Positions 1 through 64,000 of a stretch of 64,000 nt of DNA are shown here, piece after piece. The translations under genes and the position numbers were made by a program. The notes beneath the pieces were generated by a model. The model saw only the letters and a program-made list of their open reading frames with translations, searched no databases and had not been told where the DNA came from. The stretch covers positions 62,001 through 126,000 of the forward strand of contig NZ_PZPL01000002.1 of assembly GCF_003044275.1 (NCBI RefSeq). The letters are read 5' to 3'. Position 1 is the stretch's first letter. Each line of letters opens with the position of its first letter. Origin of the DNA: Rathayibacter caricis DSM 15933. GTDB taxonomy: Bacteria > Actinomycetota > Actinomycetes > Actinomycetales > Microbacteriaceae.

Positions 1-1
1 C

Positions 2-40
2 AGCACGATGGACTATTTCGTCGGACGTGCCCGCCCGTGA
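2..40 (+). CDS. Possible C-terminal tail of an upstream gene
   Basis: The first in-frame stretch reads thirteen codons ending in DYFVGRARP and a TGA stop at 38-40. It could be the end of a gene that starts before the window. It is too short to assign to a family. It would lie about 80 bases upstream of the first esterase and could share its transcript. Confidence 0.25.
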   Translation, partial: STMDYFVGRARP

Positions 41-123
41 GCAACCGGGACTTTCGAGCGACACATGCCCTCGCCTGAGGCGCGCTGTCGCGGCTGTCCC
101 TGGAGATCGTGAGGAAAAGAAGA

Positions 124-1071
124 ATGGTTCGGATCACCCGACAAGAGCGGTCCTTGCTTAGCCCCGAGGCGCAGAAATTTCTTAGATCGAACAGCGCTGC
201 GCGCATACCCGGCCCGGTGACCCGCCTCATCGCAAAGATCGCTCGGAAGAACGAGTCGAGGGACCGGCAGAAGTTACTCGACATCCACGCGACCGGCGCG
301 GGAGTCACCACGACAAGGCATGAACTTGACGGGATCGACCTGGTCGAATTCACCCCACCCGGCGTGTCCGCAGCCTCCGAGGCGTACGTCGTCAACATCC
401 ATGGCGGCGCGTTCATGCTCGGCGATGCCGACGACGCCTACCCTGCCATGATGTCGGTCTTGTTGAGGCTGCCCGTGGTTTCGATCCAGTACTCGCTGTC
501 GCCGGAGAGCGTCTACCCCGTGGCCCTGAACGAGTGCGTGGCCGCCATTCAGTCCCTGATTTCAACCCGAGGCCAGAGGTATGTATTGCTCGGTGACTCC
601 GCGGGTGGGAATTTGGCTCTAGCGGTCACGCTGCGCCTCGGTGCCGCCGGCTCGACGCTGCCCGCCGCCCTGGGTCTCAGCACACCCTGGACCGACCTCA
701 CCGGAATGGGCGACAGCTACGTCGCCAATGAAGGCCGAGACCCCCTGATCCGGTGGAAAGGTCAGCTCGACAAACTGGCGGCCCGATACAGGGGTAAGGC
801 CCAGGCGCAGGACCCGCTGATCTCTCCCATATACAATGCCTTCACCTCCTCCTTCCCCCCGTGCGTCATCGTCACCGGCACACGAGATCCGTTCCTCAGC
901 AACTGCGTCCGTCTCGCGGCCGCACTCGAGACGGCCGGTGCGCAGTCAATCTTGATGGTCGGTGAAGGCATGTGGCACGACTTCATCATCACCCCTGATG
1001 TTCCGGAATCTGCTCGGGCGCGGGAGCAGCTCGCCGGCCGCCTCCTCCAGCTCCTCGAGCCTCGTCCGTGA
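124..1071 (+). CDS. Alpha/beta hydrolase, hormone-sensitive-lipase-type esterase
   Basis: Predicted cytoplasmic carboxylesterase or lipase of about 315 residues. It carries the HGG oxyanion-hole motif (HGGAF near residue 93), the nucleophile elbow GDSAGG (Ser near 159), and a late GTRDP aspartate and MWHDF histidine that complete the triad. This order is typical of the HSL family, and the length is normal. ATG at 124 is preferred over the in-frame GTG at 109 because GAGGAAAAGAAG lies just before it. No signal peptide is seen, so the substrate is probably a small ester inside the cell. The next gene, an SGNH hydrolase, starts 26 bases after the stop, so the two are likely co-transcribed. The true substrate is unknown. 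Confidence 0.85.
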   Translation: MVRITRQERSLLSPEAQKFLRSNSAARIPGPVTRLIAKIARKNESRDRQKLLDIHATGAGVTTTRHELDGIDLVEFTPPGVSAASEAYVVNIHGGAFMLGDADDAYPAMMSVLLRLPVVSIQYSLSPESVYPVALNECVAAIQSLISTRGQRYVLLGDSAGGNLALAVTLRLGAAGSTLPAALGLSTPWTDLTGMGDSYVANEGRDPLIRWKGQLDKLAARYRGKAQAQDPLISPIYNAFTSSFPPCVIVTGTRDPFLSNCVRLAAALETAGAQSILMVGEGMWHDFIITPDVPESARAREQLAGRLLQLLEPRP

Positions 1072-1096
1072 GCGAAGGACTGAGGCGGGCCAGATC

Positions 1097-1894
1097 ATGA
1101 GCAGGGCCTTCGCAAGCTACGCGGCCATCGGGGACAGCTTCGCCGAAGGGCTCGGTGGCGACCGGCCCGATGGCTCCCATCGAGGCTGGGCAGATCTCGT
1201 CGCCCACGGTCTGGTACACGCATCGACGACAACCGTCACTCACGCGAACCTCGCCATCCGCGGCAAGCTCCTCGATCCTCTGCTCGCGGAACAGCTCGAG
1301 CCCGCGATCACACTGCGACCCGAGCTCTTGAGCATCAGCGGAGGCAACAACGACATCATCCGGCCGACGGTCTCGATCACCGCGAACCTCGCACGCCTGG
1401 AGGTGGCCATCGACCGAGCCGTCGAGAGCGGCATCCATGTTGTGTTCGTGACGGTGGCGAACATGACGCGGCATCTTCCCCTCGGCCACGTCATCGAGAC
1501 AAGGGGTGACCGGTTCGCTCTCGGCATCCAGAAGTGGGATGGGAAGGACAACGTAACAGTCGTCGACAACTGGTTCGACGAAACGTTGTACGACCTCCGC
1601 TTCTGGGCACCAGACAGGCTGCATTTGAACACCGCGGGTCACCTGCATGCTGCCCGAAAAATTCCCGCAGCCCTGGGCGTCGAGGTCCAGCAGACGCTCG
1701 ATCCGGTCGTAGAGGAGTTGCGGCACAGGTCCAGCGGCGTCTACTGGAGGGAACTCGTGCAGCCGTGGATCGGTCGGCGGGTGACGGGCCGATCGTCCGG
1801 TGACGGGCGGCGGCCCAAGAGCCCGACCATGCAACCCGTCGTTACACGCGCTGGCGCTACGACGACGGGAGAGATCGAGTCGTGGGAAATTTGA
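1097..1894 (+). CDS. SGNH/GDSL-family hydrolase
   Basis: A 265-residue SGNH-fold esterase. Block I is GDSFAEG with the catalytic Ser near residue 13, a GGNND segment supplies the block III Asn, and DRLHLNTAGH near the end supplies the catalytic Asp and His. There is no signal peptide, so it acts in the cytoplasm. A longer in-frame reading upstream would overlap the preceding esterase by over 100 bases; ATG 1097 removes that overlap and begins directly before the conserved block. The last 50 residues are basic and low-complexity, and look non-catalytic. Paired with the esterase upstream and the TetR gene 43 bases downstream, it may help strip acyl groups from an imported compound (inference). 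Confidence 0.82.
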   Translation: MSRAFASYAAIGDSFAEGLGGDRPDGSHRGWADLVAHGLVHASTTTVTHANLAIRGKLLDPLLAEQLEPAITLRPELLSISGGNNDIIRPTVSITANLARLEVAIDRAVESGIHVVFVTVANMTRHLPLGHVIETRGDRFALGIQKWDGKDNVTVVDNWFDETLYDLRFWAPDRLHLNTAGHLHAARKIPAALGVEVQQTLDPVVEELRHRSSGVYWRELVQPWIGRRVTGRSSGDGRRPKSPTMQPVVTRAGATTTGEIESWEI

Positions 1895-1937
1895 CGAGGT
1901 TCAATGGTGGGCCCGTCGACAATGTCTTGGAGACGAA

Positions 1938-2516
1938 ATGACACAGACCCCCGTTCGACGACGACGACTCGCCCCCGAGGCGCGACGCGAGGAGATCCTC
2001 CACATCGCAACACGTCTCCTCTCCGAGCGCGGCTTCAACGGGGTAGCACTGCAGGACGTGGCTGACGCGGCAGGGATGGCGAAGTCGGGTGTGCTTCATC
2101 ATTTCCCCACCAAGGACAACCTGCTCGTCGAGCTGCTGAAGTATCGCGATCAAGGCGATCCCTCTCCGGCCGACCTTCTCGCCATTCCCGATCTCGATCG
2201 GGCGACCGCACGGGAGCTTTTGGACCAGGTGGTCGCGCGAAACTTCGAGCGACCGGAGATCGTCCGCCTCTTCACCGTGCTCGCGACAGAGTCGCTCGAT
2301 CCCGCACATCCGGCCCATCAGTACTTCGGGGAGCGTCTCGCCAACCTCCGGATCGCTATCACTGAGGTGGCCTCGTTGATCCACCCCAACCCTGAGAGCG
2401 CGGCTCTGCGGATCATCGCTTTTCTCGACGGGTTGCAATTGCTCTGGCTCCGAGACGAGACCGCGCCCGTCCTCGCACTCTGGGCGGACTTCGCTGATGG
2501 CTTGTTCGCAGAGTAG
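1938..2516 (+). CDS. TetR-family transcriptional regulator
   Basis: A 192-residue protein with a classic TetR N-terminal helix-turn-helix at roughly residues 15-60, containing ERGFNGVALQDVADAAGMAKSG followed by the LHHFPTKDNLL signature. The C-terminal half is the divergent ligand pocket. ATG 1938 is chosen because TTGGAGA lies just upstream; the open frame extends further back, but that part overlaps the SGNH gene. It precedes a promoter that carries a perfect 7+7 inverted repeat (2577-2592), so it most likely represses the MFS/GH3 operon and responds to a sugar or aglycone. The ligand cannot be told from sequence. Confidence 0.9.
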   Translation: MTQTPVRRRRLAPEARREEILHIATRLLSERGFNGVALQDVADAAGMAKSGVLHHFPTKDNLLVELLKYRDQGDPSPADLLAIPDLDRATARELLDQVVARNFERPEIVRLFTVLATESLDPAHPAHQYFGERLANLRIAITEVASLIHPNPESAALRIIAFLDGLQLLWLRDETAPVLALWADFADGLFAE

Positions 2517-2540
2517 CTCGTCGCGCGCAACTGGCCGTGG

Positions 2541-2592
2541 TTGCACGTGTCCCTCCTGCGGTCTAAAGTGACGCTACCGACCAAGTGGTCGG
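2541..2592 (+). promoter_or_regulatory. Promoter with TetR-type operator ahead of the MFS/GH3 operon
   Basis: TTGCAC at 2541-2546 and TAAAGT at 2564-2569 are separated by 17 bases, a good sigma-70-type promoter. Eight bases past the -10 box lies CCGACCAAGTGGTCGG (2577-2592), a perfect 7-bp inverted repeat around an AG centre. This placement over the start region is what a repressor site should look like, and the palindrome resembles known TetR operators. The TetR gene ends 24 bases before the -35 box. Confidence 0.75.
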
Positions 2593-2719
2593 CAACGATT
2601 CTCGCGCGCGCTGAGGTCTTCACCTCAAGAACGGATAATGATGTCCGCCCCCCCTCCTCAACGTTCCCACCGGTACCCCTAATCCAGGAGCCGTCCGGTC
2701 TCGAACCGGCCTTGCTCGG

Positions 2720-3907
2720 TTGTCTTTCGGGATCTTCTTCGCGGCTGTTGCCGTCTTCGCCCCTTCGTTGGGCACGTCGATAGCCCTGCTCCCGGCACGG
2801 CTGGCGGAAGCGGCACCGTCGGACAAGGTGACGCTGCTCGCTATCTTCGCCGCCTTGGCAGCCGTCGTGTCCTTCTTGTCGATCCTGACCTTCGGCACTA
2901 TCTCGGATCGGACACGTGGCCGCTTCGGCAAGCGAAACCCCTGGGTGCTGATCGGAGGCGTGGTCTCGGCTGGCGCAACCATATTGCTCGCCTTCGCCGA
3001 CTCGGTGCCCTCGTTGGGGGCCGGCTTCCTGCTCCAGGCCGTCGGCATCAACATCGTCTTGGGCGCTCTGACGCCAGTCATCCCTGATCGCGTTCCCAGC
3101 CACCGCAGGGGAGTTGTATCGACCGCCTTGGGAGCTGGCACTCTCATCGGCGGTACCGTCGGAGTAGTGGCCGCATCCGCGTTCGCACCCGATCACCGGG
3201 CAGCGTTTCTGGTGCTCGCTGTCGTCGCCCTCGTCCTGACGGTCGCGTACCTCGCGTGCGCTCCGGACTTCTCGAATCGAGATGAGCCGGTCACCCGCCG
3301 GAGCTCTTCACTGCTCGCATCGATCAGCTTCCCCCGCAACGCGCCGGACTTCTACTGGGCCTTCTTCGGCCGCCTCGGAGTCATCCTCGGTTATTACACC
3401 GTTGGCGCATTGCAATTCTTCGTACTCAGCGAGCACCTCGGACTTGACGAAGTGAAGTCAGCTCAGCTGCTCGGCACGGCTGCCGTCGTCAATCTCATCG
3501 GGTCGCTAGTCGGGGCGCTGTCAGCGGGTCCACTCTCCGACCTGATCCACCGCCGCAAAGCGGTGACCGTCGCGTCCGCCATCATCATCGGGGTCGGTGT
3601 CGTCATACCCGCGCTCGTGCCGGAGCCGCTCGGATTCCTGGTCTATACCGGGATCGCTGGGCTCGGGCTCGGCATGTTCTTCTCGGTCGACGCAGCGCTC
3701 CTCAGTGAGCTCCTCCCCTCCGAGGACTCGAGAGGCAAAGACCTCGGGCTCCTCGCTCTGGCGACTAACGCCGGTCAGCTACTGGGACCCCTCGCGGGCG
3801 CGGCGGCCGTCGGGACCGGGATGGGGTTCTCTCCCGTCTTCGTCATCGCTCTCGTCTTCTGTGTGGTGGGTGGCCTCCTCCTCCTACCCATCCGATCTGT
3901 GAAATGA
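2720..3907 (+). CDS. MFS transporter (sugar or glycoside type), N-terminus uncertain
   Basis: Integral membrane transporter of about 395 residues with twelve predicted hydrophobic segments. It has the MFS loop 2-3 signature in ISDRTRGRFGKRNP, the general pattern of glycoside:cation and related MFS importers, and a second-half counterpart at GPLSDLIHRRKA. The open frame gives only a TTG start at 2720 with no ribosome site, which leaves almost no cytoplasmic N-terminus. An ATG at 2641 opens a plausible leader (MSAPPPQRSHRYP) in the neighbouring frame and stops after 13 codons; a one-base change would join it to this ORF. It lies 60 bases before the GH3 gene and probably imports the glycoside that the GH3 enzyme cleaves. 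Confidence 0.82.
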   Translation: MSFGIFFAAVAVFAPSLGTSIALLPARLAEAAPSDKVTLLAIFAALAAVVSFLSILTFGTISDRTRGRFGKRNPWVLIGGVVSAGATILLAFADSVPSLGAGFLLQAVGINIVLGALTPVIPDRVPSHRRGVVSTALGAGTLIGGTVGVVAASAFAPDHRAAFLVLAVVALVLTVAYLACAPDFSNRDEPVTRRSSSLLASISFPRNAPDFYWAFFGRLGVILGYYTVGALQFFVLSEHLGLDEVKSAQLLGTAAVVNLIGSLVGALSAGPLSDLIHRRKAVTVASAIIIGVGVVIPALVPEPLGFLVYTGIAGLGLGMFFSVDAALLSELLPSEDSRGKDLGLLALATNAGQLLGPLAGAAAVGTGMGFSPVFVIALVFCVVGGLLLLPIRSVK

Positions 3908-3967
3908 CCGATGCCGCGTTCCGCCCCCTCCTCCCCCTACTGCTGGACTCTTGAAAGGCTGAAGCAT

Positions 3968-6406
3968 ATGACCTCCACCTCTTCAGAATCGCGGACCACG
4001 GGTGCCGACGACGTCTTTGTGTCCGATCTGACCCTGAACGAGAAGGTGTCACTCGTCGTCGGGGCGAGCGGTTCCGAAACCGTCGCTATCGAGCGGTTGA
4101 ACGTCCGCTCGGTGCGCCTCGTCGATGGCCCTCACGGGGTTCGGCGACACGTGGATGGAGCTTCGCTGGGGATGTTCGATTCGCTGCCCGCCACATGCTT
4201 CCCGACGGCGGTGACGCTCGGTTCCAGCTGGAATACGGCGCTCATGCAGGAGGTGGGCGTAGCACTCGGACTCGAGGCTGCGGCCGCCGAGATCGACGTG
4301 CTACTCGGCCCGGGAGCCAATCTCAAGCGAACTCCTCTCGGGGGCCGCAACTTCGAGTACTTCTCCGAGGACCCGGCTCTTTCCAGCGGCATGGCTTCAG
4401 CGTGGATACGCGGGGTGCAGAGCACAGGCGTGGGAGCATCATTGAAGCATTTCGCGGCGAACAACGCCGAGCAACGCCGATACGGAATCGATGTCTACGT
4501 CGACGAGAGGGCACTCCGCGAGCTCTATCTCGCCAGCTTCGAACGATCCGTGATCGACGAAAAGCCTCGCACGATCATGGCGGCCTACAGCAAGCTGAAC
4601 GGCATCCACTGCACAGAGAACACCTGGCTTCTCAAGGACCTTTTGCGCGCGGAATGGGGCTACCACGGCCTGATCGTCTCCGACTGGGGAGCCGCTTGGG
4701 ACGGCGTGGCCGCCCTACGAGGGGGAACTGACCTGACGATGCCGGGACCCCTTCCCGCCCGAGGCATCCTCACGGCCCTCGAACGCGGCGAGATCGCGAT
4801 TACCCATCTCGACGAGGCCGCGGGCCGTGTGCTCGATCTCGCGAAGCGGCCCGCCCCCATGTCATCGGTAATCGATCACGAATCTCACCATCGGCTCGCT
4901 CGACGGGCAGCGGCGGAAGGCACCGTTCTTCTCAAGAACGACGGCGGCATGCTTCCCCTTGCCGCTGGCAAGACCATTGCGCTGATCGGCGCGTTCGCGA
5001 AAACCCCTCGTTATCAGGGGGCGGGGAGTTCGAACGTCGTGCCGACCAGACTGGACGACCTCGCCGACGTCCTCAGCTGCGCGGTCGGAGCCAAAGATGT
5101 CACGTACTCCCCGGGATACGACCGAACAGAGAGCACCACAACGCCGTCGATGCTCGCGGACGCCGCGAACGCGGCGAGCATGGCGAACATCGCCCTCGTG
5201 GTCATCGGACTTCCGGAGGTTCTCGAATCCGAGGGCGTTGACCGACGCCACATGCAACTACCTCCAGCTCACAACGAACTCGTCGCCGCCGTCATGGCCG
5301 CGAACCCGCAAACCGTCGTAGTTCTGATGAACGGCTCGCCGGTGGAGATGCCGTGGCGGGACGAGGTGCCTGCCATCCTCGAGGCCTACCTGGGAGGTCA
5401 GGCCGGCGGCTCGGCACTAGCCGACGTTCTGCTCGGAGTCTCGGAGCCCGGCGGCCGACTGGCGGAGAGCTTCCCCGCCCGATATTCCGACCACCCAGTG
5501 TCCAGTCTCCCGGCTGGACCGAAGCAGACCGAGTACCGGGAAGGCATCTTTCTCGGGTACCGCTATTTCGACACAGCCCAGGTCGAGGTCGCCTTCCCGT
5601 TCGGTCACGGTCTCTCGTACACGACCTTCCAGTGGGGAGAGGCCACCCTCCTGCAATCGGGCTCCGTCGATTCGGCCGACCTCTCGGTGACGTTGACCAT
5701 GACGATCAAGAACGTCGGCGTGAGATCAGGTTCCGAAGTCGTCCAGATCTACGTCTCGGATCCTAAGGCGAGCGTCTACCGACCGGCTCAGGAATTGCGT
5801 GCGTTCGAGAAGGTGCATCTCGCTCCCGACGAGGACTCGATCGTCACTTTCCAGCTCGACAACAGGGCCTTCGCCTACTGGGACGTGGAGACGCAGGGCT
5901 GGGTGGTCGAACCGGGCCAGTTCTACGTACACGTCGGAGCATCATCGCGCGACATCCGACAGACGGTGGAGATCAAAATTGCGAGCTTCTCGCCGCATGC
6001 TCAGACTTCCAAGGCGCCGAACCCGTACGAGCACGTCAACCCGGACGCGTTTACACGGGCCGGATTCGAGGCTCTCCTCGGACGGAGACTGCCTTCGAAC
6101 GAGGCCCCGCAGGCGGGACGATTCGGCCTGGACACCGCTCTCGGGGACATGCAAGGCACCCTCGTCGGCCGCGTGCTGTTCCGTCTCATGCGCCGACTAG
6201 TAGCTCGAGAGCTCGGCGTCCCGAAAGGTGACCCGCTAATAGCAATCGCGTCAGACGTGGTCAAGCAGATCAACTTCCGAATGTTCCCCACCTTGAGCGG
6301 CGGAACGGTCACCCCTGCCCGTGCGCGAGTGCTCCTATGGGTTGTCAATCGTTGCTCCCGGTCGTTCCTGGGACGTCGCGGCGGGGAAGTTCGTCGACCC
6401 GATTGA
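3968..6406 (+). CDS. Glycoside hydrolase family 3, cytoplasmic beta-glucosidase type
   Basis: An 812-residue GH3 enzyme. The N-terminal barrel includes DGPHGVRR, the KHFAANNAEQRR substrate-binding block near residue 160, and GLIVSDWGA with the catalytic nucleophile Asp near 239. The GH3 C-terminal sandwich (KNDGGMLPL, GAGSSNV, VVVIGLPEVLESEG) follows, then a fibronectin-III-like domain around FPFGHGLSYT. No signal peptide is present, so it hydrolyses imported beta-glycosides. ATG 3968 follows GAAAGG with good spacing. The final 120 residues (about 690-812) form an extra helical tail. The preceding MFS gene and its operator make this part of a TetR-controlled uptake-and-cleavage operon. Sugar specificity is not determined. 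Confidence 0.92.
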   Translation: MTSTSSESRTTGADDVFVSDLTLNEKVSLVVGASGSETVAIERLNVRSVRLVDGPHGVRRHVDGASLGMFDSLPATCFPTAVTLGSSWNTALMQEVGVALGLEAAAAEIDVLLGPGANLKRTPLGGRNFEYFSEDPALSSGMASAWIRGVQSTGVGASLKHFAANNAEQRRYGIDVYVDERALRELYLASFERSVIDEKPRTIMAAYSKLNGIHCTENTWLLKDLLRAEWGYHGLIVSDWGAAWDGVAALRGGTDLTMPGPLPARGILTALERGEIAITHLDEAAGRVLDLAKRPAPMSSVIDHESHHRLARRAAAEGTVLLKNDGGMLPLAAGKTIALIGAFAKTPRYQGAGSSNVVPTRLDDLADVLSCAVGAKDVTYSPGYDRTESTTTPSMLADAANAASMANIALVVIGLPEVLESEGVDRRHMQLPPAHNELVAAVMAANPQTVVVLMNGSPVEMPWRDEVPAILEAYLGGQAGGSALADVLLGVSEPGGRLAESFPARYSDHPVSSLPAGPKQTEYREGIFLGYRYFDTAQVEVAFPFGHGLSYTTFQWGEATLLQSGSVDSADLSVTLTMTIKNVGVRSGSEVVQIYVSDPKASVYRPAQELRAFEKVHLAPDEDSIVTFQLDNRAFAYWDVETQGWVVEPGQFYVHVGASSRDIRQTVEIKIASFSPHAQTSKAPNPYEHVNPDAFTRAGFEALLGRRLPSNEAPQAGRFGLDTALGDMQGTLVGRVLFRLMRRLVARELGVPKGDPLIAIASDVVKQINFRMFPTLSGGTVTPARARVLLWVVNRCSRSFLGRRGGEVRRPD

Positions 6407-6507
6407 TTAGATAGCTTGTCGTTGTCGACGCCGATCGGCGCGCCTTAACTGCCCCTCGTGGGCTACGCCTGTTGCGAAGCGACAGCTCCCTCAGCTGCTA
6501 CAACGAC

Positions 6508-7188
6508 CTAGATGGCGTCCGAATCGGCCTGGACCAGATTCCGCGATGCGGTTCGCATGTGCGCCATGATCGTCTCCCGCGCACGAGAGACGTCGACAGT
6601 GCCGATGGCATCGACGATCTCCCGATGACGGTCCACGCTCATGTTCTCGGTAGCCCGCTCAAATCCTCCATACATAATCGACATGCGAATCGACCCTTCG
6701 AGCGCTTCCCACGAAGTGAGAAGCGTGACGTTCTCGGTGATGGTGATGAGGGTGCGATGGAAGTCGAGGTCTGCTTCGATCCGTTCCTCGAGTTCCAGAC
6801 CCGTCGCGGTCGCCATCCTGGACAGAGCGGAGCGCAGCTGGTGCACAGCTGTCTCGCGGTGCTCGCCCTCGATGATTAGTCGTGCCGCGAGCGACTCGAG
6901 TGCGCCGCGGACGATGAAGATGTCGTGGATCTCTTTCGGGGTGAGTACGCGCACGAGCATGCGGCCGCGGGGCCCGCTAGTGATGAGTCCTTGCTGCTGC
7001 AGCTCGCGCATCGCCTCGCGCAGCGTGCCGCGACTGATCTGCAGCCGCTGCGCGAGGTCGACCTCGGAGAGGTGGGTTCCGGGGGTCATCTCACCGGAGG
7101 TGATGGCCCGACGGAGCGCACCGAGGGCGAGTTGACGGAGATTCGTGCGTTCGAGGCCCAGGAGAGCGGTCAAATCAGCGGCCATCAT
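6508..7188 (-). CDS. GntR-family regulator with FCD ligand domain
   Basis: A 226-residue FadR-type regulator. Residues 15-75 form the winged helix (LRRAITSGEMTPGTHLSE, LAQRLQISRGTLREAMREL, GLITSGPRGRM), and the rest is an all-helical FCD domain with the metal-ligand-type pattern D-x3-H (DLDFHRTL) and later histidines in HREIVDAI and AHMRTA. FCD regulators usually sense a small carboxylate or sugar acid. Two adjacent ATG codons open the gene; AGCGAGGAC precedes them. It is transcribed in the same direction as the transketolase pair, which ends 73 bases upstream. TGTCGACA-type sites lie just upstream and again in the SDR/MFS control region, so it probably regulates itself and that pathway. Confidence 0.92.
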   Translation of the reverse strand: MMAADLTALLGLERTNLRQLALGALRRAITSGEMTPGTHLSEVDLAQRLQISRGTLREAMRELQQQGLITSGPRGRMLVRVLTPKEIHDIFIVRGALESLAARLIIEGEHRETAVHQLRSALSRMATATGLELEERIEADLDFHRTLITITENVTLLTSWEALEGSIRMSIMYGGFERATENMSVDRHREIVDAIGTVDVSRARETIMAHMRTASRNLVQADSDAI

Positions 7189-7210
7189 GTCCTCGCTGGT
7201 TGCGATGCGG

Positions 7211-7232
7211 TGTCGACAGGAAGATGTCGACG
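7211..7232. promoter_or_regulatory. Candidate GntR operator pair upstream of the GntR gene
   Basis: TGTCGACA at 7211-7218 and TGTCGACG at 7225-7232 sit 23 to 44 bases upstream of the GntR start codon. The GT-x-AC core fits FadR/FCD-type operators. The same 8-mer recurs at 10630-10637 in the divergent control region of the pathway genes. Binding is inferred. Confidence 0.55.
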
Positions 7233-7261
7233 GTCGCCCCGAGTCTACGAGGCGACAGAGT

Positions 7262-8257
7262 TCAGCCGAGCTCGGACAGGACCTTCACGACGATCCGCTC
7301 GGTGGTGAGCCCGTAGCGCTCGTGCAAGGTGGGCAGGGCGCCGGCGTCGAGGAAGGCATCCGGGAGCGCGACCGGTACGACGCGGCGTCCGACTCCGCGC
7401 TGCACGAGGGCGGATGCGACGGTCTCGAAGAGGCCGCCGACGACGGAGTGGTTTTCGAGGGTGACGGCAAGACGCGGAGTGTCGAGTTGGGCGACGACGG
7501 TCTCGGCGTCGAAGGGCTTGATGGTTGGGGAGTGCACGACGGCGACGTCGACCTTGTGCGCGGCGAGGGCCTTCGCCGCCTGAAGGGCTCGCATCGTCAT
7601 CAGACCGCTGGAGACGAAGACCACGTCGGCGCCCTCTCGAAGCACCTTGGCCTTCCCGAGCTCAAAGCGGTAGTCGTACTCGTCCAGCACCGTCGGGACC
7701 TTCCCGCGCAGGAGCCGGAGGTAGGAGGGGCCGCTGCTCGCAGCGAGTTGCGGCACTGCCTGCTCGATGTCGGTCGAATCGCACGGGTCGACGATCGTGA
7801 GGTTCGGCATCCCGCGGAAGATCGCGATGTCCTCCGTCGCCTGGTGACTCGGACCGTAGCCAGTAGTCAAGCCTGGCAGGCCTCCGACGATGTTGACGTT
7901 GAGGTTCGGTTCGGCGATATCGAGGCAGAGGAAGTCGTAGGCGCGTCGAGCGGCGAAGACGGAGTACGTCGAGGCGAAGGGCACAAATCCCGTCTCGGCG
8001 AGTCCGGCGGCGGCACCGAACAGTACCTGCTCGGCCATTCCCATCTGGAAGAAGCGATCGGGGTGCGCATGCTGGAACACGTGCATGTCGGTGTACTTGC
8101 CGAGGTCGGCGGTGAGGCCGACGATCCGCTGATCCGTTTCGGCCAACGCCGCGAGGGCATGGCCGAAGGGCGCCGAGGCGGTCTTCTGGCCGGGATCCGC
8201 GAACGACGCGATCATCGCCGACGTCTTGAGCTTGGGGGCGGGGGTGGTGGTGTTCAT
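7262..8257 (-). CDS. Transketolase-like C-terminal subunit (pyrimidine-binding)
   Basis: A 331-residue protein matching the pyrimidine and C-terminal domains of transketolase as a separate subunit. Recognisable blocks are RIVGLTADLGKYTDMH, the catalytic-site segment FFQMGMAEQ with the conserved Glu that activates thiamine diphosphate, YGPSHQATEDIAI, and the C-terminal ENHSVVGGL. It should pair with the product of the overlapping upstream gene, whose stop shares the ATGA at 8254-8257; tight translational coupling suits equal subunit amounts. Split transketolases are known in carbohydrate and sulfosugar pathways (for example apulose-4-phosphate and sulfofructose transketolases). The true donor substrate is open. 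Confidence 0.9.
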   Translation of the reverse strand: MNTTTPAPKLKTSAMIASFADPGQKTASAPFGHALAALAETDQRIVGLTADLGKYTDMHVFQHAHPDRFFQMGMAEQVLFGAAAGLAETGFVPFASTYSVFAARRAYDFLCLDIAEPNLNVNIVGGLPGLTTGYGPSHQATEDIAIFRGMPNLTIVDPCDSTDIEQAVPQLAASSGPSYLRLLRGKVPTVLDEYDYRFELGKAKVLREGADVVFVSSGLMTMRALQAAKALAAHKVDVAVVHSPTIKPFDAETVVAQLDTPRLAVTLENHSVVGGLFETVASALVQRGVGRRVVPVALPDAFLDAGALPTLHERYGLTTERIVVKVLSELG

Positions 8258-9174
8258 GCTGCGTTCCCTTCGCGGGCCGCGGTCAGCTGGTCGCGGCAGA
8301 TCTGCCATTCGTTCTCGTCGATGCGCATGAAGTGCGCCTTCTCGCGGTTCTCCAGCAGCGGCACTCCGCGTCCCACTCTCGTGTCGCAGAGGATCACTGC
8401 GGGTACTCCGATGGGCGAGGAACGCCGAGATGCCTCCTCGAAGGCGGATTGCAGTGCGGTGGTGTCATTGCCGTCGACGCGCTGCGCGAACCAGCCGAAG
8501 GCTTCCCACTTCGCGACGAGGGGCTCAGTGCGCAGCACGGTGTCGGTCTTTCCATCGGCCTGGAGGGCGTTGACGTCGACGGTGGCGATGATGGAGCCGA
8601 GCTGGTGGTGGTGGGCCGACATCGCAGCCTCCCACGTAGAGCCTTCGTCGATCTCGCCGTCGGAGAGGAAGTTGATCACTCGGGCGTTGTTGCCGCGCAG
8701 GCGCAGGCCGAGGGCCATGCCGACGGCGACTCCGAGGCCGTGACCGAGGGAGCCACCGGAGATCTCCATGCCCGGCGTGTAGGTCGCCATCCCCGACATC
8801 GGAAGGCGCGAGTCGTCGGATCCGTAGGTGACGAGTTCGTCGACCGCGATGATTCCCACCTCGGCGAGGGCGGCATAGTGCCCGATCGCGTAGTGCCCGG
8901 TCGAGAGGAGGAATCGGTCGCGGTCGTCCCACTCCGGGTCCTCGGCACGGTAGCGGAGCTGGTCGGTGTAGACGGTGGCGAGGAGATCGGCGGCACCGAG
9001 GCCCTGGCCGACATAGCCCTGGCCCTGGACCTCGCCCATGTCGAGGATGTGATGGCGGATGCGGTAGGCCGCGTCATCGATCCGGCGCACCCGCTCGAGC
9101 GCGGTCATCGGCTCAGCGAGAGCGGTTGCGGTGTCCGGTGCTTCGCTGGTGACGGTGTCCGGGAGGGAGGTCAT
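8254..9174 (-). CDS. Transketolase-like N-terminal subunit (thiamine diphosphate-binding)
   Basis: A 306-residue subunit carrying the thiamine-diphosphate and metal site. LGAADLLATVY, LSTGHYAIGHYAAL, GGSLGHGLGVAVGMALG and the ThDP motif SDGEIDEGSTWEAA with its downstream Asn (TVDVNALQADG) are all present. The first residue of the usual GDG motif is Ser here. ATG 9174 follows AAAGGA; the open frame extends farther but without a ribosome site and into the upstream control sequence. The MHS symporter ends 25 bases upstream on the same strand, so transporter and two-subunit enzyme form one operon. It probably transfers a two-carbon unit from a ketose made by the divergent SDR (inference). Confidence 0.9.
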   Translation of the reverse strand: MTSLPDTVTSEAPDTATALAEPMTALERVRRIDDAAYRIRHHILDMGEVQGQGYVGQGLGAADLLATVYTDQLRYRAEDPEWDDRDRFLLSTGHYAIGHYAALAEVGIIAVDELVTYGSDDSRLPMSGMATYTPGMEISGGSLGHGLGVAVGMALGLRLRGNNARVINFLSDGEIDEGSTWEAAMSAHHHQLGSIIATVDVNALQADGKTDTVLRTEPLVAKWEAFGWFAQRVDGNDTTALQSAFEEASRRSSPIGVPAVILCDTRVGRGVPLLENREKAHFMRIDENEWQICRDQLTAAREGNAA

Positions 9175-9199
9175 GACGGGTCCTTTCGAAGGCGATGCA

Positions 9200-10537
9200 T
9201 CAGAGGGAGACGGTCTGCGGAGTGGTGGCGGCAGCCTCGGCGGCGAGGCGTCTCTCGCGTGGGCCCCACGTGTCCCTCGTGAGGAAGGCGGCAACCAGGC
9301 CGATCGCGGCGTACCCGCTGAAGAGGAGGGCCGGGCCCACCCAGCCGTAGGAGAGGAAGAGCAGCGTGGTGACGAAGGGAGTGAAACCGGAGACCATCGC
9401 GGAGATCTGGTAGGCGAGCGATGCGCCGGAGGAGCGGGTCTGTGCCTGGAACAGTTCGGGGAACCAAGCGCCTTGCACGCCGGCGAGGGAGTTCTGGCAG
9501 ATTCCGTACGCCACGGCGAAGGTGATGATGATCAAGAGGAACGATCCGGTGTTCACCAGGAGGAACATGGGGACGCCGAAGAGCACGGCGAACGCGGTCG
9601 ACCAGAGGTAGACCGGCCGTCGACCGACACGGTCAGTGAGTGCTCCCCAAAACGGAGTGGCGAAGACTCCGAGGGCAGCAGCGATGCATAGTGCCGTGAG
9701 CGTTTCGGTGCGGTCGGCGAGCTCAGTGGTGTTGAGGTAGCTGATCATGTAGGTGATCGCAACGGCGTAGCCGGCCGTCTCGGCGATCCGTAGCCCGATG
9801 CCGCGCACGATGTTGCGCCAGTCGTCTCGGATGACCCGGGTGATCGGGGACTTGACGATGATGCCGGCCGTTTTGACGTCTTCGAATACGGGGGACTCCG
9901 GCACCTTGGAGCGGATGATCAGGCCGACGGCGACCAGGACGATGCTGGCCAGGAACGGGACGCGCCAGGCCCAGTCGCCCGGGAGGGCGCCGCTGGACAG
10001 GAAGACGAGGTTCGCGAGGAGTAGACCGACGGGGAATCCGGCCTGCACGAGTCCGGTGAAGAAGCCCTTTCGCGTCCATGGCGCGTGCTCGTAGGTCATG
10101 AGAATCGCGCCGCCCCACTCGGCTCCGAAGGCGAGTCCCTGCACGATGCGGACGACGACGAGCAGGATCGGCGCGAGGACGCCGACGCTCTCGTAGGTCG
10201 GCAGCAGACCAATGAGGAATGTGGCCAGGCCCATGACGATCAACGAGGTGACGAGGACCGGCTTGCGGCCGACCTTGTCCCCGAGATGCCCGCCGATGAT
10301 TCCGCCGATCGGGCGAGCGGCGAAGCCGACCCCGAGGGTGGCGAAGGAGAAAAGGGTCCCGGTCACGGGATCGGTACCTGGGAAGAACACGGTTCCGAAG
10401 TAGAGGGCCGCGGCGGTGCCGAAGCCGATGAAGTCGTAGGTCTCAATGACCGCGCCCACGCTGGAGCCGACGGCCACCCGCTTGACGTCTTTCGTTCCGT
10501 GCACGGGTCCGCGCATCTGCAGAGCGTCGTTGCTCAT
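9200..10537 (-). CDS. MFS transporter of the metabolite:H+ symporter (MHS) type
   Basis: A 445-residue, twelve-segment transporter with the MHS hallmarks: VGSSVGAVIETYDFIGFGTAAA at the N-terminus, GHLGDKVGRKPVLV in loop 2-3, QGLAFGAEWGGAILM, and the second-half loop GALTDRVGRRPVYL. MHS proteins import small organic acids and polyol-like compounds (shikimate, alpha-ketoglutarate, proline and others). ATG 10537 follows GGAAGG. It is the first gene of the operon with the two transketolase subunits and is divergent from the SDR gene, with candidate GntR operators between them. The substrate is probably the compound oxidised by the SDR. Confidence 0.92.
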   Translation of the reverse strand: MSNDALQMRGPVHGTKDVKRVAVGSSVGAVIETYDFIGFGTAAALYFGTVFFPGTDPVTGTLFSFATLGVGFAARPIGGIIGGHLGDKVGRKPVLVTSLIVMGLATFLIGLLPTYESVGVLAPILLVVVRIVQGLAFGAEWGGAILMTYEHAPWTRKGFFTGLVQAGFPVGLLLANLVFLSSGALPGDWAWRVPFLASIVLVAVGLIIRSKVPESPVFEDVKTAGIIVKSPITRVIRDDWRNIVRGIGLRIAETAGYAVAITYMISYLNTTELADRTETLTALCIAAALGVFATPFWGALTDRVGRRPVYLWSTAFAVLFGVPMFLLVNTGSFLLIIITFAVAYGICQNSLAGVQGAWFPELFQAQTRSSGASLAYQISAMVSGFTPFVTTLLFLSYGWVGPALLFSGYAAIGLVAAFLTRDTWGPRERRLAAEAAATTPQTVSL

Positions 10538-10608
10538 CGAACACCTTCCATCCTCGTTGATCGTCGCTCTAGACGACTGCGGACCAGTGTGCGCGGTCCC
10601 TGCATTCC

Positions 10609-10638
10609 TGTCAACGACTAATTGTTGACTGTCGACAG
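10609..10638. promoter_or_regulatory. Divergent control region with candidate GntR operators
   Basis: Between the MHS gene and the SDR gene lie an inverted repeat GTCAAC (10610-10615) / GTTGAC (10624-10629) and the perfect palindrome CTGTCGACAG (10629-10638). The core TGTCGACA also occurs upstream of the GntR gene. The rest of the 196-base gap shows no gene. This is the natural place for control of both divergent transcripts. Confidence 0.6.
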
Positions 10639-10733
10639 CAGCGGGAATATCGTTGCGGTGTCGTCGTCGACGAGCTCGGCGACTGATCTCGCCGCTCGAC
10701 TGCCGGGGGCGCAAATACTCCCAGGAGGAACAT

Positions 10734-11501
10734 ATGAGCACTCGCACCGCCGTCGTCACCGGAGCGACTTCGCCGCAGGGGATCGGCCTCGCCACAGCCC
10801 GCCGTTACGCCCGCGACGGCTGGGACGTCGTCATCCTCGACCTCGATGCCACCCTCGCCGGCGTCACAGCTCTCGACATCGCCGACGAATACGGTGTCTC
10901 GGCATTCGGCACGCGCATCGACGTCGCAGACGAGCGATCCGTGGCATCAGCGCACGCTGCCGTCGCGGCCGAGGTCGCAGCGGACCGACTCGCCCCTGTC
11001 GGCGCGTTGGCGAACATCGCCGGCATCACCTCGCCCGTGCCATTCCTCGAGACGACCCTTCAGCTGTGGAACACGGTCCTCGCCGTCAACGCGACCGGCA
11101 CCTACCTCGTCACGAGAGCCTTCCTGCCTGACATGCTCGCTACCGGTTGGGGGCGCATTATTACCATGTCCTCGGTTTCCGCGCAACGCGGAGGGGGCGT
11201 CTTCGGCAAGGTGCCCTACTCCGCGGCGAAAGCCGCCGTCGTCGGCTTCACCAAAGCACTCGCTCGCGAACTCGGAGACAGCGGAGTGACCATCAACGCC
11301 ATCGCTCCGGGCGCGGTCGACACCGCCATCCGCGTCGGATCAACTCCGGAGCAGGAACAGGCGATCGTGGACGCGATCCCACTCGGCCGCACCGCGTCGG
11401 TCGACGAGGTCGCCGCGGTCATCGCGTTCCTCTCCTCCGACGGCGCGGCTTACCTGACGGGCACCACAATCGACATCAACGGCGGAAGCCACCTGCACTG
11501 A
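10734..11501 (+). CDS. Short-chain dehydrogenase/reductase
   Basis: A 255-residue classical SDR. The NAD(P)-binding TGATSPQGIGLATA is at the N-terminus, the NIAGI block corresponds to NNAG with the first Asn displaced to NIAG, the catalytic Ser is in ITMSSVSA, and Tyr/Lys in PYSAAKAAV. IDINGG near the end is the usual C-terminal signature. ATG 10734 follows a strong AGGAGGAA. It is divergent from the MHS-transketolase operon and shares its control region. The likely role is oxidation of an imported polyol or hydroxy compound to a ketose that feeds the split transketolase (inference). The acidic residue after the glycine motif (ILDLDATL) suggests NAD rather than NADP. Confidence 0.92.
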   Translation: MSTRTAVVTGATSPQGIGLATARRYARDGWDVVILDLDATLAGVTALDIADEYGVSAFGTRIDVADERSVASAHAAVAAEVAADRLAPVGALANIAGITSPVPFLETTLQLWNTVLAVNATGTYLVTRAFLPDMLATGWGRIITMSSVSAQRGGGVFGKVPYSAAKAAVVGFTKALARELGDSGVTINAIAPGAVDTAIRVGSTPEQEQAIVDAIPLGRTASVDEVAAVIAFLSSDGAAYLTGTTIDINGGSHLH

Positions 11502-12067
11502 CCGGTACGGTGCTACGCCTCGCGTCCGAGGTCGCGGCGCCGCCGGGACCGGCGAATCCGTAGAGCCCGATCCCAGGTGTTCTCACCCATTGGGTCGCTT
11601 CAACCCGCGCCGGTGAATCTCGCACTTGCCCGTTCATTCACTCCGATCCTCGTGTGCGATGCAGAAGACAGACCAAACCGATCGGACGTCCGCTTCGAAG
11701 ATTGCAGGACGGTGCAGTCCGAGGTAAGGGCGGTGCCTCACCCGAAGAGGCGCCGTCTCTCAGCCGCGGCGATCGGCGCGCAAAACAAGGAATGCCCTGC
11801 TGCTAGGACTATTCGTGCCGACCCCATCGAATCACGCCAAGGCCCGGTCGATCGACTGCGAAGCGACCAGATCAACTGCGGCCTCCGCTGGAACCTCACA
11901 AGTCGAGTATTTGAAGTCGTCCATCCGGTAGGCAAGCCGATCGTTCCGATCTGAGCAGACGCGATGCACGCACCGGCAAGCTCGAATGCCTTGCTCGGCT
12001 CCCCTGAACACTCCAATGCGATCAGCCCATCTCCGACGGTCACGCCCGCTCTAGAACTGCGTGCTGG
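11502..12067. other. 566-base stretch without a convincing gene
   Basis: Open frames exist on both strands but lack family motifs, good starts and the codon bias of their neighbours. No terminator, tRNA or repeat stands out. It may hold gene remnants. Confidence 0.5.
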
Positions 12068-13045
12068 CTATGCGTCACCATCGAACATCGAGGTGACGGA
12101 CCCGTCCTCGAACACCTCATGGATCGCGCGCGCCAACAACGGTGCGATCGGCAAGATGGTGAGACGGTCCCACTTCTTCTCATCGGGCAGCGGCAGCGTA
12201 TCGGTAACGACAACGGAGTCGATGAACTCGGAGCTAAGAAGCTCGCGTGCCGGCTCCGAGAAAATCGCGTGGGTCGCGGCGACCACGACCCCAATTGCTC
12301 CGGCATTCTTGAGCGCCTCAGCACCCTTAGCGATCGTGCGTCCCGTGTCAATCATGTCGTCGACGAGCAGGCACACGCGGCCGTTGACGTCTCCGACAAT
12401 CTCGTGAATAGAAACGTGGTTAGCCACTCCGGGGTCGCGGCGCTTGTGGATGATCGCGAGCGGCACGCCGAGCTTGTCGCTCCAGATGTCGGCGACGCGG
12501 ACGCGGCCCATGTCGGGCGAGACGACGGTCAGGGTCTTAGGGTCGAGCCTCTTGCGGAAGTGCTCGAGCAGGACGGGCATCGCGAAGAGGTGGTCGACGG
12601 GGCCGTCGAAAAAGCCCTGGATCTGCGCGGCGTGCAGGTCGACCGACATTATGCGGTCGGCTCCGGCGGCCTTGAAGAGGTCGGCGACGAGGCGGGCCGA
12701 GATCGGCTCGCGGCCGCGGCCCTTCTTGTCCTGCCGGGCGTAGGGGTAGAACGGCGCGACGACGGTGATGCGCTTGGCCGAGGCGCGCTTGAGGGCGTCG
12801 ACCATGATGAGCTGCTCCATGAGCCACTCGTTGATCGGCGAGGTGTGCGACTGCATGACGAACACGTCGCCTCCGCGGACGCTGTCGCCGTAGCGCACGT
12901 ACAGCTCGCCTCCGGAGAAAGTGCGCCCCTCGGTTGGGACCAGCTCGGTGCCGAGCTCGGCGGCGACAGCCTCCGCCAGTGCCGGATGCGCCCTCCCCGA
13001 GACCAAGACAAGGCTCTTCTTGTTGCTGGCGGTGATGCCCGTCAC
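12068..13045 (-). CDS. prs: Ribose-phosphate pyrophosphokinase (PRPP synthetase)
   Basis: A 325-residue class I PRPP synthetase that makes 5-phosphoribosyl diphosphate from ribose 5-phosphate and ATP for nucleotide, histidine and tryptophan synthesis. SGRAHPALAEAVA, the FSGGELYVRY segment, the catalytic flexible loop near FYPYARQDKKGRGREP, SVDLHAAQIQGFFD and the PRPP loop VDDMIDTGRT are intact. The usual SPD-x-G motif reads SPDMGRVRVAD. GTG 13045 follows CGGAGAA. In related actinobacteria prs normally follows glmU; here it stands alone between a sugar pathway and a LacI-type regulator, so it may be an extra copy rather than the housekeeping one. Confidence 0.95.
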   Translation of the reverse strand: MTGITASNKKSLVLVSGRAHPALAEAVAAELGTELVPTEGRTFSGGELYVRYGDSVRGGDVFVMQSHTSPINEWLMEQLIMVDALKRASAKRITVVAPFYPYARQDKKGRGREPISARLVADLFKAAGADRIMSVDLHAAQIQGFFDGPVDHLFAMPVLLEHFRKRLDPKTLTVVSPDMGRVRVADIWSDKLGVPLAIIHKRRDPGVANHVSIHEIVGDVNGRVCLLVDDMIDTGRTIAKGAEALKNAGAIGVVVAATHAIFSEPARELLSSEFIDSVVVTDTLPLPDEKKWDRLTILPIAPLLARAIHEVFEDGSVTSMFDGDA

Positions 13046-13539
13046 TGTTCTCCGCTTCCTTCAGTCGGCTAGTCCGCACCTGTGAGCTCGACGCCAAGGA
13101 CACTTCCGCGGTAGTCACCGCTACGGTCCCAGGTTGATGGGTGTACGCCCAACTAGCCGTATCACGCTGCGAAGCGCAGGCTACGTGCGATCAAATTTTT
13201 AGACTGGCCGCCGACGCCGATCACGCTTCGTCCTCGATTCTATGTGCACCTGAGCCAGCCGGCCGCGCTGCAGACCACAAGGCGCCCTCGAGGTTTGACC
13301 CGTGGAGGCACGGACAACAAAGCTCGGTCTCTGTTGGTAGGCCGCGACCGCTCCCGATGCTTGGGCGCAGGCCGAAACGTCTTTTCATTCCCAGCCGGAG
13401 GCAAAGACGCACCCTAGCTCCGGCGCTCCTTCATGAGTGCAGCTCGCGTTTTGGTGATGACGGCGCGGGGGCGGCGCGGACACCTGACGCTCAGGACGCC
13501 CGAGCAGCTCCGAGAGACGGACGCGAACGCTGCCGTCTA
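13046..13539. other. 494-base stretch without a convincing gene
   Basis: Contains the prs promoter side and the 3' side of the LacI gene. Open frames on the plus strand lack motifs and plausible ribosome sites. Nothing else is seen. Confidence 0.45.
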
Positions 13540-14589
13540 TCACCCGGCAGGAATCGCGGTTCTGCGCGCGGGTCCTGTGGATTCCCGCACGACGAGAGTC
13601 GCGCTCGGCCCATCCGATGGAACGGTTGCCGTCTTACCGTCGATTCGAGCGAGGAGGGCTCGAAGGGCGGCGCGGCCCTGAGTGGCGAAGTCTAGGCGGA
13701 TGGTGGTGAGTGCGGGCGAGAAGTAGGCGGCTTCGGGGGTGTCGTCGACGCCGCTGACGCTCACGTCGGTGGGAACCCCGAGACCGCGGCGACCGAGCGC
13801 GCGGACGGCTCCGAGCGCCATCTGGTCGTTGGCGGCGACGATCGCGGTGGGGATGCGGTCATCGGGTAGGGCGATCACGGTGTCGTATCCCGAGCGGGCC
13901 GACCAGTCGCCATGCACGACGTCGGCCGCGGGCAGGCTATGGCGCCGGAGCTCAGCGTTGATGGCGCGGAGTCGGTTGCGTGCGGCCGACCACGTCTCCG
14001 GGCCGGCGATGTGCAGGAAGCGCCGGTGGCCTAGCCCGACGAGGTGGTCGACGAGCTCCTCGATGCCGCGGTGCTCGGGGTCCGCGGGGAGGCCGGTCTG
14101 CTCGGCCTCGGCAGCGATGACGACGGGCACGCGGAAATCGGTCTGCTCGAAGACGGCGCGTGTGCTGTCGGTCGAGGCGAAGGCGAGGATGCCGGCGAGC
14201 TCGTACCGGGTCAGCAGCTGCAGCGCGTCGCTGAGCTCGTCGACGTCGCCCATGTCGAGGGTGATGACATCGAGCAGGTACCCGGCCTCGCGGGCGGCAA
14301 CGGTGGCTCCCCGGATGATCGTGCTGGGCCCCACCTGGTTCACCTCGTGGGTGAGCGCCCCGATGCGGGTCGCGCGCCCAGAGATCAGCGCTCGCGCGGT
14401 GAGGTTCGGCCGGTAGTGAACGGTCTCGAGCGCCTTCTGAATTTTCGCCGTGGTCGAGGGGCGCATGTCAAGTCCGCGCATGTAGCGGCTCACCGACTGG
14501 TGCGAGACTCCTGCGACCCGGGCGACGTCGTAGATCGTGGCGACCTTGTCGGTCGGCTCGGCGGGCGCGCTCTCGAACGCTGTCGTCAC
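13540..14589 (-). CDS. LacI-family regulator of glycan cluster A
   Basis: A 349-residue LacI-type repressor. The helix-turn-helix is ATIYDVARVAGVSHQSVSRYMRG and the hinge helix segment is YRPNLTARALISG. The periplasmic-binding-like core ends in SVSGVDDTPEAAYFSPALTTIR, the classic LacI C-terminal block. The GTG at 14589 behind a GGGG run is taken as start, since the longer frame runs through the operator region. It is divergent from GH42 with about 106 bases between start codons, which hold two TTATCGA-type operators. It most likely represses the GH42-ABC transporter operon and releases it in response to a galacto-oligosaccharide (inference). Confidence 0.92.
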   Translation of the reverse strand: MTTAFESAPAEPTDKVATIYDVARVAGVSHQSVSRYMRGLDMRPSTTAKIQKALETVHYRPNLTARALISGRATRIGALTHEVNQVGPSTIIRGATVAAREAGYLLDVITLDMGDVDELSDALQLLTRYELAGILAFASTDSTRAVFEQTDFRVPVVIAAEAEQTGLPADPEHRGIEELVDHLVGLGHRRFLHIAGPETWSAARNRLRAINAELRRHSLPAADVVHGDWSARSGYDTVIALPDDRIPTAIVAANDQMALGAVRALGRRGLGVPTDVSVSGVDDTPEAAYFSPALTTIRLDFATQGRAALRALLARIDGKTATVPSDGPSATLVVRESTGPARRTAIPAG

Positions 14590-14624
14590 ATCGCCCCCCC
14601 CGTCGTCACTTGCGCTTTCTATTT

Positions 14625-14668
14625 TTATCGATAACAATCGCTTTCGCCAACTGTTATCGAGAACAGTT
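14625..14668. promoter_or_regulatory. Two LacI-type operators between LacI and GH42
   Basis: TTATCGATAA (14625-14634) is a perfect palindrome. AACTGTTATCGAGAACAGTT (14649-14668) is a 20-bp palindrome with a single mismatched pair. They share the TTATCGA core and are about 29 bases apart centre to centre. The central CG is typical of LacI-family sites. The second operator lies just upstream of the GH42 start. Confidence 0.75.
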
Positions 14669-14695
14669 CGGCGCAAACCACGATGGAGTGCCCCC

Positions 14696-16810
14696 GTGAG
14701 CGCATCGACGCCCTCCCTGCCCGCCGAGATCCTCTTCGGCATGGCCTACTACCCCGAGTACCACGTGACGGATCGTCTGGTCGAGGATCTCGACCTGATG
14801 GTCGCGGCCGGCATCACGGTCATCCGGGTCGGCGAGTCCGTATGGTCGACCTGGGAGCCGTGGTCGGGGCACTTCGAGCTGGAGTGGATGCAACGGGTCC
14901 TCGACGAGGCGCACGAGCGCGGTATCCGCGTCGTCCTCGGCACGCCGACTTACGCGGTGCCGCCGTGGCTGCAGACCGCCTACCCGGAGATCGCGGGGGA
15001 GCGGCGAACCGGCGAGAAGATCGCCTGGGGTGCCCGCCAGGAGGTCGACTACTCCCACCCCGCGTTCCGGTTCCACGCCGAGCGCGTGATCCGCGCGGTC
15101 ATCGGCCGCTACGCCTCACACCCGGCGATCATCGGCTATCAGGTCGACAACGAGCCCGGACTCGAGCTGCTGCACAACCACGGCGTCTTCACCGGCTTCA
15201 TCCGGAGCCTGCGCGAGCAGTACGGCGACGTCGAGACGCTGAACCGCGAGTGGGGCCTCACCTACTGGTCGCACCGGATCGACGACTGGAGCGAGCTGTG
15301 GCGCCCGGACGGCAACACGTTCCCGCAGTACGACCTCGCCTGGCGCCGCTACCAGGCGCAGGTCACAACCGATTTCATCGCCTGGCTGGCCGACATCGTA
15401 CGCGAGTACTCGACCCCGGCGCAGTTCGTGACCACGTGCCTCCAGTACCCCCGCCGGGGCGTCGACGACCGCACCGTCTTCGAGGCGCTCGACATCGGCT
15501 CCGGCAATCCGTACTACGGGATGCAGGACCATCTCGACGCCGGCGTCGACCGGGAGCACCCGAACTACTGGACCACCTCCGGAGTTGCCGGCCTGTTCCG
15601 GCAGGCCGACCGTCTCTACTCCTCAAAGCAGCAGCGCTACCTCGTCACCGAGACCAACGCGCAGGCCATCGACGCGGCGGAGGCGAACTTCCCGCCGTAC
15701 CCGGGCCAGCTGAAGCAGGTCGCGATCGCCTTCGTGTCGCGCGGCGCGGCGATGATCGAGTACTGGCACTGGCACACGCTCCCATTCGGCGCCGAGACGT
15801 ACTGGGGGGGTGTGCTGCCGCACAGCCTCGTCCCCGGTCGCGTCTACGACGAGGTCGCAGCGATCGGCGCCGAGCTGAAGAGCCTCGGCGGCGCGCTCGA
15901 GGGCTTCGTCCCCGATGCCGACGCGGCCGTGCTCTGGTCCACGCCGAGCCGCTACGCGATGCAGTTCATGCCGCCCTTCCCCCGTGACGGCCGCCCCGAC
16001 GAGGAGTCCTACGAGTGCATCGTCGACTCCTTCTACCGCGGTGTGATCGACTCCGGGCGTCAGGCGCGGATCCTGCACGTCGAGCAGGCGCGCGACCTCG
16101 GCGCCGCGGAGCTCGCGAAGCGATTCCCCGTCGTGATCGCGGCCGGCCTCTACATCAGCACCGACGAAGACCTCGAGCTGCTGCGCGAGTACGCCGCCCA
16201 CGGCGGGCACCTCGTCCTCGGACCCCGCAGCGTCTACGCGGATGAGGAGGCGCGCGCCCGCATCGAGGTCGCTCCCGCCCGTCTGACCGGCGCTGCCGGC
16301 GTCAGCTACGAAGAGTTCTCCAACCTGGAAGCGCCGCTCGGCGTGACGGGAGGTTCAGACTTCACGGTGTCCGCAGAGGCGCGCGGAACGCTCTGGGTCG
16401 ACGGCCTCCGGCCCGAGGGCGCCACCGAGCTGGCGGGGTACACGCACCCACGTTTCGGGCGGTTCCCCGCCGTAACCACAAGCCGCTGCGGCTCCGGCGA
16501 CATCACGGTCGTCGGCACGATCCCCAACCCCGCCTTCGCCGCCGACATCCTCTCGTGGGTTCTCGGCGAGAGGGTCGCAGCCGGAGTCGTCGCGACCGAC
16601 GGGTCCGTGACGGTCACCTCCGGCACCGCCTCCGGCGCGCGGTTCCACTTCGCCTTCAACTGGGGCTGGAACGAGCGCTGCGTGACGCTCGCCGCCCCGG
16701 CCACCGACGCGTTCTCGGGTGAGGCGTTCCCCGCCGCCGCCGAGCTGCGCCTCGGTCCCTGGGACGTGCGCGTCCTCCGCATCGACGCCGAGGAGGCGCA
16801 CCAGTGGTGA
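14696..16810 (+). CDS. Glycoside hydrolase family 42 beta-galactosidase (cluster A)
   Basis: A 704-residue cytoplasmic GH42 enzyme. The barrel begins with FGMAYYPEY; VDNEPG contains the acid/base Glu near residue 153 and LVTETNAQ the nucleophile Glu near 319. IEYWHWHTLPFGAETYWGG is a conserved active-site block. The trimerisation domain (VLWSTPSRYAMQF onward) and a short C-terminal sandwich complete the normal family length. GTG 14696 is preceded by GGAG. The stop overlaps the start of the first permease, so enzyme and importer are translationally coupled. GH42 enzymes cut terminal beta-galactose from short galacto-oligosaccharides, which fits intake of galactan fragments. A close paralogue is at 38476-40614. 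Confidence 0.94.
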   Translation: MSASTPSLPAEILFGMAYYPEYHVTDRLVEDLDLMVAAGITVIRVGESVWSTWEPWSGHFELEWMQRVLDEAHERGIRVVLGTPTYAVPPWLQTAYPEIAGERRTGEKIAWGARQEVDYSHPAFRFHAERVIRAVIGRYASHPAIIGYQVDNEPGLELLHNHGVFTGFIRSLREQYGDVETLNREWGLTYWSHRIDDWSELWRPDGNTFPQYDLAWRRYQAQVTTDFIAWLADIVREYSTPAQFVTTCLQYPRRGVDDRTVFEALDIGSGNPYYGMQDHLDAGVDREHPNYWTTSGVAGLFRQADRLYSSKQQRYLVTETNAQAIDAAEANFPPYPGQLKQVAIAFVSRGAAMIEYWHWHTLPFGAETYWGGVLPHSLVPGRVYDEVAAIGAELKSLGGALEGFVPDADAAVLWSTPSRYAMQFMPPFPRDGRPDEESYECIVDSFYRGVIDSGRQARILHVEQARDLGAAELAKRFPVVIAAGLYISTDEDLELLREYAAHGGHLVLGPRSVYADEEARARIEVAPARLTGAAGVSYEEFSNLEAPLGVTGGSDFTVSAEARGTLWVDGLRPEGATELAGYTHPRFGRFPAVTTSRCGSGDITVVGTIPNPAFAADILSWVLGERVAAGVVATDGSVTVTSGTASGARFHFAFNWGWNERCVTLAAPATDAFSGEAFPAAAELRLGPWDVRVLRIDAEEAHQW

Positions 16811-17751
16811 CCATTCAGGAGCTCGCAGAGCGCAGACCCACCGTCGCGCCCGACTCCACTCCAGTGCGAGCCACCCCCACGCGTGCCAGGCGCGACTGGA
16901 CGGGCTGGCAGTTCACCGGGCCGTTCGCCCTCGTGTTCGTGCTGGTCTTCATCGCCCCGCTCGTCTACGCGCTCTGGCTGAGCCTCTTCCAGAACCGAAT
17001 CATCGGCGGCAACTCCTTCGTCGGCGTCGACAACTACATCGCCGTGCTGAGCGACCCGCAGTTCTGGGACGGGTTCCTGCGCGTCGTGCTGTTCCTGCTG
17101 GTGCAGGTCCCGATCATGCTCGTGCTCGCACTCGTCGCCGCCCTCGCCATCGACAGCGTCCGCCTCTACGGGGCGGGCCTGTTCCGGATGATGCTGTTCC
17201 TCCCGTACGCCGTGCCCGCGGTCGTCGCGGTGCTGATCTGGGGGTTCCTCTACGGGAACAACTTCGGCCTGACCGCGAACATCAACGACTTCCTGGGGTC
17301 GGACGTGCTGAGGCCGCTGACGGCGTCGTGGATCCTCGCATCGATCGGCAACATCGTGACCTGGCAGTACATCGGCTACAACATGCTGATCTTCTATTCG
17401 GCGCTGAAGACGATCCCCACCGAGCTGTACGAGGCGGCCGAGCTCGACGGCGCCCGCGGCTTCCAGGTGATCCGGGCGATCAAGCTGCCGGCCGCCCGGG
17501 GAGCGATCGTCATCGCGACCATCTTCTCGATCATCGGCAGCTTCCAGCTCTTCAACGAACCCAACGTCCTGAAGCCCCTCGCCGAGAACGTGATCTCGTC
17601 CTACTTCACCCCGAACATGTACGCCTACAACCTCTCGTTCGCAGGCCAGCAGTTCAACACCGCGGCGACAGTCGCGATCGTGATGGGCGTGATCACCGCC
17701 GTGATCGCCTACGTCGTGCAGCTGCGCGGCAGCCGAAAGGACGACCTGTGA
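16804..17751 (+). CDS. ABC sugar transporter permease, MalF-type (cluster A)
   Basis: A 315-residue inner-membrane permease with six predicted segments. The EAA loop EAAELDGARGFQVIRAIKLPA, which docks the ATPase, is intact. GTG 16804 lies seven bases after GAGGAGG; a second GTG follows directly. The start overlaps the end of GH42 and the stop overlaps the next permease by GTGA, so translation is coupled. No ATPase gene is present in either glycan cluster, so a shared MsiK-type ATPase encoded elsewhere is expected. Together with the downstream permease and lipoprotein it forms a CUT1-type oligosaccharide importer. Confidence 0.93.
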   Translation: MVTIQELAERRPTVAPDSTPVRATPTRARRDWTGWQFTGPFALVFVLVFIAPLVYALWLSLFQNRIIGGNSFVGVDNYIAVLSDPQFWDGFLRVVLFLLVQVPIMLVLALVAALAIDSVRLYGAGLFRMMLFLPYAVPAVVAVLIWGFLYGNNFGLTANINDFLGSDVLRPLTASWILASIGNIVTWQYIGYNMLIFYSALKTIPTELYEAAELDGARGFQVIRAIKLPAARGAIVIATIFSIIGSFQLFNEPNVLKPLAENVISSYFTPNMYAYNLSFAGQQFNTAATVAIVMGVITAVIAYVVQLRGSRKDDL

Positions 17752-18650
17752 GCATCACCACTCTTCGCACGGTGAACCCGAGCGCGCGACGGGCATCGAC
17801 GATCAGCCGCCCCCGCAAGTCGATCGCGCTGACGATCGTCATGATCCTGTTCCTTCTCTACGCCGTCATCCCGCTGCTCTGGCTCGTCATCAACGCGTCG
17901 AAGACGCAGGCGGACCTCTTCAGCACGTTCGGCCTCGGGTTCGGCAACAGCTTCGCGCTGGTCGACAACATGATCGAGACCTTCCGCTACGACGACGGGA
18001 TCTTCCTCCGCTGGCTCGGGAACACGCTCCTCTACGTCGTCGTCGGCGCCGGCGGTGCGACCCTCCTCGCGACCCTCGGCGGCTACGGCCTGGCCAAGTT
18101 CCGCTTCCCGGGACGCCGCGCGTACTTCGCGGTCGTCCTCGGTGCAGTCGCTGTGCCCGGCACCGCGCTGGCCGTCCCGACGTTCCTGCTGTTCAGCCAG
18201 CTGGGCCTGACCAACACCCCGTGGTCGATCATCATCCCGTCGCTGATCACGCCGTTCGGGCTCTATCTGGTCTGGGTCTACACGATCGACTCGGTGCCCA
18301 CCGAGCTGCTCGAGGCGGCGCGACTGGACGGCGCGAGCGAGATGCGCACCTTCTTCACCATCTCTCTCAAGCTGCTCACCCCCGGAGTCGTGACGGTCGC
18401 GCTCTTCTCGGTGGTCGCGACCTGGAACAACTACTTCCTGCCGCTGATCATGCTGAGCGACCCCCAGTGGTACCCGCTCACCGTCGGCCTCAACCAGTGG
18501 AGCTCGCAGGCGAGCGGGGTCTCGGCCGACCCCATCTACAACCTCGTCATCACCGGCTCCCTCATCACGATCATCCCGATCGTCCTGATCTTCCTCGTCC
18601 TCCAGCGCTTCTGGCAGTCCGGCCTGAGCGCCGGCAGCGTCAAGGGCTGA
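17748..18650 (+). CDS. ABC sugar transporter permease, MalG-type (cluster A)
   Basis: A 300-residue permease with an N-terminal segment YAVIPLLWLVINASKT and the EAA loop LLEAARLDGASEMRTFFTISLKLL. WNNYFLPLIML is a conserved block of this subfamily. The GTG start at 17748 follows GAAAGGAC and overlaps the previous stop. It pairs with the MalF-type gene to form the membrane channel for the binding protein encoded next, 52 bases downstream. Confidence 0.93.
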   Translation: MSITTLRTVNPSARRASTISRPRKSIALTIVMILFLLYAVIPLLWLVINASKTQADLFSTFGLGFGNSFALVDNMIETFRYDDGIFLRWLGNTLLYVVVGAGGATLLATLGGYGLAKFRFPGRRAYFAVVLGAVAVPGTALAVPTFLLFSQLGLTNTPWSIIIPSLITPFGLYLVWVYTIDSVPTELLEAARLDGASEMRTFFTISLKLLTPGVVTVALFSVVATWNNYFLPLIMLSDPQWYPLTVGLNQWSSQASGVSADPIYNLVITGSLITIIPIVLIFLVLQRFWQSGLSAGSVKG

Positions 18651-18702
18651 CTCTTCTCCCTCCTCACCCCTGCATCACCACAACGAAGTGAAAGGAACAC
18701 CC

Positions 18703-20049
18703 ATGTTCAACCTCCGCAGAGGCGCGCGGCGTGCCCGCACTGTCGCGGGCCTCGTCGTCACCGGTCTCGCCGCGATGTCCCTCGTCGCGTGCAGCTCGGG
18801 CTCCGGCTCGAGCGCCGCAGGATCGGCCGACGACCTCGACGCAGCACTCGAGAAGGGCGGCAGCCTGACGTACTGGACCTGGACCCCCTCGGGCGAGGCG
18901 CAGGCCGAGGCGTTCATGAAGGAGTACCCGAACGTCGACGTCGAGGTCGTCAACGCCGGCACCGCGACCGACGAGTACACCAAGCTGCAGAACTCCATCA
19001 AGGCCGGTTCCGGCGCGCCCGACGTCGCCCAGATCGAGTACTACGCCATGCAGCAGTTCGCCCTCTCGGACGGCCTGCTCGACCTCACCCCCTACGGGAT
19101 GGGCGACCTCGAGGACTCCTACACCGCCTCCACCTGGGGCGCCGTGAACCTCAACGGCGGCCTCTACGGCCTCCCGCAGGACTCCGGCCCCATGGTCATG
19201 CTCTACAACAAGACGGTCTTCGACCAGTACGGCCTCGCCGTCCCGACCACCTGGGACGAGTACATCCAGGAGGCGCAGAAGCTGCACTCGGCCGACCCGT
19301 CGAAGTTCATCACCAACGACGCCGGCGACCCCGGCTTCGCCGACCCTCTGATCTGGCAGGCCGGCGGCACGCCCTTCACGACCGACGGCACCGACATCGC
19401 CATCGATCTGCAGGACGAGGGCACGCAGAAGTGGGCCGACACCTGGAACCAGCTCCTCGAGCCCGGCCTGCTCTCGCCCATCCCCACGTGGTCGGACGAG
19501 TGGTTCACCGCCCTCGGCAACGACTCGATCGCGACACTGATCACCGGCGCCTGGATGCCCGGGATCCTCGAGAACTCCGTCCCCGACGGTGCCGGTGACT
19601 GGCGCGTCGCTCCGCTGCCCAGCTACGACGGCTCCGCCGCGACCGCCGAGAACGGCGGCAGCGCCCAGTCGGTCATCAAGCAGTCCGAGAACCCGGCTCT
19701 CGCGGCCGCGTTCCTCCGCTGGCTCAACAGCTCCGACGAGAGCATCGACGTCTTCCTCGGCACCGGAGGCTTCCCCTCCACGACCGCCCAGCTCGAGGCC
19801 GACGACTTCCTGAACGCCACGCCCGAGTACTTCGGCGGCCAGGAGATCAACAAGGTCCTCGTCGACGCCTCGAAGAACGTCGTCGAGGGCTTCGAGTACC
19901 TGCCGTTCCAGGTCTACGCCAACAGCGTCTTCCCCGACACCGTCGGCCAGGCCTACGCCAACGGCACCGACCTCAACGAGGGGCTGAAGGACTGGCAGGA
20001 CAACCTCGTCACCTACGGCGACTCGCAGGGCTTCTCGGTCAATGAGTAG
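18703..20049 (+). CDS. Extracellular sugar-binding lipoprotein of an ABC importer (cluster A)
   Basis: A 448-residue solute-binding protein of the MalE-like family 1. A lipoprotein signal precedes the lipobox SLVAC with the lipidated Cys at residue 30. The mature part has the usual features (YWTWTPSGEAQAEAF, PDVAQIEYYAMQQF, GLPQDSGPMVMLYNKTVFD). ATG 18703 follows AAAGGA; a slightly longer frame lacks a ribosome site. It captures oligosaccharides outside the membrane and delivers them to the two permeases. A strong hairpin follows ten bases after the stop. It is clearly related to the binding protein at 35905-37245. Confidence 0.94.
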   Translation: MFNLRRGARRARTVAGLVVTGLAAMSLVACSSGSGSSAAGSADDLDAALEKGGSLTYWTWTPSGEAQAEAFMKEYPNVDVEVVNAGTATDEYTKLQNSIKAGSGAPDVAQIEYYAMQQFALSDGLLDLTPYGMGDLEDSYTASTWGAVNLNGGLYGLPQDSGPMVMLYNKTVFDQYGLAVPTTWDEYIQEAQKLHSADPSKFITNDAGDPGFADPLIWQAGGTPFTTDGTDIAIDLQDEGTQKWADTWNQLLEPGLLSPIPTWSDEWFTALGNDSIATLITGAWMPGILENSVPDGAGDWRVAPLPSYDGSAATAENGGSAQSVIKQSENPALAAAFLRWLNSSDESIDVFLGTGGFPSTTAQLEADDFLNATPEYFGGQEINKVLVDASKNVVEGFEYLPFQVYANSVFPDTVGQAYANGTDLNEGLKDWQDNLVTYGDSQGFSVNE

Positions 20050-20059
20050 CACGACCCCG

Positions 20060-20087
20060 GGGCCCGGGCGGCCGACCGCCCGGGCCC
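20060..20087 (+). terminator. 12-bp GC-rich hairpin between binding protein and secreted enzyme
   Basis: Perfect 12-bp stem GGGCCCGGGCGG (20060-20071) and CCGCCCGGGCCC (20076-20087) around a CCGA loop, followed by TTCCCCTCC rather than a T run. It could end or reduce transcription after the importer, so that the downstream secreted enzyme is made at a lower level, or protect the 3' end of the binding-protein message. Confidence 0.7.
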
Positions 20088-20128
20088 TTCCCCTCCTTCC
20101 CCCCCAGAGATCTCAGGAGAGAACAACG

Positions 20129-22585
20129 ATGTTCATGAAGGAACGACGGCCCCTCGGCCGAACGGCGGGCCGCGCGCTCGGAGTCTTCACCCTCGCGGTG
20201 GCGATGCTCGGCGGTTCCGCACTCACCGCCCAGGCGTACGTGCCGCAGAGCGGGATCGTCTACCAGCTCGACCCGAACCAGCCCTGCCTCAAGGGCCGAG
20301 GCAACTGCGCCATCTACCCCAAGTCGGCACAGCTCCCCAGCGGCCGGATCGTCGCCGCCTTCGAGGAGTCGATCGTCGCGCCCTCCGGAGGCGCAGCAGG
20401 GCAGGACATGCCCGTCTACTCGAGCGACGACGACGGGGACTCGTGGCAGCCGCTCTCGCGGGTCGGAGCGCCGGCCTCCCTCTCCTCCGACCCGCAGTAC
20501 GCGGAGTACACCAGCAACTGGACCAACCCCTACCTCTACGTCCTGCCCCAGGCCGTCGGCGATCTGGCCGCGGGCACCCTCCTCCTCGCGACCGTCGTCT
20601 CGGGCGAGGACGAGTACTACCGGGAGCAGAAGGCCGCCGACCCGAACTGGCTGCCGAACAACGACGGCGACCGGCGCGACGTCGGCATCGCCCTCTACGC
20701 GAGCACCGACGAGGGCGCCACCTGGTCGATCCGCAGCATCGTCGCCGCAGGAGGCTGGCAGGGTGGCAGCGCCGGCGCCAAGGGCCAGAACATCGCGACC
20801 GCGAACACGAACCGCCAGGTCGACCCGGTCTGGGAGCCGCACCTCATCGTGCGCGACGGGAAGCTCGTCGTCTTCTACTCCGACGAGAACGACTACCTCG
20901 GCTTCGACGCCACGACCGGAGTCGCGATCCCCGACCCCGCCAACGCGACCGCACCCGACTCGATCGGGCAGATCCTCGCGCACCGCACCTGGGACGGCCG
21001 CGCCTCCTCGAGCTGGGGCCCGATCACCGTCGATGCCGCCGGCTTCACCGAGGACCGCGGCAACGGCAAGACGCAGATCGGAGGCGGCCGGCCCGGCATG
21101 ACGACCGTCGCACCGACCACCGACGGCAAGTGGTTCCTCACCTTCGAGTACTTCGGCGGAGGCGACGATGTCCGGTACAAGGTCGCCGACGACCCGCTGC
21201 GGTTCTTCGCCGACGGCGACCCGGACGGCCAGAACATCTCCGCACTGCCCAAGGCTCCCGGCTCCCGTGTCCACGCCCGCGGCGGCAGCCCCGTCCTCGT
21301 GACACTGCCCGACGGACGCATCCTGTACAACGGCTCGAACAGCGGCAACATCTGGGTCAACGAGAGCGGCCGCAGCGACGGCGCATGGACCGAGTACCAG
21401 ACCCCGCTCGGCGGCGGCTACAGCCGCAACCTGCAGTACGTACAGGGCACCGGTCGCGTCGTGATCCTCCAGGCCACCTGGGGCGGACCGGGCACGCAGG
21501 CGACCATCCGCCACGGCGAGGTCGACCTCGGCGACTCGCAGGGCGCCTACTACCAGCTCGTCAACCGCAAGACCGGTCAGATCCTCGGCACCGGCGGCAA
21601 CGACAACGACGACAACATCGGCAACGCCGACACGCCGAGTGTCGCCTCCGAAGCGGCGTCCGCCGCGGTCGGCGACTCGCAGTACTGGCACCTCACCGAG
21701 AAGTCCGGAGGCGCTTACACGCTGCTCAACAAGGCCGGCGGTCGCGAAGCGGCGATCTGGGGCGGCGGCGCCTCCTCGGGTCAGCGCCTCGGCCTGTGGG
21801 TCGACAACACCGCTCCGGGGCTCTGGAACCTGGTGCCCGCCACCGACGGTTCCGTGCGATTCCAGTCGACGCGCAACACCTCGCTCTACCTCTCCGGAGC
21901 GAGCGCGAGCTCGCCCGTCACGCTGCAGCCGTCGGCGACCGACGGCTCGCAGGACTGGACACTCGTCCAGCTGGCGCCCACCGCCTCCGCTCTGACCACC
22001 GCCACCCGGTCGGAGCGCCTGATCGGCACCGACCAGGTCGCACCGGGAGCCGCCGTCGCGCTCGACGCGACCGCGACGAACCGAGCCGGCACCGCTCGGC
22101 ACGCCGGAGTGGACGGGCACGCGTACGCGCTCGTCGGCGACGCCGTGACCGATCTCGGAGTCGTCGCGTTCGACTCCTCGCAGCGCGGCAGCATTACGCT
22201 GCCCGCCTCGCTCACCGGAGGAACGACGGCACGCATCGCTGTCGCCTTCGACAGCGGCCCGCTGGTCTGGGACACCATGACAGTGCGCGATCCGGCGACC
22301 CTCCCCCTGACCACGACGGCCACGAGCCGTTGCGTCGCGGGCAAGGTAGTCCTCACGACCATCGTTTCCAATGGCAGCGCCTCGAACGTCGATGTGACGG
22401 TCAACAGCGCCTATGGCTCGAAGACAACGGCCGCCGTGAAGCCGGGCTCGAACACGAGCTCCGCCTTCACGACCCGCCTAACCACGATACCCGCCGGCCA
22501 GGTGACCATCACCGGCACCGGCGTCGTCTCGGGTGAGACCGTGACCACGACGTCGACGACCGCATACCCCGCCCGCACCTGCTGA
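20129..22585 (+). CDS. Secreted sialidase-fold glycosidase with ricin-type domain; candidate GH93 exo-arabinanase
   Basis: An 818-residue secreted enzyme. The N-terminus is a Sec signal (basic start, hydrophobic core, cleavage near AQA at about residue 32). The catalytic part is a six-bladed beta-propeller with Asp-box motifs SSDDDGDSW and STDEGATW, and the region YLYVLPQ to TFEYFGGGDDVRYK resembles GH93 exo-alpha-1,5-arabinanases. A ricin-B-like repeat follows (YYQLVNRKTGQILGTGG, LLNKAGGREAAIW), then Ig-like tails of the last 170 residues. ATG 20129 follows CAGGAGA. It is the last gene of cluster A, and probably trims a side chain or end of a plant polysaccharide. Another sialidase-fold activity is not excluded. 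Confidence 0.75.
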   Translation: MFMKERRPLGRTAGRALGVFTLAVAMLGGSALTAQAYVPQSGIVYQLDPNQPCLKGRGNCAIYPKSAQLPSGRIVAAFEESIVAPSGGAAGQDMPVYSSDDDGDSWQPLSRVGAPASLSSDPQYAEYTSNWTNPYLYVLPQAVGDLAAGTLLLATVVSGEDEYYREQKAADPNWLPNNDGDRRDVGIALYASTDEGATWSIRSIVAAGGWQGGSAGAKGQNIATANTNRQVDPVWEPHLIVRDGKLVVFYSDENDYLGFDATTGVAIPDPANATAPDSIGQILAHRTWDGRASSSWGPITVDAAGFTEDRGNGKTQIGGGRPGMTTVAPTTDGKWFLTFEYFGGGDDVRYKVADDPLRFFADGDPDGQNISALPKAPGSRVHARGGSPVLVTLPDGRILYNGSNSGNIWVNESGRSDGAWTEYQTPLGGGYSRNLQYVQGTGRVVILQATWGGPGTQATIRHGEVDLGDSQGAYYQLVNRKTGQILGTGGNDNDDNIGNADTPSVASEAASAAVGDSQYWHLTEKSGGAYTLLNKAGGREAAIWGGGASSGQRLGLWVDNTAPGLWNLVPATDGSVRFQSTRNTSLYLSGASASSPVTLQPSATDGSQDWTLVQLAPTASALTTATRSERLIGTDQVAPGAAVALDATATNRAGTARHAGVDGHAYALVGDAVTDLGVVAFDSSQRGSITLPASLTGGTTARIAVAFDSGPLVWDTMTVRDPATLPLTTTATSRCVAGKVVLTTIVSNGSASNVDVTVNSAYGSKTTAAVKPGSNTSSAFTTRLTTIPAGQVTITGTGVVSGETVTTTSTTAYPARTC

Positions 22586-22669
22586 CACGACGGGGGCACA
22601 GCCGCTATCAGCGCTGCGCCCCCCGCCCACCGATCCGAGGCTGCGACGTGTCGCTCCTCGCCCTGACCG

Positions 22670-22710
22670 CCCGCCCGGGCCGGAAACCCCCTTCCTCCAG
22701 CCCGGGCGGG
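22670..22710 (+). terminator. Transcription terminator after cluster A
   Basis: Perfect 11-bp stem CCCGCCCGGGC (22670-22680) and GCCCGGGCGGG (22700-22710) with a 19-base loop, followed by CTTCCTT. It lies 85 bases after the secreted glycosidase stop and likely ends the cluster A transcript. Confidence 0.65.
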
Positions 22711-22766
22711 CTTCCTTCACGAGCGTGTCCGCGATGATGCAGACCGCGGAACAGAGAACAGGTGTA

Positions 22767-23135
22767 ATGAACATCCGCTCCCTCCGCATCCGCGGCGCCG
22801 CCGGAGTTGCGGAAGGATTTCTCCTGCTCGGCGTCGCCGGCACCGCGATGGCCGACAATCAGCAGGGCACCGGCGACGTCGACATCGCTCTCCTCGCCAC
22901 TTCGGGCTCGCATTCGAGCGGCGTGCTACCCCGCATCCCCCTTGGCGTGACGGCAGCTTCTTTGACGCCTCAGAATCGATACTCATGCAGGTTCGAGTCA
23001 GGAAGAGGGGTCGCGGTAATGCGTGGCCTCCCTTTCGTTGGCCCCACTCCAACGGGCAGCGACGTCGTTCAGGGCACGGGTGGTAGCCGTCGCGACGACC
23101 GATCGGCATCGGCATCGGTTAGCGGCTCGCTGTAG
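22767..23135 (+). pseudogene. Fragment of a secreted-protein gene (signal peptide only)
   Basis: The first 30 codons look like a Sec signal (IRSLRIRG, then AAGVAEGFLLLGVAGTAMA, with cleavage before DNQQG) and the next 15 read like the start of a mature domain (GTGDVDIALLA). After about 22920 the codon pattern decays, and the frame runs on to 23135 without recognisable content. This looks like the 5' end of a secreted-protein gene whose remainder was lost when the neighbouring hut segment was joined here. The 60 bases beyond it hold nothing recognised. The parent family is not identified. Confidence 0.4.
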
Positions 23136-23196
23136 TCCTCGAGCGCCATATGAAGGGGAGAGCACAGTCGCTCTGGTAATACGGGACCGGTTCCGG

Positions 23197-24382
23197 TCAC
23201 CGAGCCACGAGCGTCCCGCGGCGCCATACCCTCCGGATCAGCTGGACACCAGGCCGATAGGCGAGGTGCGAAGGATCCGGTGCGTCGAGCTCGACGAGAT
23301 CTGCTCGTGCGCCGACGCGAAGCGTCCCGACATCATCGCGCCGAAGCGCCGTCGCGCCACCGAAGGTCGCTGCCCACACAGCTTCGGCCGAGGTCATCCC
23401 CATCTCGCGGACGGCGAGAGCGACGCAGAAGGGGAGCGACGAGGTGAAGGAGGAGCCCGGGTTGCAGTCGCTGGCGAGGGCGACGTGGACTCCTGCGTCG
23501 ATCAGTCGTCGGGCGTCCGGGTACGGCTGTCGAGTGGAAAACTCGACACCGGGCAGCAGGGTAGCGACGGTCTGAGAGCGGCTGAGCGCGGCGATGTCGT
23601 CGTCGGTGAGGTAGGTGCAGTGGTCGACGCTCGCGGCATCAAGCTCGACGGCGAGTCGAACGCCCTCGCCCGGGCCGAGCTGGCTCGCGTGCACGCGCAC
23701 GCCCAGACCGCGATCGCGCCCAGCGAGAAGGATCTGGCGCGATTCGTTGGGGGTGAAGGCTCCGGTCTCGCAGAAGACGTCGATCCAGCGGGCATGAGGC
23801 GCAGGCGTCGAGCATATCGCCGATGACGAGGTCGATGTACTCTTCACGTCGCTCGGCGTATTCGGTCGGAACGACGTGCGCGCCGAGGTAGGTCACCTCG
23901 TCGGTGAGCTGCGCGGCCAAACGCACGAGGCGTTCCTCGGTCGCGAGGTCGAGGCCGTATCCGCTCTTGATCTCGAGGGTGGTGGTGCCGTGCGCATGCG
24001 CCTGGCTCAGCAGGTGCTGCGCATTCGCGAGGAGTTCGTCGTCGGAGGCGGCCCGGGTCGCGGTGACCGTCGAGCGGATCCCACCGGCGGAGTAGCGGCT
24101 TCCTGCCATGCGTGCCTCGAACTCGGCCGAGCGGTCGCCCGCGAAGAGGACGTGGCTGTGCGAGTCGACGAAGCCGGGGATGACCGAGCGTCCGCCGACG
24201 CGAGTCACGGTGTTGGCGGCGGGGGCGTCGGACGCCGCTCCGATCCAGGCAATGAGTCCGTCCTCGACGACGACTGCGGCATCGGTCCACGTGCCCAGGT
24301 CGCCGATGACCGGGCGGGAGCCGTCTCGGGGCGTGTTGATGACGAGGGTGCCGATATCGGTGAGGAGGTGGGAGGAGGTCAT
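23197..24382 (-). pseudogene. hutI: Imidazolonepropionase, frameshifted
   Basis: HutI hydrolyses imidazolone-5-propionate to formiminoglutamate in histidine breakdown. The first frame, from ATG 24382, gives the metal motif PGFVDSHSHVLFAGDR, TTTLEIKSGYGLD and [20 protein letters not shown], then slips near 23797. The next frame continues at once with [34 protein letters not shown] and [10 protein letters not shown] to the stop. Both halves match the family and join at one point; the full span is 1186 bases, one more than 395 codons, so a single inserted base is the simplest cause. The start overlaps the hutF stop (ATGA). A sequencing error at this base would restore the gene. Confidence 0.88.
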
Positions 24383-25629
24383 CGAAGGGGCCTTCCGCTG
24401 ATCTGGGCTTTGGGTTCGTCGGTGCGTTCGCGCGCCTCGTCGAGCGCATCGAGCGCGGCGGCGAGCAGCCCCGTAGTGCCGGTGGTGTCGACGAGGCGTC
24501 CGCCGACGATGGTGGTGCGGATGTCGGCGGCAGTCGCCACCAGCGGCAGCGCCTCGGCAGGAGCTCGGAGGGTCCGCATCGATTCCTCGTCGAGCTCGAC
24601 GAGGTCGCAGACAGCTCCGACGGAGATACCGCCGCGCCATCCGAGTGCGCGGTAGCCGTCGACGGTGCCCGCTCGCCAGAGCTCGGCGGGTGAGAACACT
24701 CCGCGGCGGTGGCGGGCGAGGCGTTCCCCTGCTTCGAGTCCTCGGAGCTCGAGCAGCGGGTCGATGACGGCGTTCTGGTCGGAGCCGATGGTGACGGAGG
24801 CGCCAAGCGCGGCGAGTGCACGAGCCGGCCCGATGCCGTCGCCGAGGTCGGCTTCGGTGCTCGGACACATCACGACCGCTACTCCGGCCCCGCCGAGGAG
24901 GTCGTGGTCGGAGTCGGACAGGTGTGTCGCGTGCACGACGGAGAGCCGGCGCGAGAGAGCACCTGCTCGGGCGAGCAGCTCGGTGGGCGTGAGTCCAGTG
25001 GCGGCGAGGCACTCCTCGTTCTCACGGGGCTGCTCCGACAAATGGATGTGCAGCGGGACATCAGCAGGCAGGCCGGCGACCAGCGCGGAGATCTCCCGCT
25101 CGGGTACGGCGGGCACCGAGTGGATGGCGGCCCCCAGGAGCACATCGCGGTGGCCAGCCAGATCGGAGCGGAGGCGATGCCAGCGGTCGAGCCACGCGGC
25201 GGCGCTTCCGTCCCCGAATCGCAGCTGCTCGGGTTCGAGTCCTCTGCCGAGACCGCCTCCGAGGTACAGGGTGTCGAGGAGGGTGAGCCGGATGCCCGCG
25301 TCCTGCGCGGCGTCGGCGACGGTGCGCTCCATCGCATGCTCGGGTTCGCGGTACGGCGCGCCACCCGGTCGGTGGTGGACGTAGTGGAACTCGCCGACTG
25401 CGGTGTAGCCGGCGGAGAGCATCTCTCCGAAGACCGCGCGGGCGAGGGAGCGGTAAAGGCGGGGATCGAGCGTCCCGGCGACGGCGCACATCTCCTCCCG
25501 CCACCGCCAGAAGTCCCCTCCCTCGGCATGCGTGCGGCCGCGGAGGGCCCGGTGGAAGAGATGCGAGTGGGCGTTCGCGAACCCCGGGCCGACGGTGCCG
25601 AGCCGGTGGCCAACCTTGTCCGGAATCAA
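24379..25629 (-). pseudogene. hutF: Formimidoylglutamate deiminase, N-terminally truncated
   Basis: HutF converts N-formimidoyl-L-glutamate to N-formyl-L-glutamate and ammonia. The metal site GPGFANAHSHLFHRALRGRTH is at the very start of the frame, and HIHLSEQPRENEEC, SVVHATHLSDSD and TIGSDQNAVIDPL are intact. Family members carry about 50-60 further residues before the metal site; here homology starts about seven codons in, the only start is a TTG without ribosome site, and the GH43 gene stops 19 bases upstream. The promoter and N-terminus are therefore lost. With hutI broken and hutU, hutH and hutG absent, the pathway here is dead. Confidence 0.85.
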
Positions 25630-25647
25630 TCAGTCCAGGCGGACGGG

Positions 25648-27108
25648 TCAGGATGTCGGATCGAACAGAAGCTGGCGAGAGCACGCGTCGAGGACTGCAC
25701 TGCGCTCGTCGCCCTCCGTGAGGCATGACTCCTCGAAGGCGAGGCGCTGGAACTTGGGTCCTTCGGGCACGAGACTTAGCATCTGCTCTGCCGAGCCGGA
25801 GCACGTTTCCAGAACCAAGAGTTGTCCCCGGACGGTGATGCAAGTCCCCTCCGTGCGTGATCGCACGAGGATCTCCTCGTCGGAGACGGGGATCGTCTGC
25901 CACTGCTGGTTGGCGCCGCCGTTGCAGTCATAGATGATCGCCGTCGCATCCCCCTCCATTCCGGGTGCATCGAGGCAGCGGTCGTCGGTGGCGGTATGAA
26001 ACTCTCGGAACGGCGTTCCTGGGGCAACGCCGTCGATGGTCCCCTCGGACACTGAGATCGACAATGCAGTCGACCACTCGAGGGAGAGCGAGCGTTCGGT
26101 GGGGAAGGTGAGGGGTAGCCACACGTAGTCGGAATCGTTCACTGGCGCGTCTCTGGCTCCCGCCCATCGGTCACCGAGGTAGAGGAAGCTCGTGCGCGAG
26201 GACCCGGCGACGGGGAGGACGAATGCCGCCTGCGAGCCGAAGGCCTCGGCGTCTCCAACGGGTAGAAGTTCGCTCCAAGGTCCGGCCGGATCAGGTGCCG
26301 TGGCGTACATCGCTTGGTTGGGGTCCCAGCCAGTGGCTCCCGACGTCATGAGGAAGTATGTGTCGTTCCGCTGGAAGAGCGCGGGGGCCTCCCGGTAGGC
26401 ACCCGGCCACAGTGTTGTGAGCAGAGCTACCGGTTCGGTGAAGTCGTCGGAAAGTCGGTAGATGTTGAGATCAGCGTTGCTTGAAGTGGCGGAGGCGAGG
26501 TAGGCCGAGCCGTCCTCTGCTTGGAAGACGGTCTGGTCCCGGCTCTCGTAACCCAGGGGCCGGAAGCTGCGCTTATAGACGTAGTCTCCGTCGATCATCG
26601 GCGACACTGCGACGGCTGTTCTTGCCTGGTTGTAGTCCACTCCGTTCTCCCAGTGCATCCAGAGCACGAAGGAATCGGTCGGCTCGTTAAAGAGCAGCTT
26701 GGGTCGCTCGATGGTGGCGCCCACGAGGTCCGGCGCGGAGGCCTGGGTGAGGATGTCGTGCTGGAAAGTCCAGTTCGCCAGGTCGGGCGAGCTGTAGAGC
26801 GACACGGACTCGAAGCGATTTGACTCGTTCCGGTTTTCTCCTACCCAGTAGAAGACACCGTCGTGCTCCAGCATGCCGCCGCCGTGGGCATGGATGGGAG
26901 CCCCGGCGGTGTCGACGAACAGGGTGCCGTTCGGTGGCGTCCGTGCTGATGTGGTCGCCTCGGCGGGGGAGGACGTAGCGGAGGCGGACGGCGGTTGTGG
27001 GTCCGGGCGCTGTGAGCGTGGACCGAAGCCCATGCTGAGTGCGAAGACGGCCGCGGCGAGGCCAAGCGCGATGAGTGCGATAACGCGTGGTCGAGTGAAA
27101 ATTCTCAC
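25648..27108 (-). CDS. Secreted GH43 enzyme with ricin-type domain; candidate exo-beta-1,3-galactanase
   Basis: A 486-residue protein. An N-terminal hydrophobic anchor (residues 8-27) and a Pro/Ser/Thr-rich linker precede a five-bladed propeller. HAHGGGMLEHDGVFYWVGENR (73-93) is the hallmark start of the exo-beta-1,3-galactanase-type GH43 subfamily (GH43_24), in which the usual catalytic Asp base is replaced and a Glu or Gln elsewhere serves. ERPKLLFN, SRDQTVFQ and YREAPALF follow. A ricin-B-like domain (CBM13 type, from about 355: DRCLDAPG, NGGANQQWQ) ends the protein. GTG 27108 follows AGGAAA. It would bite galactose units from the beta-1,3 backbone of type II arabinogalactan. Extracellular, perhaps membrane-tethered. 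Confidence 0.82.
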   Translation of the reverse strand: MRIFTRPRVIALIALGLAAAVFALSMGFGPRSQRPDPQPPSASATSSPAEATTSARTPPNGTLFVDTAGAPIHAHGGGMLEHDGVFYWVGENRNESNRFESVSLYSSPDLANWTFQHDILTQASAPDLVGATIERPKLLFNEPTDSFVLWMHWENGVDYNQARTAVAVSPMIDGDYVYKRSFRPLGYESRDQTVFQAEDGSAYLASATSSNADLNIYRLSDDFTEPVALLTTLWPGAYREAPALFQRNDTYFLMTSGATGWDPNQAMYATAPDPAGPWSELLPVGDAEAFGSQAAFVLPVAGSSRTSFLYLGDRWAGARDAPVNDSDYVWLPLTFPTERSLSLEWSTALSISVSEGTIDGVAPGTPFREFHTATDDRCLDAPGMEGDATAIIYDCNGGANQQWQTIPVSDEEILVRSRTEGTCITVRGQLLVLETCSGSAEQMLSLVPEGPKFQRLAFEESCLTEGDERSAVLDACSRQLLFDPTS

Positions 27109-27592
27109 GGGATTTCCTGGCGGCGTCCCGGCTCGGGTTCACGCACAGACATGCGTGGGTATAAAGCCGGAGGAAGACGCGCGCGTCGAGGAAAGTGTAG
27201 ACCATATCGGCTCCTCATGAGCGCTGCAGGTCGCTCAGCTCAACGTCCTCCAGACTTCTCCGAGTTGATCGGAAGTGTCACCTGACCGGACTGTTCGCGG
27301 GCCCGACTGTCGTTATCGAGCTGGCCTGCGCAGCACCAGCCGGCTCGACCAGCAGTCGAGGGCGTATCGGCGGATCCGGCCGCCGGGTCGAACGCGGGCG
27401 TAGCGCTCCGCCGGTTCTCGTCTGTTAGAAGCCGATCTCACCTCTGCTTCTTCACCCGAGGGAGTAGCCCGGCACCGACGGGACGGCGGTGTGAGTTCGT
27501 CGGCTCGCAGCAGGGCACGCGGTGTCTCACGACGAGCAGGATAAACTTAGGAAATCTCGGATTAGCGATCAGGAATTGAGGGCGTGCAGCCG
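27109..27592. other. 484-base divergent control region between GH43 and LacI
   Basis: No gene is seen. GTTATCGAG at about 27312-27320 matches half of the cluster A operator and may be a half site. Several AT-rich boxes near 27540-27560 could serve the LacI promoter. Confidence 0.4.
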
Positions 27593-28636
27593 ATGGACGA
27601 TTCGACGGCGTCGGCCCGGCGTCGGCTTCATCGCCGGCCGTCTCTCACTGATGTAGCCGCTCTAGCCGGTGTTGCTCCGATCACGGTGTCTCGTGTCGCC
27701 AATGAGCACGAGAACGTTGACCCCGTGACTCGGGAGCGTGTTCTCGAGGCCATGAGGAAAATCGGCTATCAGCCGAACCGGATGGCTCGCGCGTTGCGTT
27801 CAGGGCGTTACCGCAACGTCGGAGTCATCGTCTTCGGTTTGGGAACGATCGGCAACGTTCGAACGCTGGAGGCGATCGCGGCGGCGTGTGCCGCCGCGGA
27901 CTATTCGCTCACTCTCGTTGCGATCGAAACGGCGGACCAGGAGCACGTGTCCGCTGCGTTCACCCGGATGCGGCGGGAGGACGTTGATGGCGTCGTCATT
28001 GTTCTCGATCAGAACTTGATGGATCATTCGATCGCCCAGCTTCCGAGCGGACTACCGGTCGTTGTCGTCGATTCGAACGAACGGCCAGACTACCCGGTGA
28101 TCGATACCGATCAGCGCCAGGGGGCGCGGTTGGCAACACAGCACTTAATCGATCTGGGCCATCGGACCGTGTGGCATGTTACGGGCCCGTCTAGTTCCTT
28201 CGCTGCCGTCCATCGCGAGGACGCCTGGCGGGAAGCGTTGGTCGCCGCCGGCCGCCGAGTACCTGAACCGATTCGTGGAGACTGGACGCCGCGCTCCGGT
28301 TACGCGGCTGGCGTGCTACTTCGCGAGAACCTCCAAGCGACCGCTGTTTTTGCCGCAAATGACCAGATGGCTCTCGGGATCATCGGGGCTTTTCATGAGG
28401 TTGGGATCAAGGTGCCGGCCGAGGTAAGCGTCGTCGGTTTCGATGACGTGGACGAGGCGGTCTCGCTGTGGCCGCCTCTCACGACGATTCACCAGCGGTT
28501 CGACCTCGTGGGCAGTACCGCTTTCGATACGTTGCTGGCAAAGATTGATGACCACGAGTTCCGCTCGAAGACCGTCCGTATCCAGACGTCGCTCGTGGTG
28601 CGTTCGAGCACGGCGGCGCCCGCTCGAAAGGTGTGA
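27593..28636 (+). CDS. LacI-family regulator
   Basis: A 347-residue LacI-type repressor. The DNA-binding part is SLTDVAALAGVAPITVSRVAN with the hinge YQPNRMARALRSG. The sugar-binding core includes HLIDLGHRTVWHVTGP and ends with VVGFDDVDEAVSLWPPLTTI. ATG 27593 is preferred over the in-frame GTG 27584, since GAGG lies 11 bases upstream of the ATG but only two from the GTG. It sits between the GH43 and GH5 genes, both on the other strand, and may control one or both and the GH3 gene beyond. It is less similar to the two ABC-cluster regulators than those are to each other. Confidence 0.9.
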   Translation: MDDSTASARRRLHRRPSLTDVAALAGVAPITVSRVANEHENVDPVTRERVLEAMRKIGYQPNRMARALRSGRYRNVGVIVFGLGTIGNVRTLEAIAAACAAADYSLTLVAIETADQEHVSAAFTRMRREDVDGVVIVLDQNLMDHSIAQLPSGLPVVVVDSNERPDYPVIDTDQRQGARLATQHLIDLGHRTVWHVTGPSSSFAAVHREDAWREALVAAGRRVPEPIRGDWTPRSGYAAGVLLRENLQATAVFAANDQMALGIIGAFHEVGIKVPAEVSVVGFDDVDEAVSLWPPLTTIHQRFDLVGSTAFDTLLAKIDDHEFRSKTVRIQTSLVVRSSTAAPARKV

Positions 28637-28674
28637 CCGGCGCCTCGAATTGGCACGCCGGTCACGCCGTGCGG

Positions 28675-30144
28675 TCAGGTCAGCGACCAGCTCTGGTGGC
28701 GGGCGCCCGAGCAGGTGTACACCTTCACGGCGTTACCGTTCGCGGTACCCGCGTTCCAGACGTCGAGACAGAGGCCGGACTGCTCGGCGACGATCGCTCC
28801 GCCGGTGGTCACCCGCCAGCGTTGGTTCGCTCCGCCGTTACAGGTGTAGGTCTGCACTGTCGTACCGGGCGCGACGCTGTATCCGGCAACATCCAGGCAC
28901 AGACCCGATTCGACTCCGACGATCGTCCCGTCGACCCCAAGCCGCCACCGTTGATTGCTCGCGCCCGAGCAGTCGTAGATCGTCACCGGAGTACTCGGCG
29001 TCACGCTGTGCCCCGGCACGTCGAGACATTCGCCGGAGGCGGCACTCACGATCGACTTCGACGCGGCGGTCTGGGACATGCGCCAACCGATGTGGATGCG
29101 ATCAAGGGCGGACTGATTCGTGACGGCCAGCCCGATCGTGGACCCGTTCCCGTTCTGGGTAGCTCCAGAAAGGGTAAACATGCGCCACTGATCGTTGTCC
29201 CGCACGCCCACCCAATGGATGGAGCCGATCCTCTGAGCCGCGAACTCGTCGGTGAGCGCCCGGATGTACTGCACGTTATTCTCCGTGCTCGCCGCGTTCT
29301 TGAAGTCGTAACCGGTCGCGAGGTAGGTTCCGAATTCGGTCATGACAGCGCGGTTCGCGAACTCACCGACGACTTCGCGGATCTGGGAGCGCCACTGATC
29401 GTAGGTGCGGGCGGGCTGCCACTCGGCGTAGGTGTGGAACGCCAGCTTCGTGCCCGAGAAGCGGGTGTCACGACCAGCGTCGGTCGTGTTGTAGCTCATA
29501 CCGGAGCCAGGGACGAGAATCCGGGAACGATCGATCTGCGGGTAGCGGTTTATCCACGTGGCGGCCTGATCGAGCCACTCGGGCGTCGAGTAGCCGAAAG
29601 GCTCGTTGAAGATCTCGAAGTGAACACTGCTGTTCGAGTTGTAGCGGGCCACGATCGCGTCCCACATCCCCTCCCAGCCTTGGTCCATGCGCCCGTCCCG
29701 GGCGTAGGTGCCCAGGCACTCCTGGTCCCATTCGGCCAGGACGACCTTCATTCCCCGTGCAGTGATGGCGTCGATGGCTGCTTGGTAGGAGTTCCACCAG
29801 GACCCGCCGACGGTTGTGACGTTCATGGGGAGGCGGACGGTGTTTGCCCCCCGTGCCGCCAGCTGATCGGCCACAGCGGTCGCTTTCGAATGCACGGCTG
29901 CGTAGCTGTCCGAGTCCCAGAGACCTGAGGGGACGACATTGCCGCAGACGTAGTTGTCTCGGGCATCGGCCCAGTTCCATCCGCGGATGTCCGACGCCGC
30001 GATGCTGGATGCGGGTCCCGGTGTTGCGGCAGCCGCCGACGCGGGAGCGCTGGCAGTCAGGGCGAGGACCCCAGCCATCGCCATGCCGGTGAGTAGGAGA
30101 GCAGCGGCGCGAAGACGCTGCAGTGATCGGATTCGAGGGGGCAT
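28675..30144 (-). CDS. Secreted GH5 glycoside hydrolase with ricin-type (CBM13) domain
   Basis: A 489-residue secreted endo-type glycosidase. The signal peptide has its core at residues 12-32 and cleavage near ASA (38-40). The GH5 barrel shows RGWNWADARDN at its start, NTVRLPMN, the acid/base Glu181 in HFEIFNEPFG and the nucleophile Glu270 in AVMTEFGTY. From about residue 352 three ricin-B repeats follow, each with a C-LDV core and a QRW or QSW end, so CBM13 binding to galactose- or xylose-containing chains is likely. ATG 30144 follows AAGAGG. It lies downstream of the secreted GH3 on the same strand but has its own operator-like palindrome. Exact substrate unknown. Confidence 0.9.
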   Translation of the reverse strand: MPPRIRSLQRLRAAALLLTGMAMAGVLALTASAPASAAAATPGPASSIAASDIRGWNWADARDNYVCGNVVPSGLWDSDSYAAVHSKATAVADQLAARGANTVRLPMNVTTVGGSWWNSYQAAIDAITARGMKVVLAEWDQECLGTYARDGRMDQGWEGMWDAIVARYNSNSSVHFEIFNEPFGYSTPEWLDQAATWINRYPQIDRSRILVPGSGMSYNTTDAGRDTRFSGTKLAFHTYAEWQPARTYDQWRSQIREVVGEFANRAVMTEFGTYLATGYDFKNAASTENNVQYIRALTDEFAAQRIGSIHWVGVRDNDQWRMFTLSGATQNGNGSTIGLAVTNQSALDRIHIGWRMSQTAASKSIVSAASGECLDVPGHSVTPSTPVTIYDCSGASNQRWRLGVDGTIVGVESGLCLDVAGYSVAPGTTVQTYTCNGGANQRWRVTTGGAIVAEQSGLCLDVWNAGTANGNAVKVYTCSGARHQSWSLT

Positions 30145-30165
30145 TCGTTGGCACCTCTTTAGTCG

Positions 30166-30181
30166 ATGGTAACGACACCAT
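30166..30181 (-). promoter_or_regulatory. Operator-like palindrome upstream of GH5
   Basis: ATGGT (30166-30170) and ACCAT (30177-30181) form an inverted repeat around AACGAC, 22 bases upstream of the GH5 start codon. The size and CG-containing centre fit a LacI-family site. Which of the three LacI proteins binds is not known. Confidence 0.4.
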
Positions 30182-30266
30182 TGCCGTTGTCCCCATCTTG
30201 GGTTGCCCTCACGCGCCTGTCAAACGGAGTTCTGTGCCTCTTGCGGGTCACATGGGCCGACGAGAC

Positions 30267-30305
30267 GATGCCCGCCGCACCCTGAGAAGGGGTGCGACGG
30301 GCATC
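30267..30305 (-). terminator. Terminator hairpin after the secreted GH3 gene
   Basis: GATGCCCGCCGCACCC (30267-30282) pairs with GGGTGCGACGGGCATC (30290-30305) with one mismatch. It is 24 bases past the GH3 stop and lacks a T run, as is common in high-GC actinobacteria. Confidence 0.65.
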
Positions 30306-30328
30306 GACGGTTGCGGTGCGTGGGGAAC

Positions 30329-33300
30329 CTACTTGCGGTAGATGCCCGAGGCGCTCCTGTTGCCTGCCTCATCGGTGGCTCGGTACTCGACCTTGAGGAT
30401 TTTGCCGTCACTGATCGGCACTGCCCTCTTGTACTCGAGCCACGGTCCGTTGACGGTGCGTCCGGAGTACTTCAGGACGTAGCGGTACCGAATGACATCC
30501 ACTCCGGAAGTTTCGTCGTTCGCGGTGAGGACGAGTCGGTAGCCCGAGCGCTTCTCCGCAGCGACTGTCGGGGCGGTCCGGTCGATCTTGCCTGTCCAGG
30601 TGGCGGTCTCGGAAGAGTTGCCTGCCTGGTCCACTGCGCGGGCGGCGACCGTGTGCTCGCCGTCGGCTTCAATGGCGATCGGTCCCGTCACGGGAGCGAA
30701 GGCGCCGCCGTCGATGCTTGCTTCGAGCGAAGCAACAGGTCCCTCGGCATCCTCTGCGGTGACGGTGAGCTGAACCGGGTCGCGGTACCAGCCGTTCGAG
30801 CCGGTGGGGGTGGCGGGGTCGGCGGTGATCGTCACGGTCGGTGCGGTCGTGTCGGCCGCTCCGATCGAGACGGACCCGGTCGAGGGGGTGTCGGCCACTG
30901 AACTGCCGGCGAAGAGTGCGACGTCGCCGGCGGGGGTGACCCAGTCCTGCGCTGTTGCATCCCAGTACTGCAGGGCGCGGCGGTCGAGCGTGATCTCGAC
31001 AGTCTTCGATTCACCCGCTGCGAGGTTCACCTGTGCGAAGCCGGCGAGCGAGCGCTCGGCGGTCGGAACGTCGGTCGGAAGAGCGCCCGTGTAGAGCTGG
31101 ACGGTCTCGGTACCGGCAGTCTCTCCGGTGTTCTTGACCGTCACGCTGGCCATGGTCGCTACGGGATCGGTCCCCGCCACGTCCACCGAAGAAGCGGTGA
31201 CGGTCGGTCCGTACTCGAAGCTCGGGTACGACAGGCCGAAGCCGAACGGGAACTGCGGTTCGACGTCGTTGGCCAGGTAGCCGCGGTAGCCGATCAGAAT
31301 GCCCTCATCGTGCGTGTCGACCGGATTCTCGATGTTGATTTGCGCGAACGGGGTAGTCGTGCCGATCTCGGCGGGCTGCTCCTCGGTGCTGGGCCAGGTG
31401 AACGGCAGCTTGCCCGTGGGGGTAGCGTCGCCGAAGAGCAGCTTGGCGACTGCCTTGCCCTGGGCCTCGCCGGGGTACCAGGACTCGAGGACCGCGTCGA
31501 CGTCGTTGATCCAGGGGGTCAGAACGGGGCCGCCGGTCGCCATCACGACAATCGTCCGGTCGTTCACAGCTGCCACGGCTTCGATCAGACGGTCCTGAGC
31601 CTGCGGCAGGGTCAGCGTGCCACGATCGGCGCCCTCACCTGCGTAGTCGCGGACCACGACGACGGCGACGTCAGCAGCCTTCGCGGCGACGGCGGCTTCG
31701 ACAATGCCGGGGTTAGCAAGTGTCGACGGAGGAGTCCAACCGAAGCGGATCATCGCCAGTGCCGCCTCGTTGAACTGCCCCGCCTGATTGGGGGCGTCGG
31801 CTCGGTAGTCGATGCGGATGTCGTAAGACTCTCCAGCGACGAGAGGGAGCGTCACGGACTGGGTAGCGAAGGTGTCGGCATCAGCGACTACAACAGCCTG
31901 GCCGTCGACGGAGAGCGTCGCCGATCCAAGAAGGTCAAGGCCGAGCTCATAGTCGCCGGTCTGGGTCGGCGTCAGGACGGTGTCCCAACGCATCGACGCG
32001 GCCGGGTTGAGCACTGCGGGGATGGGGATGGGCGTGACCTGGGACCGGTTGTTTGGTCCCGCAGACAAGCCAGCACGCTGCTCGACCTGAGGCTCCACCT
32101 GAGTGGCGAACGGGTCGCCGGCGAAAACGGGGTTAGCGAAGTACTGCGCGAGCACACCGTCAGCGCTGCCGTCCGGGGTGCTGAGAACGGAGGAGGGAAC
32201 GGGCTCGAGGCCGGGGAGGGTTCCGGCGAGGCCCACCGGATCCGTGCCGTCAACGTGAGTAACGGTTACTCCGTCGCCGGCTGCCTCAGTGATCCCGTCG
32301 ACGATTGTCGTCAGGCGCGCAGGAGAAGCGGCGAACCCGTTGTTGCCGGAGATGTTGAAGTCGGCGTCGGCGCCAATGACGGCGATGGAGTCAAGCGAGT
32401 CAGAATCCAGCGGCAGAGCTCCCTCTTCATTGCGGAGAAGAACCGAACCCTTGATCGCGACCTCTTCGGCGATCGTCTCGTTCTCATCGAGAAGCGCGGA
32501 CGGAAGTGCATCGGTCGCTGGGGCCGGGTCCACAAACGCTCCTGGCACGGGATTGTCAACGAGTCCGTGCTTGAAGAATGCGACCAGCACGTTGTACACC
32601 GCGCGGTCGATCGCCGCGGCCGGTACCGTTCCGTCCTGGACAGCTGCGGCCAGCTCGGCCGAGTCCCACGTGTTGAAGGGGCTGCACCAGTCGGCGCCCG
32701 CTTCGTAGGCGGTGATCGCCACGCAGGCGTTGTAGTCGGACGTCACGAAGCCCTCGAAGCCCAACCGGTTACGAAGGGTGTCGGTGAGCAGCTGCTCGTT
32801 GTTGCAAGCAGCGACGCCGTTGGTCTTCGAGAATGCGCACATGACCGAGCCCGGGTCGGACACGTCGATCATCTTCTCCCAGTTGCGGTTGTACACCTCC
32901 TGCAGAGTCCGATCATCGACCTGCTCGTCGACGCTGACACGACGAGCCTCCTGGTCGTACATGCCGTAGTGCTTGACGACGGCGAGGACGCCCTCGTCGC
33001 TCTGGATGCCGTTGACCTGCCCCGCCGCGATGAGGCCACTGAGAAGCGGGTCCTCGCCAAAGCCCTCGTTAGTGCGTCCCTGCCACGGAGAACGCATGAT
33101 CTCCATAGTTGGCGCTCCGACAGAGTTGCCGCCGAGCAGGAACGCCTCGTCGCCCTGGGCCTCGCCGTAACGGTAGGCCAGGTCCGTGTCGAAGCTGGAT
33201 GCCAATGACAGCCCTGCGGGGAACACTGTTGTCTCTTGGACACCGGCCTTATCGCCGATGCTGCAGCAACCGTCGACGTATCGGATCGCCGGGAGGCCCA

Positions 33301-33541
33301 GCTCGGGGATGGGGTGCGGATCGCCGTAGGGCTCGATGAGAGCGATCTTCTGCTCGAGCGTCATCTCGTCAAGGACGAGCTGCGCCCTCGTCTCCGGAGC
33401 GAGTGACGAGTCGAGCCAGGGCTGGTCAGCTGTGGCGGCGGTGGCGCTCGTCGCTGCGGGGACAGCAATGAGGAGAGCACTGAGTGCGGCCGTCCAAGTG
33501 AGTGCGCCACGCACTCGAGGACGACCTGGACGGGGATTCAC
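30329..33541 (-). CDS. Secreted multidomain GH3 glycosidase with PA14 and Ig-like domains
   Basis: A 1070-residue secreted enzyme. The signal peptide core is at residues 12-34. The GH3 barrel contains RYVDGCCSIGD, the KHYGMYDQEARR block near 190 and GFVTSDYNA with the nucleophile Asp269. A PA14-like insert (VLAQYFANPVFAGDP to LDLLGSATLSVDGQ, about 460-580) interrupts the second GH3 domain. FPFGFGLSYPSF marks the fibronectin-III-like domain near 790. The last 190 residues hold two Ig-like repeats (TTAPTVTITADP and DRTAPTVAAEK) typical of cell-surface proteins. GTG 33541 follows AAGGAGA. It is divergent from cluster B and should release single sugars from a polysaccharide outside the cell. Confidence 0.92.
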   Translation of the reverse strand: MNPRPGRPRVRGALTWTAALSALLIAVPAATSATAATADQPWLDSSLAPETRAQLVLDEMTLEQKIALIEPYGDPHPIPELGLPAIRYVDGCCSIGDKAGVQETTVFPAGLSLASSFDTDLAYRYGEAQGDEAFLLGGNSVGAPTMEIMRSPWQGRTNEGFGEDPLLSGLIAAGQVNGIQSDEGVLAVVKHYGMYDQEARRVSVDEQVDDRTLQEVYNRNWEKMIDVSDPGSVMCAFSKTNGVAACNNEQLLTDTLRNRLGFEGFVTSDYNACVAITAYEAGADWCSPFNTWDSAELAAAVQDGTVPAAAIDRAVYNVLVAFFKHGLVDNPVPGAFVDPAPATDALPSALLDENETIAEEVAIKGSVLLRNEEGALPLDSDSLDSIAVIGADADFNISGNNGFAASPARLTTIVDGITEAAGDGVTVTHVDGTDPVGLAGTLPGLEPVPSSVLSTPDGSADGVLAQYFANPVFAGDPFATQVEPQVEQRAGLSAGPNNRSQVTPIPIPAVLNPAASMRWDTVLTPTQTGDYELGLDLLGSATLSVDGQAVVVADADTFATQSVTLPLVAGESYDIRIDYRADAPNQAGQFNEAALAMIRFGWTPPSTLANPGIVEAAVAAKAADVAVVVVRDYAGEGADRGTLTLPQAQDRLIEAVAAVNDRTIVVMATGGPVLTPWINDVDAVLESWYPGEAQGKAVAKLLFGDATPTGKLPFTWPSTEEQPAEIGTTTPFAQINIENPVDTHDEGILIGYRGYLANDVEPQFPFGFGLSYPSFEYGPTVTASSVDVAGTDPVATMASVTVKNTGETAGTETVQLYTGALPTDVPTAERSLAGFAQVNLAAGESKTVEITLDRRALQYWDATAQDWVTPAGDVALFAGSSVADTPSTGSVSIGAADTTAPTVTITADPATPTGSNGWYRDPVQLTVTAEDAEGPVASLEASIDGGAFAPVTGPIAIEADGEHTVAARAVDQAGNSSETATWTGKIDRTAPTVAAEKRSGYRLVLTANDETSGVDVIRYRYVLKYSGRTVNGPWLEYKRAVPISDGKILKVEYRATDEAGNRSASGIYRK

Positions 33542-33744
33542 GAGGTCATTTCTCCTTCAGAGTCGTCCAGGCTCTGCCGAGTGTCAGAGGTCAGTCGCCA
33601 AGATCGCAGAGGTGCGATCGAGAGAAAACCTGGAGTCGATTCACAGTAGCTTCAAAGATGACAACGCCACCATGAGTAACGCCACCTATTTTTGGCCCCC
33701 GTTCAGGGGTCCTCCAGTCACATCACACCACCCGTTTCACCGAT

Positions 33745-33763
33745 AAAGGTGGCGACGACCTTT
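33745..33763. promoter_or_regulatory. Operator-like inverted repeat between GH3 and cluster B
   Basis: AAAGGT (33745-33750) and ACCTTT (33758-33763) around GGCGACG. It lies about 200 bases upstream of the secreted GH3 start and 100 bases before the cluster B promoter. The flanking 33542-33860 contains no gene. Its regulator is not known. Confidence 0.35.
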
Positions 33764-33861
33764 CGAACTACGCCACCGTCGCCTGCCCCTGAACGAGCCG
33801 CTCTCTGCGCTGCAATCCGCGCTGGCCATCCAGCCCCGCTCACGCTCGTACCTCTTTTGAC

Positions 33862-33918
33862 TTGACAGCGTAGTCAGGTATACGTACAGTCCAGATCACA
33901 AGACTGACTGCGTAGTCA
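33862..33918 (+). promoter_or_regulatory. Cluster B promoter with two copies of a TGACT-type operator
   Basis: TTGACA (33862-33867) and TACAGT (33885-33890) with 17-base spacing form a near-consensus promoter. GACAGCGTAGTCA (33864-33876) overlaps the -35 box, and GACTGCGTAGTCA (33906-33918) lies just past the expected start site; the second completes TGACT-GCGT-AGTCA, a perfect 5-bp inverted repeat. Two copies 42 bases apart, about four helical turns, suggest cooperative or looping repression, most likely by the LacI protein of cluster B. Confidence 0.75.
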
Positions 33919-33936
33919 CGCATCAAGGGAGATTGC

Positions 33937-33990
33937 ATGAGAACGACGGACCTGCGCGAGCACAGCAGGGGACTCGGGGCCCCGTCATGA
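33937..33990 (+). CDS. 17-codon upstream ORF coupled to the first cluster B permease
   Basis: ATG 33937 sits seven bases after AAGGGAGA, the best ribosome site in the area, and reads MRTTDLREHSRGLGAPS before a TGA whose ATGA overlaps the permease start at 33987. The permease itself has only a weak ribosome site. Translation of this leader may therefore deliver ribosomes to the permease. It has no recognisable function of its own. Confidence 0.5.
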   Translation: MRTTDLREHSRGLGAPS

Positions 33991-34904
33991 CGGCGGTCGT
34001 GAACCCAGGAAGGCGCCCAGGCATCTCGGCAGTCCAGCGGCGGAACCGGTGGCGTGGGTGGAACTTCCTGCTCCCGTTCATGCTGGTGTTCGTCGTGATC
34101 TTCGTCGCCCCGATCCTCTACTCCATCTACATCAGCCTCTTCCGGACGCAGCTGCTCGGCGGAACCCAGTTCGTCGGAGTCGACAACTACGTGCGGGCGT
34201 TTAACGACCCGCAGTTCTGGTCGGGCGTGACGCGGGTCGCCCTCTTCCTCGTCATCCAGGTCCCGATCATGCTTGTCATCGCGATGTTCGTCGCCCTCGC
34301 GATCGATTCGGCGCGCCTGTACGGCAAGGACTTCTTCCGGATCGCCGTCTTCATGCCCTACGCGGTCCCCGCCGTCGTCGCCGCGCTCATGTGGGGCTTC
34401 ATGTACGGACCGAGATTCGGTCTCGTCGGCTACATCAACGACTTCTTCGGATGGGCGATCCCCAACCCGCTCGGGCCGGACTTCATCCTGGCGGCCATCG
34501 GCAACATCGTTACCTGGTCGTTCGTCGGCTACAACATGTTGATCTTCTACTCGTCGCTGCGCACGATCCCGGAGTCGCTGTACGAGGCCGCCGAACTCGA
34601 CGGCGCCAATCAGTGGCACGTCATCAGGGCCATCAAGCTCCCTGCGATCCGCGGCTCCATCGCCATCGCGACGATCTTCTCGATCATCGGCAGCTTCCAG
34701 CTCTTCAACGAGCCGAGCATCCTCCGAGAGCTGGCGCCGAACTCGATCTCGACGTTCTTCACTCCGAACCTCTACGCGTACAACCTGTCCTTCAGCGGGC
34801 AGCAGTACAACTACGCCGCAGCGGTCGCCATCATCATGGGCGTCATCACGATGGTCATCGCCTACGTCGTCCAGTTGCGCAGCACCGGAAAGGACGTCGC
34901 ATGA
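33987..34904 (+). CDS. ABC sugar transporter permease, MalF-type (cluster B)
   Basis: A 305-residue permease with six predicted segments and the EAA loop EAAELDGANQWHVIRAIKLPA. It is strongly similar along its length to the cluster A MalF-type permease (for example WRGWNFLLPFMLVFVVIF versus WTGWQFTGPFALVFVLVF, and an identical IATIFSIIGSFQLFNEP block). The start ATG 33987 overlaps a 17-codon leader ORF; a frame extending to 33933 is less likely. Its stop overlaps the next permease start (ATGA). No ATPase is encoded nearby. Confidence 0.93.
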   Translation: MTAVVNPGRRPGISAVQRRNRWRGWNFLLPFMLVFVVIFVAPILYSIYISLFRTQLLGGTQFVGVDNYVRAFNDPQFWSGVTRVALFLVIQVPIMLVIAMFVALAIDSARLYGKDFFRIAVFMPYAVPAVVAALMWGFMYGPRFGLVGYINDFFGWAIPNPLGPDFILAAIGNIVTWSFVGYNMLIFYSSLRTIPESLYEAAELDGANQWHVIRAIKLPAIRGSIAIATIFSIIGSFQLFNEPSILRELAPNSISTFFTPNLYAYNLSFSGQQYNYAAAVAIIMGVITMVIAYVVQLRSTGKDVA

Positions 34905-35851
34905 CCTCGTCGACCGTCAGCCCCTCGATCACCGCCTCGCCGGACGCTCCACGCCGCGGGATCTCCAGCCCGCCGCGGCTGCGCTCGCGTCGCCGCAGGA
35001 GTGTGGACAAGCCCCGTCGGAGCCTCCTCCTCACGGCGATCACCGCGATCGTGCTGGTCTACACGCTCCTCCCGCTGGTGTGGCTGGTCATCTCGGCGTC
35101 GAAGACCCAGGACGATCTGCTCTCGACCTTCGGCTTCGCCTTCGGGAGCTCGTTCGCCCTGTTCGACAACATCGGAAACACGCTCGCCTACAACGACGGG
35201 ATCTTCGTCCGCTGGCTCCTGAACACGGTGCTGTACGTCGTCGTCGGCGCCGGTGGGGCGACTCTGCTCGCGGTGCTCGGGGGCTACGCCCTGGCGAAGT
35301 TCTCGTTCCCCGGGAAGAAGGCCGTCTTCGCCGTGGTGATCGGCGCCGTCGCCGTCCCCGGCACCGCCTTGGCCGTGCCGACGTTCCTGATGTTCTCGTC
35401 CTTCGGGATCACGAACACCCCGTGGTCGGTCATCCTGCCCTCGCTCATCTCACCGTTCGGCCTCTACCTGATGTGGACGTTCGCCAGCCAGGCCGTGCCG
35501 GCGGAGCTCCTCGAGGCGGCCAGGGTCGACGGAGCATCCGAGTTCCGCACTTTCTGGCAGGTGTCCCTTCCCCTCCTCGCGCCGGGAACGGTGACCGTGC
35601 TGCTGTTCACCACGGTCGCCACCTGGAACAACTACTTCCTGCCCCTGATCATGCTCAGGGATCCCGCGTGGTACCCCCTCACCGTCGGGTTGAACGCCTG
35701 GAACGCGCAGGCGTCGACGGTCGGCGGGCAGGCGGTCTTCGACCTCGTGGTAACGGGCTCCCTGCTCACGATCATCCCCTTGATCGCCGCTTTCCTCCTC
35801 CTCCAGCGCTACTGGCAGTCCGGCCTCGCAGCTGGCTCCGTCAAGGAGTGA
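34901..35851 (+). CDS. ABC sugar transporter permease, MalG-type (cluster B)
   Basis: A 316-residue permease. A basic cytoplasmic N-terminus of about 45 residues, longer than in the cluster A paralogue, precedes LVYTLLPLVWLVISASKT. The EAA loop is LLEAARVDGASEFRTFWQVSLPLL, and WNNYFLPLIML is shared with cluster A. ATG 34901 follows GGAAAGGAC. It completes the membrane part of the second CUT1-type importer. Confidence 0.93.
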   Translation: MTSSTVSPSITASPDAPRRGISSPPRLRSRRRRSVDKPRRSLLLTAITAIVLVYTLLPLVWLVISASKTQDDLLSTFGFAFGSSFALFDNIGNTLAYNDGIFVRWLLNTVLYVVVGAGGATLLAVLGGYALAKFSFPGKKAVFAVVIGAVAVPGTALAVPTFLMFSSFGITNTPWSVILPSLISPFGLYLMWTFASQAVPAELLEAARVDGASEFRTFWQVSLPLLAPGTVTVLLFTTVATWNNYFLPLIMLRDPAWYPLTVGLNAWNAQASTVGGQAVFDLVVTGSLLTIIPLIAAFLLLQRYWQSGLAAGSVKE

Positions 35852-35904
35852 ATCCCCTGTCCATCCCTTCCCACACCACTCCATTCCTTCGAAAGAGAGA
35901 AGAC

Positions 35905-37245
35905 ATGTCCCGCACGATCACTCGACGACGCGTGTTCGCCGGCCTCGCCGCCGTCACCGTCATCGCATCGCTCACCGCCTGCAGTCCCGGAGCTTCCGGC
36001 CCCACAGAGGAGGTCGATGCGTCCGACGTCGCCGCCGCCCTCGACAAGGGAGGCGACCTTCTCGTTTGGGGCTGGGACGCCACCCTCCCTCCGATGATCG
36101 ATGCCTTCGAGAAGGCCTACCCGAACGTCAACGTCGAGCTCGCCAACGTCGGCACCGGCACCGACGCCTACACGGCGCTGCAGAACGCGATCCAGGCCGG
36201 ATCCGGCATCCCCGACGTCATGCACATGGAGTACTCCGCCGTTCCTCAGTTCGCTCTGACCGGAGATCTCGCCGACCTGTCGGCCTTCGGTGCGGGCGAT
36301 CTCGAGGACTCCTTCACCACTGGCACCTGGGGTTCCGTCGCCATCAACGACGGCATCTTTGGGCTCCCGCTCGATTCCGGGCCGATGGCGATGTTCTACA
36401 ACCAGGCGACGTTCGACCAGTACGGCATCGCCGTGCCGACCACCTGGGAGGAGTACGTCGAGGCGGCGAGGACGCTGCACGCCGCCGACCCGTCGAAGTA
36501 CCTCGTCGGCGACGCAGGCGACGCCGGCTTCACTCAGAGCATGATCTGGCAGGCCGGAGGCCGCCCGTTCCAGGCCTCGGGCAGCGACATCACGGTTGAC
36601 CTCGAGGACGAAGGCGCGAAGAAGTTCACCGACATGTGGCAGCCGGTCCTCGACGAGGGCCTCGCCGCTCCGATCACCACCTGGTCCGAGGAGTGGTACA
36701 AGGGTCTCAGCGACGGGACCATCAACTCGCTCCTGATCGGCGCGTGGATGCCCGTCAACCTCGAAAGTGGGGTTCCCGACGCGGCCGGCGACTGGCGTGC
36801 CGCTCCTATGCCCCAGTACGAGGCCGGAGAGACGATGAACTCCGAGAACGGCGGAAGCGCGCTCTCGGTGACGGAAGCCAGTGAGCAGAAGGCGCTCGCC
36901 TACGGCTTCACCGAGTTCTCGAACGCCGGTGACGGCGTCGGCGTGCGACTCGAGGCCGGAACCTTCCCCGCGACGGTCTCCGACATCGAGTCCGACGAGT
37001 TCACGAACAAGGAGTTCCCGTACTTCGGCGGCCAGAAGGTCAACGAAGTACTCGCCGAGGCTGCAACCACGGTCTCCTCGGGATGGCAGTACCTGCCGTT
37101 CCAGGCGTACGCCGTATCGATCTTCAACGACAATCTCGGCTCCTCCTACACCGGAGACCAGCCGCTGTCGGAAGGTCTGGCCACCTGGCAGGACGCCATC
37201 GTGAGTTACGGCAACGACCAGGGCTTCGCCGTCAACGGCGGCTAG
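35905..37245 (+). CDS. Extracellular sugar-binding lipoprotein of an ABC importer (cluster B)
   Basis: A 446-residue solute-binding lipoprotein. The twin basic start RRRVFAGLAA is followed by the lipobox SLTAC, with the lipidated Cys at 26. The mature region aligns with the cluster A binding protein throughout (GGDLLVWGWDATLPP, PDVMHMEYSAVPQF, GLPLDSGPMAMFYNQATFD, WQYLPFQAYAVSIF). ATG 35905 follows GAAAGAGAGA. Differences concentrate around the predicted sugar contacts, so the two importers probably take related but different oligosaccharides (inference). Confidence 0.94.
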   Translation: MSRTITRRRVFAGLAAVTVIASLTACSPGASGPTEEVDASDVAAALDKGGDLLVWGWDATLPPMIDAFEKAYPNVNVELANVGTGTDAYTALQNAIQAGSGIPDVMHMEYSAVPQFALTGDLADLSAFGAGDLEDSFTTGTWGSVAINDGIFGLPLDSGPMAMFYNQATFDQYGIAVPTTWEEYVEAARTLHAADPSKYLVGDAGDAGFTQSMIWQAGGRPFQASGSDITVDLEDEGAKKFTDMWQPVLDEGLAAPITTWSEEWYKGLSDGTINSLLIGAWMPVNLESGVPDAAGDWRAAPMPQYEAGETMNSENGGSALSVTEASEQKALAYGFTEFSNAGDGVGVRLEAGTFPATVSDIESDEFTNKEFPYFGGQKVNEVLAEAATTVSSGWQYLPFQAYAVSIFNDNLGSSYTGDQPLSEGLATWQDAIVSYGNDQGFAVNGG

Positions 37246-37260
37246 TCACCCCTCTCGAGC

Positions 37261-37297
37261 TCGGTGGCCGGACGGGTGCAGCTCGTCCGGCCACCGA
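37261..37297 (+). terminator. 14-bp hairpin between binding protein and LacI (cluster B)
   Basis: TCGGTGGCCGGACG (37261-37274) pairs perfectly with CGTCCGGCCACCGA (37284-37297) across a nine-base loop, 15 bases after the binding-protein stop. No T run follows. It should end or attenuate the transporter transcript, leaving the LacI and GH42 genes at a lower level or on their own promoter. Confidence 0.7.
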
Positions 37298-37357
37298 TGC
37301 TCATGAGGAACGCCAGACTGTTCGCGTGCCTGATCCGCTGACCTCGAGGAGACTGCC

Positions 37358-38407
37358 ATGACCCAGCCCGCCAGGCGGACAGGAGCTGTCCGGCCTCCCG
37401 CAATGGTCGATGTCGCGCGGCTCTCCGGCGTCTCCCAGAAGACCGTCTCGCGGGTGGTCAACGGGGAGCCCCACGTCTCTCCCGGCATTCAGGAGCGTGT
37501 TCAGGCCGCCATCGAGACGCTCAACTTCAGACCGAACTCGGCTGCCCGCGCGCTCGCCTCCGCTCGCAGCCGCACGATCGGCTTCGTCTCCACCGGCAGT
37601 GCGCTCTTCGGCCCCACCGCCATCTCCGCCGGGGTGGAGCGAGCTGCCCGCGAGGCCGGCTACTCAATCGCGGTGGCACATACCCCGGACGGGACGCCGG
37701 CCAGTGTCCGTGCGGCGTTCGGTGACCTCAGCGGTCGCGGGGTCGAAGCGATCATCGTCTCCGAGCCCGCAGACGACCTGCACCCGTCGGAGCTGCTCTC
37801 GACCGGGGTCCCCGTCCTCTCGCTCGACAACGAGTCGGCCGACTCCACTGACTGGATCACCGTCGGCGCTGACGACCGGATGGCGGCGCGGACGGGCACG
37901 CAGCACCTGATCGATCTTGGACACCGGTCAATCCTGCACATCGCAGGACCTCCGGGATGGGCAACGAGCCAAAACCGGCTACTCGGCTACCGGGACGCCG
38001 TCTCCGCCGCAGGGATACCCACCTGTGTCGAGCTTCGCGGCGACTGGAGCGTCGACTCCGGATTCGCGGCAGGACACGAGATCGCGAGCAGGCACGACGT
38101 CACCGCAGTCCTCGCCGCCAACGACGAAATGGCGATCGGAGCCATCCGAGCACTACAGCTGGCCGGGCTCTCGGTCCCGAAAGAAGTAAGTGTCGTCGGG
38201 ATCGATGACATTCCCGTCGCCGCCTACCTCGCCGTACCCCTCACCACCATCCGTCAGGACTTCGAGGTCATCGCCCGTTCAGGCATGGCTCGCCTGATAG
38301 ACGCGATCGAGGGCCGGGCCCTGACATCACGGCAGCACGCCGTCCCAACCGAACTCGTCATCCGCGACACCACCGCCCCGCCCCCAGCGCGCGCACCCCA
38401 CCTCTAA
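37358..38407 (+). CDS. LacI-family regulator of glycan cluster B
   Basis: A 349-residue repressor. The DNA-binding domain is AMVDVARLSGVSQKTVSRVVNG with the hinge FRPNSAARALASAR. HLIDLGHRSILHIAGP and VVGIDDIPVAAYLAVPLTTIRQ place it in the same subfamily as the cluster A regulator. ATG 37358 follows CGAGGAGA. Unlike cluster A, the gene lies inside the operon after the binding protein, so it would be expressed with its targets. The duplicated TGACT-type operator at the cluster promoter is its most likely binding site. Confidence 0.92.
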   Translation: MTQPARRTGAVRPPAMVDVARLSGVSQKTVSRVVNGEPHVSPGIQERVQAAIETLNFRPNSAARALASARSRTIGFVSTGSALFGPTAISAGVERAAREAGYSIAVAHTPDGTPASVRAAFGDLSGRGVEAIIVSEPADDLHPSELLSTGVPVLSLDNESADSTDWITVGADDRMAARTGTQHLIDLGHRSILHIAGPPGWATSQNRLLGYRDAVSAAGIPTCVELRGDWSVDSGFAAGHEIASRHDVTAVLAANDEMAIGAIRALQLAGLSVPKEVSVVGIDDIPVAAYLAVPLTTIRQDFEVIARSGMARLIDAIEGRALTSRQHAVPTELVIRDTTAPPPARAPHL

Positions 38408-38475
38408 TCCCCGGCTCCGCGCCCTTCGGCCCCGTGTTTCCGCCTGCTTCGACCCTGCCTAGAAAGAACATCCTC

Positions 38476-40614
38476 ATGCCTGCACTCCTCGCCGATCGCG
38501 TCCTCTTCGGAGCCGCCTACTACCTCGAGTACCAGCGCAGCCCTGACCTCGAACGCGACCTCGACACCATGATCGACGCCGGCTTCACCGTCATCCGCGT
38601 CGGCGAATCGGTCTGGTCGACCTGGGAACCCGAAGACGGAGTCTTCGACCTCGACTGGATGCAGGCCGTCCTCGACGCGGCGCACGCCCGCGGAATCTCG
38701 GTGATCCTCGGCACCCCGACCTACGCGATCCCGATGTGGCTCGCGCGGAAGCACCCGGAGATCGCCGGCCAACGCGAGACAGGACGTCTGATCTCCTGGG
38801 GAGCGAGGCAGGAGGCGGACTTCACGCACCCCGCCTACCGGTTCCACGCCGAGCGCGTGGTGCGGGCGATCATGGCACGATACGCGGACCATCCCTCGGT
38901 GATCGGCTTCCAGGTCGACAACGAGCCCGGGAACGAGATCCTTCATAACCACGGAGTGTTCCAGCGCTTCACCGACGAGCTCCGACACCGGTACGTCACA
39001 GTCGACCGACTCAACGAAGAGTGGGGGCTCGCTTACTGGTCTCACCGCCTGTCGACCTGGGCCGACCTTTGGACGCCCGATAACAACACCCACCCGCAGT
39101 ACGACCTGGCGTGGCGACGGTTCCAGGCCGAGTTGACCACCGAGATGCTGGCGTGGCAGCGCGACGTCGTCCGCGAGTACGCGGCGCCGGAGCAGTTCAT
39201 CACCACGTGCCTGTCCTACGACCGTCCCGCTCTCCAGGACGACTCGGCCGGCGCCGTGCTCGACGTGACGTCTGGCAACCCCTACTACCGCATGCAGCAT
39301 CATCTTGAACTGCCGGATCCGGCGGATCTGGACACGGTTCAGACCTGGTACACGACCGGGGCATGGACTCTGTACCGCACGGCGGACCGGATGTGGTCGA
39401 CGAAGCAAGCACCCTTCCTCGTCACAGAAACGGGCGCGACGTCCATCTGGGGATCGAGCCTGAACGAACCGCCCTACCGCGGCCAGCTGCGGCAGGCGGC
39501 CTGGGCGTTCGTGTCACGCGGCGCCGCCGCTATCGAGTACTGGCACTGGCACTCCCTCCCCTACGGCGCAGAGACCTACTGGGGCGGTGTCCTCCCGCAT
39601 TCCGGACAGCCGGGCCGCATCTACGCCGAGATCCAGGCACTGGGCGCGGAGCTCGCGAACGCCGGATCCGACGTGCTCGACCTGGTACCGGACGCCGACC
39701 TGGGCATCCTCTACTCGACCGATTCGAAATGGGGAATGGCCTTCCAGCCGCCCTTCGGGCTCACCGAGCCGGACCCCCGATCGTACGAGCGCATCGTCGA
39801 CGGGTGGTACCGGGCGGCCTTCGACGCCCACCTGCAGGTTCGGGTGCAGCAGCCTCGGCACCTGTTCGCCCGAGACCCGCGGGACGTCGTCGCCGAGCTT
39901 CCGGCTCTCGTCGTTCCTGGCTTCTACATCGCTTCGGACGAGCAGCTCGACTGGCTCCGTGAGTACGCCCATGCCGGCGGACATCTGCTCCTAGGAATCC
40001 GCACCGGCTACGCCGACGAGGAGGCGCGTCCACGCACCGACCGGCAGCCTGCCCGCCTGGCGGACGCCGCCGGAGTCTCGTACGACGAGTTCTCCAACGC
40101 CGGCGACACGGTCGTCCTCGGCCGCGCCGGTCTCCCGCTGCCGGAAGGAGCCGTCGCTCGCCTCTGGATCGATGGGCTGAAGCCAGACACCGGCACCGAA
40201 GTGCTCTTCGACTACGAGCACCCCCACTTTTCCGAGTGGGCCCCTGCGACGACCCGGGAGCACGGCGACGGGCGGATCACCGTCATCGGAACGCAGCCCG
40301 ACCCCGCCCTCGGTGCAGCCCTTCTCCGCTGGGCGGTGCCGAGAGCGGCGAACGACAAGTGGATCGCCGGCTGCAGCCACCCGGAATCGGTGCGCGTGAC
40401 CGGAGGATCGCCCCGCGCCGACAGATCTGCCGGAGGAGTGCGATTCGTGCACAACTACTCCTGGCAGGCGGCCACCCTGGTCCTGCCTGTCGCCTGCGAG
40501 GATCTCGCCGCCACTCCCGGCGCCGATGGACGGCGACAGACCCTCCCGGCCGGGCACCTTATCGAGCTGCAGGCCTGGGACGCGCGAGTACTCCGCGAGA
40601 CGACCACTCACTGA
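38476..40614 (+). CDS. Glycoside hydrolase family 42 beta-galactosidase (cluster B)
   Basis: A 712-residue cytoplasmic GH42 enzyme. FGAAYYLEY opens the barrel, the acid/base Glu150 is in VDNEPG and the nucleophile Glu318 in LVTETGAT. IEYWHWHSLPYGAETYWGG matches the cluster A enzyme. The trimerisation and C-terminal domains follow at the same spacing. ATG 38476 follows AGAAAG. It lies 68 bases after the LacI gene and likely cuts imported galacto-oligosaccharides. Having two diverged copies next to two diverged importers implies that each enzyme is matched to one importer. Confidence 0.94.
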   Translation: MPALLADRVLFGAAYYLEYQRSPDLERDLDTMIDAGFTVIRVGESVWSTWEPEDGVFDLDWMQAVLDAAHARGISVILGTPTYAIPMWLARKHPEIAGQRETGRLISWGARQEADFTHPAYRFHAERVVRAIMARYADHPSVIGFQVDNEPGNEILHNHGVFQRFTDELRHRYVTVDRLNEEWGLAYWSHRLSTWADLWTPDNNTHPQYDLAWRRFQAELTTEMLAWQRDVVREYAAPEQFITTCLSYDRPALQDDSAGAVLDVTSGNPYYRMQHHLELPDPADLDTVQTWYTTGAWTLYRTADRMWSTKQAPFLVTETGATSIWGSSLNEPPYRGQLRQAAWAFVSRGAAAIEYWHWHSLPYGAETYWGGVLPHSGQPGRIYAEIQALGAELANAGSDVLDLVPDADLGILYSTDSKWGMAFQPPFGLTEPDPRSYERIVDGWYRAAFDAHLQVRVQQPRHLFARDPRDVVAELPALVVPGFYIASDEQLDWLREYAHAGGHLLLGIRTGYADEEARPRTDRQPARLADAAGVSYDEFSNAGDTVVLGRAGLPLPEGAVARLWIDGLKPDTGTEVLFDYEHPHFSEWAPATTREHGDGRITVIGTQPDPALGAALLRWAVPRAANDKWIAGCSHPESVRVTGGSPRADRSAGGVRFVHNYSWQAATLVLPVACEDLAATPGADGRRQTLPAGHLIELQAWDARVLRETTTH

Positions 40615-40763
40615 AAACAGGGGGGCATGGCTCATACACCTGGTGAAGCGGCGTAAACTTCTTCACGAGTGGTCTTGTGAGGCCATACAACCGGACCCGC
40701 GACGGAAGTCGCATGAGGTCCGGGAGACCGGGGCCCAGCCGCTCACCCCCCTGGAGGACCATC

Positions 40764-41678
40764 GTGTCCACTCATCCGTCCGTGCTTGTCACGGATATCT
40801 CTTTCGCGCCCGAACTGCTTCTCGATCTCGCGCGCCCCGCCAGCACTGAACGTCTGCCACTGCTCGTATGGCTGCACGGCGGAGCCTGGCGGATGCAGGA
40901 CCGGACAGCGCGACCGGATCTGCACCGCTTTGCTTCGGCCGGTTACGTGTGCGTCAGCATCGACTACCGACTGAGCTCAGCTGCTCCGCACCCGGCGCAG
41001 CTGCTCGACGTGCGGGCGGCGCTGCGCTTTCTCCGTGAGCGCGCCGACGAGTACGGCATCGACCCTGCTCGGATCGGTCTGTGGGGATCTTCGGCCGGCG
41101 GTCACCTCGCGGCCCTCGCCGGTCTGACCGGCGACATCGACCAGTACGCGGCGGGAGAACCATCGGGTGACACCTCGGTGCAAGCCGTAATCGACGGGTA
41201 CGGCCCGGCCGATCTGGCAGGGCTCAGCGCGGACGCACCGGCAGACGCACCCGAGTTGCAGCTGCTGGGAGGTCCAGTGGGGGAGCACCTCGAGGCCGCG
41301 TTGGATGCGAGCCCGGCCCGTCGAGCCCATCAGGGGGCTCCTCCGATCCTGATCCTGCACGGCGACGCCGACCTGCTGGTCCCTGCCGAGCACAGCGAAC
41401 GCCTCTACGACGCCCTGGCAGAAGCTGGCTCGGACGCCGCTCTCTATCTGATCGACGGCTTCGGTCACGGCTTCCTCAACCCCGGAGACGTCGCTGAACT
41501 CGGTCCCGACCATGTCCTCGACGTCGGACGCCTCGACTCGCAACCCGACGCGAAAACGGTGCGCCGTTCCACACCCGCTCTCGCAGACTTCACGACGGCC
41601 CACCCCCATGCATCATTCGACACAGCGATGACGTTCTTCGACCACGTCCTCACCAACAGCGAGGAGGCACTTCGATGA
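40764..41678 (+). CDS. Alpha/beta hydrolase, carbohydrate-esterase-like
   Basis: A 304-residue esterase. HGGAWRMQD near residue 38 supplies the oxyanion hole, GSSAGGH the nucleophile Ser, HGDADLLVP the Asp and DGFGHGFLNP the His. The pattern is that of the BD-FAE and acetylxylan-esterase-like family. GTG 40764 lies four bases after GGAGGA. No signal peptide is seen, so it would remove acetyl or feruloyl groups from imported oligosaccharides. The stop overlaps the cupin start (ATGA). Confidence 0.87.
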   Translation: MSTHPSVLVTDISFAPELLLDLARPASTERLPLLVWLHGGAWRMQDRTARPDLHRFASAGYVCVSIDYRLSSAAPHPAQLLDVRAALRFLRERADEYGIDPARIGLWGSSAGGHLAALAGLTGDIDQYAAGEPSGDTSVQAVIDGYGPADLAGLSADAPADAPELQLLGGPVGEHLEAALDASPARRAHQGAPPILILHGDADLLVPAEHSERLYDALAEAGSDAALYLIDGFGHGFLNPGDVAELGPDHVLDVGRLDSQPDAKTVRRSTPALADFTTAHPHASFDTAMTFFDHVLTNSEEALR

Positions 41679-42694
41679 CCGAGACCAATGTCGAGCGCAA
41701 CTCGAGCCTCGCGGTACTGTTCGATGATCTCCCCGGCGAGGCAGTGCCCTACGCGATCGCAGCGGGCGAGGGACGGCGAACCCTCGTCGGCGGGATGCTC
41801 GTCACCGAGATCGCACGGCCCATCGACACCGGAGCCGCTTTCGCCGCCGCCTGGGTCAGCGGTCCTCTCGGCGCGCGCGTCCCCGCCGCTCGCGCCGAGG
41901 AGGAACTATTCCTCTTCGTCGTCGACGGAGTCGTGGAGCTCGATCTCGACGGTGCCCTTCATCGCCTGACCCCGGGAGATTCAGCGCATATCGCCGCCGG
42001 TGACCTCGTCGGATGGACGATGCGCGCACACACAAACCGGATTCTCCACTACTCCTCGGAAGGTCGGCGTCAAGAGCAGCTCGTCCGAATGGGCGCAGCG
42101 TTCTCCGGTCATTCGCATCAGTCCGAGGCGCAACTTCTCGACCCGGCCTCGTGGGCGGACCTCGGCGCAGAGTACGGAGTCACACTCGCCGGCACAGGTG
42201 AGGATCCTGCCGCATCGGGACGATCGCGGATCGTGCGAGCGGCGGACGGGGAGCGCTGGGCGAGTCACGCACAGCTCAACTCCTACCTCGCTCGCGCACG
42301 CGATACCGACGGAAGCTACTTCGCGATGCACACTCGCGGCGCGCGGTCGCCGTGGATTCCGCGGCACCGCCATCACTTGCACACAGAGAACTTTCTCTGC
42401 CTGGACGGACGAGCCCGGATCGAAGCGAACGGCACCGATATCCTGCTTACCCGCGGTGACTTCTTGCACGCGCCCGCCGGTACCATCCACTCATTCCGCT
42501 TCGAGCGCAGCGACACCCAAATGCTCGGCCTGCTCACGACCGGGATCTTTGAGCCGTTCTTCGAGTTCATGAACGAGCCAACGCGGGAGCGAACACCCGA
42601 CGAGTCTGGCGAACCGTGGTTCCCGGTAGCGGCATTCGAACAAGCGCGTGCGGAGCTCGACGTTGAAGTAGTTGGGCCCCCACCGGAGAGCTGA
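41675..42694 (+). CDS. Double-cupin protein, quercetin-dioxygenase-like fold
   Basis: A 339-residue bicupin. The second cupin keeps a metal-site-like motif, HRHHLHTENFLCLDGRARI, with the closing block GDFLHAPAGTIHSF. The first cupin (EEELFLFVVDGVVELDLDG, PGDSAHIAAGD) has lost most histidines. This one-active-site arrangement is seen in the quercetin 2,3-dioxygenase-like group. It is the last gene of cluster B and is translationally coupled to the esterase, so it may act on the acid or phenolic part released by that enzyme (inference). Cofactor and reaction cannot be told from sequence. Confidence 0.8.
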   Translation: MTETNVERNSSLAVLFDDLPGEAVPYAIAAGEGRRTLVGGMLVTEIARPIDTGAAFAAAWVSGPLGARVPAARAEEELFLFVVDGVVELDLDGALHRLTPGDSAHIAAGDLVGWTMRAHTNRILHYSSEGRRQEQLVRMGAAFSGHSHQSEAQLLDPASWADLGAEYGVTLAGTGEDPAASGRSRIVRAADGERWASHAQLNSYLARARDTDGSYFAMHTRGARSPWIPRHRHHLHTENFLCLDGRARIEANGTDILLTRGDFLHAPAGTIHSFRFERSDTQMLGLLTTGIFEPFFEFMNEPTRERTPDESGEPWFPVAAFEQARAELDVEVVGPPPES

Positions 42695-43134
42695 GCCGGC
42701 CGCGGCGACGTCCCAACGCAGGGGGACGTGCAACCCGATGCTGATCGCAGATAGGCCGGCTCTCGCGCCTCGAGCTCCTCAAGCGACAGGCGCGAGAGCA
42801 TGGCACTCCACCAGTCATAGGGGGTCTCGTGGCCTCGGTCCAGAGGGCCAGGGTCCGAAGGCGCGGAGAGCGCAGAGCCATCCCGAGCGCGAAGGGCGGC
42901 AACACTGGAACTGACATAACGAACATTATCGGAGAAGCGCGTAAGGCGGGGGAGGAGCTGTCGGAGCATCGGAAACGGGACGCAGTGAGCCATCGTCAAT
43001 TCGCCAACAGGCTGCTGGCCAATTGCGTAGACCAGTGCGCCTGCGCACCCTCCAGCCGCCCCCTCTCTGCAACCGCAGGACTTCAGCGGCAGCAGTCAGT
43101 CGACTCGACGCGACTATGCGAGCTCTGACTTCGA
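42695..43134 (-). pseudogene. 440-base junction with a possible gene remnant
   Basis: This stretch separates cluster B from the mobilisable element. On the minus strand, about 42750-42890 reads GPLDRGHETPYDWWSAML and LSLEELEAREPA with protein-like composition and codon use, then decays on both sides. It looks like a fragment of a lost gene, family not recognised. The rest holds no convincing ORF. Confidence 0.3.
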
Positions 43135-44196
43135 CTATCCACTCTGCGGCCGGCGAGCCTCGTCGTCCCTACCGTCAGCAGCGATGGCATCGATCAGGTG
43201 CTGAGCATCCGGGAGCGCACGCTGTTCCTCGGGTGGCAGGGACTCGTAGGTGTAGGTGGCTACGGCCATAGGAGAGTCGACTCGTCCCAGGGCGTAGCGG
43301 ACGATTCGGTCGCTCTTGTCGCCGCAGATGAGGATCCCGACCGTCGGCCGGTGCAGCGCGGCGTCGCGAAGTTGGTCGTCGACGAGCGCGATGTAGAACC
43401 CGAGCTGCCCGGTGAAGGACGGCTCGAACGCGCCCTTTTTCAGCTCGATCACGACGTAGCGGAGCTGACGGACGTGGAAGAAGAGCAGATCGATGTAGAA
43501 GTCCGACCTGTCGACCTCGAAGTGCACCTGTCGACCGACGAAGGCGAAGCCGGCGCCGAGTTCTGCGAGGGTCTGCGTGATCCGGTCCGTAAGTGCCTGC
43601 TCGAAGTCCCGCTCAGCGGCACCTTCAGTCAGGTCGAGGAAGTCGAAGACGTACGGGTCTCTCGCGATCTGCTGCGCCAACTCGGAATCCCCGGCGGGGA
43701 GCCGGTCGAGGAAATTCGACGGAGCCGCCCCGGTGCGTTCCAGGGTTCGGTTCTTGATCTGGTTCAGCAGCACGTCTCGGGACCACCCGAACTCGACCGC
43801 GGATGCCGCGTACCAGTCCCGCCTCTCCTGCTCATCGAGCTTGTCGATGAGGACCCGGATGTGACCCCACGGCAAATGTGCCACGGGCTGTGGCACATTT
43901 CGGAGGTCAGCCCACCCGGCCGCGAAGGACCGCATGTACAGCAGGTTCCGGCGCGACAACCCCGTCATCGTCGGGAACTCAGCACGCAGGTCATCGGCGA
44001 GACGACCGACCACACCGCTCCCCCATGCGTGCGCGTCCTGCTGACGAAGGATCTCGTGCCCGATGCTCCAGTATAGCTCGATCAGTTGCGTGTTGACCGT
44101 TCGCTGCGCCGTGTACTGCGCCGTGCGGACTTGGTCCTTGAGCCGAATCAGCACGACCGCGTAGTCGGCGGGGAGGCTAACGGCGTCAGAAGGCAT
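43135..44196 (-). CDS. YhcG/DUF1016-family PDDEXK nuclease
   Basis: A 353-residue protein of the YhcG family. The N-terminal domain begins with TVNTQLIELYWSIGHEIL and includes LPWGHIRVLIDKL. The C-terminal PDDEXK nuclease core contains FYIDLLFFH (Asp236) and VVIELKKGAFEP (Glu251, Lys253), then GQLGFYIALVDDQL. Family members are often found on mobile elements and near restriction systems; their cellular role is unsettled. It stands at the edge of the mobilisation module with no restriction-modification partner. A longer or shorter start is possible, but the present ATG lies close to the first conserved block. Confidence 0.9.
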   Translation of the reverse strand: MPSDAVSLPADYAVVLIRLKDQVRTAQYTAQRTVNTQLIELYWSIGHEILRQQDAHAWGSGVVGRLADDLRAEFPTMTGLSRRNLLYMRSFAAGWADLRNVPQPVAHLPWGHIRVLIDKLDEQERRDWYAASAVEFGWSRDVLLNQIKNRTLERTGAAPSNFLDRLPAGDSELAQQIARDPYVFDFLDLTEGAAERDFEQALTDRITQTLAELGAGFAFVGRQVHFEVDRSDFYIDLLFFHVRQLRYVVIELKKGAFEPSFTGQLGFYIALVDDQLRDAALHRPTVGILICGDKSDRIVRYALGRVDSPMAVATYTYESLPPEEQRALPDAQHLIDAIAADGRDDEARRPQSG

Positions 44197-44427
44197 GAGA
44201 TCGATTCTCCCGCAAGTCTCGAAGCGTGCTGACGAGCTACCTGCCCTGCTCAGGCCGTTCGCGCGGCTCCACGCGAGCGCGCTCAGAGCTGTCGTAGACG
44301 ACCTCGCCCTCAGCCCGAGCAGCCATCACCCCTAGGCCGTGAAGTGACATATTCTCCATTATCGGAGGCTCACTGGAAAACGAGCGAAGAATGTCGACGC
44401 GCTTTGGCCCCAACGGTGTTCGCTTGA

Positions 44428-44443
44428 ATACCTATGTAGGTAT
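44428..44443. promoter_or_regulatory. Perfect palindrome upstream of the small proline-rich ORF
   Basis: ATACCTATGTAGGTAT is a perfect 7-bp inverted repeat with a TG centre. It is AT-rich against a high-GC background and lies 185 bases before the 27-codon ORF. It could be the operator of a regulator or a promoter element. The region 44197-44427 holds nothing else recognised. Confidence 0.45.
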
Positions 44444-44509
44444 CTAGGTGCCGGCGGGGACGCGCGTCTATGTGTCGGTCGTGTCGGCGTGCATCCTCAT
44501 GAGCACATT

Positions 44510-44600
44510 GGAGATGGGCGCAATCCCCACCTGGCAGGGATGCCGGTGGCTGATGGACTGAGGCATCTCCAGCCAATCCCCATTTCGTAGTTCCACACTG
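44510..44600 (+). ncRNA. Candidate structured leader upstream of the proline-rich ORF
   Basis: GGAGATG (44510-44516) can pair with CATCTCC (44564-44570); GATGGG (44513-44518) can instead pair with CCCCAT (44577-44582). The two pairings exclude each other. The stretch also holds a 20-codon start-to-stop frame from ATG 44500. This kind of alternate pairing is seen in attenuator and antisense-controlled leaders. A folding calculation is needed to support it. Confidence 0.35.
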
Positions 44601-44628
44601 ATGGCCCTGAACGCAAAGGAGCATTCTC

Positions 44629-44712
44629 ATGGGACAGCAGCAGAATCCGCCGCCGAAGCCGCCGTCGACGCCCGGGCCGAACCAGCCCAACCCGTTGGGT
44701 AATCCGCACTGA
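44629..44712 (+). CDS. 27-residue proline/asparagine/glutamine-rich small protein
   Basis: ATG 44629 stands nine bases after AAAGGAG, a near-perfect ribosome site, and reads 27 codons to TGA. The product begins MGQQQNPPPKPP and ends PNPLGNPH: eleven prolines, no hydrophobic stretch, one lysine. It should be extended and soluble. A perfect 18-bp terminator follows 14 bases later, so this is a self-contained transcription unit lying convergent to the relaxase operon. I do not recognise the family. The ribosome site, stop and terminator make a real gene likely. Confidence 0.65.
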   Translation: MGQQQNPPPKPPSTPGPNQPNPLGNPH

Positions 44713-44725
44713 TCGACGTAAACGA

Positions 44726-44765
44726 GGAAGGGCCCGCGACACCTGATGGTGTCGCGGGCCCTTCC
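44726..44765 (+). terminator. 18-bp perfect terminator, probably bidirectional
   Basis: GGAAGGGCCCGCGACACC (44726-44743) pairs perfectly with GGTGTCGCGGGCCCTTCC (44748-44765) across a TGAT loop and is followed by TGTTTCGG. It lies between the small ORF and the 3' end of the convergent relaxase operon, and can end both transcripts. It is the strongest hairpin I noted in the window. Confidence 0.88.
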
Positions 44766-44775
44766 TGTTTCGGCG

Positions 44776-46080
44776 TCAGCGGCCGGGTTCGGATCGTTCG
44801 ATCTGGCGGCCCTGCCCACGTCCGCCGCGCGTCGACGGGACTGGTGTGCGCGCGGCGGGGTCCGCTCCACGAGCGGGAGTCGCGAAGGAGGCGTCCATGG
44901 TCATTCGCGCGTTGATTTGCTCCTGCGGGACGTCCTGGGCCTGCATCGCGTTCGCGGTGTGCGCCCGGCGCTCGGCGCTGTCATATGCGAGTTCCCCTTC
45001 GGAACGGGCCGCGGCTGCACGTCCCTCGTCCGCCGCCGCAGGAACGCCGTCAGGGGCGCTTTGGATGCCGCGATCGTCGCGGTAGAGGGCGACCTGGGAT
45101 CGAGCGTCCTCGGCCAGGGTGCGCAGCTCCTCGGGGCTCTGCGTGGGCGTACCGCCGACCTCCGCGTCGCGGTCGTACTGGGCGGCCTGCTGCTCGAGCT
45201 CGTCGGCGCGCCGCGCGGCGTCGATCGGGATCTCGGTCGGTGTGACCTGGGCGGATGCGTCGTTGGCGCGGTCGAGCCGGTCGGCTTCCGCGATCAGCAG
45301 TTGCGCCTCCGTGACCTCCGCTCCCGCTCGAACATGCTCGGGAGCTACCGTGTCCTTCCACTCCTCGACCAGCGCGGCTCGTGCAGCTGCGACGGCCGCG
45401 GGGTCCGCGGTGCGGAACTCTCCGTCGTTCCAGTCGATCGACGTCTGCACGCGGTAGTCCTGGAACCCGGCCGGGTCGGTGTCGCGCTTCCATTCCTCGG
45501 CCGCGGAGAGTTCGAGGGTGCCGGCGTCGCCTGCAAGCGCCGCGCGGTAGTCGGTGATCAGAGCGCGCTCCGCGTTCACGTCCGGCTCTGCGCGGCCGCG
45601 TATGTCCATGGTGAGGCGGTCGTCGTCGTGGCGGTGGTAGTGCTCCGGCGCGGAGTTGGTGGCCCATTCCTTCGCCCGGTCCAGCTCTGACTTCGCCTGA
45701 CCGGCGGCGTCGCGCAGCACGGCGGTATCGACGCCGTAGCGCTCGAACACTTCGTGCTGCACGAGGACCGACGCGCGCTCCGCGATCGGGTCGTGGTTCT
45801 TCCACGCCTGCGCCGTCTCCGCGACCTTCGAGATGTCTTGGATGCTCGCCTTCTCCCACCAGTCGGGCCGGTCCGCAACCTGCAACGTCGCGCGTGCAGC
45901 GCCGCGCTCGGCGTCGAAACGGGCCGACAGCTCGCGCGCCTGCGCGGCGGAGCGTGCCTGCGCGTCGCGGGCCAGCTCCTCGCGCAGCCGGGCGAACTTC
46001 TCACCCATCTGCATCGCGATCGTCAACGCGATCCGGACGTTCTGACCGACCTCCTGGCCTACCTCGTCGTCGTCACTCAT
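44776..46080 (-). CDS. Coiled-coil protein of the mobilisation operon
   Basis: A 434-residue, very hydrophilic protein rich in Ala, Arg, Glu and Asp. Long helical stretches with coiled-coil character are seen at about residues 20-70 (GEKFARLREELARDAQAR) and 290-350 (ARRADELEQQAAQYDRDAE). The C-terminus is a basic, disordered tail. There is no signal peptide or membrane segment. It is the third gene of the MobC-relaxase operon, 29 bases after the relaxase. Proteins of this type are common beside actinobacterial relaxases but have no assigned function; a role in relaxosome assembly or as a transferred partner is possible. Confidence 0.75.
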   Translation of the reverse strand: MSDDDEVGQEVGQNVRIALTIAMQMGEKFARLREELARDAQARSAAQARELSARFDAERGAARATLQVADRPDWWEKASIQDISKVAETAQAWKNHDPIAERASVLVQHEVFERYGVDTAVLRDAAGQAKSELDRAKEWATNSAPEHYHRHDDDRLTMDIRGRAEPDVNAERALITDYRAALAGDAGTLELSAAEEWKRDTDPAGFQDYRVQTSIDWNDGEFRTADPAAVAAARAALVEEWKDTVAPEHVRAGAEVTEAQLLIAEADRLDRANDASAQVTPTEIPIDAARRADELEQQAAQYDRDAEVGGTPTQSPEELRTLAEDARSQVALYRDDRGIQSAPDGVPAAADEGRAAAARSEGELAYDSAERRAHTANAMQAQDVPQEQINARMTMDASFATPARGADPAARTPVPSTRGGRGQGRQIERSEPGR

Positions 46081-46109
46081 GACTTCCTCCCCTTGCCTTG
46101 GTGAATCGT

Positions 46110-47816
46110 CTATCGGCCACGGTCGCCGCGGTCCTGGTCAGGTCCCTGCCGAGACTGTCGGGCGCGGTCCGCGAGCATCGCTTCCTCGCGCTCCCGGTCA
46201 GCCTTGGTGAGCTTCGTGGGCACGGGACTGCCCGACCCGAAGTTGGTCTGGGACAGCCGTCGAACGTCTTTGAGCTCCTCCGGGAGCGCCTGCCAGGCCC
46301 GCTCGTTCTCCGCGACCTTCTCGGCCTTCACGACGACCTGGTAGCCATCGCGTACAGCGGACAACTGACCCCGCAACGTCTGCGACAGCTCGCGCATCCG
46401 TCGCGCATCACCGGCTGCCTTGTGAGCCGACGCGACCGCGTGCGTCAAGCGCGCGAACTGGTTCAGCAGCAGCAGCTCCGCGGCTGCATTCTTCTTGTTC
46501 CCCGCCGCGGCCATGATCAGTGCGGAGTACGCCGCCGTCGAGGGCATCATCGCGGGCCGCGGGCGCGTCTCGTGCGCCCGAAGGTGCGCCGAGCGGGCGA
46601 GCGATCGCGCAGCGTCCGCGAGCGGTCCCGGGGTGGGCTCCATGCGCCGGGACCACGCCGCGTAGGCGCCGGCCGTCTCGCGCGCGACGTGCGCCCACGT
46701 GGCCTTGTCGGAGGGGTCCACGGACCTGATGTAGTCGTGCAGCCGGTCCATGTCCGCCGCGTACGCCTCGAACAGCTCGGGGGCCGGCTCCGCCGTCTCC
46801 CGGCCAGGGTTGACCGGCGTGTACTGCCAGGGATTCTTCGCTGTAGCGCGCCATTCGGATGCCGCATCCGACGCGGACTCCGGCTGGTCCGGCCAGCCCT
46901 TCCGCAGCTCCGGCAAGGTCAGGTCGCGCGCGAGCCGGCCGCCGCCGTGCCAGATCGCCTTCTCGCCGTTCGTCGGCCGCAGCGCGACCGAGTAGCCGGC
47001 GATCACATCATCACGGCCCGTCGCGAAACGAGGCCGCACCAGCACCCCGCCCTGGCGCAGACGGCGAACGAACTCGCTCTCATCCTGCGACGCGGATGAG
47101 GCAGCGCGCACCGCGCGCTCGAGGCGCTGCATGTCTGGCTCGACGTGCCCGCGACGTGCAGCGGACTCACGCGCTCCCGGCCGCACACCGCGCTCCGGGA
47201 ACTCGCGCTCCGGCGCCTGGTAGACCTGCAACCCGTACTCGCGCTCCAGCTCACGGCTGATCGTCTGCGACCGCTCGTAGTCCTTGTGCACCGACGCTTT
47301 CGTGCCGTCCTCGCGCACCAGCGACACGGCGATGTGCACGTGGTCGTTGCCGTTCTTCGACAGGCCATGACGCACCGCGACCCACCGGCAATCGGCCTTG
47401 CCGATGTCCTCGCCGGCGAACCCCATCCGCTGCACGAAGTCGGTCGAGATTCGGCCCCACTGCTCGTCTGTGAGCTGGCCCTCCTCCGCCGCCAGCGACA
47501 GCGAGCAATGCCACACATCCGCCGCCACGCGATCCTTCACGATCGCGCCGGCCGAGTCCCGAACAGCCTCGCCGTCCTCGTCGGTGCGCACCTTGTTGCG
47601 CGTCACCTCGACGCCGAACAGCTCCCGCGGTCGGTCCAGATCCGCAGCGATCGCCGCAGCCGCAGCGCCGTCCAAAACCTCATGCCCGTACTCAGCCATG
47701 ATCGCGGAATCCCCCGCGATCAGGTGCTGCTCCTCGTGCTCGTTCGTCTTACCGGGACCGACGAGGTAGCCCATCAGTCCACGCATGCGCGTGCCGCGCG
47801 TGATGTTCGTTCTCAC
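46110..47816 (-). CDS. Relaxase / mobilisation nuclease (MobA/VirD2-like)
   Basis: A 568-residue relaxase that would nick oriT and lead the transferred strand. MRGLMGYLVGPGKTNEH at the N-terminus holds a candidate catalytic Tyr17, and the HUH-type metal motif is RHGLSKNGNDHVHIAV (His150, His159, His161). The C-terminal half is helical and basic. GTG 47816 overlaps the MobC stop (GTGA). No type IV coupling protein or secretion genes are seen, so the element is mobilisable rather than self-transmissible. The family matches relaxases of actinobacterial integrative elements and plasmids. Confidence 0.92.
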   Translation of the reverse strand: MRTNITRGTRMRGLMGYLVGPGKTNEHEEQHLIAGDSAIMAEYGHEVLDGAAAAAIAADLDRPRELFGVEVTRNKVRTDEDGEAVRDSAGAIVKDRVAADVWHCSLSLAAEEGQLTDEQWGRISTDFVQRMGFAGEDIGKADCRWVAVRHGLSKNGNDHVHIAVSLVREDGTKASVHKDYERSQTISRELEREYGLQVYQAPEREFPERGVRPGARESAARRGHVEPDMQRLERAVRAASSASQDESEFVRRLRQGGVLVRPRFATGRDDVIAGYSVALRPTNGEKAIWHGGGRLARDLTLPELRKGWPDQPESASDAASEWRATAKNPWQYTPVNPGRETAEPAPELFEAYAADMDRLHDYIRSVDPSDKATWAHVARETAGAYAAWSRRMEPTPGPLADAARSLARSAHLRAHETRPRPAMMPSTAAYSALIMAAAGNKKNAAAELLLLNQFARLTHAVASAHKAAGDARRMRELSQTLRGQLSAVRDGYQVVVKAEKVAENERAWQALPEELKDVRRLSQTNFGSGSPVPTKLTKADREREEAMLADRARQSRQGPDQDRGDRGR

Positions 47817-48223
47817 CGTCCACCGAGCCGGTCTGCCGTCGCCTCGATCAGGCGTCGCACCCGTCGGTACTCCTCCGCAGCCTCAACGGCCTCGGCCGGG
47901 AACTGGCCCGTGCTGTTCGCGAACCGCGCGAGCTGGTTCATGTTGTCCGACGTCTTCTGCAACAGCTTCGACACCCGGAACAGCTCAGCAACCACCAACC
48001 GCCACTCCGTGTCCGTGCGCACCTGGGCGTTCATCGCGGACTCGAACAGCAGTCGCGGCACCGTCACTTCCAGCACCTCGGCACGGGCGCGCAGGTGCGC
48101 ATCCTCCTCGGGCGTGACCGACACCTCGTAGCGCTTCGACCGCGCAGCGACACCGGGCACGTTCGCGCGACGGCGCCGGCCGAACAACCGACCCTCTCGT
48201 GACGACTCCGACACGACCCTCAC
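47813..48223 (-). CDS. MobC-type relaxosome accessory protein
   Basis: A protein of about 136 residues. A basic N-terminus (EGRLFGRRRRAN) is followed by SKRYEVSVTPEEDAHLRARAE, which is the ribbon-helix-helix entry, and then by the MobC core NMNQLARFANSTGQFPAEAVEAAEEYRRVRRL. GTG 48223 or GTG 48214 may be the start; GGAAGGAC precedes the first. MobC proteins bind oriT and help the relaxase open the strands. The oriT-like repeats lie directly upstream. Its stop overlaps the relaxase start. Confidence 0.88.
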   Translation of the reverse strand: MRVVSESSREGRLFGRRRRANVPGVAARSKRYEVSVTPEEDAHLRARAEVLEVTVPRLLFESAMNAQVRTDTEWRLVVAELFRVSKLLQKTSDNMNQLARFANSTGQFPAEAVEAAEEYRRVRRLIEATADRLGGR

Positions 48224-48248
48224 CGTCCTTCCGGCCCAGCGCAGCGAA

Positions 48249-48346
48249 CCCGCCCCCAGGCGGGGACCATACGACCAGTATGCGCCGACCCGGCCGCGCA
48301 GCGGAAGGGGCGCAAGCGGTTTACCACGGGTAAACTTATAGCTTGC
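48249..48346 (-). other. Predicted origin of transfer (oriT) upstream of mobC
   Basis: Three inverted repeats lie together: CCCGCC/GGCGGG (48249-48264), CATAC/GTATG (48268-48282), and GTTTACC/GGTAAAC (48319-48335), the last nested in GCAAGC (48312-48317) / GCTTGC (48341-48346). On the minus strand, the GTTTACC hairpin is followed by CGCTTGCGCCCCTTCC. IncQ and related oriTs have a hairpin followed by TAAGTGCGCCCT or TAAATGCGCCCT, nicked between TGCG and CCC. The equivalent nick here would fall between 48311 and 48310. Position and arrangement next to mobC support the assignment. Confidence 0.7.
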
Positions 48347-48454
48347 TCCTACAATTGGGATCGAAAGCCCCTCGCCGCCGAAGGTGGCCGGCGCTCGATC
48401 CGCGCAGCAGGATCGAGCGTGGTGGTCGCAGGGCGACTCGATTAACCTGGCGGC

Positions 48455-48781
48455 ATGGCAGACAAGAGAATCGACCCCGACACCGCAGCCGCCTCCGCAC
48501 GCGAACTGCTCGAACGATCCGTCGAAGAACGGGTCGCAGCAGTGCGCTCCCTCGTCGCGGCGACCAACGACGTCGACATCGCGGACCAGGCAGTGAAAGA
48601 CGCACGCGACGCCCACAGCAAAGCGTGGGACGCCGCGCTCGCCTCCGGGTGGAGCGACAAGGAACTGCGCGCCACCGGAGCCCGCGCTCCCGGCACCATT
48701 GGCGCAGCTCCTCGCGCTCGACGGTCCACCCGACGTGCGACGGAGGAGACACCGGCTTCTACGCCGGAGCACAGCGAATGA
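48455..48781 (+). CDS. Small helical protein beside oriT
   Basis: A 108-residue protein divergent from mobC. Residues 1-75 form amphipathic helices (AAASARELLERSVEERVAAVRSLVAATN, and AVKDARDAHSKAWDAALASGWSDKELRATG); the last 30 are basic and disordered. Helix then W-S-D-K-E-L is reminiscent of small DNA-binding or replication-adaptor proteins of actinobacterial plasmids, without a firm match. The ribosome site is weak (GGCGG). The start lies about 110 bases from the oriT hairpin. Codon use fits a real gene. Confidence 0.65.
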   Translation: MADKRIDPDTAAASARELLERSVEERVAAVRSLVAATNDVDIADQAVKDARDAHSKAWDAALASGWSDKELRATGARAPGTIGAAPRARRSTRRATEETPASTPEHSE

Positions 48782-48817
48782 TGCACGACAAAGCGCGCGC
48801 CTAGGCTCACGCGCTGC

Positions 48818-48861
48818 TCACCTCCGCTTACCTGTAGCGTCACCTCCGCTTACCTGTAGCG
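48818..48861. repeat. Tandem 22-bp direct repeat
   Basis: Two exact back-to-back copies at 48818-48839 and 48840-48861, each starting TCACCTCCGC and ending CCTGTAGCG. Length and tandem layout recall iterons of plasmid replication or partition sites, but only two copies are present and no rep gene is adjacent. The following 200 bases to 49066 hold no convincing gene. Confidence 0.85.
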
Positions 48862-49066
48862 CGTCCGTCACGTCCGGCCGTCCATCCGACGCGGCACTCT
48901 GGCCTCCGGATCGAGACCGTCAAGAGCGCTCCGCGTCCCCTCCGGGGATGACCCTCCGGGTCACACTTGACGGCCTCGCCCCTTTCGGCCGACGCTCTGC
49001 TTATCGGATGGATGGCCTCAAAGAATCGACACCAGCAGCAGTGCACCCGAAACGATCGGAAGCAGC

Positions 49067-49489
49067 ATGACGAGCGCACACCCGGACGACGAGCTGCGCG
49101 CCTGGGCGGCCGGCGACAAGGGACGCGAGGCGGCGACCGAACTGCTCATCCGCACCGGCCTCGCGAACGCGGACGAGCCGTGGATTCTGCACGACACCGG
49201 GTGGGGTGTCTACGCCGTCGACTACGGCCGCGCGCTCCACGGACGCACCGGCCTCACCAGCGCCGACCTCGCGATCCTCACCCTCGCCGCCGCCCTCGTG
49301 GAGGGCACCCACATCTCCATCCGCCACGTCACTCAGCAGCTTGACTACGAGCACGCGCGACACGCTCTCACCGCGATCGCGCATGCCGCCGGCTATCACC
49401 AGCCCACGCGCACGATCGACAACACGGGACCCATGCCCCGCATCGTCCAACGACCGCCGCTGATCGCCTGGGACGAGGAACCGGACTGA
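49067..49489 (+). CDS. Hypothetical protein of the mobilisable element
   Basis: A 140-residue soluble protein. It has an acidic N-terminus, a GWGVYAVDYGRALHGRTGLTSADLAILTLAAALVEG segment likely to be helical, and a HARHALTAIAHAAGYH block suggestive of a small helix-turn-helix-like or adaptor domain. ATG 49067 follows GGAAGC. Codon use is strongly biased, so it is expressed. I do not recognise the family. It is the last gene that clearly belongs with the mobilisation region. Confidence 0.7.
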   Translation: MTSAHPDDELRAWAAGDKGREAATELLIRTGLANADEPWILHDTGWGVYAVDYGRALHGRTGLTSADLAILTLAAALVEGTHISIRHVTQQLDYEHARHALTAIAHAAGYHQPTRTIDNTGPMPRIVQRPPLIAWDEEPD

Positions 49490-49547
49490 ACGCCGAGAAG
49501 CCTGCCGCAACTCGATCGAGACGTTCACTCCGAGAGAAGCTGACAGC

Positions 49548-49844
49548 ATGGAGCAGGTGAAGACAGGAGACTCAACTGCTTCCGTCGTGGTGATCGGAGC
49601 AGGGATCATCGGCGCGGCAATTGCCTACCACCTGGCCGATCGCGGCTGCGACGTTGCACTCGTAGATGCGGGCCTTCCCGGCCGCGGAGCCACCGAGCAT
49701 TCGTTCGCCTGGATCGGACGCTCCGCTGACTCCGTGAACCCCGCCGCCGCACTCCGCGAAGCATCTCAGGTGGTTCTAAACTCGAGGTCGCTCGGAGTTG
49801 TTCGTTCGCTCGAGCGCAGCGGATGCAAGTGGCAGGTGTGTGCT
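49548..49844 (+). pseudogene. FAD-dependent oxidoreductase (DAO family), N-terminal fragment
   Basis: The first 100 codons read a Rossmann FAD-binding start (SVVVIGAGIIGAAIAYHLADRGCDVALVDAG) and the DAO-type continuation GRGATEHSFAWIG, as in glycine or sarcosine oxidase relatives. Such proteins have 350-400 residues. After about 49844 the similarity ends and the frame stops at 49970 inside the next gene. It was evidently cut when the downstream mycothiol-type gene was joined. This junction may mark an edge of the mobile element. Confidence 0.75.
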
Positions 49845-49897
49845 TGGCCGTCCCAATCGGGATCGGTGCTCGGACGCTGTTACGGAAGAATTGCGGC

Positions 49898-50527
49898 GTG
49901 GAGCGAAACGCGATCTGGCAGAGCATCGACGTCGAGCGCGAAGCTCTTGCAGACGAGTTGGCGCAGGTGACCGAGTTGCTGTGGTCGACTCCTTCGCTCT
50001 GTGCGGGTCTGACGGTGAGGGAGGTGCTCGCGCACCTGACGGTCAGCGGAGTCGTGTCCGGGCCGCGCTGGTTCGTGGGCGTCGTGCGTGCACGGTTCGA
50101 CTTCGACAAGCAGGTGGATGACCGTCTCCGCGAGCAGCTCGGCGCATCACCTCGGGAGACGCTGAGCCGGTTCCGGGCAACGATTGGAAGCCGCACGTCA
50201 CCGCCCCTTCCACGCCGCGCCCTGCTGGGCGAGATGGTCGTTCATGGAGAGGACATCCGCCGGCCACTCGGCCTTGTCAGGGACTACCCGGCCGCGACCC
50301 TCACCGCGCTGCTGCGCTACTACGCGGGCACCGATCAGGTGGTCATCGCCAAGAAGCGGGTGCGCGGCCTGCGCTTAGAAGCCGTCGACACCGGCATCAC
50401 CCTCGGAGAGGGTGACGCTGTGCGCGGCAGCACGCTCGCCCTCATCATGGCCATGACCGGACGCGCCTCGTACTGCGCCGAGCTCTCCGGCGCCGGCGTC
50501 TCCACGCTGGCCGCCCGCTCCAGCTGA
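49898..50527 (+). CDS. Maleylpyruvate isomerase-type mycothiol-dependent (DinB-fold) protein
   Basis: A 209-residue protein of the MDMPI/DinB-like family. The N-terminal four-helix bundle contains ALADELAQVTELLWSTPSLCAGLTVREVLAHLTVSG, in which the conserved His starts the metal site. GEMVVHGEDIRRPLG carries the second His-x3-Asp element. The C-terminal small domain ends in LSGAGVSTLAAR. Members use mycothiol, a thiol found only in actinobacteria, or have lost catalysis. GTG 49898 is the best start; a longer frame runs into the truncated oxidoreductase. No linked pathway genes are present. Confidence 0.85.
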   Translation: MERNAIWQSIDVEREALADELAQVTELLWSTPSLCAGLTVREVLAHLTVSGVVSGPRWFVGVVRARFDFDKQVDDRLREQLGASPRETLSRFRATIGSRTSPPLPRRALLGEMVVHGEDIRRPLGLVRDYPAATLTALLRYYAGTDQVVIAKKRVRGLRLEAVDTGITLGEGDAVRGSTLALIMAMTGRASYCAELSGAGVSTLAARSS

Positions 50528-51228
50528 CATCGGCAAAGCGGGAGCAGCCCACGTCATACTCCTGGCGTCTCACCTGGTCTCAAATCGACATCGTTCGTGA
50601 AGGTTGGCGGGCGTATCGTGAAGGGCGCCGGCCGCGTCGCGGAGGCGCACGAACCTTCTCGTCTGAGAACGGATGTCATTGCTGGGCTGAGAGGGCTTCC
50701 CCCTTTACCGAGTCGAGCCGTCATGTCCTTCCGGGACGAGAGTCAGCAAGACACCATCCGAGTCCTCGAAGATTTGATCGCGGCGTTCTCAGGGCCGCAC
50801 TGGGTGCACCCCGCTCACGCTGAACAGGTCCTCACGCACGCCACTGACCTCCTCGGCGTCGCGCAGAACTTCGGCAGTCCGCGCCGTCTGCGCATGCCGA
50901 CGCTGATGTGGCCGCGCTCGGCTGTCTTCGAGATCCCCGACCCGCCGCCAGTACCGCCGAGCGCCCTCTGAATCACAGTCGCGAAAGGGGATGGGCCACG
51001 CACGCGTGAGTCTCGTGAGAACAACCGGCGATTGGCTGATGTGACCGCTGGTTCGAGGGCTCCATGCCTCAGTCGCGCTTTCCCTCGGCCTGCCGACCTG
51101 GGGTACACCCGATTCACCACCCTGACACCATCGGACGCAGCACCTATTCACCACGACCGCCGCTTCCCGGACGTACCGCCGTTCCGCAGACGGAGATGTC
51201 GAGCGCCTAGCCGCGCGAAAAGGAGCGG
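50528..51228. other. 700-base stretch with at most one small hypothetical ORF
   Basis: A frame from ATG 50723 to 50971 (82 codons, MSFRDESQQDTIRVLEDLI at its start, proline-rich end) is the only candidate; it has a weak ribosome site and no family. The rest to 51228 holds no convincing gene. CTGGGGTACACC at 51098-51109 recurs at 54622-54633. Confidence 0.4.
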
Positions 51229-51717
51229 TCAGGTCAGCGGGCGGCGGTACGGGACCGCGACGCGGAACATCAGCACTCCCCCGACCGCGAGAAAGCCCGC
51301 ACCGATCAGACCGAACCCCGGCGGCTCATCCGCCGAGGAGTAGCCGCCATTGACCATCGGCGTGAAGACCAAGTCGATGAGAACACTCGACATCAGCACC
51401 GCAACGAGCGCAAGACCAGCCGTCCCCAGACGCCGCCCCGCCACAACACAGCCGGCGATCACGACAAGGGCGAGCAGCACCTCCACGAACCAGACCCAGA
51501 ACGGCAGAACCCACGCAGGCGTCGGCGCCTGATACTGCAAGAAGTTACACGCCACGCTGTCGTAGCCCTCGGACCAGCACGGTCCCCAGAACATCGCCGC
51601 GCCGATCCCCTGCACGGCCGCATGCCCCAGCAGGAGAACCCCGACCGCTACCGCCAGCACGCTCAGGACGATCGACTTCCCGTCCGGTCGAACAGGGACA
51701 AGCTTCGCGATCGCCAT
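51229..51717 (-). CDS. Four-helix membrane protein, unknown function
   Basis: A 162-residue integral membrane protein. Predicted segments are near residues 16-40 (SIVLSVLAVAVGVLLLGHAA), 68-93, 98-118 and 132-152. Two Cys in the first external loop (PCWSEGYDSVAC) could form a disulfide. A basic C-terminal end faces the cytoplasm. ATG 51717 is preferred because the longer frame adds an arginine-rich, low-complexity leader. The next gene on the same strand, ending 41 bases upstream, is a similar small membrane protein, so the two may act together. Not recognised. Confidence 0.7.
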   Translation of the reverse strand: MAIAKLVPVRPDGKSIVLSVLAVAVGVLLLGHAAVQGIGAAMFWGPCWSEGYDSVACNFLQYQAPTPAWVLPFWVWFVEVLLALVVIAGCVVAGRRLGTAGLALVAVLMSSVLIDLVFTPMVNGGYSSADEPPGFGLIGAGFLAVGGVLMFRVAVPYRRPLT

Positions 51718-51758
51718 GACGCCGACAGTAGAAGCGTCCGGTGAACGGTGCGAGACCC

Positions 51759-52235
51759 TCACCGCCGTTGCCGGGTCACCATCTGCGCCGCGACGATCAG
51801 AGCGGCTGCGACAGCGAACAAGACCAGCGCAGCGCACACGACGAGAGCCGCGAGGAGAACAGCGAACCCGCCGGGCCGCTCGACATAGACGTTGGTCGAG
51901 TGCACCGGATCCCACTCCAACCAGGACGAGCCGTACGCCATCCCCGCCCAGTACACGACCGGAGTGAGCACCACTGCGGCAGCGGCAGCGACCAGCACCG
52001 CCGGGGCGCTCCAACGGCGCTCCCCCGACGATCGAGCAGCGAGCCCTCGGCTCCCGAGAAGACGCAAGACGAGCCCCGCCAGGAGCAGACCGCCTGCTCC
52101 GACGAACACCAGTCCCAGCGGCGGTGTGCCGGCGGCAGTGGCCAAACCCGCGCCGATTGCGATCACGGCGGCGACCGCCATGGCCACGTTCCCCACAGGA
52201 ACAGCCGATGACTCGATGCGTCCAGGAACAGCCAT
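51759..52235 (-). CDS. Small multi-pass membrane protein, unknown function
   Basis: A 158-residue protein with four predicted membrane segments (about 14-35, 40-60, 75-97, 125-150). An external loop WAGMAYGSSWLEWDPVHST lies between segments three and four. The C-terminal QMVTRQRR is cytoplasmic. ATG 52235 follows the longer frame's arginine-rich leader and is the more likely start. It probably shares a transcript with the membrane protein downstream. No family recognised. Confidence 0.65.
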   Translation of the reverse strand: MAVPGRIESSAVPVGNVAMAVAAVIAIGAGLATAAGTPPLGLVFVGAGGLLLAGLVLRLLGSRGLAARSSGERRWSAPAVLVAAAAAVVLTPVVYWAGMAYGSSWLEWDPVHSTNVYVERPGGFAVLLAALVVCAALVLFAVAAALIVAAQMVTRQRR

Positions 52236-52361
52236 GCGGTCAGTCTCCGCGCGCCCGGGCCGGCGCGCGAGGACCAGACAGTGAACTCTCTCGACCACCG
52301 CTTCTTCATCGCGTGATCGCTCCGATAGAGGCGACGCCCGTGAGCAGGCGAAGATGGAGGC

Positions 52362-52694
52362 ATGTCCAAGAAGATCGAATCAGCTCACCGCAAGCTCGTC
52401 GACGCGCTCGAGAAGCACGCCGAACTCGCCTCCGGCAAGAAGAGCCACCGCGGCCGCATCGAGAGCGCCGCCGCCGACGTTAAGCGCGCCGCCACGAAGT
52501 ACGCCGCCGTCGTCGCCGCACGCACCGACACGCAGAGCCCGTTCAGCGACATCGCCGACCCCCGCCTGGACCGACCCACCATCGCCTCCCTCACGGCGGA
52601 ACGTGATGCGCTCACCCGCCGGCTGACCGAAACACCCCTCACGGCCACCGATCTGCAGGTGCCGCTACCTACTCCGGAGTCGGACCCGTCCTAG
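52362..52694 (+). CDS. Small helical basic protein, unknown function
   Basis: A 110-residue protein with a lysine-rich amphipathic N-terminal helix (KIESAHRKLVDALEKHAELASGKK), a second helix around IESAAADVKRAATKYAAVVAA and a proline-rich end. GGAGG precedes ATG 52362. The make-up resembles the helical protein at 48455 and suggests nucleic-acid contact, but no family is recognised. It is divergent from the two membrane proteins. Confidence 0.6.
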   Translation: MSKKIESAHRKLVDALEKHAELASGKKSHRGRIESAAADVKRAATKYAAVVAARTDTQSPFSDIADPRLDRPTIASLTAERDALTRRLTETPLTATDLQVPLPTPESDPS

Positions 52695-52892
52695 CCGGAT
52701 CGAAGGGCCGCTCGGCCATCCACGCGAGTGTCGCTCCTTGACGTCACTTGTCCCAGGTGGAGGCGATGTCGAAGCTTTCGGGTGCCCGACGAGTCGTTCC
52801 GCACACAGACCCGCGCAACGAGTGCATTCTCGCGACCTGTCGGCTCGCATTCTTCGGTTGGGAGAGGTCACGTGGACGGCTTAGTAGGTCGC

Positions 52893-53807
52893 TCATCGTT
52901 GGACAAGCGACGCGGCGACGCCCCGGGCTGTCGGTGTTGCGGTCTCTCCGAAGGTCGTTTCGAATGCTCGTGAGTCGAAGAGGTAGGGGCGGGTGTATTG
53001 GTAGTCCATCTCGAGTGTTTCGCGGGCTGCAAGGTTGAACAGCGCCCCGAGACGCATCGTGGTTGGTCGCATCACGGCGGTGCGGGCGCCGGGTCCAGCA
53101 GCAACTTCTAGGTACTGGCGCCCCGTCATCGCGGGCGCAGTGGGCAGGTGCCACGTTCCGTTTCGGGCGGCGGGGTTGGTTCCGAGGGTCACGAGAGCCT
53201 TGCCGATGTCGGGTGTGTAGGTGAGGGAATGCGGCTGGTCTGCGTCGAAGAGCCAGGTTCCCGTCTTGTTGACGGCAATCTTGTCGAGGGCGAAGGTGTT
53301 GAAGACGCTGGTTGTCGCACCGGGGCCGTAGAAGTCGGCGCTTCGTCCGATCGTCACTGTCAGCCCCTGCGACTGGGCCGCTCGGAGAGAGCGCAGCGCA
53401 GCAGCACGCACTTCGCCCTTCTTACTTCGTGGCGCGAGGGGGGTCTGTTCGGTCATGACGCCGTCGACGGGGCCGTAGGCGTAGACGTTGTCGAGGTAGA
53501 CGAGGTGGACGCCGTTCTCGAGCGCGGCGGCGATCGCGTTGTCGAGGATGACAGGCCAGTGATCCGCCCACACGCGGGCCGAGTACGGGAGGCCTGCCGT
53601 GAGGTAGGCGACTTCGGCGCCTCGTAGGGAGTGTGTGACGTCGCGGGCGCTGAGGAGGTCGGCGGTCAGGGACTGCGCTTCGGCGATGGTCGATGGACGC
53701 CTGCCAACAGAAGTCGGTCGTTCGCCGGCCGCGATCAGAGCGCGCAGCGTTTCACGGCCGATGACACCGTTGCCGCCAAGGACAACGTGGCGAGGGTTCG
53801 TGGTCAT
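52893..53807 (-). CDS. NAD-dependent epimerase/dehydratase-like protein (extended SDR)
   Basis: A 304-residue extended SDR of the atypical type. The Rossmann motif is VVLGGNGVIGRETLRAL. The conserved Tyr-x3-Lys is not clear: the segment VYLDNVYAYGPV is followed by no regular Lys, so it may be a reductase-like or sensor protein rather than a true epimerase. GRSADFYGPGATTSVF and RNGTWHLPTAPAMTG resemble NmrA/NAD-dependent epimerase relatives found next to MerR or TetR genes. The start overlaps the stop of the MerR gene, so both are co-expressed. Confidence 0.82.
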   Translation of the reverse strand: MTTNPRHVVLGGNGVIGRETLRALIAAGERPTSVGRRPSTIAEAQSLTADLLSARDVTHSLRGAEVAYLTAGLPYSARVWADHWPVILDNAIAAALENGVHLVYLDNVYAYGPVDGVMTEQTPLAPRSKKGEVRAAALRSLRAAQSQGLTVTIGRSADFYGPGATTSVFNTFALDKIAVNKTGTWLFDADQPHSLTYTPDIGKALVTLGTNPAARNGTWHLPTAPAMTGRQYLEVAAGPGARTAVMRPTTMRLGALFNLAARETLEMDYQYTRPYLFDSRAFETTFGETATPTARGVAASLVQR

Positions 53808-54451
53808 GAGTCGTTTCCGTTCGGGTCGGTGATGGGAAAGAAGGTCGACGTGGCGTGTTGTTGAGCGAGACGGCGCAGCCCGGCGAAGAGCGGATCACCG
53901 AGGGCTGTGCCAACGACCATCAGTTCGGCCACTTCGTCCGGTCCGGAGAGTGACGTGAGCGCGTTCACGTCCGCGTCCGCCGCGGATGTGGCGGCAGTCG
54001 CATAGGCACCCAGGTAGTCATCGGGCGCGTCGAACCCGATGGCGAGCAGCCCATCAAGGGCGCGAGCTACCGCATCGATCCCAGGGTTGTCCTCGGTGAA
54101 GCACCAGCCCTGCTGCTGCGCGACGGCGACGACACGAGCACGGCTGGCAGCAGTCGGCGTGGACTCGATGACCCGCGGAGTGCTCATCGCATGTTGCGCG
54201 ACGCGGAACGTTTCAGCCATCGGCATATCCGGGGCATCGAGGACCCCGATGACCTCCCCTGCGGCAGAGATCGACAACCCACCTGTCTCGATCAGAGCGC
54301 GAATCAGCCGCACTCGCTGCACGTGCTTGTCGCTGTAATCGACCTGATTCGCTGAGGACCGGACCCCCTCCGGGACGAGGCCTTCGCGCTGGTAGTACTT
54401 CACGGCAGACAGAGGAACGTCCGCCAACCGAGCCAAATCAGATATTTTCAC
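53804..54451 (-). CDS. MerR-family regulator
   Basis: A 215-residue regulator. The N-terminal winged helix reads KISDLARLADVPLSAVKYYQREGLVPEG and VDYSDKHVQRVRLIRAL. The C-terminal 120 residues form an unusual ligand part with no Cys metal site. The GTG at 54451 has no ribosome site; a TACTAT-like -10 lies about 5-10 bases upstream, so the mRNA may be leaderless. A long palindrome covers the start codon, which suggests autoregulation. The stop overlaps the epimerase start (ATGA). Confidence 0.88.
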   Translation of the reverse strand: MKISDLARLADVPLSAVKYYQREGLVPEGVRSSANQVDYSDKHVQRVRLIRALIETGGLSISAAGEVIGVLDAPDMPMAETFRVAQHAMSTPRVIESTPTAASRARVVAVAQQQGWCFTEDNPGIDAVARALDGLLAIGFDAPDDYLGAYATAATSAADADVNALTSLSGPDEVAELMVVGTALGDPLFAGLRRLAQQHATSTFFPITDPNGNDS

Positions 54452-54462
54452 TATCTGATAGT
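54437..54462 (-). promoter_or_regulatory. Operator covering the MerR start codon
   Basis: ATCAGATA (54437-54444) and TATCTGAT (54452-54459) form a perfect 8-bp inverted repeat around seven bases. ACTATC-T-GATAGT (54450-54462) is an overlapping perfect palindrome. Both lie over the GTG start, in AT-rich sequence unlike the surroundings, as expected for a repressor or MerR site on a leaderless promoter. Confidence 0.65.
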
Positions 54463-54772
54463 AACGGTATCCGCCTGCGGTAGGCCAGGCGCCTGGTTCA
54501 ACTTCTCGGCTAGGACGTCCGTGTCGCAAACGAATACCACCGAGGCTCGGTCGCGGGTCAGCTCGCTGCACAAAGAGCCACGCTCCACAGCCCTGGTCGC
54601 ACTACTCCTTGGCTCGCCAAGCTGGGGTACACCTCAACGCAACGCGTCCTCGGTAGCGCGACGCGCGTTGCACTAGGGCCGGTTCTTCCGTTGAGCGACA
54701 CATCTGAGCCGAGGCCTAGACGTGTCGCAACACCTTCGCTCCGGGTGAGGCAGGAGCCGCGACTGGTCGCCC

Positions 54773-55303
54773 TCAGCTTCGGAGCTGAAGGATCCGCTCG
54801 CGAAGCTGTGCGGAGATGCTCCGGTCACCTCGGAGGAATCGACTGAGCAGTGCGGAGGCGTATTCGTCGTTGAGGCATTGCTCGAGCAGCCGGCGCACCC
54901 CAGGCGACGTGTCATCGTGGCCGCCGATGTCGTAGCTAGTGAGCATCCACCGCATCGCCTGGGCGTCGCTGACGCGGCCGCCTTCGGGCACGCAACCATG
55001 TGGGCAGGGCATTGCTGCCGACGAGCCCCACAGTCGGCAGATGGTGGGTCGGATGGCGTGCACACTGCAGCGACCCCGGCCGAAGGTTCGCGTCAGAGCT
55101 GGGCAAGCTCCGTCAGCGGTAGGCGCGTCGAGGTCGACTCCCCGTTCGAGTAGCCGTCGCCGCTCGGCCCCTGAGGCGTCGATGTGCTGGTGGCAGGACT
55201 GCTCGCAGAGGCCAAGGCATGACAGTGCGGGCATCTCTGCGTAGAGCTCCTCGAGGCGCGCCAAAGCTCTCTCGTCCGCGGTACGGCGAGCGTCCGAGCT
55301 CAC
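54773..55303 (-). CDS. YkgJ-like cysteine-cluster protein
   Basis: A 176-residue protein with the cysteine pattern of the YkgJ/CxxCxxCC metal-cluster family: CLGLCEQSCHQH near residue 29, then CPAL, GRCSVHAIRPTICRLWG and CPHGC. The cysteines probably bind zinc or an iron-sulfur cluster. The rest is helical. GTG 55303 overlaps the stop of the serine recombinase (GTGA), so the two are made from one message. I know of no standard partnership between these families, which makes the pair notable. Confidence 0.8.
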   Translation of the reverse strand: MSSDARRTADERALARLEELYAEMPALSCLGLCEQSCHQHIDASGAERRRLLERGVDLDAPTADGACPALTRTFGRGRCSVHAIRPTICRLWGSSAAMPCPHGCVPEGGRVSDAQAMRWMLTSYDIGGHDDTSPGVRRLLEQCLNDEYASALLSRFLRGDRSISAQLRERILQLRS

Positions 55304-55929
55304 AGAGACTCGTCCGCGGGCGGCAGGGCCAGCGCGACCTCCGCGGTTCGGACGTCCTTCAACTGCGCACGCTGCACCGCCCGGTAGACGGTCGATCGAG
55401 CGACCTTGAACTCGGCCGCGAGCTCCGCGACGGTGTAGTTCCCGGCGTGGTGTTCGGCGACCAGGTGCGCCTCAATTTTCGGCGAGAGCTTCGGCGCCCG
55501 TCCGCGCAGCCGGCCCTTCGCCTTCGCGATCTTCATGCCCTCCTTGGTGCGGGAGCGGATTAGGTCGCCTTCGAACTCGGCGACCATCGCGAGGACGTTG
55601 AACAGCAGTCGGCCGATCGGGTCCTCCGGGTCGTGCACCGAGCCCCCGATGCTGAGCTTGACCCCTCGACGCGTGAGCTCGTCGACGATGTCGCGCGCGT
55701 CGGTGATCGACCGCGCAAGCCGGTCGAGCTTCGTCACCATCAGAGTGGATCCGGTGTCGCACGCCGCAAGCGCCTCACGCAGAGCGGGACGCTCGCGGTT
55801 GCGGCCCGTCAGACCTGAATCGACGTAGATCCGTTCCGACGGAACTCCGGCCGCCTCGAGCGCGTCACGCTGCGCGGTCGCGTCCTGCTTGTCGGTCGAG
55901 ACGCGGGCGTATCCCACGAGTGCTGCCAT
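55300..55929 (-). CDS. Serine recombinase (resolvase/invertase family)
   Basis: A 209-residue small serine recombinase. The catalytic Ser is in VGYARVSTDKQD (Ser11). MVTKLDRLARS supplies the conserved Arg residues, VLAMVAEFEGDLIRSRTKEGM is the E-helix, and the C-terminal helix-turn-helix is YTVAELAAEFKVARSTVYRAVQ. Length and order match Tn3-resolvase or invertase relatives, so it should cut and rejoin short crossover sites, either to resolve plasmid dimers or flip a segment. Its ATG lies 216 bases from the start of the divergent PDDEXK-like gene; the gap contains one copy of CCCCATACGGG. Confidence 0.93.
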   Translation of the reverse strand: MAALVGYARVSTDKQDATAQRDALEAAGVPSERIYVDSGLTGRNRERPALREALAACDTGSTLMVTKLDRLARSITDARDIVDELTRRGVKLSIGGSVHDPEDPIGRLLFNVLAMVAEFEGDLIRSRTKEGMKIAKAKGRLRGRAPKLSPKIEAHLVAEHHAGNYTVAELAAEFKVARSTVYRAVQRAQLKDVRTAEVALALPPADESL

Positions 55930-56050
55930 TCACTCAGTGTGTCAGTTGACGTCCCAGCATCGGGCATTTCATCGGGCGGGTCTAATGCGACATCGAGCGT
56001 CCCGAAAACTCGGCGTCTCGAGAGTTCATCCCGCGCGGCCGAATCACGAC

Positions 56051-56061
56051 CCCCATACGGG
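56051..56061 (+). repeat. Direct repeat CCCCATACGGG, copy 1
   Basis: The same 11-mer occurs in the same orientation at 56790-56800. The two copies enclose the PDDEXK-like gene and lie beside the serine recombinase gene. They could be insertion footprints or crossover sites. The surrounding bases do not match beyond the 11-mer. Confidence 0.6.
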
Positions 56062-56144
56062 CTGTTGCAGAGTCCTTCGCTCGATGAACTTCGGGCGACT
56101 CCACCGACCAACGAGAACCCACTCCAACGGATTAGGGTCGAGCC

Positions 56145-56768
56145 GTGTTGGACGAAGCCTGGATCGAGCCTCCTCCCGCTGCGGTTCTCGCTGGTCCGGA
56201 GCGCTTTAACGGCGTACCGGCGACGGTCTCCGACTTCTGGCGGTTCGCTCTGAGCGACCTCCGCACGAACAACGCTCGCGGCTACCTCGCCGAGTTCCTA
56301 GTTGCGAGAGCGGTCGGTCTCAGCGACGTCACTCGGACCGAATGGGACGCGTACGACCTGACCCTCGGAGACATCCGCATCGAGGTGAAGAGCTCCGCTT
56401 ACCTCCAGGCCTGGAAGCAACGCACCTTGAGTCCGATCCGGTTCAGCGGACTGCGAGCGACCCGCCATCATCCCGACTACGGGTACAACCCAGCAGGCAA
56501 GCAGCTGAACGCACACGTTTACGTGTTCTGCGTGCAGACCGCGCAACAACACGAGCAGTACCGACCGCTCGACCTCTCGCAATGGAACTTCTACGTCGTC
56601 GGCCACGACGCTCTCGAGGCCGTCGGGAACAGCAGCATCGGACTCAAAGCCGTGATCGATCTGGCCGGCCCCCCGACACCCTGGTCAGAACTACGTGACG
56701 CGATCACGTCTACTGCGGTCGGGCAGAACATTCCTGACGAGTCCTGGTGGACCGAAGGCAACTCCTGA
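56145..56768 (+). CDS. Restriction-endonuclease-like (PDDEXK) protein
   Basis: A 207-residue protein with a PDDEXK-type core: NARGYLAEFLVARAVG (Glu50), EWDAYDLTLGDIRIEVKSSAYLQAW, in which Asp71 and E80-V-K82 fit the D-(E/D)xK metal site. The rest contains HVYVFCVQTAQQHEQ and QWNFYVVGHDAL, typical of the second half of restriction-endonuclease-like folds. No methyltransferase or other restriction-modification partner is nearby. GTG 56145 is the start. An identical 11-mer stands on each side of the gene (56051 and 56790). It could be an orphan nuclease of a defence or mobile module. Confidence 0.72.
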   Translation: MLDEAWIEPPPAAVLAGPERFNGVPATVSDFWRFALSDLRTNNARGYLAEFLVARAVGLSDVTRTEWDAYDLTLGDIRIEVKSSAYLQAWKQRTLSPIRFSGLRATRHHPDYGYNPAGKQLNAHVYVFCVQTAQQHEQYRPLDLSQWNFYVVGHDALEAVGNSSIGLKAVIDLAGPPTPWSELRDAITSTAVGQNIPDESWWTEGNS

Positions 56769-56789
56769 CTCAGAGTGCCTGACGACCAT

Positions 56790-56800
56790 CCCCATACGGG
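56790..56800 (+). repeat. Direct repeat CCCCATACGGG, copy 2
   Basis: Second copy of the 11-mer, 22 bases after the stop of the PDDEXK-like gene; see copy 1 at 56051-56061. Confidence 0.6.
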
Positions 56801-56884
56801 TCAGCCGGCCGGGGCCCTGGCACTCCGTTCTGGTGCGAAGTCACTTCTTCGGCAGCGACAACTCCTCGACTACATGATCCAGTG

Positions 56885-57883
56885 CTACGCCGGAGGCGGT
56901 CCTGCTACCCGGGAGTGTGTGAGACGCTCCGCGAAGAAGTCCACGATCTCACCCAGCATCTCGTCGACCCGGGATACTGGCTTCTGGGAGTAGAAGCCGT
57001 GGTCCGCTTCGGCGTAGGTCTTGTGGACGACGGGGACTCCCGCGGCTCGCAGGGAGAGCGCCAGCTCGCGGCCCTCGGTGGCGAGCGTGTCGTACTCAGC
57101 AGTCTGGATGAGGGTCGGCGGCATGGCGAGAGGCACCGAGGGGTCGTATCGCGGTGATGCCAGTGCCTCCCGACGCCTCGTCACGTCCGGGACGTACGCC
57201 CAGGCCACCAGCCGCTGGACGAAGGGACTGATCACGGGTCGTCGTGCCGGGGAGGTGCGGTCCGTCCGGCTCATGTCCGTGACGGGGACGATCAGCGAGA
57301 CGGCGAGCGGTCGAACGCCTCCGTTCGTGTGGATCTGCTGGCAGATGTTGATCGCGAGCTTCGAGCCCGCACTGATCCCGGAGAGCAGCAGACGCGACCC
57401 GTCCCATCCGTGCGTCCGCCCGGAGGCTCCTACCCAGCGTGCGACGTCGTCCATCTCCTCCTCCGCGTCGGGGTACTGCGCTCCTGGTGCGGTGGAGTAG
57501 TCCGGCAGCACGACCACCGCCCCGAGTCGCGACGCGAGATAACGAGCGATATGGCGGTCCTGCTCCGGGTACCGGTTGAGGAACCCGCCGCCGTGCAGCT
57601 GCAGGACCACAGGGGGGTCGGAGTCTGCGGGCCCCGACGCCGGCCGGACGACGACGGCTCTCACGGGCCCGTGCCTCGTCGGGATGACCAATCCTGTCTC
57701 GGCGGGAAGCGCGATGGTCGTGAGGCCACCGGCGACCGAGGGCGTGAACCGGACGCGGGAACCGAGCTGGGACAGCGACCAGAAGAGCGGTCGGAACGGA
57801 CGACGGGTCACTGTGCGCCTCTCGAGCTGAATGCAGGGACGCGCGGACACGTCGATCGCGACCGCGCTGCGCCATACAATCAC
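56885..57883 (-). CDS. Alpha/beta hydrolase, HSL-type esterase
   Basis: A protein of up to 332 residues. HGGGFLNRYPEQD gives the oxyanion hole, SGISAGSKLAINI the nucleophile Ser (Ser instead of the usual Asp before it), YDTLATEGREL the Asp and ADHGFY the His. GTG 57883 is the longest start; GTG at residue 25 is an alternative. It is divergent from a MarR-family gene with a palindrome over the shared control region, so MarR probably regulates it in response to an ester or aromatic compound. Confidence 0.87.
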   Translation of the reverse strand: MIVWRSAVAIDVSARPCIQLERRTVTRRPFRPLFWSLSQLGSRVRFTPSVAGGLTTIALPAETGLVIPTRHGPVRAVVVRPASGPADSDPPVVLQLHGGGFLNRYPEQDRHIARYLASRLGAVVVLPDYSTAPGAQYPDAEEEMDDVARWVGASGRTHGWDGSRLLLSGISAGSKLAINICQQIHTNGGVRPLAVSLIVPVTDMSRTDRTSPARRPVISPFVQRLVAWAYVPDVTRRREALASPRYDPSVPLAMPPTLIQTAEYDTLATEGRELALSLRAAGVPVVHKTYAEADHGFYSQKPVSRVDEMLGEIVDFFAERLTHSRVAGPPPA

Positions 57884-57904
57884 AGTGAAGTGTTATCACC
57901 ATGA
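57880..57904. promoter_or_regulatory. MarR-type operator between esterase and MarR gene
   Basis: TCACAGTGA (57880-57888) and TCACCATGA (57896-57904) form an imperfect inverted repeat, seven of nine pairs. It overlaps the esterase start region and the start of a small leader ORF. MarR proteins commonly bind sites of this size. Confidence 0.5.
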
Positions 57905-57975
57905 AGATATCCGAGGTCCGACAGAGCAGCGCTGCACTCGACCGGATCCGCTCCGAGTGCGAGGAGACCGAATGA
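57901..57975 (+). CDS. 24-codon leader ORF overlapping the MarR start
   Basis: ATG 57901 opens 24 codons (starting MKISEVRQ, ending ECEETE) that end in a TGA sharing ATGA with the MarR start at 57972. There is no clear ribosome site for the leader. Coupling with MarR translation is possible but unproven; this is the second such arrangement in the window. Confidence 0.3.
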   Translation: MKISEVRQSSAALDRIRSECEETE

Positions 57976-58469
57976 CGACGCCGAGGAAGCAGATGCTCGA
58001 GGCTCTGCGGTGGTACGCGGTAAGCTACCAGGACTCCGCTCATCAGCTGGCGCGCTGGCTGGACCTGCCGACGACCGACGGGACGGCGCTCGGCGAGATC
58101 CTCTGGGCCGAGGACGAGGACAGCCCGCTCTCGCCCGGCCGGCTGTCCTCGCGCATCGGCCTCACCTCCGGTGCGACCAACGCGCTCGTGAACCGGCTCG
58201 AGCGGCAGGGCCTCGTCGCCCGGAGTCGCGAGAGCGGCGACCGCCGCATCGTGACACTGCGGGCGACCGAGGCGGCACGAGAGCGCGCAGCCCCGTTCCT
58301 CCGCTCCTCGCAGATCTCGCTCGAGGCGGCACTCGACGAGTACGACGACCGGACGCTCGAGACAGTGAGCACCGTCTTGACCCGCTTCGCCGCCGTGCTC
58401 CCCGTGCGTCCAGGCAGGAGAGACCGCCGCCGCCGGAGCAGCCGTCGCGCTGGTCGATCCCCGAACTGA
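57972..58469 (+). CDS. MarR-family regulator
   Basis: A 165-residue MarR-type protein. The winged helix reads LSPGRLSSRIGLTSGATNALVNRLERQGLVARSRESGDRRIVTLRAT, with the dimer helices before and after. The extreme C-terminus is arginine-rich. ATG 57972 follows GAGGAGA. It is divergent from the esterase and is likely its regulator and its own. Confidence 0.9.
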   Translation: MTTPRKQMLEALRWYAVSYQDSAHQLARWLDLPTTDGTALGEILWAEDEDSPLSPGRLSSRIGLTSGATNALVNRLERQGLVARSRESGDRRIVTLRATEAARERAAPFLRSSQISLEAALDEYDDRTLETVSTVLTRFAAVLPVRPGRRDRRRRSSRRAGRSPN

Positions 58470-58654
58470 ACAGCTGATCTGCCGATCTCGTCGACCCGCA
58501 TCTCACACGTCGCTGATCCCGAGGATGCGCCGGAGGCCCATCGGTCAGTGCTGCAGCCTCGACATCCCGGGAGCGAGGTGGCTGGTCCGACTTCCTCCTC
58601 GTGAGGGCTGGTGGACCTCCTACCGGGGCCACGCGCAGAACCTAGGATCGGCGT

Positions 58655-58798
58655 ATGGATGGGTTCGCGGGTGCAGACAGCTTCATACTGTTCCTGTTTC
58701 TGGGTGTCCTTCCATTCCTCCTCCTGGTCGCCGTGGTCTCGGTCGGCACGACCGGCATCCTCAAGTGGATCGGAGGGCGCGGGCGGCCCCGTCCGTAG
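58655..58798 (+). CDS. 47-residue single-pass membrane protein
   Basis: ATG 58655 follows AGGATCGG and reads 47 codons. A hydrophobic segment from FILFLFLGVLPFLLLVAVVS spans the membrane once; the C-terminus is glycine- and arginine-rich (GGRGRPRP) and likely cytoplasmic. Small single-pass proteins of this kind have many roles. Not recognised. Confidence 0.55.
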   Translation: MDGFAGADSFILFLFLGVLPFLLLVAVVSVGTTGILKWIGGRGRPRP

Positions 58799-58828
58799 GC
58801 TGAGCGCACGTGCCGTCGTTTCGTCGTC

Positions 58829-59018
58829 ATGGACACCACCGAGGGCCTGCTCCGCGACCTCATCACCAGCGACTTCGCCAGAGCATCGCGACGCGCACCC
58901 CCAGCGCTACATCGGCACTTCGACGCGGGACCTCGAGTCGCGGGAGCACCCCGATCTGATTCGTCAGATTGCGGTCGAAGACTCACCATCGGTCGGGACT
59001 TCGAGCAATGTGCACTGA
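58829..59018 (+). pseudogene. Degraded small ORF beside the inverted repeat
   Basis: ATG 58829 starts TTEGLLRDLITSDFARAS; in the next frame the protein-like text continues EHRDAHPQRYIGTSTRDLE to a stop at 59018. One base shift near 58885 would join the two. It looks like a recently broken small gene cut by the repeat boundary region. Family not recognised. Confidence 0.35.
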
Positions 59019-59085
59019 AGGCCTCCGCCCATCGCCGCGGCGCCGCTGCACGCGCCGCCCTTCCCGGCGTAGCGCCCGCGAGACC

Positions 59086-59683
59086 ATCCCTTTACGGGGG
59101 CAGTCGCCTCGACTCAAAATGGTCCGAGGCTGTCGGGAACGGCCGCTTGGTGGCCGCCACCGGACGGGACCTTGCGAGGGCGGTCGTGGACAGCGCGAAG
59201 CAGAAGCAGTGGCAGCTCTTGCTGGAGATTTGTTGAACTAGTCCGGCGCATGGAATACCGGTCGGACGAATACGGAGGTGCGATGAAGGTCATGCTTTTG
59301 ATGCGGTCCGACGGCAGCTACGCCGGAGGCGATGCCGCCGAGGACTACGCGGCATGGGCGGACTACGAGGCGTCACTGAAGGCGGACGGTGTTTTCGTTG
59401 AATCGGCCCAGTTCGCTGATGCCGCCGGTGGCACCTCCGTCGGGACCGATCTGGCCAAAGCGGATCAGGAGGGCGGCGCTTCATCCCCTTCCCAGATGGA
59501 GGGGCATTCCACGCTCGTCGGGTACTACGTGCTGGATTGTCCGGATCGGGACGACGCACTCCCTTACGCCCGCCGCGCCCCCCTCTACGGCTCGGTCGAG
59601 GTGTACGAACTGGCACAGCACTGAGCCTGAACTTCGTCGGTCGAGCCCCCGTCGGTTGGTGACCCGTCGCATCGCTGAAGGAT
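59086..59683 (+). repeat. 598-bp inverted repeat, left arm
   Basis: Matches the reverse complement of 61532-62129, apparently base for base, from ATCCCTTTACGGGGG at the outer end to CGCATCGCTGAAGGAT at the inner end. It includes a full YCII gene (59283-59624) and its ribosome site, plus about 150 bases of leader with an old 3' gene end (KQKQWQLLLEIC). Confidence 0.95.
59283..59624 (+). CDS. YCII-related (DGPF-type) protein, left copy
   Basis: A 113-residue dimeric alpha-beta-barrel protein of the YCII superfamily: MKVMLLMRSDGSYAGG at the start, the MLLM-strand, and DALPYARRAPLYGSVEVYEL at the end are typical of the sigma-factor-associated DGPF/YCII group. GGAGGT precedes ATG 59283. In actinobacteria such genes often sit beside ECF sigma-factor genes; none is here. 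The right copy (61591-61932) appears identical in every base. Function unknown. Confidence 0.88.
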   Translation: MKVMLLMRSDGSYAGGDAAEDYAAWADYEASLKADGVFVESAQFADAAGGTSVGTDLAKADQEGGASSPSQMEGHSTLVGYYVLDCPDRDDALPYARRAPLYGSVEVYELAQH

Positions 59684-59779
59684 CGGCTATCGGGACGCCC
59701 TAGGTGAAGAAGCGACGGTCGGCCGCTGCCCGAGACCGAGGTCTTGTCCTCCACTCTCCACGCGGAGCAGGATCGGGGC

Positions 59780-60196
59780 ATGACTGATGAGCATGAGGCG
59801 CTGGCCGTCTTCCTCGGAGACTGGAGCGCCACGGGAACGGCCTACGGCGCGGACCTCGCCGGCGCCGAGTGGCGCAGCGTGCACTCGGCCCGTTGGCACT
59901 CGGGCGAGCAGTTCGTCGTTCAGGACGAACGCGCCAACGGCCCGTTCGACACTCTGAGCTTTCTCGGCTGGGATACGGAGCGCGGCACGTACTTCTCGTG
60001 GAGCATCGAGAACCACGGATTCGCCCGCGAGTACCTGGTCACCCACGACGGGGCGACCTGGACATTCAGCGGAGCCACCGAACGCGCCACGATCACCTTC
60101 AGCGACGACGGCCGCACCCAGACGCACCACTGGGAGTTCACGCCCAATGGAGAGTGGATCACCCTCTGCGATCGAGTCGCTACCCGCGTCGACTGA
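59780..60196 (+). CDS. DUF1579-like small barrel protein
   Basis: A 138-residue protein. ALAVFLGDWSATGTAYG is the typical start of DUF1579-type lipocalin-like folds; strands WRSVHSARW, EQFVVQDERAN, GTYFSWSIENHGF and ATITFSDDGRTQTHHWEF follow. ATG 59780 follows a GGATCGGGG ribosome-like site. Such proteins bind small molecules, with no known reaction. It is the first gene of the core enclosed by the inverted repeats. Confidence 0.7.
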   Translation: MTDEHEALAVFLGDWSATGTAYGADLAGAEWRSVHSARWHSGEQFVVQDERANGPFDTLSFLGWDTERGTYFSWSIENHGFAREYLVTHDGATWTFSGATERATITFSDDGRTQTHHWEFTPNGEWITLCDRVATRVD

Positions 60197-60395
60197 TCGC
60201 CCAGCAAATTGTCCGATCACCGACCCCTACCGGACGCCTGGTGGACGGCGTGATTCCGGTATGCGGTGATCAATTCCTAGACAGACCAGGCACCTGCTCG
60301 AGCAACACGCTTCGTAGGATGAGCCTGCAACGTCGACCGGCATCACGAGAAGTCGGGCAAGTCATCGATGCGCGAGCCCCTAGGAGGCAAGCTCA

Positions 60396-60479
60396 ATGGA
60401 GATCGTCATCGTCATCGCCGTGGCACTCGTCCTCGTCGTCGGCGTCGCCTCCGGTCAGCGACGCCGCAAACGCAGCTGA
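60396..60479 (+). CDS. 27-residue single-pass membrane microprotein
   Basis: ATG 60396 follows AGGAGG with seven-base spacing, the best ribosome site in the core, and reads 27 codons. Residues 3-18 are a run of Val, Ile, Ala and Leu, followed by a basic end (SGQRRRKRS). It should be a membrane-inserted microprotein with the C-terminus inside. It lies 48 bases before the propeller-like gene and would share a transcript with it. Not recognised. Confidence 0.6.
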   Translation: MEIVIVIAVALVLVVGVASGQRRRKRS

Positions 60480-60526
60480 CTTGCCCTCAGCATGACCATG
60501 GATGCGCGTGAAGAAGGTGCTCGCTG

Positions 60527-61387
60527 GTGAAGGACCTGCGCGAAGTGGCCGCCCCGCCTTGGGAAGAAGACCTGCTGGTCGCCGCGGAGTTCCATGGTGC
60601 AGTGGGTGTGTGGTCTCTGGCGCACGCTGCGCGCTGCGCCGAGTTCGACACGATGTACGACTTCGGCGGCCGGCGGGTGGCGCTGGTTCCCGGGGAGCAC
60701 CCGGTGGTGGTCGTCGGCGCGTATGAGCGTCACGGCGTGAGCGGATACGACCTGACGGGAGAGCGGCTCTGGCAGGACCGCAGCCGCACGAACGTGCAGA
60801 TCGTGACGGCTCTGGCCGGAGGCCTCGTTGCCGTGAGCTACAACCGGAGCACCACCCGTGTGTTGGCGGCCGCCACCGGTCATGAGGTGCGTTCCCTGCG
60901 CGGTGTGAGGCGGGTGTTCGCGCTGCGGCCGGATACCTCCCTGGGGGTGGGCAGCGACTGGTGTCGCCTGCTGGACCGATCGCTGGATCCGCTGGGACCC
61001 CGGATTCCGGTGCCGAGCGCTGCGCTCGTGTCTGCGGCCAGCGACGGCGACCATCTGGTGATCGCCGAGGTCGGAGGACCCTTGCGCATCATCGACTCCA
61101 GCGGGCGAGAGCGGGCAAGACTGGCCGACCATTTCCGGCACGTCGTCCACGATCCCGCCACAGACACCTGGGTTCTCATCCACGAAACGTCCGAAGGTCA
61201 GTACTCACTACTGCGCCTCACCCACGACGCGGAAGTCCTCGAGCAACGCCCCTGCGCCCCCGTGCACGATGTGGCGACAATGCGCGGCGGCAGAACTTTA
61301 GCCCTGCTCACCGGTAAGGAGGTACAGCTGATGGACTGTTCGGACTGGAGCGTCCAGACCCTCGATACGTTGACCCCTCAGGGGTAA
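60527..61387 (+). CDS. Beta-propeller-like protein, unknown function
   Basis: A 286-residue soluble protein made of repeated beta-strand blocks (GAVGVWSLAHAAR, RRVALVPGEHPVVVVGAYE, GVSGYDLTGERLWQD, RTLALLTGKEVQLMD) with the WD/PQQ-like pattern V-Y-D-L-x-G-x-x-x-W. No signal peptide. Start GTG 60527 follows GAAGGTG. Similar proteins are found in actinobacteria as orphan propeller-like scaffolds. It is the main gene of the core between the inverted repeats; the microprotein just upstream may be its partner. Confidence 0.6.
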   Translation: MKDLREVAAPPWEEDLLVAAEFHGAVGVWSLAHAARCAEFDTMYDFGGRRVALVPGEHPVVVVGAYERHGVSGYDLTGERLWQDRSRTNVQIVTALAGGLVAVSYNRSTTRVLAAATGHEVRSLRGVRRVFALRPDTSLGVGSDWCRLLDRSLDPLGPRIPVPSAALVSAASDGDHLVIAEVGGPLRIIDSSGRERARLADHFRHVVHDPATDTWVLIHETSEGQYSLLRLTHDAEVLEQRPCAPVHDVATMRGGRTLALLTGKEVQLMDCSDWSVQTLDTLTPQG

Positions 61388-61531
61388 CGGACGCCGACGA
61401 CGTCCAGCGGTGAAAACGGCCGAAGATGTGACAGTCCAGCACCAGCACGGCGTGCGGAGCAGTGGTCCGTGCTACCTCGCTACTGACCAGCTGCGACGAA
61501 GCCGTCTCGGCGCCCACCCGTCCGCTGATCC

Positions 61532-62129
61532 ATCCTTCAGCGATGCGACGGGTCACCAACCGACGGGGGCTCGACCGACGAAGTTCAGGCTCAGTGCTGT
61601 GCCAGTTCGTACACCTCGACCGAGCCGTAGAGGGGGGCGCGGCGGGCGTAAGGGAGTGCGTCGTCCCGATCCGGACAATCCAGCACGTAGTACCCGACGA
61701 GCGTGGAATGCCCCTCCATCTGGGAAGGGGATGAAGCGCCGCCCTCCTGATCCGCTTTGGCCAGATCGGTCCCGACGGAGGTGCCACCGGCGGCATCAGC
61801 GAACTGGGCCGATTCAACGAAAACACCGTCCGCCTTCAGTGACGCCTCGTAGTCCGCCCATGCCGCGTAGTCCTCGGCGGCATCGCCTCCGGCGTAGCTG
61901 CCGTCGGACCGCATCAAAAGCATGACCTTCATCGCACCTCCGTATTCGTCCGACCGGTATTCCATGCGCCGGACTAGTTCAACAAATCTCCAGCAAGAGC
62001 TGCCACTGCTTCTGCTTCGCGCTGTCCACGACCGCCCTCGCAAGGTCCCGTCCGGTGGCGGCCACCAAGCGGCCGTTCCCGACAGCCTCGGACCATTTTG
62101 AGTCGAGGCGACTGCCCCCGTAAAGGGAT
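61532..62129 (-). repeat. 598-bp inverted repeat, right arm
   Basis: Reverse-complement copy of 59086-59683; both arms are exactly 598 bases, and no difference was seen on reading them. The identity ends sharply at both ends, at the base after GGGAT on the right and before ATCCTTCAGCG on the inner side. Confidence 0.95.
61591..61932 (-). CDS. YCII-related (DGPF-type) protein, right copy
   Basis: The same 113-residue YCII protein as at 59283-59624, in reverse orientation, with the same GGAGGT ribosome site. It is convergent with the propeller gene. The absence of any difference implies a very recent duplication or ongoing conversion between the arms. Confidence 0.88.
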   Translation of the reverse strand: MKVMLLMRSDGSYAGGDAAEDYAAWADYEASLKADGVFVESAQFADAAGGTSVGTDLAKADQEGGASSPSQMEGHSTLVGYYVLDCPDRDDALPYARRAPLYGSVEVYELAQH

Positions 62130-62154
62130 CGTCCACCGGACGATCCCCACGCCA

Positions 62155-62823
62155 TCAGCGCAGCGCCCAGAAGGGCAGCGACGCGATGGCCAGGCCGAGC
62201 AGGATCAGGATGACGGCTGCGGTCGGGGATGCTTTCACGTCGCCTGTGCCGAACCGGGTGGCGACGCGGGAGAGCGCTGCGTGTGTGCGCTTGCGGGCGA
62301 GGATCCCGATGGCCAGGAGGATCAGGCAGGGCAGGCAGTAGATCACCGCGTATCCGGTCAAGACGAACAGCCCTTCACTGGGGCTGAGGCGAGCGTCGAG
62401 GAGTCGTTCGATGGCGATGAAGTAGGGGAAGGCGTTGGGCAGGTCGGCGGCGGTGAGGAGCGCGCCGAACGGCAGTGCGGTCCACGGCGTGAACCAGGGC
62501 GGGAGCGCGATCGCTCTGCGAGGGCGGGTCGTGAATCGGCGGATGCCCGTGATGACGAGGACGAGTCCGGCACCGGCGATCGCGACGTAGCGGATGCCTT
62601 GCACGATGCCGTCGACGGCGGTGGCCGCGGCCCCTGCTCCGAGGAAGAGGGCGGCGCCGGCTGCGAAGACGGTGAGGGCTGCGCCGAGGACGGTCACGAG
62701 CGCGGTCAGCGCTGGTCGTTTCGGTGCGGCGAGCAGGATGAGCGTGACGGCGACGATCGTTGCCGGGTTGAACGCGTCGATGACGGCGAGTCCGGCGATC
62801 GCGAGGAGCAGCGGGCCGCTCAT
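62155..62823 (-). CDS. GAP/LysE-superfamily membrane transporter
   Basis: A 222-residue protein with six predicted segments. The N-terminal LAIAGLAVIDAFNPATIVAVTLILLAAPKRP and DLPNAFPYFIAIERLLDARLS, plus CLPCLILLAIG, match the GAP (Sap, peptidoglycolipid or small-molecule export) branch of the LysE superfamily. ATG 62823 overlaps the TetR stop (ATGA); the longer frame simply reads back through TetR. The TetR neighbour with a strong operator implies inducible export of a toxic or signalling molecule. Confidence 0.85.
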   Translation of the reverse strand: MSGPLLLAIAGLAVIDAFNPATIVAVTLILLAAPKRPALTALVTVLGAALTVFAAGAALFLGAGAAATAVDGIVQGIRYVAIAGAGLVLVITGIRRFTTRPRRAIALPPWFTPWTALPFGALLTAADLPNAFPYFIAIERLLDARLSPSEGLFVLTGYAVIYCLPCLILLAIGILARKRTHAALSRVATRFGTGDVKASPTAAVILILLGLAIASLPFWALR

Positions 62824-63350
62824 CGCCGGTTCCGTCCGGAGGGGCCGAGGAGGGCTTCGAGCAAGGCGTCGAGCTCCGCCTCCGTGGGCGCCGGCTCGAT
62901 GCCGGCGATGATGTTCGCGGAGAGCCCGTCTCCGATGAGGCGGATGATCCGCGCCTGCATCGCATTGCCCGTCTCGTCTTGAATGATCGCCTCCCACCGC
63001 GCAGTCGCCTCACGCGAAGCGGCAGCCACATCATCGCCCGGCGACTCGACCGCGCGATGAGCGATCGCCAGGGCACGGAACAGGGCGACGTCCTCGCCGG
63101 TCGGGACCGCGATCCGCAGCCATGTCTCCGCCGCGCGGCGCGAGGCTGCCGCCGCAACCATCGCGGCGTCGACCTCTTCGAGCGCGGCGACGGCCAGCCC
63201 CTGCACGAGGGCCGCGCGGGTGGGGAAGTGGTGCACCAGACCGCCTTTGGAGACGCCGGCTGTCGCCGCCGTCTCGTTCAGCGATGGGACGACGCCGCGT
63301 TCCAGTGTGAGCTTGCGGGCGGCGTCGAGGATGAGTGTTTTGCGGTCCAT
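62820..63350 (-). CDS. TetR-family regulator
   Basis: A 176-residue TetR protein. The DNA-binding domain is ILDAARKLTLERGVVPSLNETAATAGVSKGGLVHHFPTRAALVQG, close to the family consensus. The C-terminal half is a typical helical ligand domain (VALFRALAIAHRAVESPGDD). ATG 63350 is chosen since the longer frame runs through the operator. It is first in an operon with the GAP transporter and should repress both genes through the 22-bp palindrome just upstream. Confidence 0.92.
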   Translation of the reverse strand: MDRKTLILDAARKLTLERGVVPSLNETAATAGVSKGGLVHHFPTRAALVQGLAVAALEEVDAAMVAAAASRRAAETWLRIAVPTGEDVALFRALAIAHRAVESPGDDVAAASREATARWEAIIQDETGNAMQARIIRLIGDGLSANIIAGIEPAPTEAELDALLEALLGPSGRNRR

Positions 63351-63367
63351 GAGGAGACCGTAGCGCG

Positions 63368-63389
63368 AAACCGACCGGCCGGTCGGTTT
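63368..63389 (-). promoter_or_regulatory. 22-bp perfect TetR palindrome
   Basis: AAACCGACCGG (63368-63378) and CCGGTCGGTTT (63379-63389) form a perfect, gapless palindrome 17 bases upstream of the TetR start. It resembles operators of QacR/KstR-like TetR proteins with the ACCGACCGGTCGGT-type core. Autoregulation of the TetR-GAP operon is very likely. Confidence 0.85.
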
Positions 63390-63570
63390 GCTCGGTTTCC
63401 TGTCAGGAGATGAGGTAACTGCTACCCATGGATCTTCACGCAACCGGAACGCCGGGAACGTCCGTTAGGGGGTCGCTGACCGGGCGGTTTCCGCGCTCAG
63501 GTCGAGGCGGTGCTGGATCGGCGGCGGCGGCTCGCCTTGTGGTGTCGATCTTGGGTGGTCTGTCGCTGCT

Positions 63571-64000
63571 TCAGCCTGACGTGGGGCCCCGCCGCACGAT
63601 GCGGCGGGTGGGGTCCTGGAATGCGGTGGACCAGAAGTTGTAGCCGCGGTCGTTGAGGTGGGGTGGGAGGAGGGAGAAGATGTCGAGTCGGCGTCCGTGC
63701 CCGTTGAAGACGGTCGCGAAGTCGGCTCGGGCGATGGAGGCGTTGTCTGTCGACTGGGTGAGGATGGCCTGGTAGGAGTCGCGGCCGGGTTCGAGGGGAA
63801 GATCGCTGATGACCGTCCGATCAGCAGGCAGCAGGGCGGTGAGCTGGTCGACGTCGCGGCGGTATTCATCGAGCGGGACCCGGGATTCCATGTCGCTCGG
63901 TGTGGACACGATGACGATGTCGGCGGTTGCCAAGGGCGCCTGGGGGAGCTGCTCGCGGAGCATCTGAGCTGTCGTTGATCCACTCACGGCGAGGTTCGTG
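63571..64000 (-). CDS. SGNH hydrolase-type esterase, C-terminal part (runs off the window)
   Basis: The last 142 or so residues of an SGNH/GDSL hydrolase, reading in from the window edge. TNLAVSGSTTAQMLREQLPQ is the typical block II, and IVIVSTPSDMESRVPLDEYRRDVDQL replaces the usual GGND block III. The catalytic Asp-x-x-His near the end reads LPPHLNDRGYNFW, with His in HLNDRGYN. The N-terminus with the GDS motif lies beyond 64000. The 120 bases between it and the TetR operator side (63444-63570) hold no gene. Confidence 0.8.
   Translation of the reverse strand, partial: TNLAVSGSTTAQMLREQLPQAPLATADIVIVSTPSDMESRVPLDEYRRDVDQLTALLPADRTVISDLPLEPGRDSYQAILTQSTDNASIARADFATVFNGHGRRLDIFSLLPPHLNDRGYNFWSTAFQDPTRRIVRRGPTSG

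Follow-up and report, generated by a model that had tools for sequence, protein, structure and literature searches.

The window analysed here, a stretch of 64,000 nucleotides, corresponds to bases 62001-126000 of contig C2 (NZ_PZPL01000002.1; 251,932 bp), one of the two contigs of the 4.12 Mb genome of Rathayibacter caricis DSM 15933, a member of the Microbacteriaceae within the Micrococcales. Because the termini of C2 share a near-identical overlap of 5.45 kb (99.85% identity, 8 gaps), the contig most likely represents a plasmid, circular and approximately 246 kb in size, that was left unclosed in the assembly. The locus described below contains a very short gene for a proline-rich peptide, which is located between a YhcG/DUF1016 nuclease-like gene and a mobilisation module (Table 1).

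Table 1. Features of the microprotein locus and its surroundings (positions within the window).
Feature	Position	Strand	Basis
YhcG/DUF1016 nuclease-like gene, PADLOC candidate defence PDC-S02	43135..44196	-	Pfam, PADLOC
Coiled-coil gene relic (3' part)	44279..44323	-	AARAEGEVVYDSSER vs AARSEGELAYDSAER, E 5e-4
AT-rich palindrome ATACCTATGTAGGTAT	44428..44443	.	Repeat counts, simulated windows
Candidate 37-codon GTG ORF	44448..44561	+	Codon score, GC3
Shine-Dalgarno AAAGGAG, ATG 7 nt downstream	44615..44621	+	Sequence
27-codon microprotein gene, product MGQQQNPPPKPPSTPGPNQPNPLGNPH	44629..44712	+	Six relatives, codon-position differences
Perfect hairpin, 19-bp stem, loop TGAT	44725..44766	.	Sequence, hairpin scan
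Convergent coiled-coil gene, mobilisation module	44776..46080	-	434 aa, no Pfam match
Relaxase gene	46110..47816	-	Pfam Relaxase
MobC/NikA-like relaxosome protein, start coordinate provisional	47813..48163	-	Pfam

The initial annotation, made from the window sequence, had reported this ORF with its AAAGGAG ribosome site and the convergent coiled-coil neighbour, all of which were confirmed; the eleven prolines it had counted are in fact 10 among 27 residues. The peptide is weakly basic, with a GRAVY of -1.78 and a top 15-residue hydropathy of -1.47, it lacks Cys, and its hydropathy profile displays no hydrophobic, signal-like or membrane stretch. No match was obtained against Pfam, PHROGs and Rfam models or PDB sequences, in agreement with the earlier statement that no family could be recognised, and literature searches retrieved no paper on the peptide. 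A sigma-70 consensus scan of both strands of 44100-44900 detected no promoter. The codon usage of the ORF scores -0.28 bits/codon, against -0.11 for one other forward frame and 0.04 for one reverse frame; little weight was placed on these values, since the composition of the peptide is so biased.

Six relatives having the same ending were found, in Rathayibacter Leaf185, Amnibacterium, a Microbacteriaceae metagenome-assembled genome (MAG), Aeromicrobium, on a plasmid of Microbacterium, and as a single protein from a metagenome. Five of them show 78-89% identity to the window peptide, with the stop at the identical position. The C-terminal consensus of the family, PPKPPS-[TK]-PG-[PT]-x-QPNPL-[GV]-[KN]-PH, reaches the stop codon, and all seven copies end in NPL-[GV]-[KN]-PH; a PPP triplet is present in six of the seven and missing from the copy of Microbacterium sp. 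J1-1. A ribosome-site match of at least five bases precedes four of the six copies available as DNA (window, Amnibacterium, Aeromicrobium and J1-1), and the same scan was negative for the two copies with a GTG start (Leaf185 and the MAG).

The distribution of the family was scrutinized at several taxonomic levels. At the level of the genus, the protein search was positive for two of 15 genomes, the source genome and Leaf185. Ten of 398 family genomes matched at E <=0.1, four of them at E <=4.6e-6 (source, Leaf185, Amnibacterium and the MAG); we take the remaining six, at E >=0.046, to be chance matches, and the one among these that was translated on the matching strand was partial and without the tail. 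The exact pattern P-x-x-PGP-x-QPNPL occurred in nine stretches among 84,980 species genomes, four of which are true family members (Leaf185, Amnibacterium flavum, the MAG and Aeromicrobium ginsengisoli) and five are unrelated frames. Aeromicrobium belongs to the Propionibacteriales, an order distinct from that of Rathayibacter. With the Amnibacterium ORF taken in an extended form of 42 aa as query, one protein was retrieved from 5.8 billion, 31 aa in length and ending in PPPKPPSTPGTGQPNPLGKPH. Profile searches revealed no new member: among 396 genomes of the order 24 matched at E <=0.05, only the source genome falling below E 0.004, and none of the 13 of 28 other places that were translated had the family layout; among 294 genomes of the Aeromicrobium family the single match was Aeromicrobium itself, and among 296 genomes of the class it was the source genome.

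The initial annotation had suggested a search of actinobacterial plasmids. At the DNA level this gave a single match, on the plasmid of Microbacterium sp. J1-1, which covered the ORF alone. The J1-1 copy translates as MGNQQQPPKPPSKPGPGQPNPLGKPH-stop; the record, whose gene table is incomplete, has no annotated gene at the site. Translated searches of plasmids and phages with the 27-aa peptide gave no match, likely as the result of a low-complexity filter; they are no proof of absence, because the J1-1 plasmid does carry a copy. The window ORF matched 30 phage records at the DNA level, none with at least 80% query coverage (20 listed, E 0.006 to 0.9). The DNA of the Aeromicrobium copy had no match among plasmids and one 23-base match among phages (E 0.9), and three patterns searched against viral contigs gave one match, which was not of the family once translated. 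As far as these sequence searches reach, the family is genuine and rare.

The differences among the six DNA copies are concentrated at third codon positions, with 40/47/225 differences at positions 1/2/3 over the 15 pairs, a dominance that points to selection maintaining the protein. Because some of the copies came from protein-similarity searches, the count was repeated without the search-pattern codons, giving 32/47/143; the J1-1 copy, found by DNA alone, differs from the window at 3/3/11. The flanks of the copies, compared over 300 nt on the upstream side and 150 nt on the downstream side, showed no DNA similarity. A chance ORF, a piece of some longer protein or an RNA function to which the ORF is incidental might be suspected from the very short length and from a frame that codon usage does not favour, but this explanation is very improbable: seven similar peptides share the same end, third-position differences are in excess, and no longer protein bearing the tail occurs among the nine genome matches or as the 31-aa metagenome candidate. 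Judged by comparison of the copies, the 27-codon ORF is thus established as a genuine gene under selection at the protein level, and the occurrence of near-identical tiny proteins in unrelated places in a handful of other actinobacteria argues that the gene is both real and mobile. The suggestion of a small-peptide gene is in this respect strongly supported, the peptide being conserved although its neighbourhoods are unrelated. Strong selection has kept this protein of about 27 residues in two orders of the Actinomycetes, and the absence of a listed gene from the one annotated record examined, even with its incomplete table, illustrates that selected coding sequences may sit under the cut-offs of gene callers.

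The ORFs surrounding the other copies showed no match to the 34-56 kb region of the window at E <=1e-3. The Leaf185 and MAG loci have in common a large protein (37.7% identity over 608 aa) as well as a Cys-rich peptide that starts with MACAC. Leaf185 further shares an ABC-type ATPase match with Amnibacterium, several kb away, a weak match with J1-1 (E 9e-5) and a 20-aa match with Aeromicrobium (E 0.001), which we take to be unrelated to the microprotein gene. The large protein, of approximately 805 aa, adjoins the Leaf185 copy (L025:7051-9465, minus strand); in the MAG it shares the contig of the copy and is cut by the contig end (L027:4549-6351, plus strand). It is rare, with at least 10 members, its own entry included, among the best 8000 candidates, and has a further partial match in Leaf185 (G003:C4); Pfam, NCBIfam, PADLOC and PHROGs gave no match to it. 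Near the Leaf185 and MAG copies, very short Cys-rich ORFs preceded by ribosome-site matches were also noted (L025:9784-9897, L025:10146-10232 and L027:3057-3173); they are of two types, MACAC... in Leaf185 and the MAG, and MAKSNCC... in Leaf185. The MACAC type matched nine of 398 family genomes at E <=0.01, reaching E <=4e-12 in Leaf185 and the MAG only and E >=0.0012 in the seven others, and was found on no plasmid; both genomes with a clear MACAC peptide carry the proline-rich ORF.

A tiny same-strand ORF lies directly upstream of the copy in three of the six loci (Leaf185, Aeromicrobium and the MAG), the one in the MAG having been identified by eye and not passing the ribosome-site scan. 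The Aeromicrobium upstream ORF (L018:3567-3731) encodes a charged 54-aa peptide, to which a protein of Lentzea is related at 65% identity. As no neighbour recurs at every locus, any partner of the microprotein is expected to be encoded by the host; a nearby partner is conceivable in Leaf185, Aeromicrobium and the MAG, given the small upstream ORFs and the proteins common to Leaf185 and the MAG.

Relatives of the coiled-coil gene were found in 22 of 149 genomes and on 100 plasmid records, two of which matched over at least 80%, both from Rathayibacter festucae. On both festucae plasmids mobC, the relaxase gene and the coiled-coil gene are succeeded by a DUF4913 gene in convergent orientation, and a hairpin separates it from the coiled-coil gene. 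The DUF4913 gene lies within 69 and 58 bp of the coiled-coil gene, so that these sister modules have no space for the ORF. Four further genomes with close coiled-coil genes (G006, G007, G009 and G011) gave no match to the peptide in the genus search. In Leaf185, contig C7 repeats the arrangement of the window, with the coiled-coil gene next to a YhcG gene at a distance of approximately 420 bp, and the sole copy of the ORF is on a different contig. The microprotein gene was consequently rejected as a part of the mobilisation module, as sister modules exist without it, and YhcG is not a partner by position, because C7 of Leaf185 has YhcG beside the coiled-coil gene and no microprotein gene there. 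The coiled-coil relic at 44279-44323, which has DNA matches at three sister loci as well, is indicative of past recombination in the interval that separates YhcG from the coiled-coil gene now present, and it was probably here that the microprotein gene arrived.

The sequence upstream of the ORF had been described as a structured leader with mutually exclusive pairings. Both motif pairs exist (GGAGATG at 44510 with CATCTCC at 44564, and GATGGG at 44513 with CCCCAT at 44578), the second pairing over 5 bp only; the leader is no more structured than expected by chance, with fold z-scores against simulated sequences of 0.23 (44444-44628), -0.07 (44500-44600) and 0.06 (44500-44628). A structured switching leader was rejected on the basis of these values and of the unconserved flanks. 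The fold of the whole unit, hairpin included, has a z-score of -3.06. The hairpin is the longest perfect one in the window and is located 9 nt past the end of the coiled-coil gene; the stem that the initial annotation gave as an 18-bp terminator is present and perfect over 19 bp, but its T-tract (TGTTTCGG) is weak and a terminator scan of 44100-44900 listed nothing. Within the first 100 nt behind the other copies, the uninterrupted stem measures 16 bp in Amnibacterium and at most 7 bp in the other four, with a longer interrupted hairpin predicted behind the Aeromicrobium copy.

These observations bear on a cis-acting leader or arrest peptide, in which stalling of the ribosome at the prolines or at the stop codon would control a downstream gene or the hairpin. 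The PPP triplet in six of seven copies, the conservation up to the stop, the hairpin close behind the window ORF and the same-strand ORF behind the Leaf185 and Aeromicrobium copies are all compatible with such a role; the next gene is convergent in the window, Amnibacterium and J1-1, which leaves no target downstream, the J1-1 copy lacks PPP, and neither the flanks nor the leader are conserved, the leader fold being near z 0. We therefore give little credence to this explanation.

The 16-bp AT-rich palindrome was found as reported, with 7-bp arms around TG and 14 of its 16 bases paired. Fourteen such 7+2+7 repeats exist in the window, this one alone having AT-rich arms, and 10 simulated windows contained no AT-rich repeat of this form; with up to three mismatches 0.07 sites are expected in the window and one was observed. 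The exact palindrome occurred in five of 99 loci examined, those of the other copies included, and all five overlap the window site. A search of 15 genus genomes for its core TACCTANNTAGGTA gave six sites, spread over four genomes; the reversed pattern, used as a control, gave no site. One of the six is that of the window, two lie on either side of a ParA-like ATPase gene together with the small gene behind it, whose product looks like a ribbon-helix-helix protein with no Pfam match, and three have common flanks, the one tested adjoining a DUF3560 gene. The recurrence of the core by parA-like and DUF3560 genes led us to reject the palindrome as the microprotein gene's own operator, and it is likely a binding site or hairpin element carried by plasmids that does not specifically mark this gene. 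Long palindromes sharing the core TACCTATATAGGTA were also noted on both sides of the parA-like operon of one genome (G011:C7, 10001 and 11164), where they may serve in partition or as operators; on C2, the G011-type parA has no close counterpart, with a 27% match only. The 37-codon candidate ORF starts 5 nt after the palindrome and had no match among plasmids. Its GC3 is 0.87 and its codon score of 0.038 bits/codon exceeds the 95th percentile for out-of-frame pieces and falls short of the 5th for in-frame pieces, these percentiles having been computed with one more training gene than the score. The palindrome, leader, ORF and terminator had been regarded as one self-contained regulated unit; this view is not upheld, as the leader and flanks are unconserved, the leader folds no better than chance, the palindrome core recurs elsewhere in the genus, and sister modules lack the gene.

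The reading we favour, with reasonable though limited confidence, is that of a rare cargo microprotein gene whose product is a soluble intracellular peptide acting in trans, likely on a host-encoded partner. The gene is regarded as cargo, located between the YhcG-like candidate defence gene and the mobilisation module of the approximately 246-kb plasmid and in unrelated places elsewhere; the peptide is predicted to be soluble, extended (polyproline-like) and intracellular, and its conserved core and C-terminal tail may dock onto the host-encoded partner in trans. Alternatively, the ORF could specify a precursor whose C-terminal part is released to act outside the cell as a secreted or modified peptide, for example a signal, a bacteriocin or a RiPP-like product; this would account for the short, strongly conserved C-terminal part with its freer N-terminus and for the patchy distribution. 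Such a precursor is nevertheless rather unlikely, as the window peptide has no signal-like hydrophobic stretch, the loci compared have no common neighbour and hence no shared maturation or export gene, and nearly the entire peptide is conserved, unlike the usual precursors composed of a leader plus core. A RiPP precursor has its maturation enzyme nearby, and none was found among the selected neighbours scanned with Pfam.

A soluble cargo peptide acting in trans can be set beside several known groups. Type I toxins and plasmid entry-exclusion peptides are encoded by tiny plasmid genes and are membrane peptides or lipoproteins, type I toxins being hydrophobic and membrane-spanning with an antisense RNA as antitoxin. 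The gene described here resembles them as a tiny gene on a plasmid, but with a GRAVY of -1.78 and no hydrophobic stretch its product does not, and its strong hydrophilicity makes the toxin and entry-exclusion roles that had been proposed a poor fit. Copy control, for which a leader peptide lies directly upstream of a rep gene, fits poorly as well; the next gene here is the convergent coiled-coil gene and not rep. Arrest and leader peptides such as TnaC also have a short ORF with a conserved C-terminus, and prolines are known to slow ribosomes, but in contrast to these, three of our loci (window, Amnibacterium and J1-1) have no same-strand gene next downstream.

Type II proline-rich antimicrobial peptides (the apidaecin group) arrest terminating ribosomes. 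According to two reports (PMC11347161, PMC11549390), they have a PRPPHPRL tail, of which the penultimate Arg and the final Leu are critical, and the apidaecin-type peptides are insect products cut from polyproteins. A bacterial counterpart of these insect peptides, which would bind the nascent-chain exit tunnel of the ribosome in trans, would suit a proline-rich, weakly basic peptide with a conserved C-terminal part, as is described for apidaecin-like peptides in the same reports; as the peptide lacks the PRPPHPRL tail, the penultimate arginine and the last leucine, such a role is quite improbable. Likewise, it is only a slender prospect that the mobile proline-rich peptide enters a conserved intracellular machine, for example the exit tunnel, from within the cell and modulates it to the advantage of the element or its host. 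The likeness to the apidaecin group is one of composition and layout only, comprising the short length, the richness in proline and an important C-terminal part, whereas the microprotein differs from that group in being encoded by a bacterial gene that has a start and a stop of its own, and in its tail QPNPL-[GV]-[KN]-PH.
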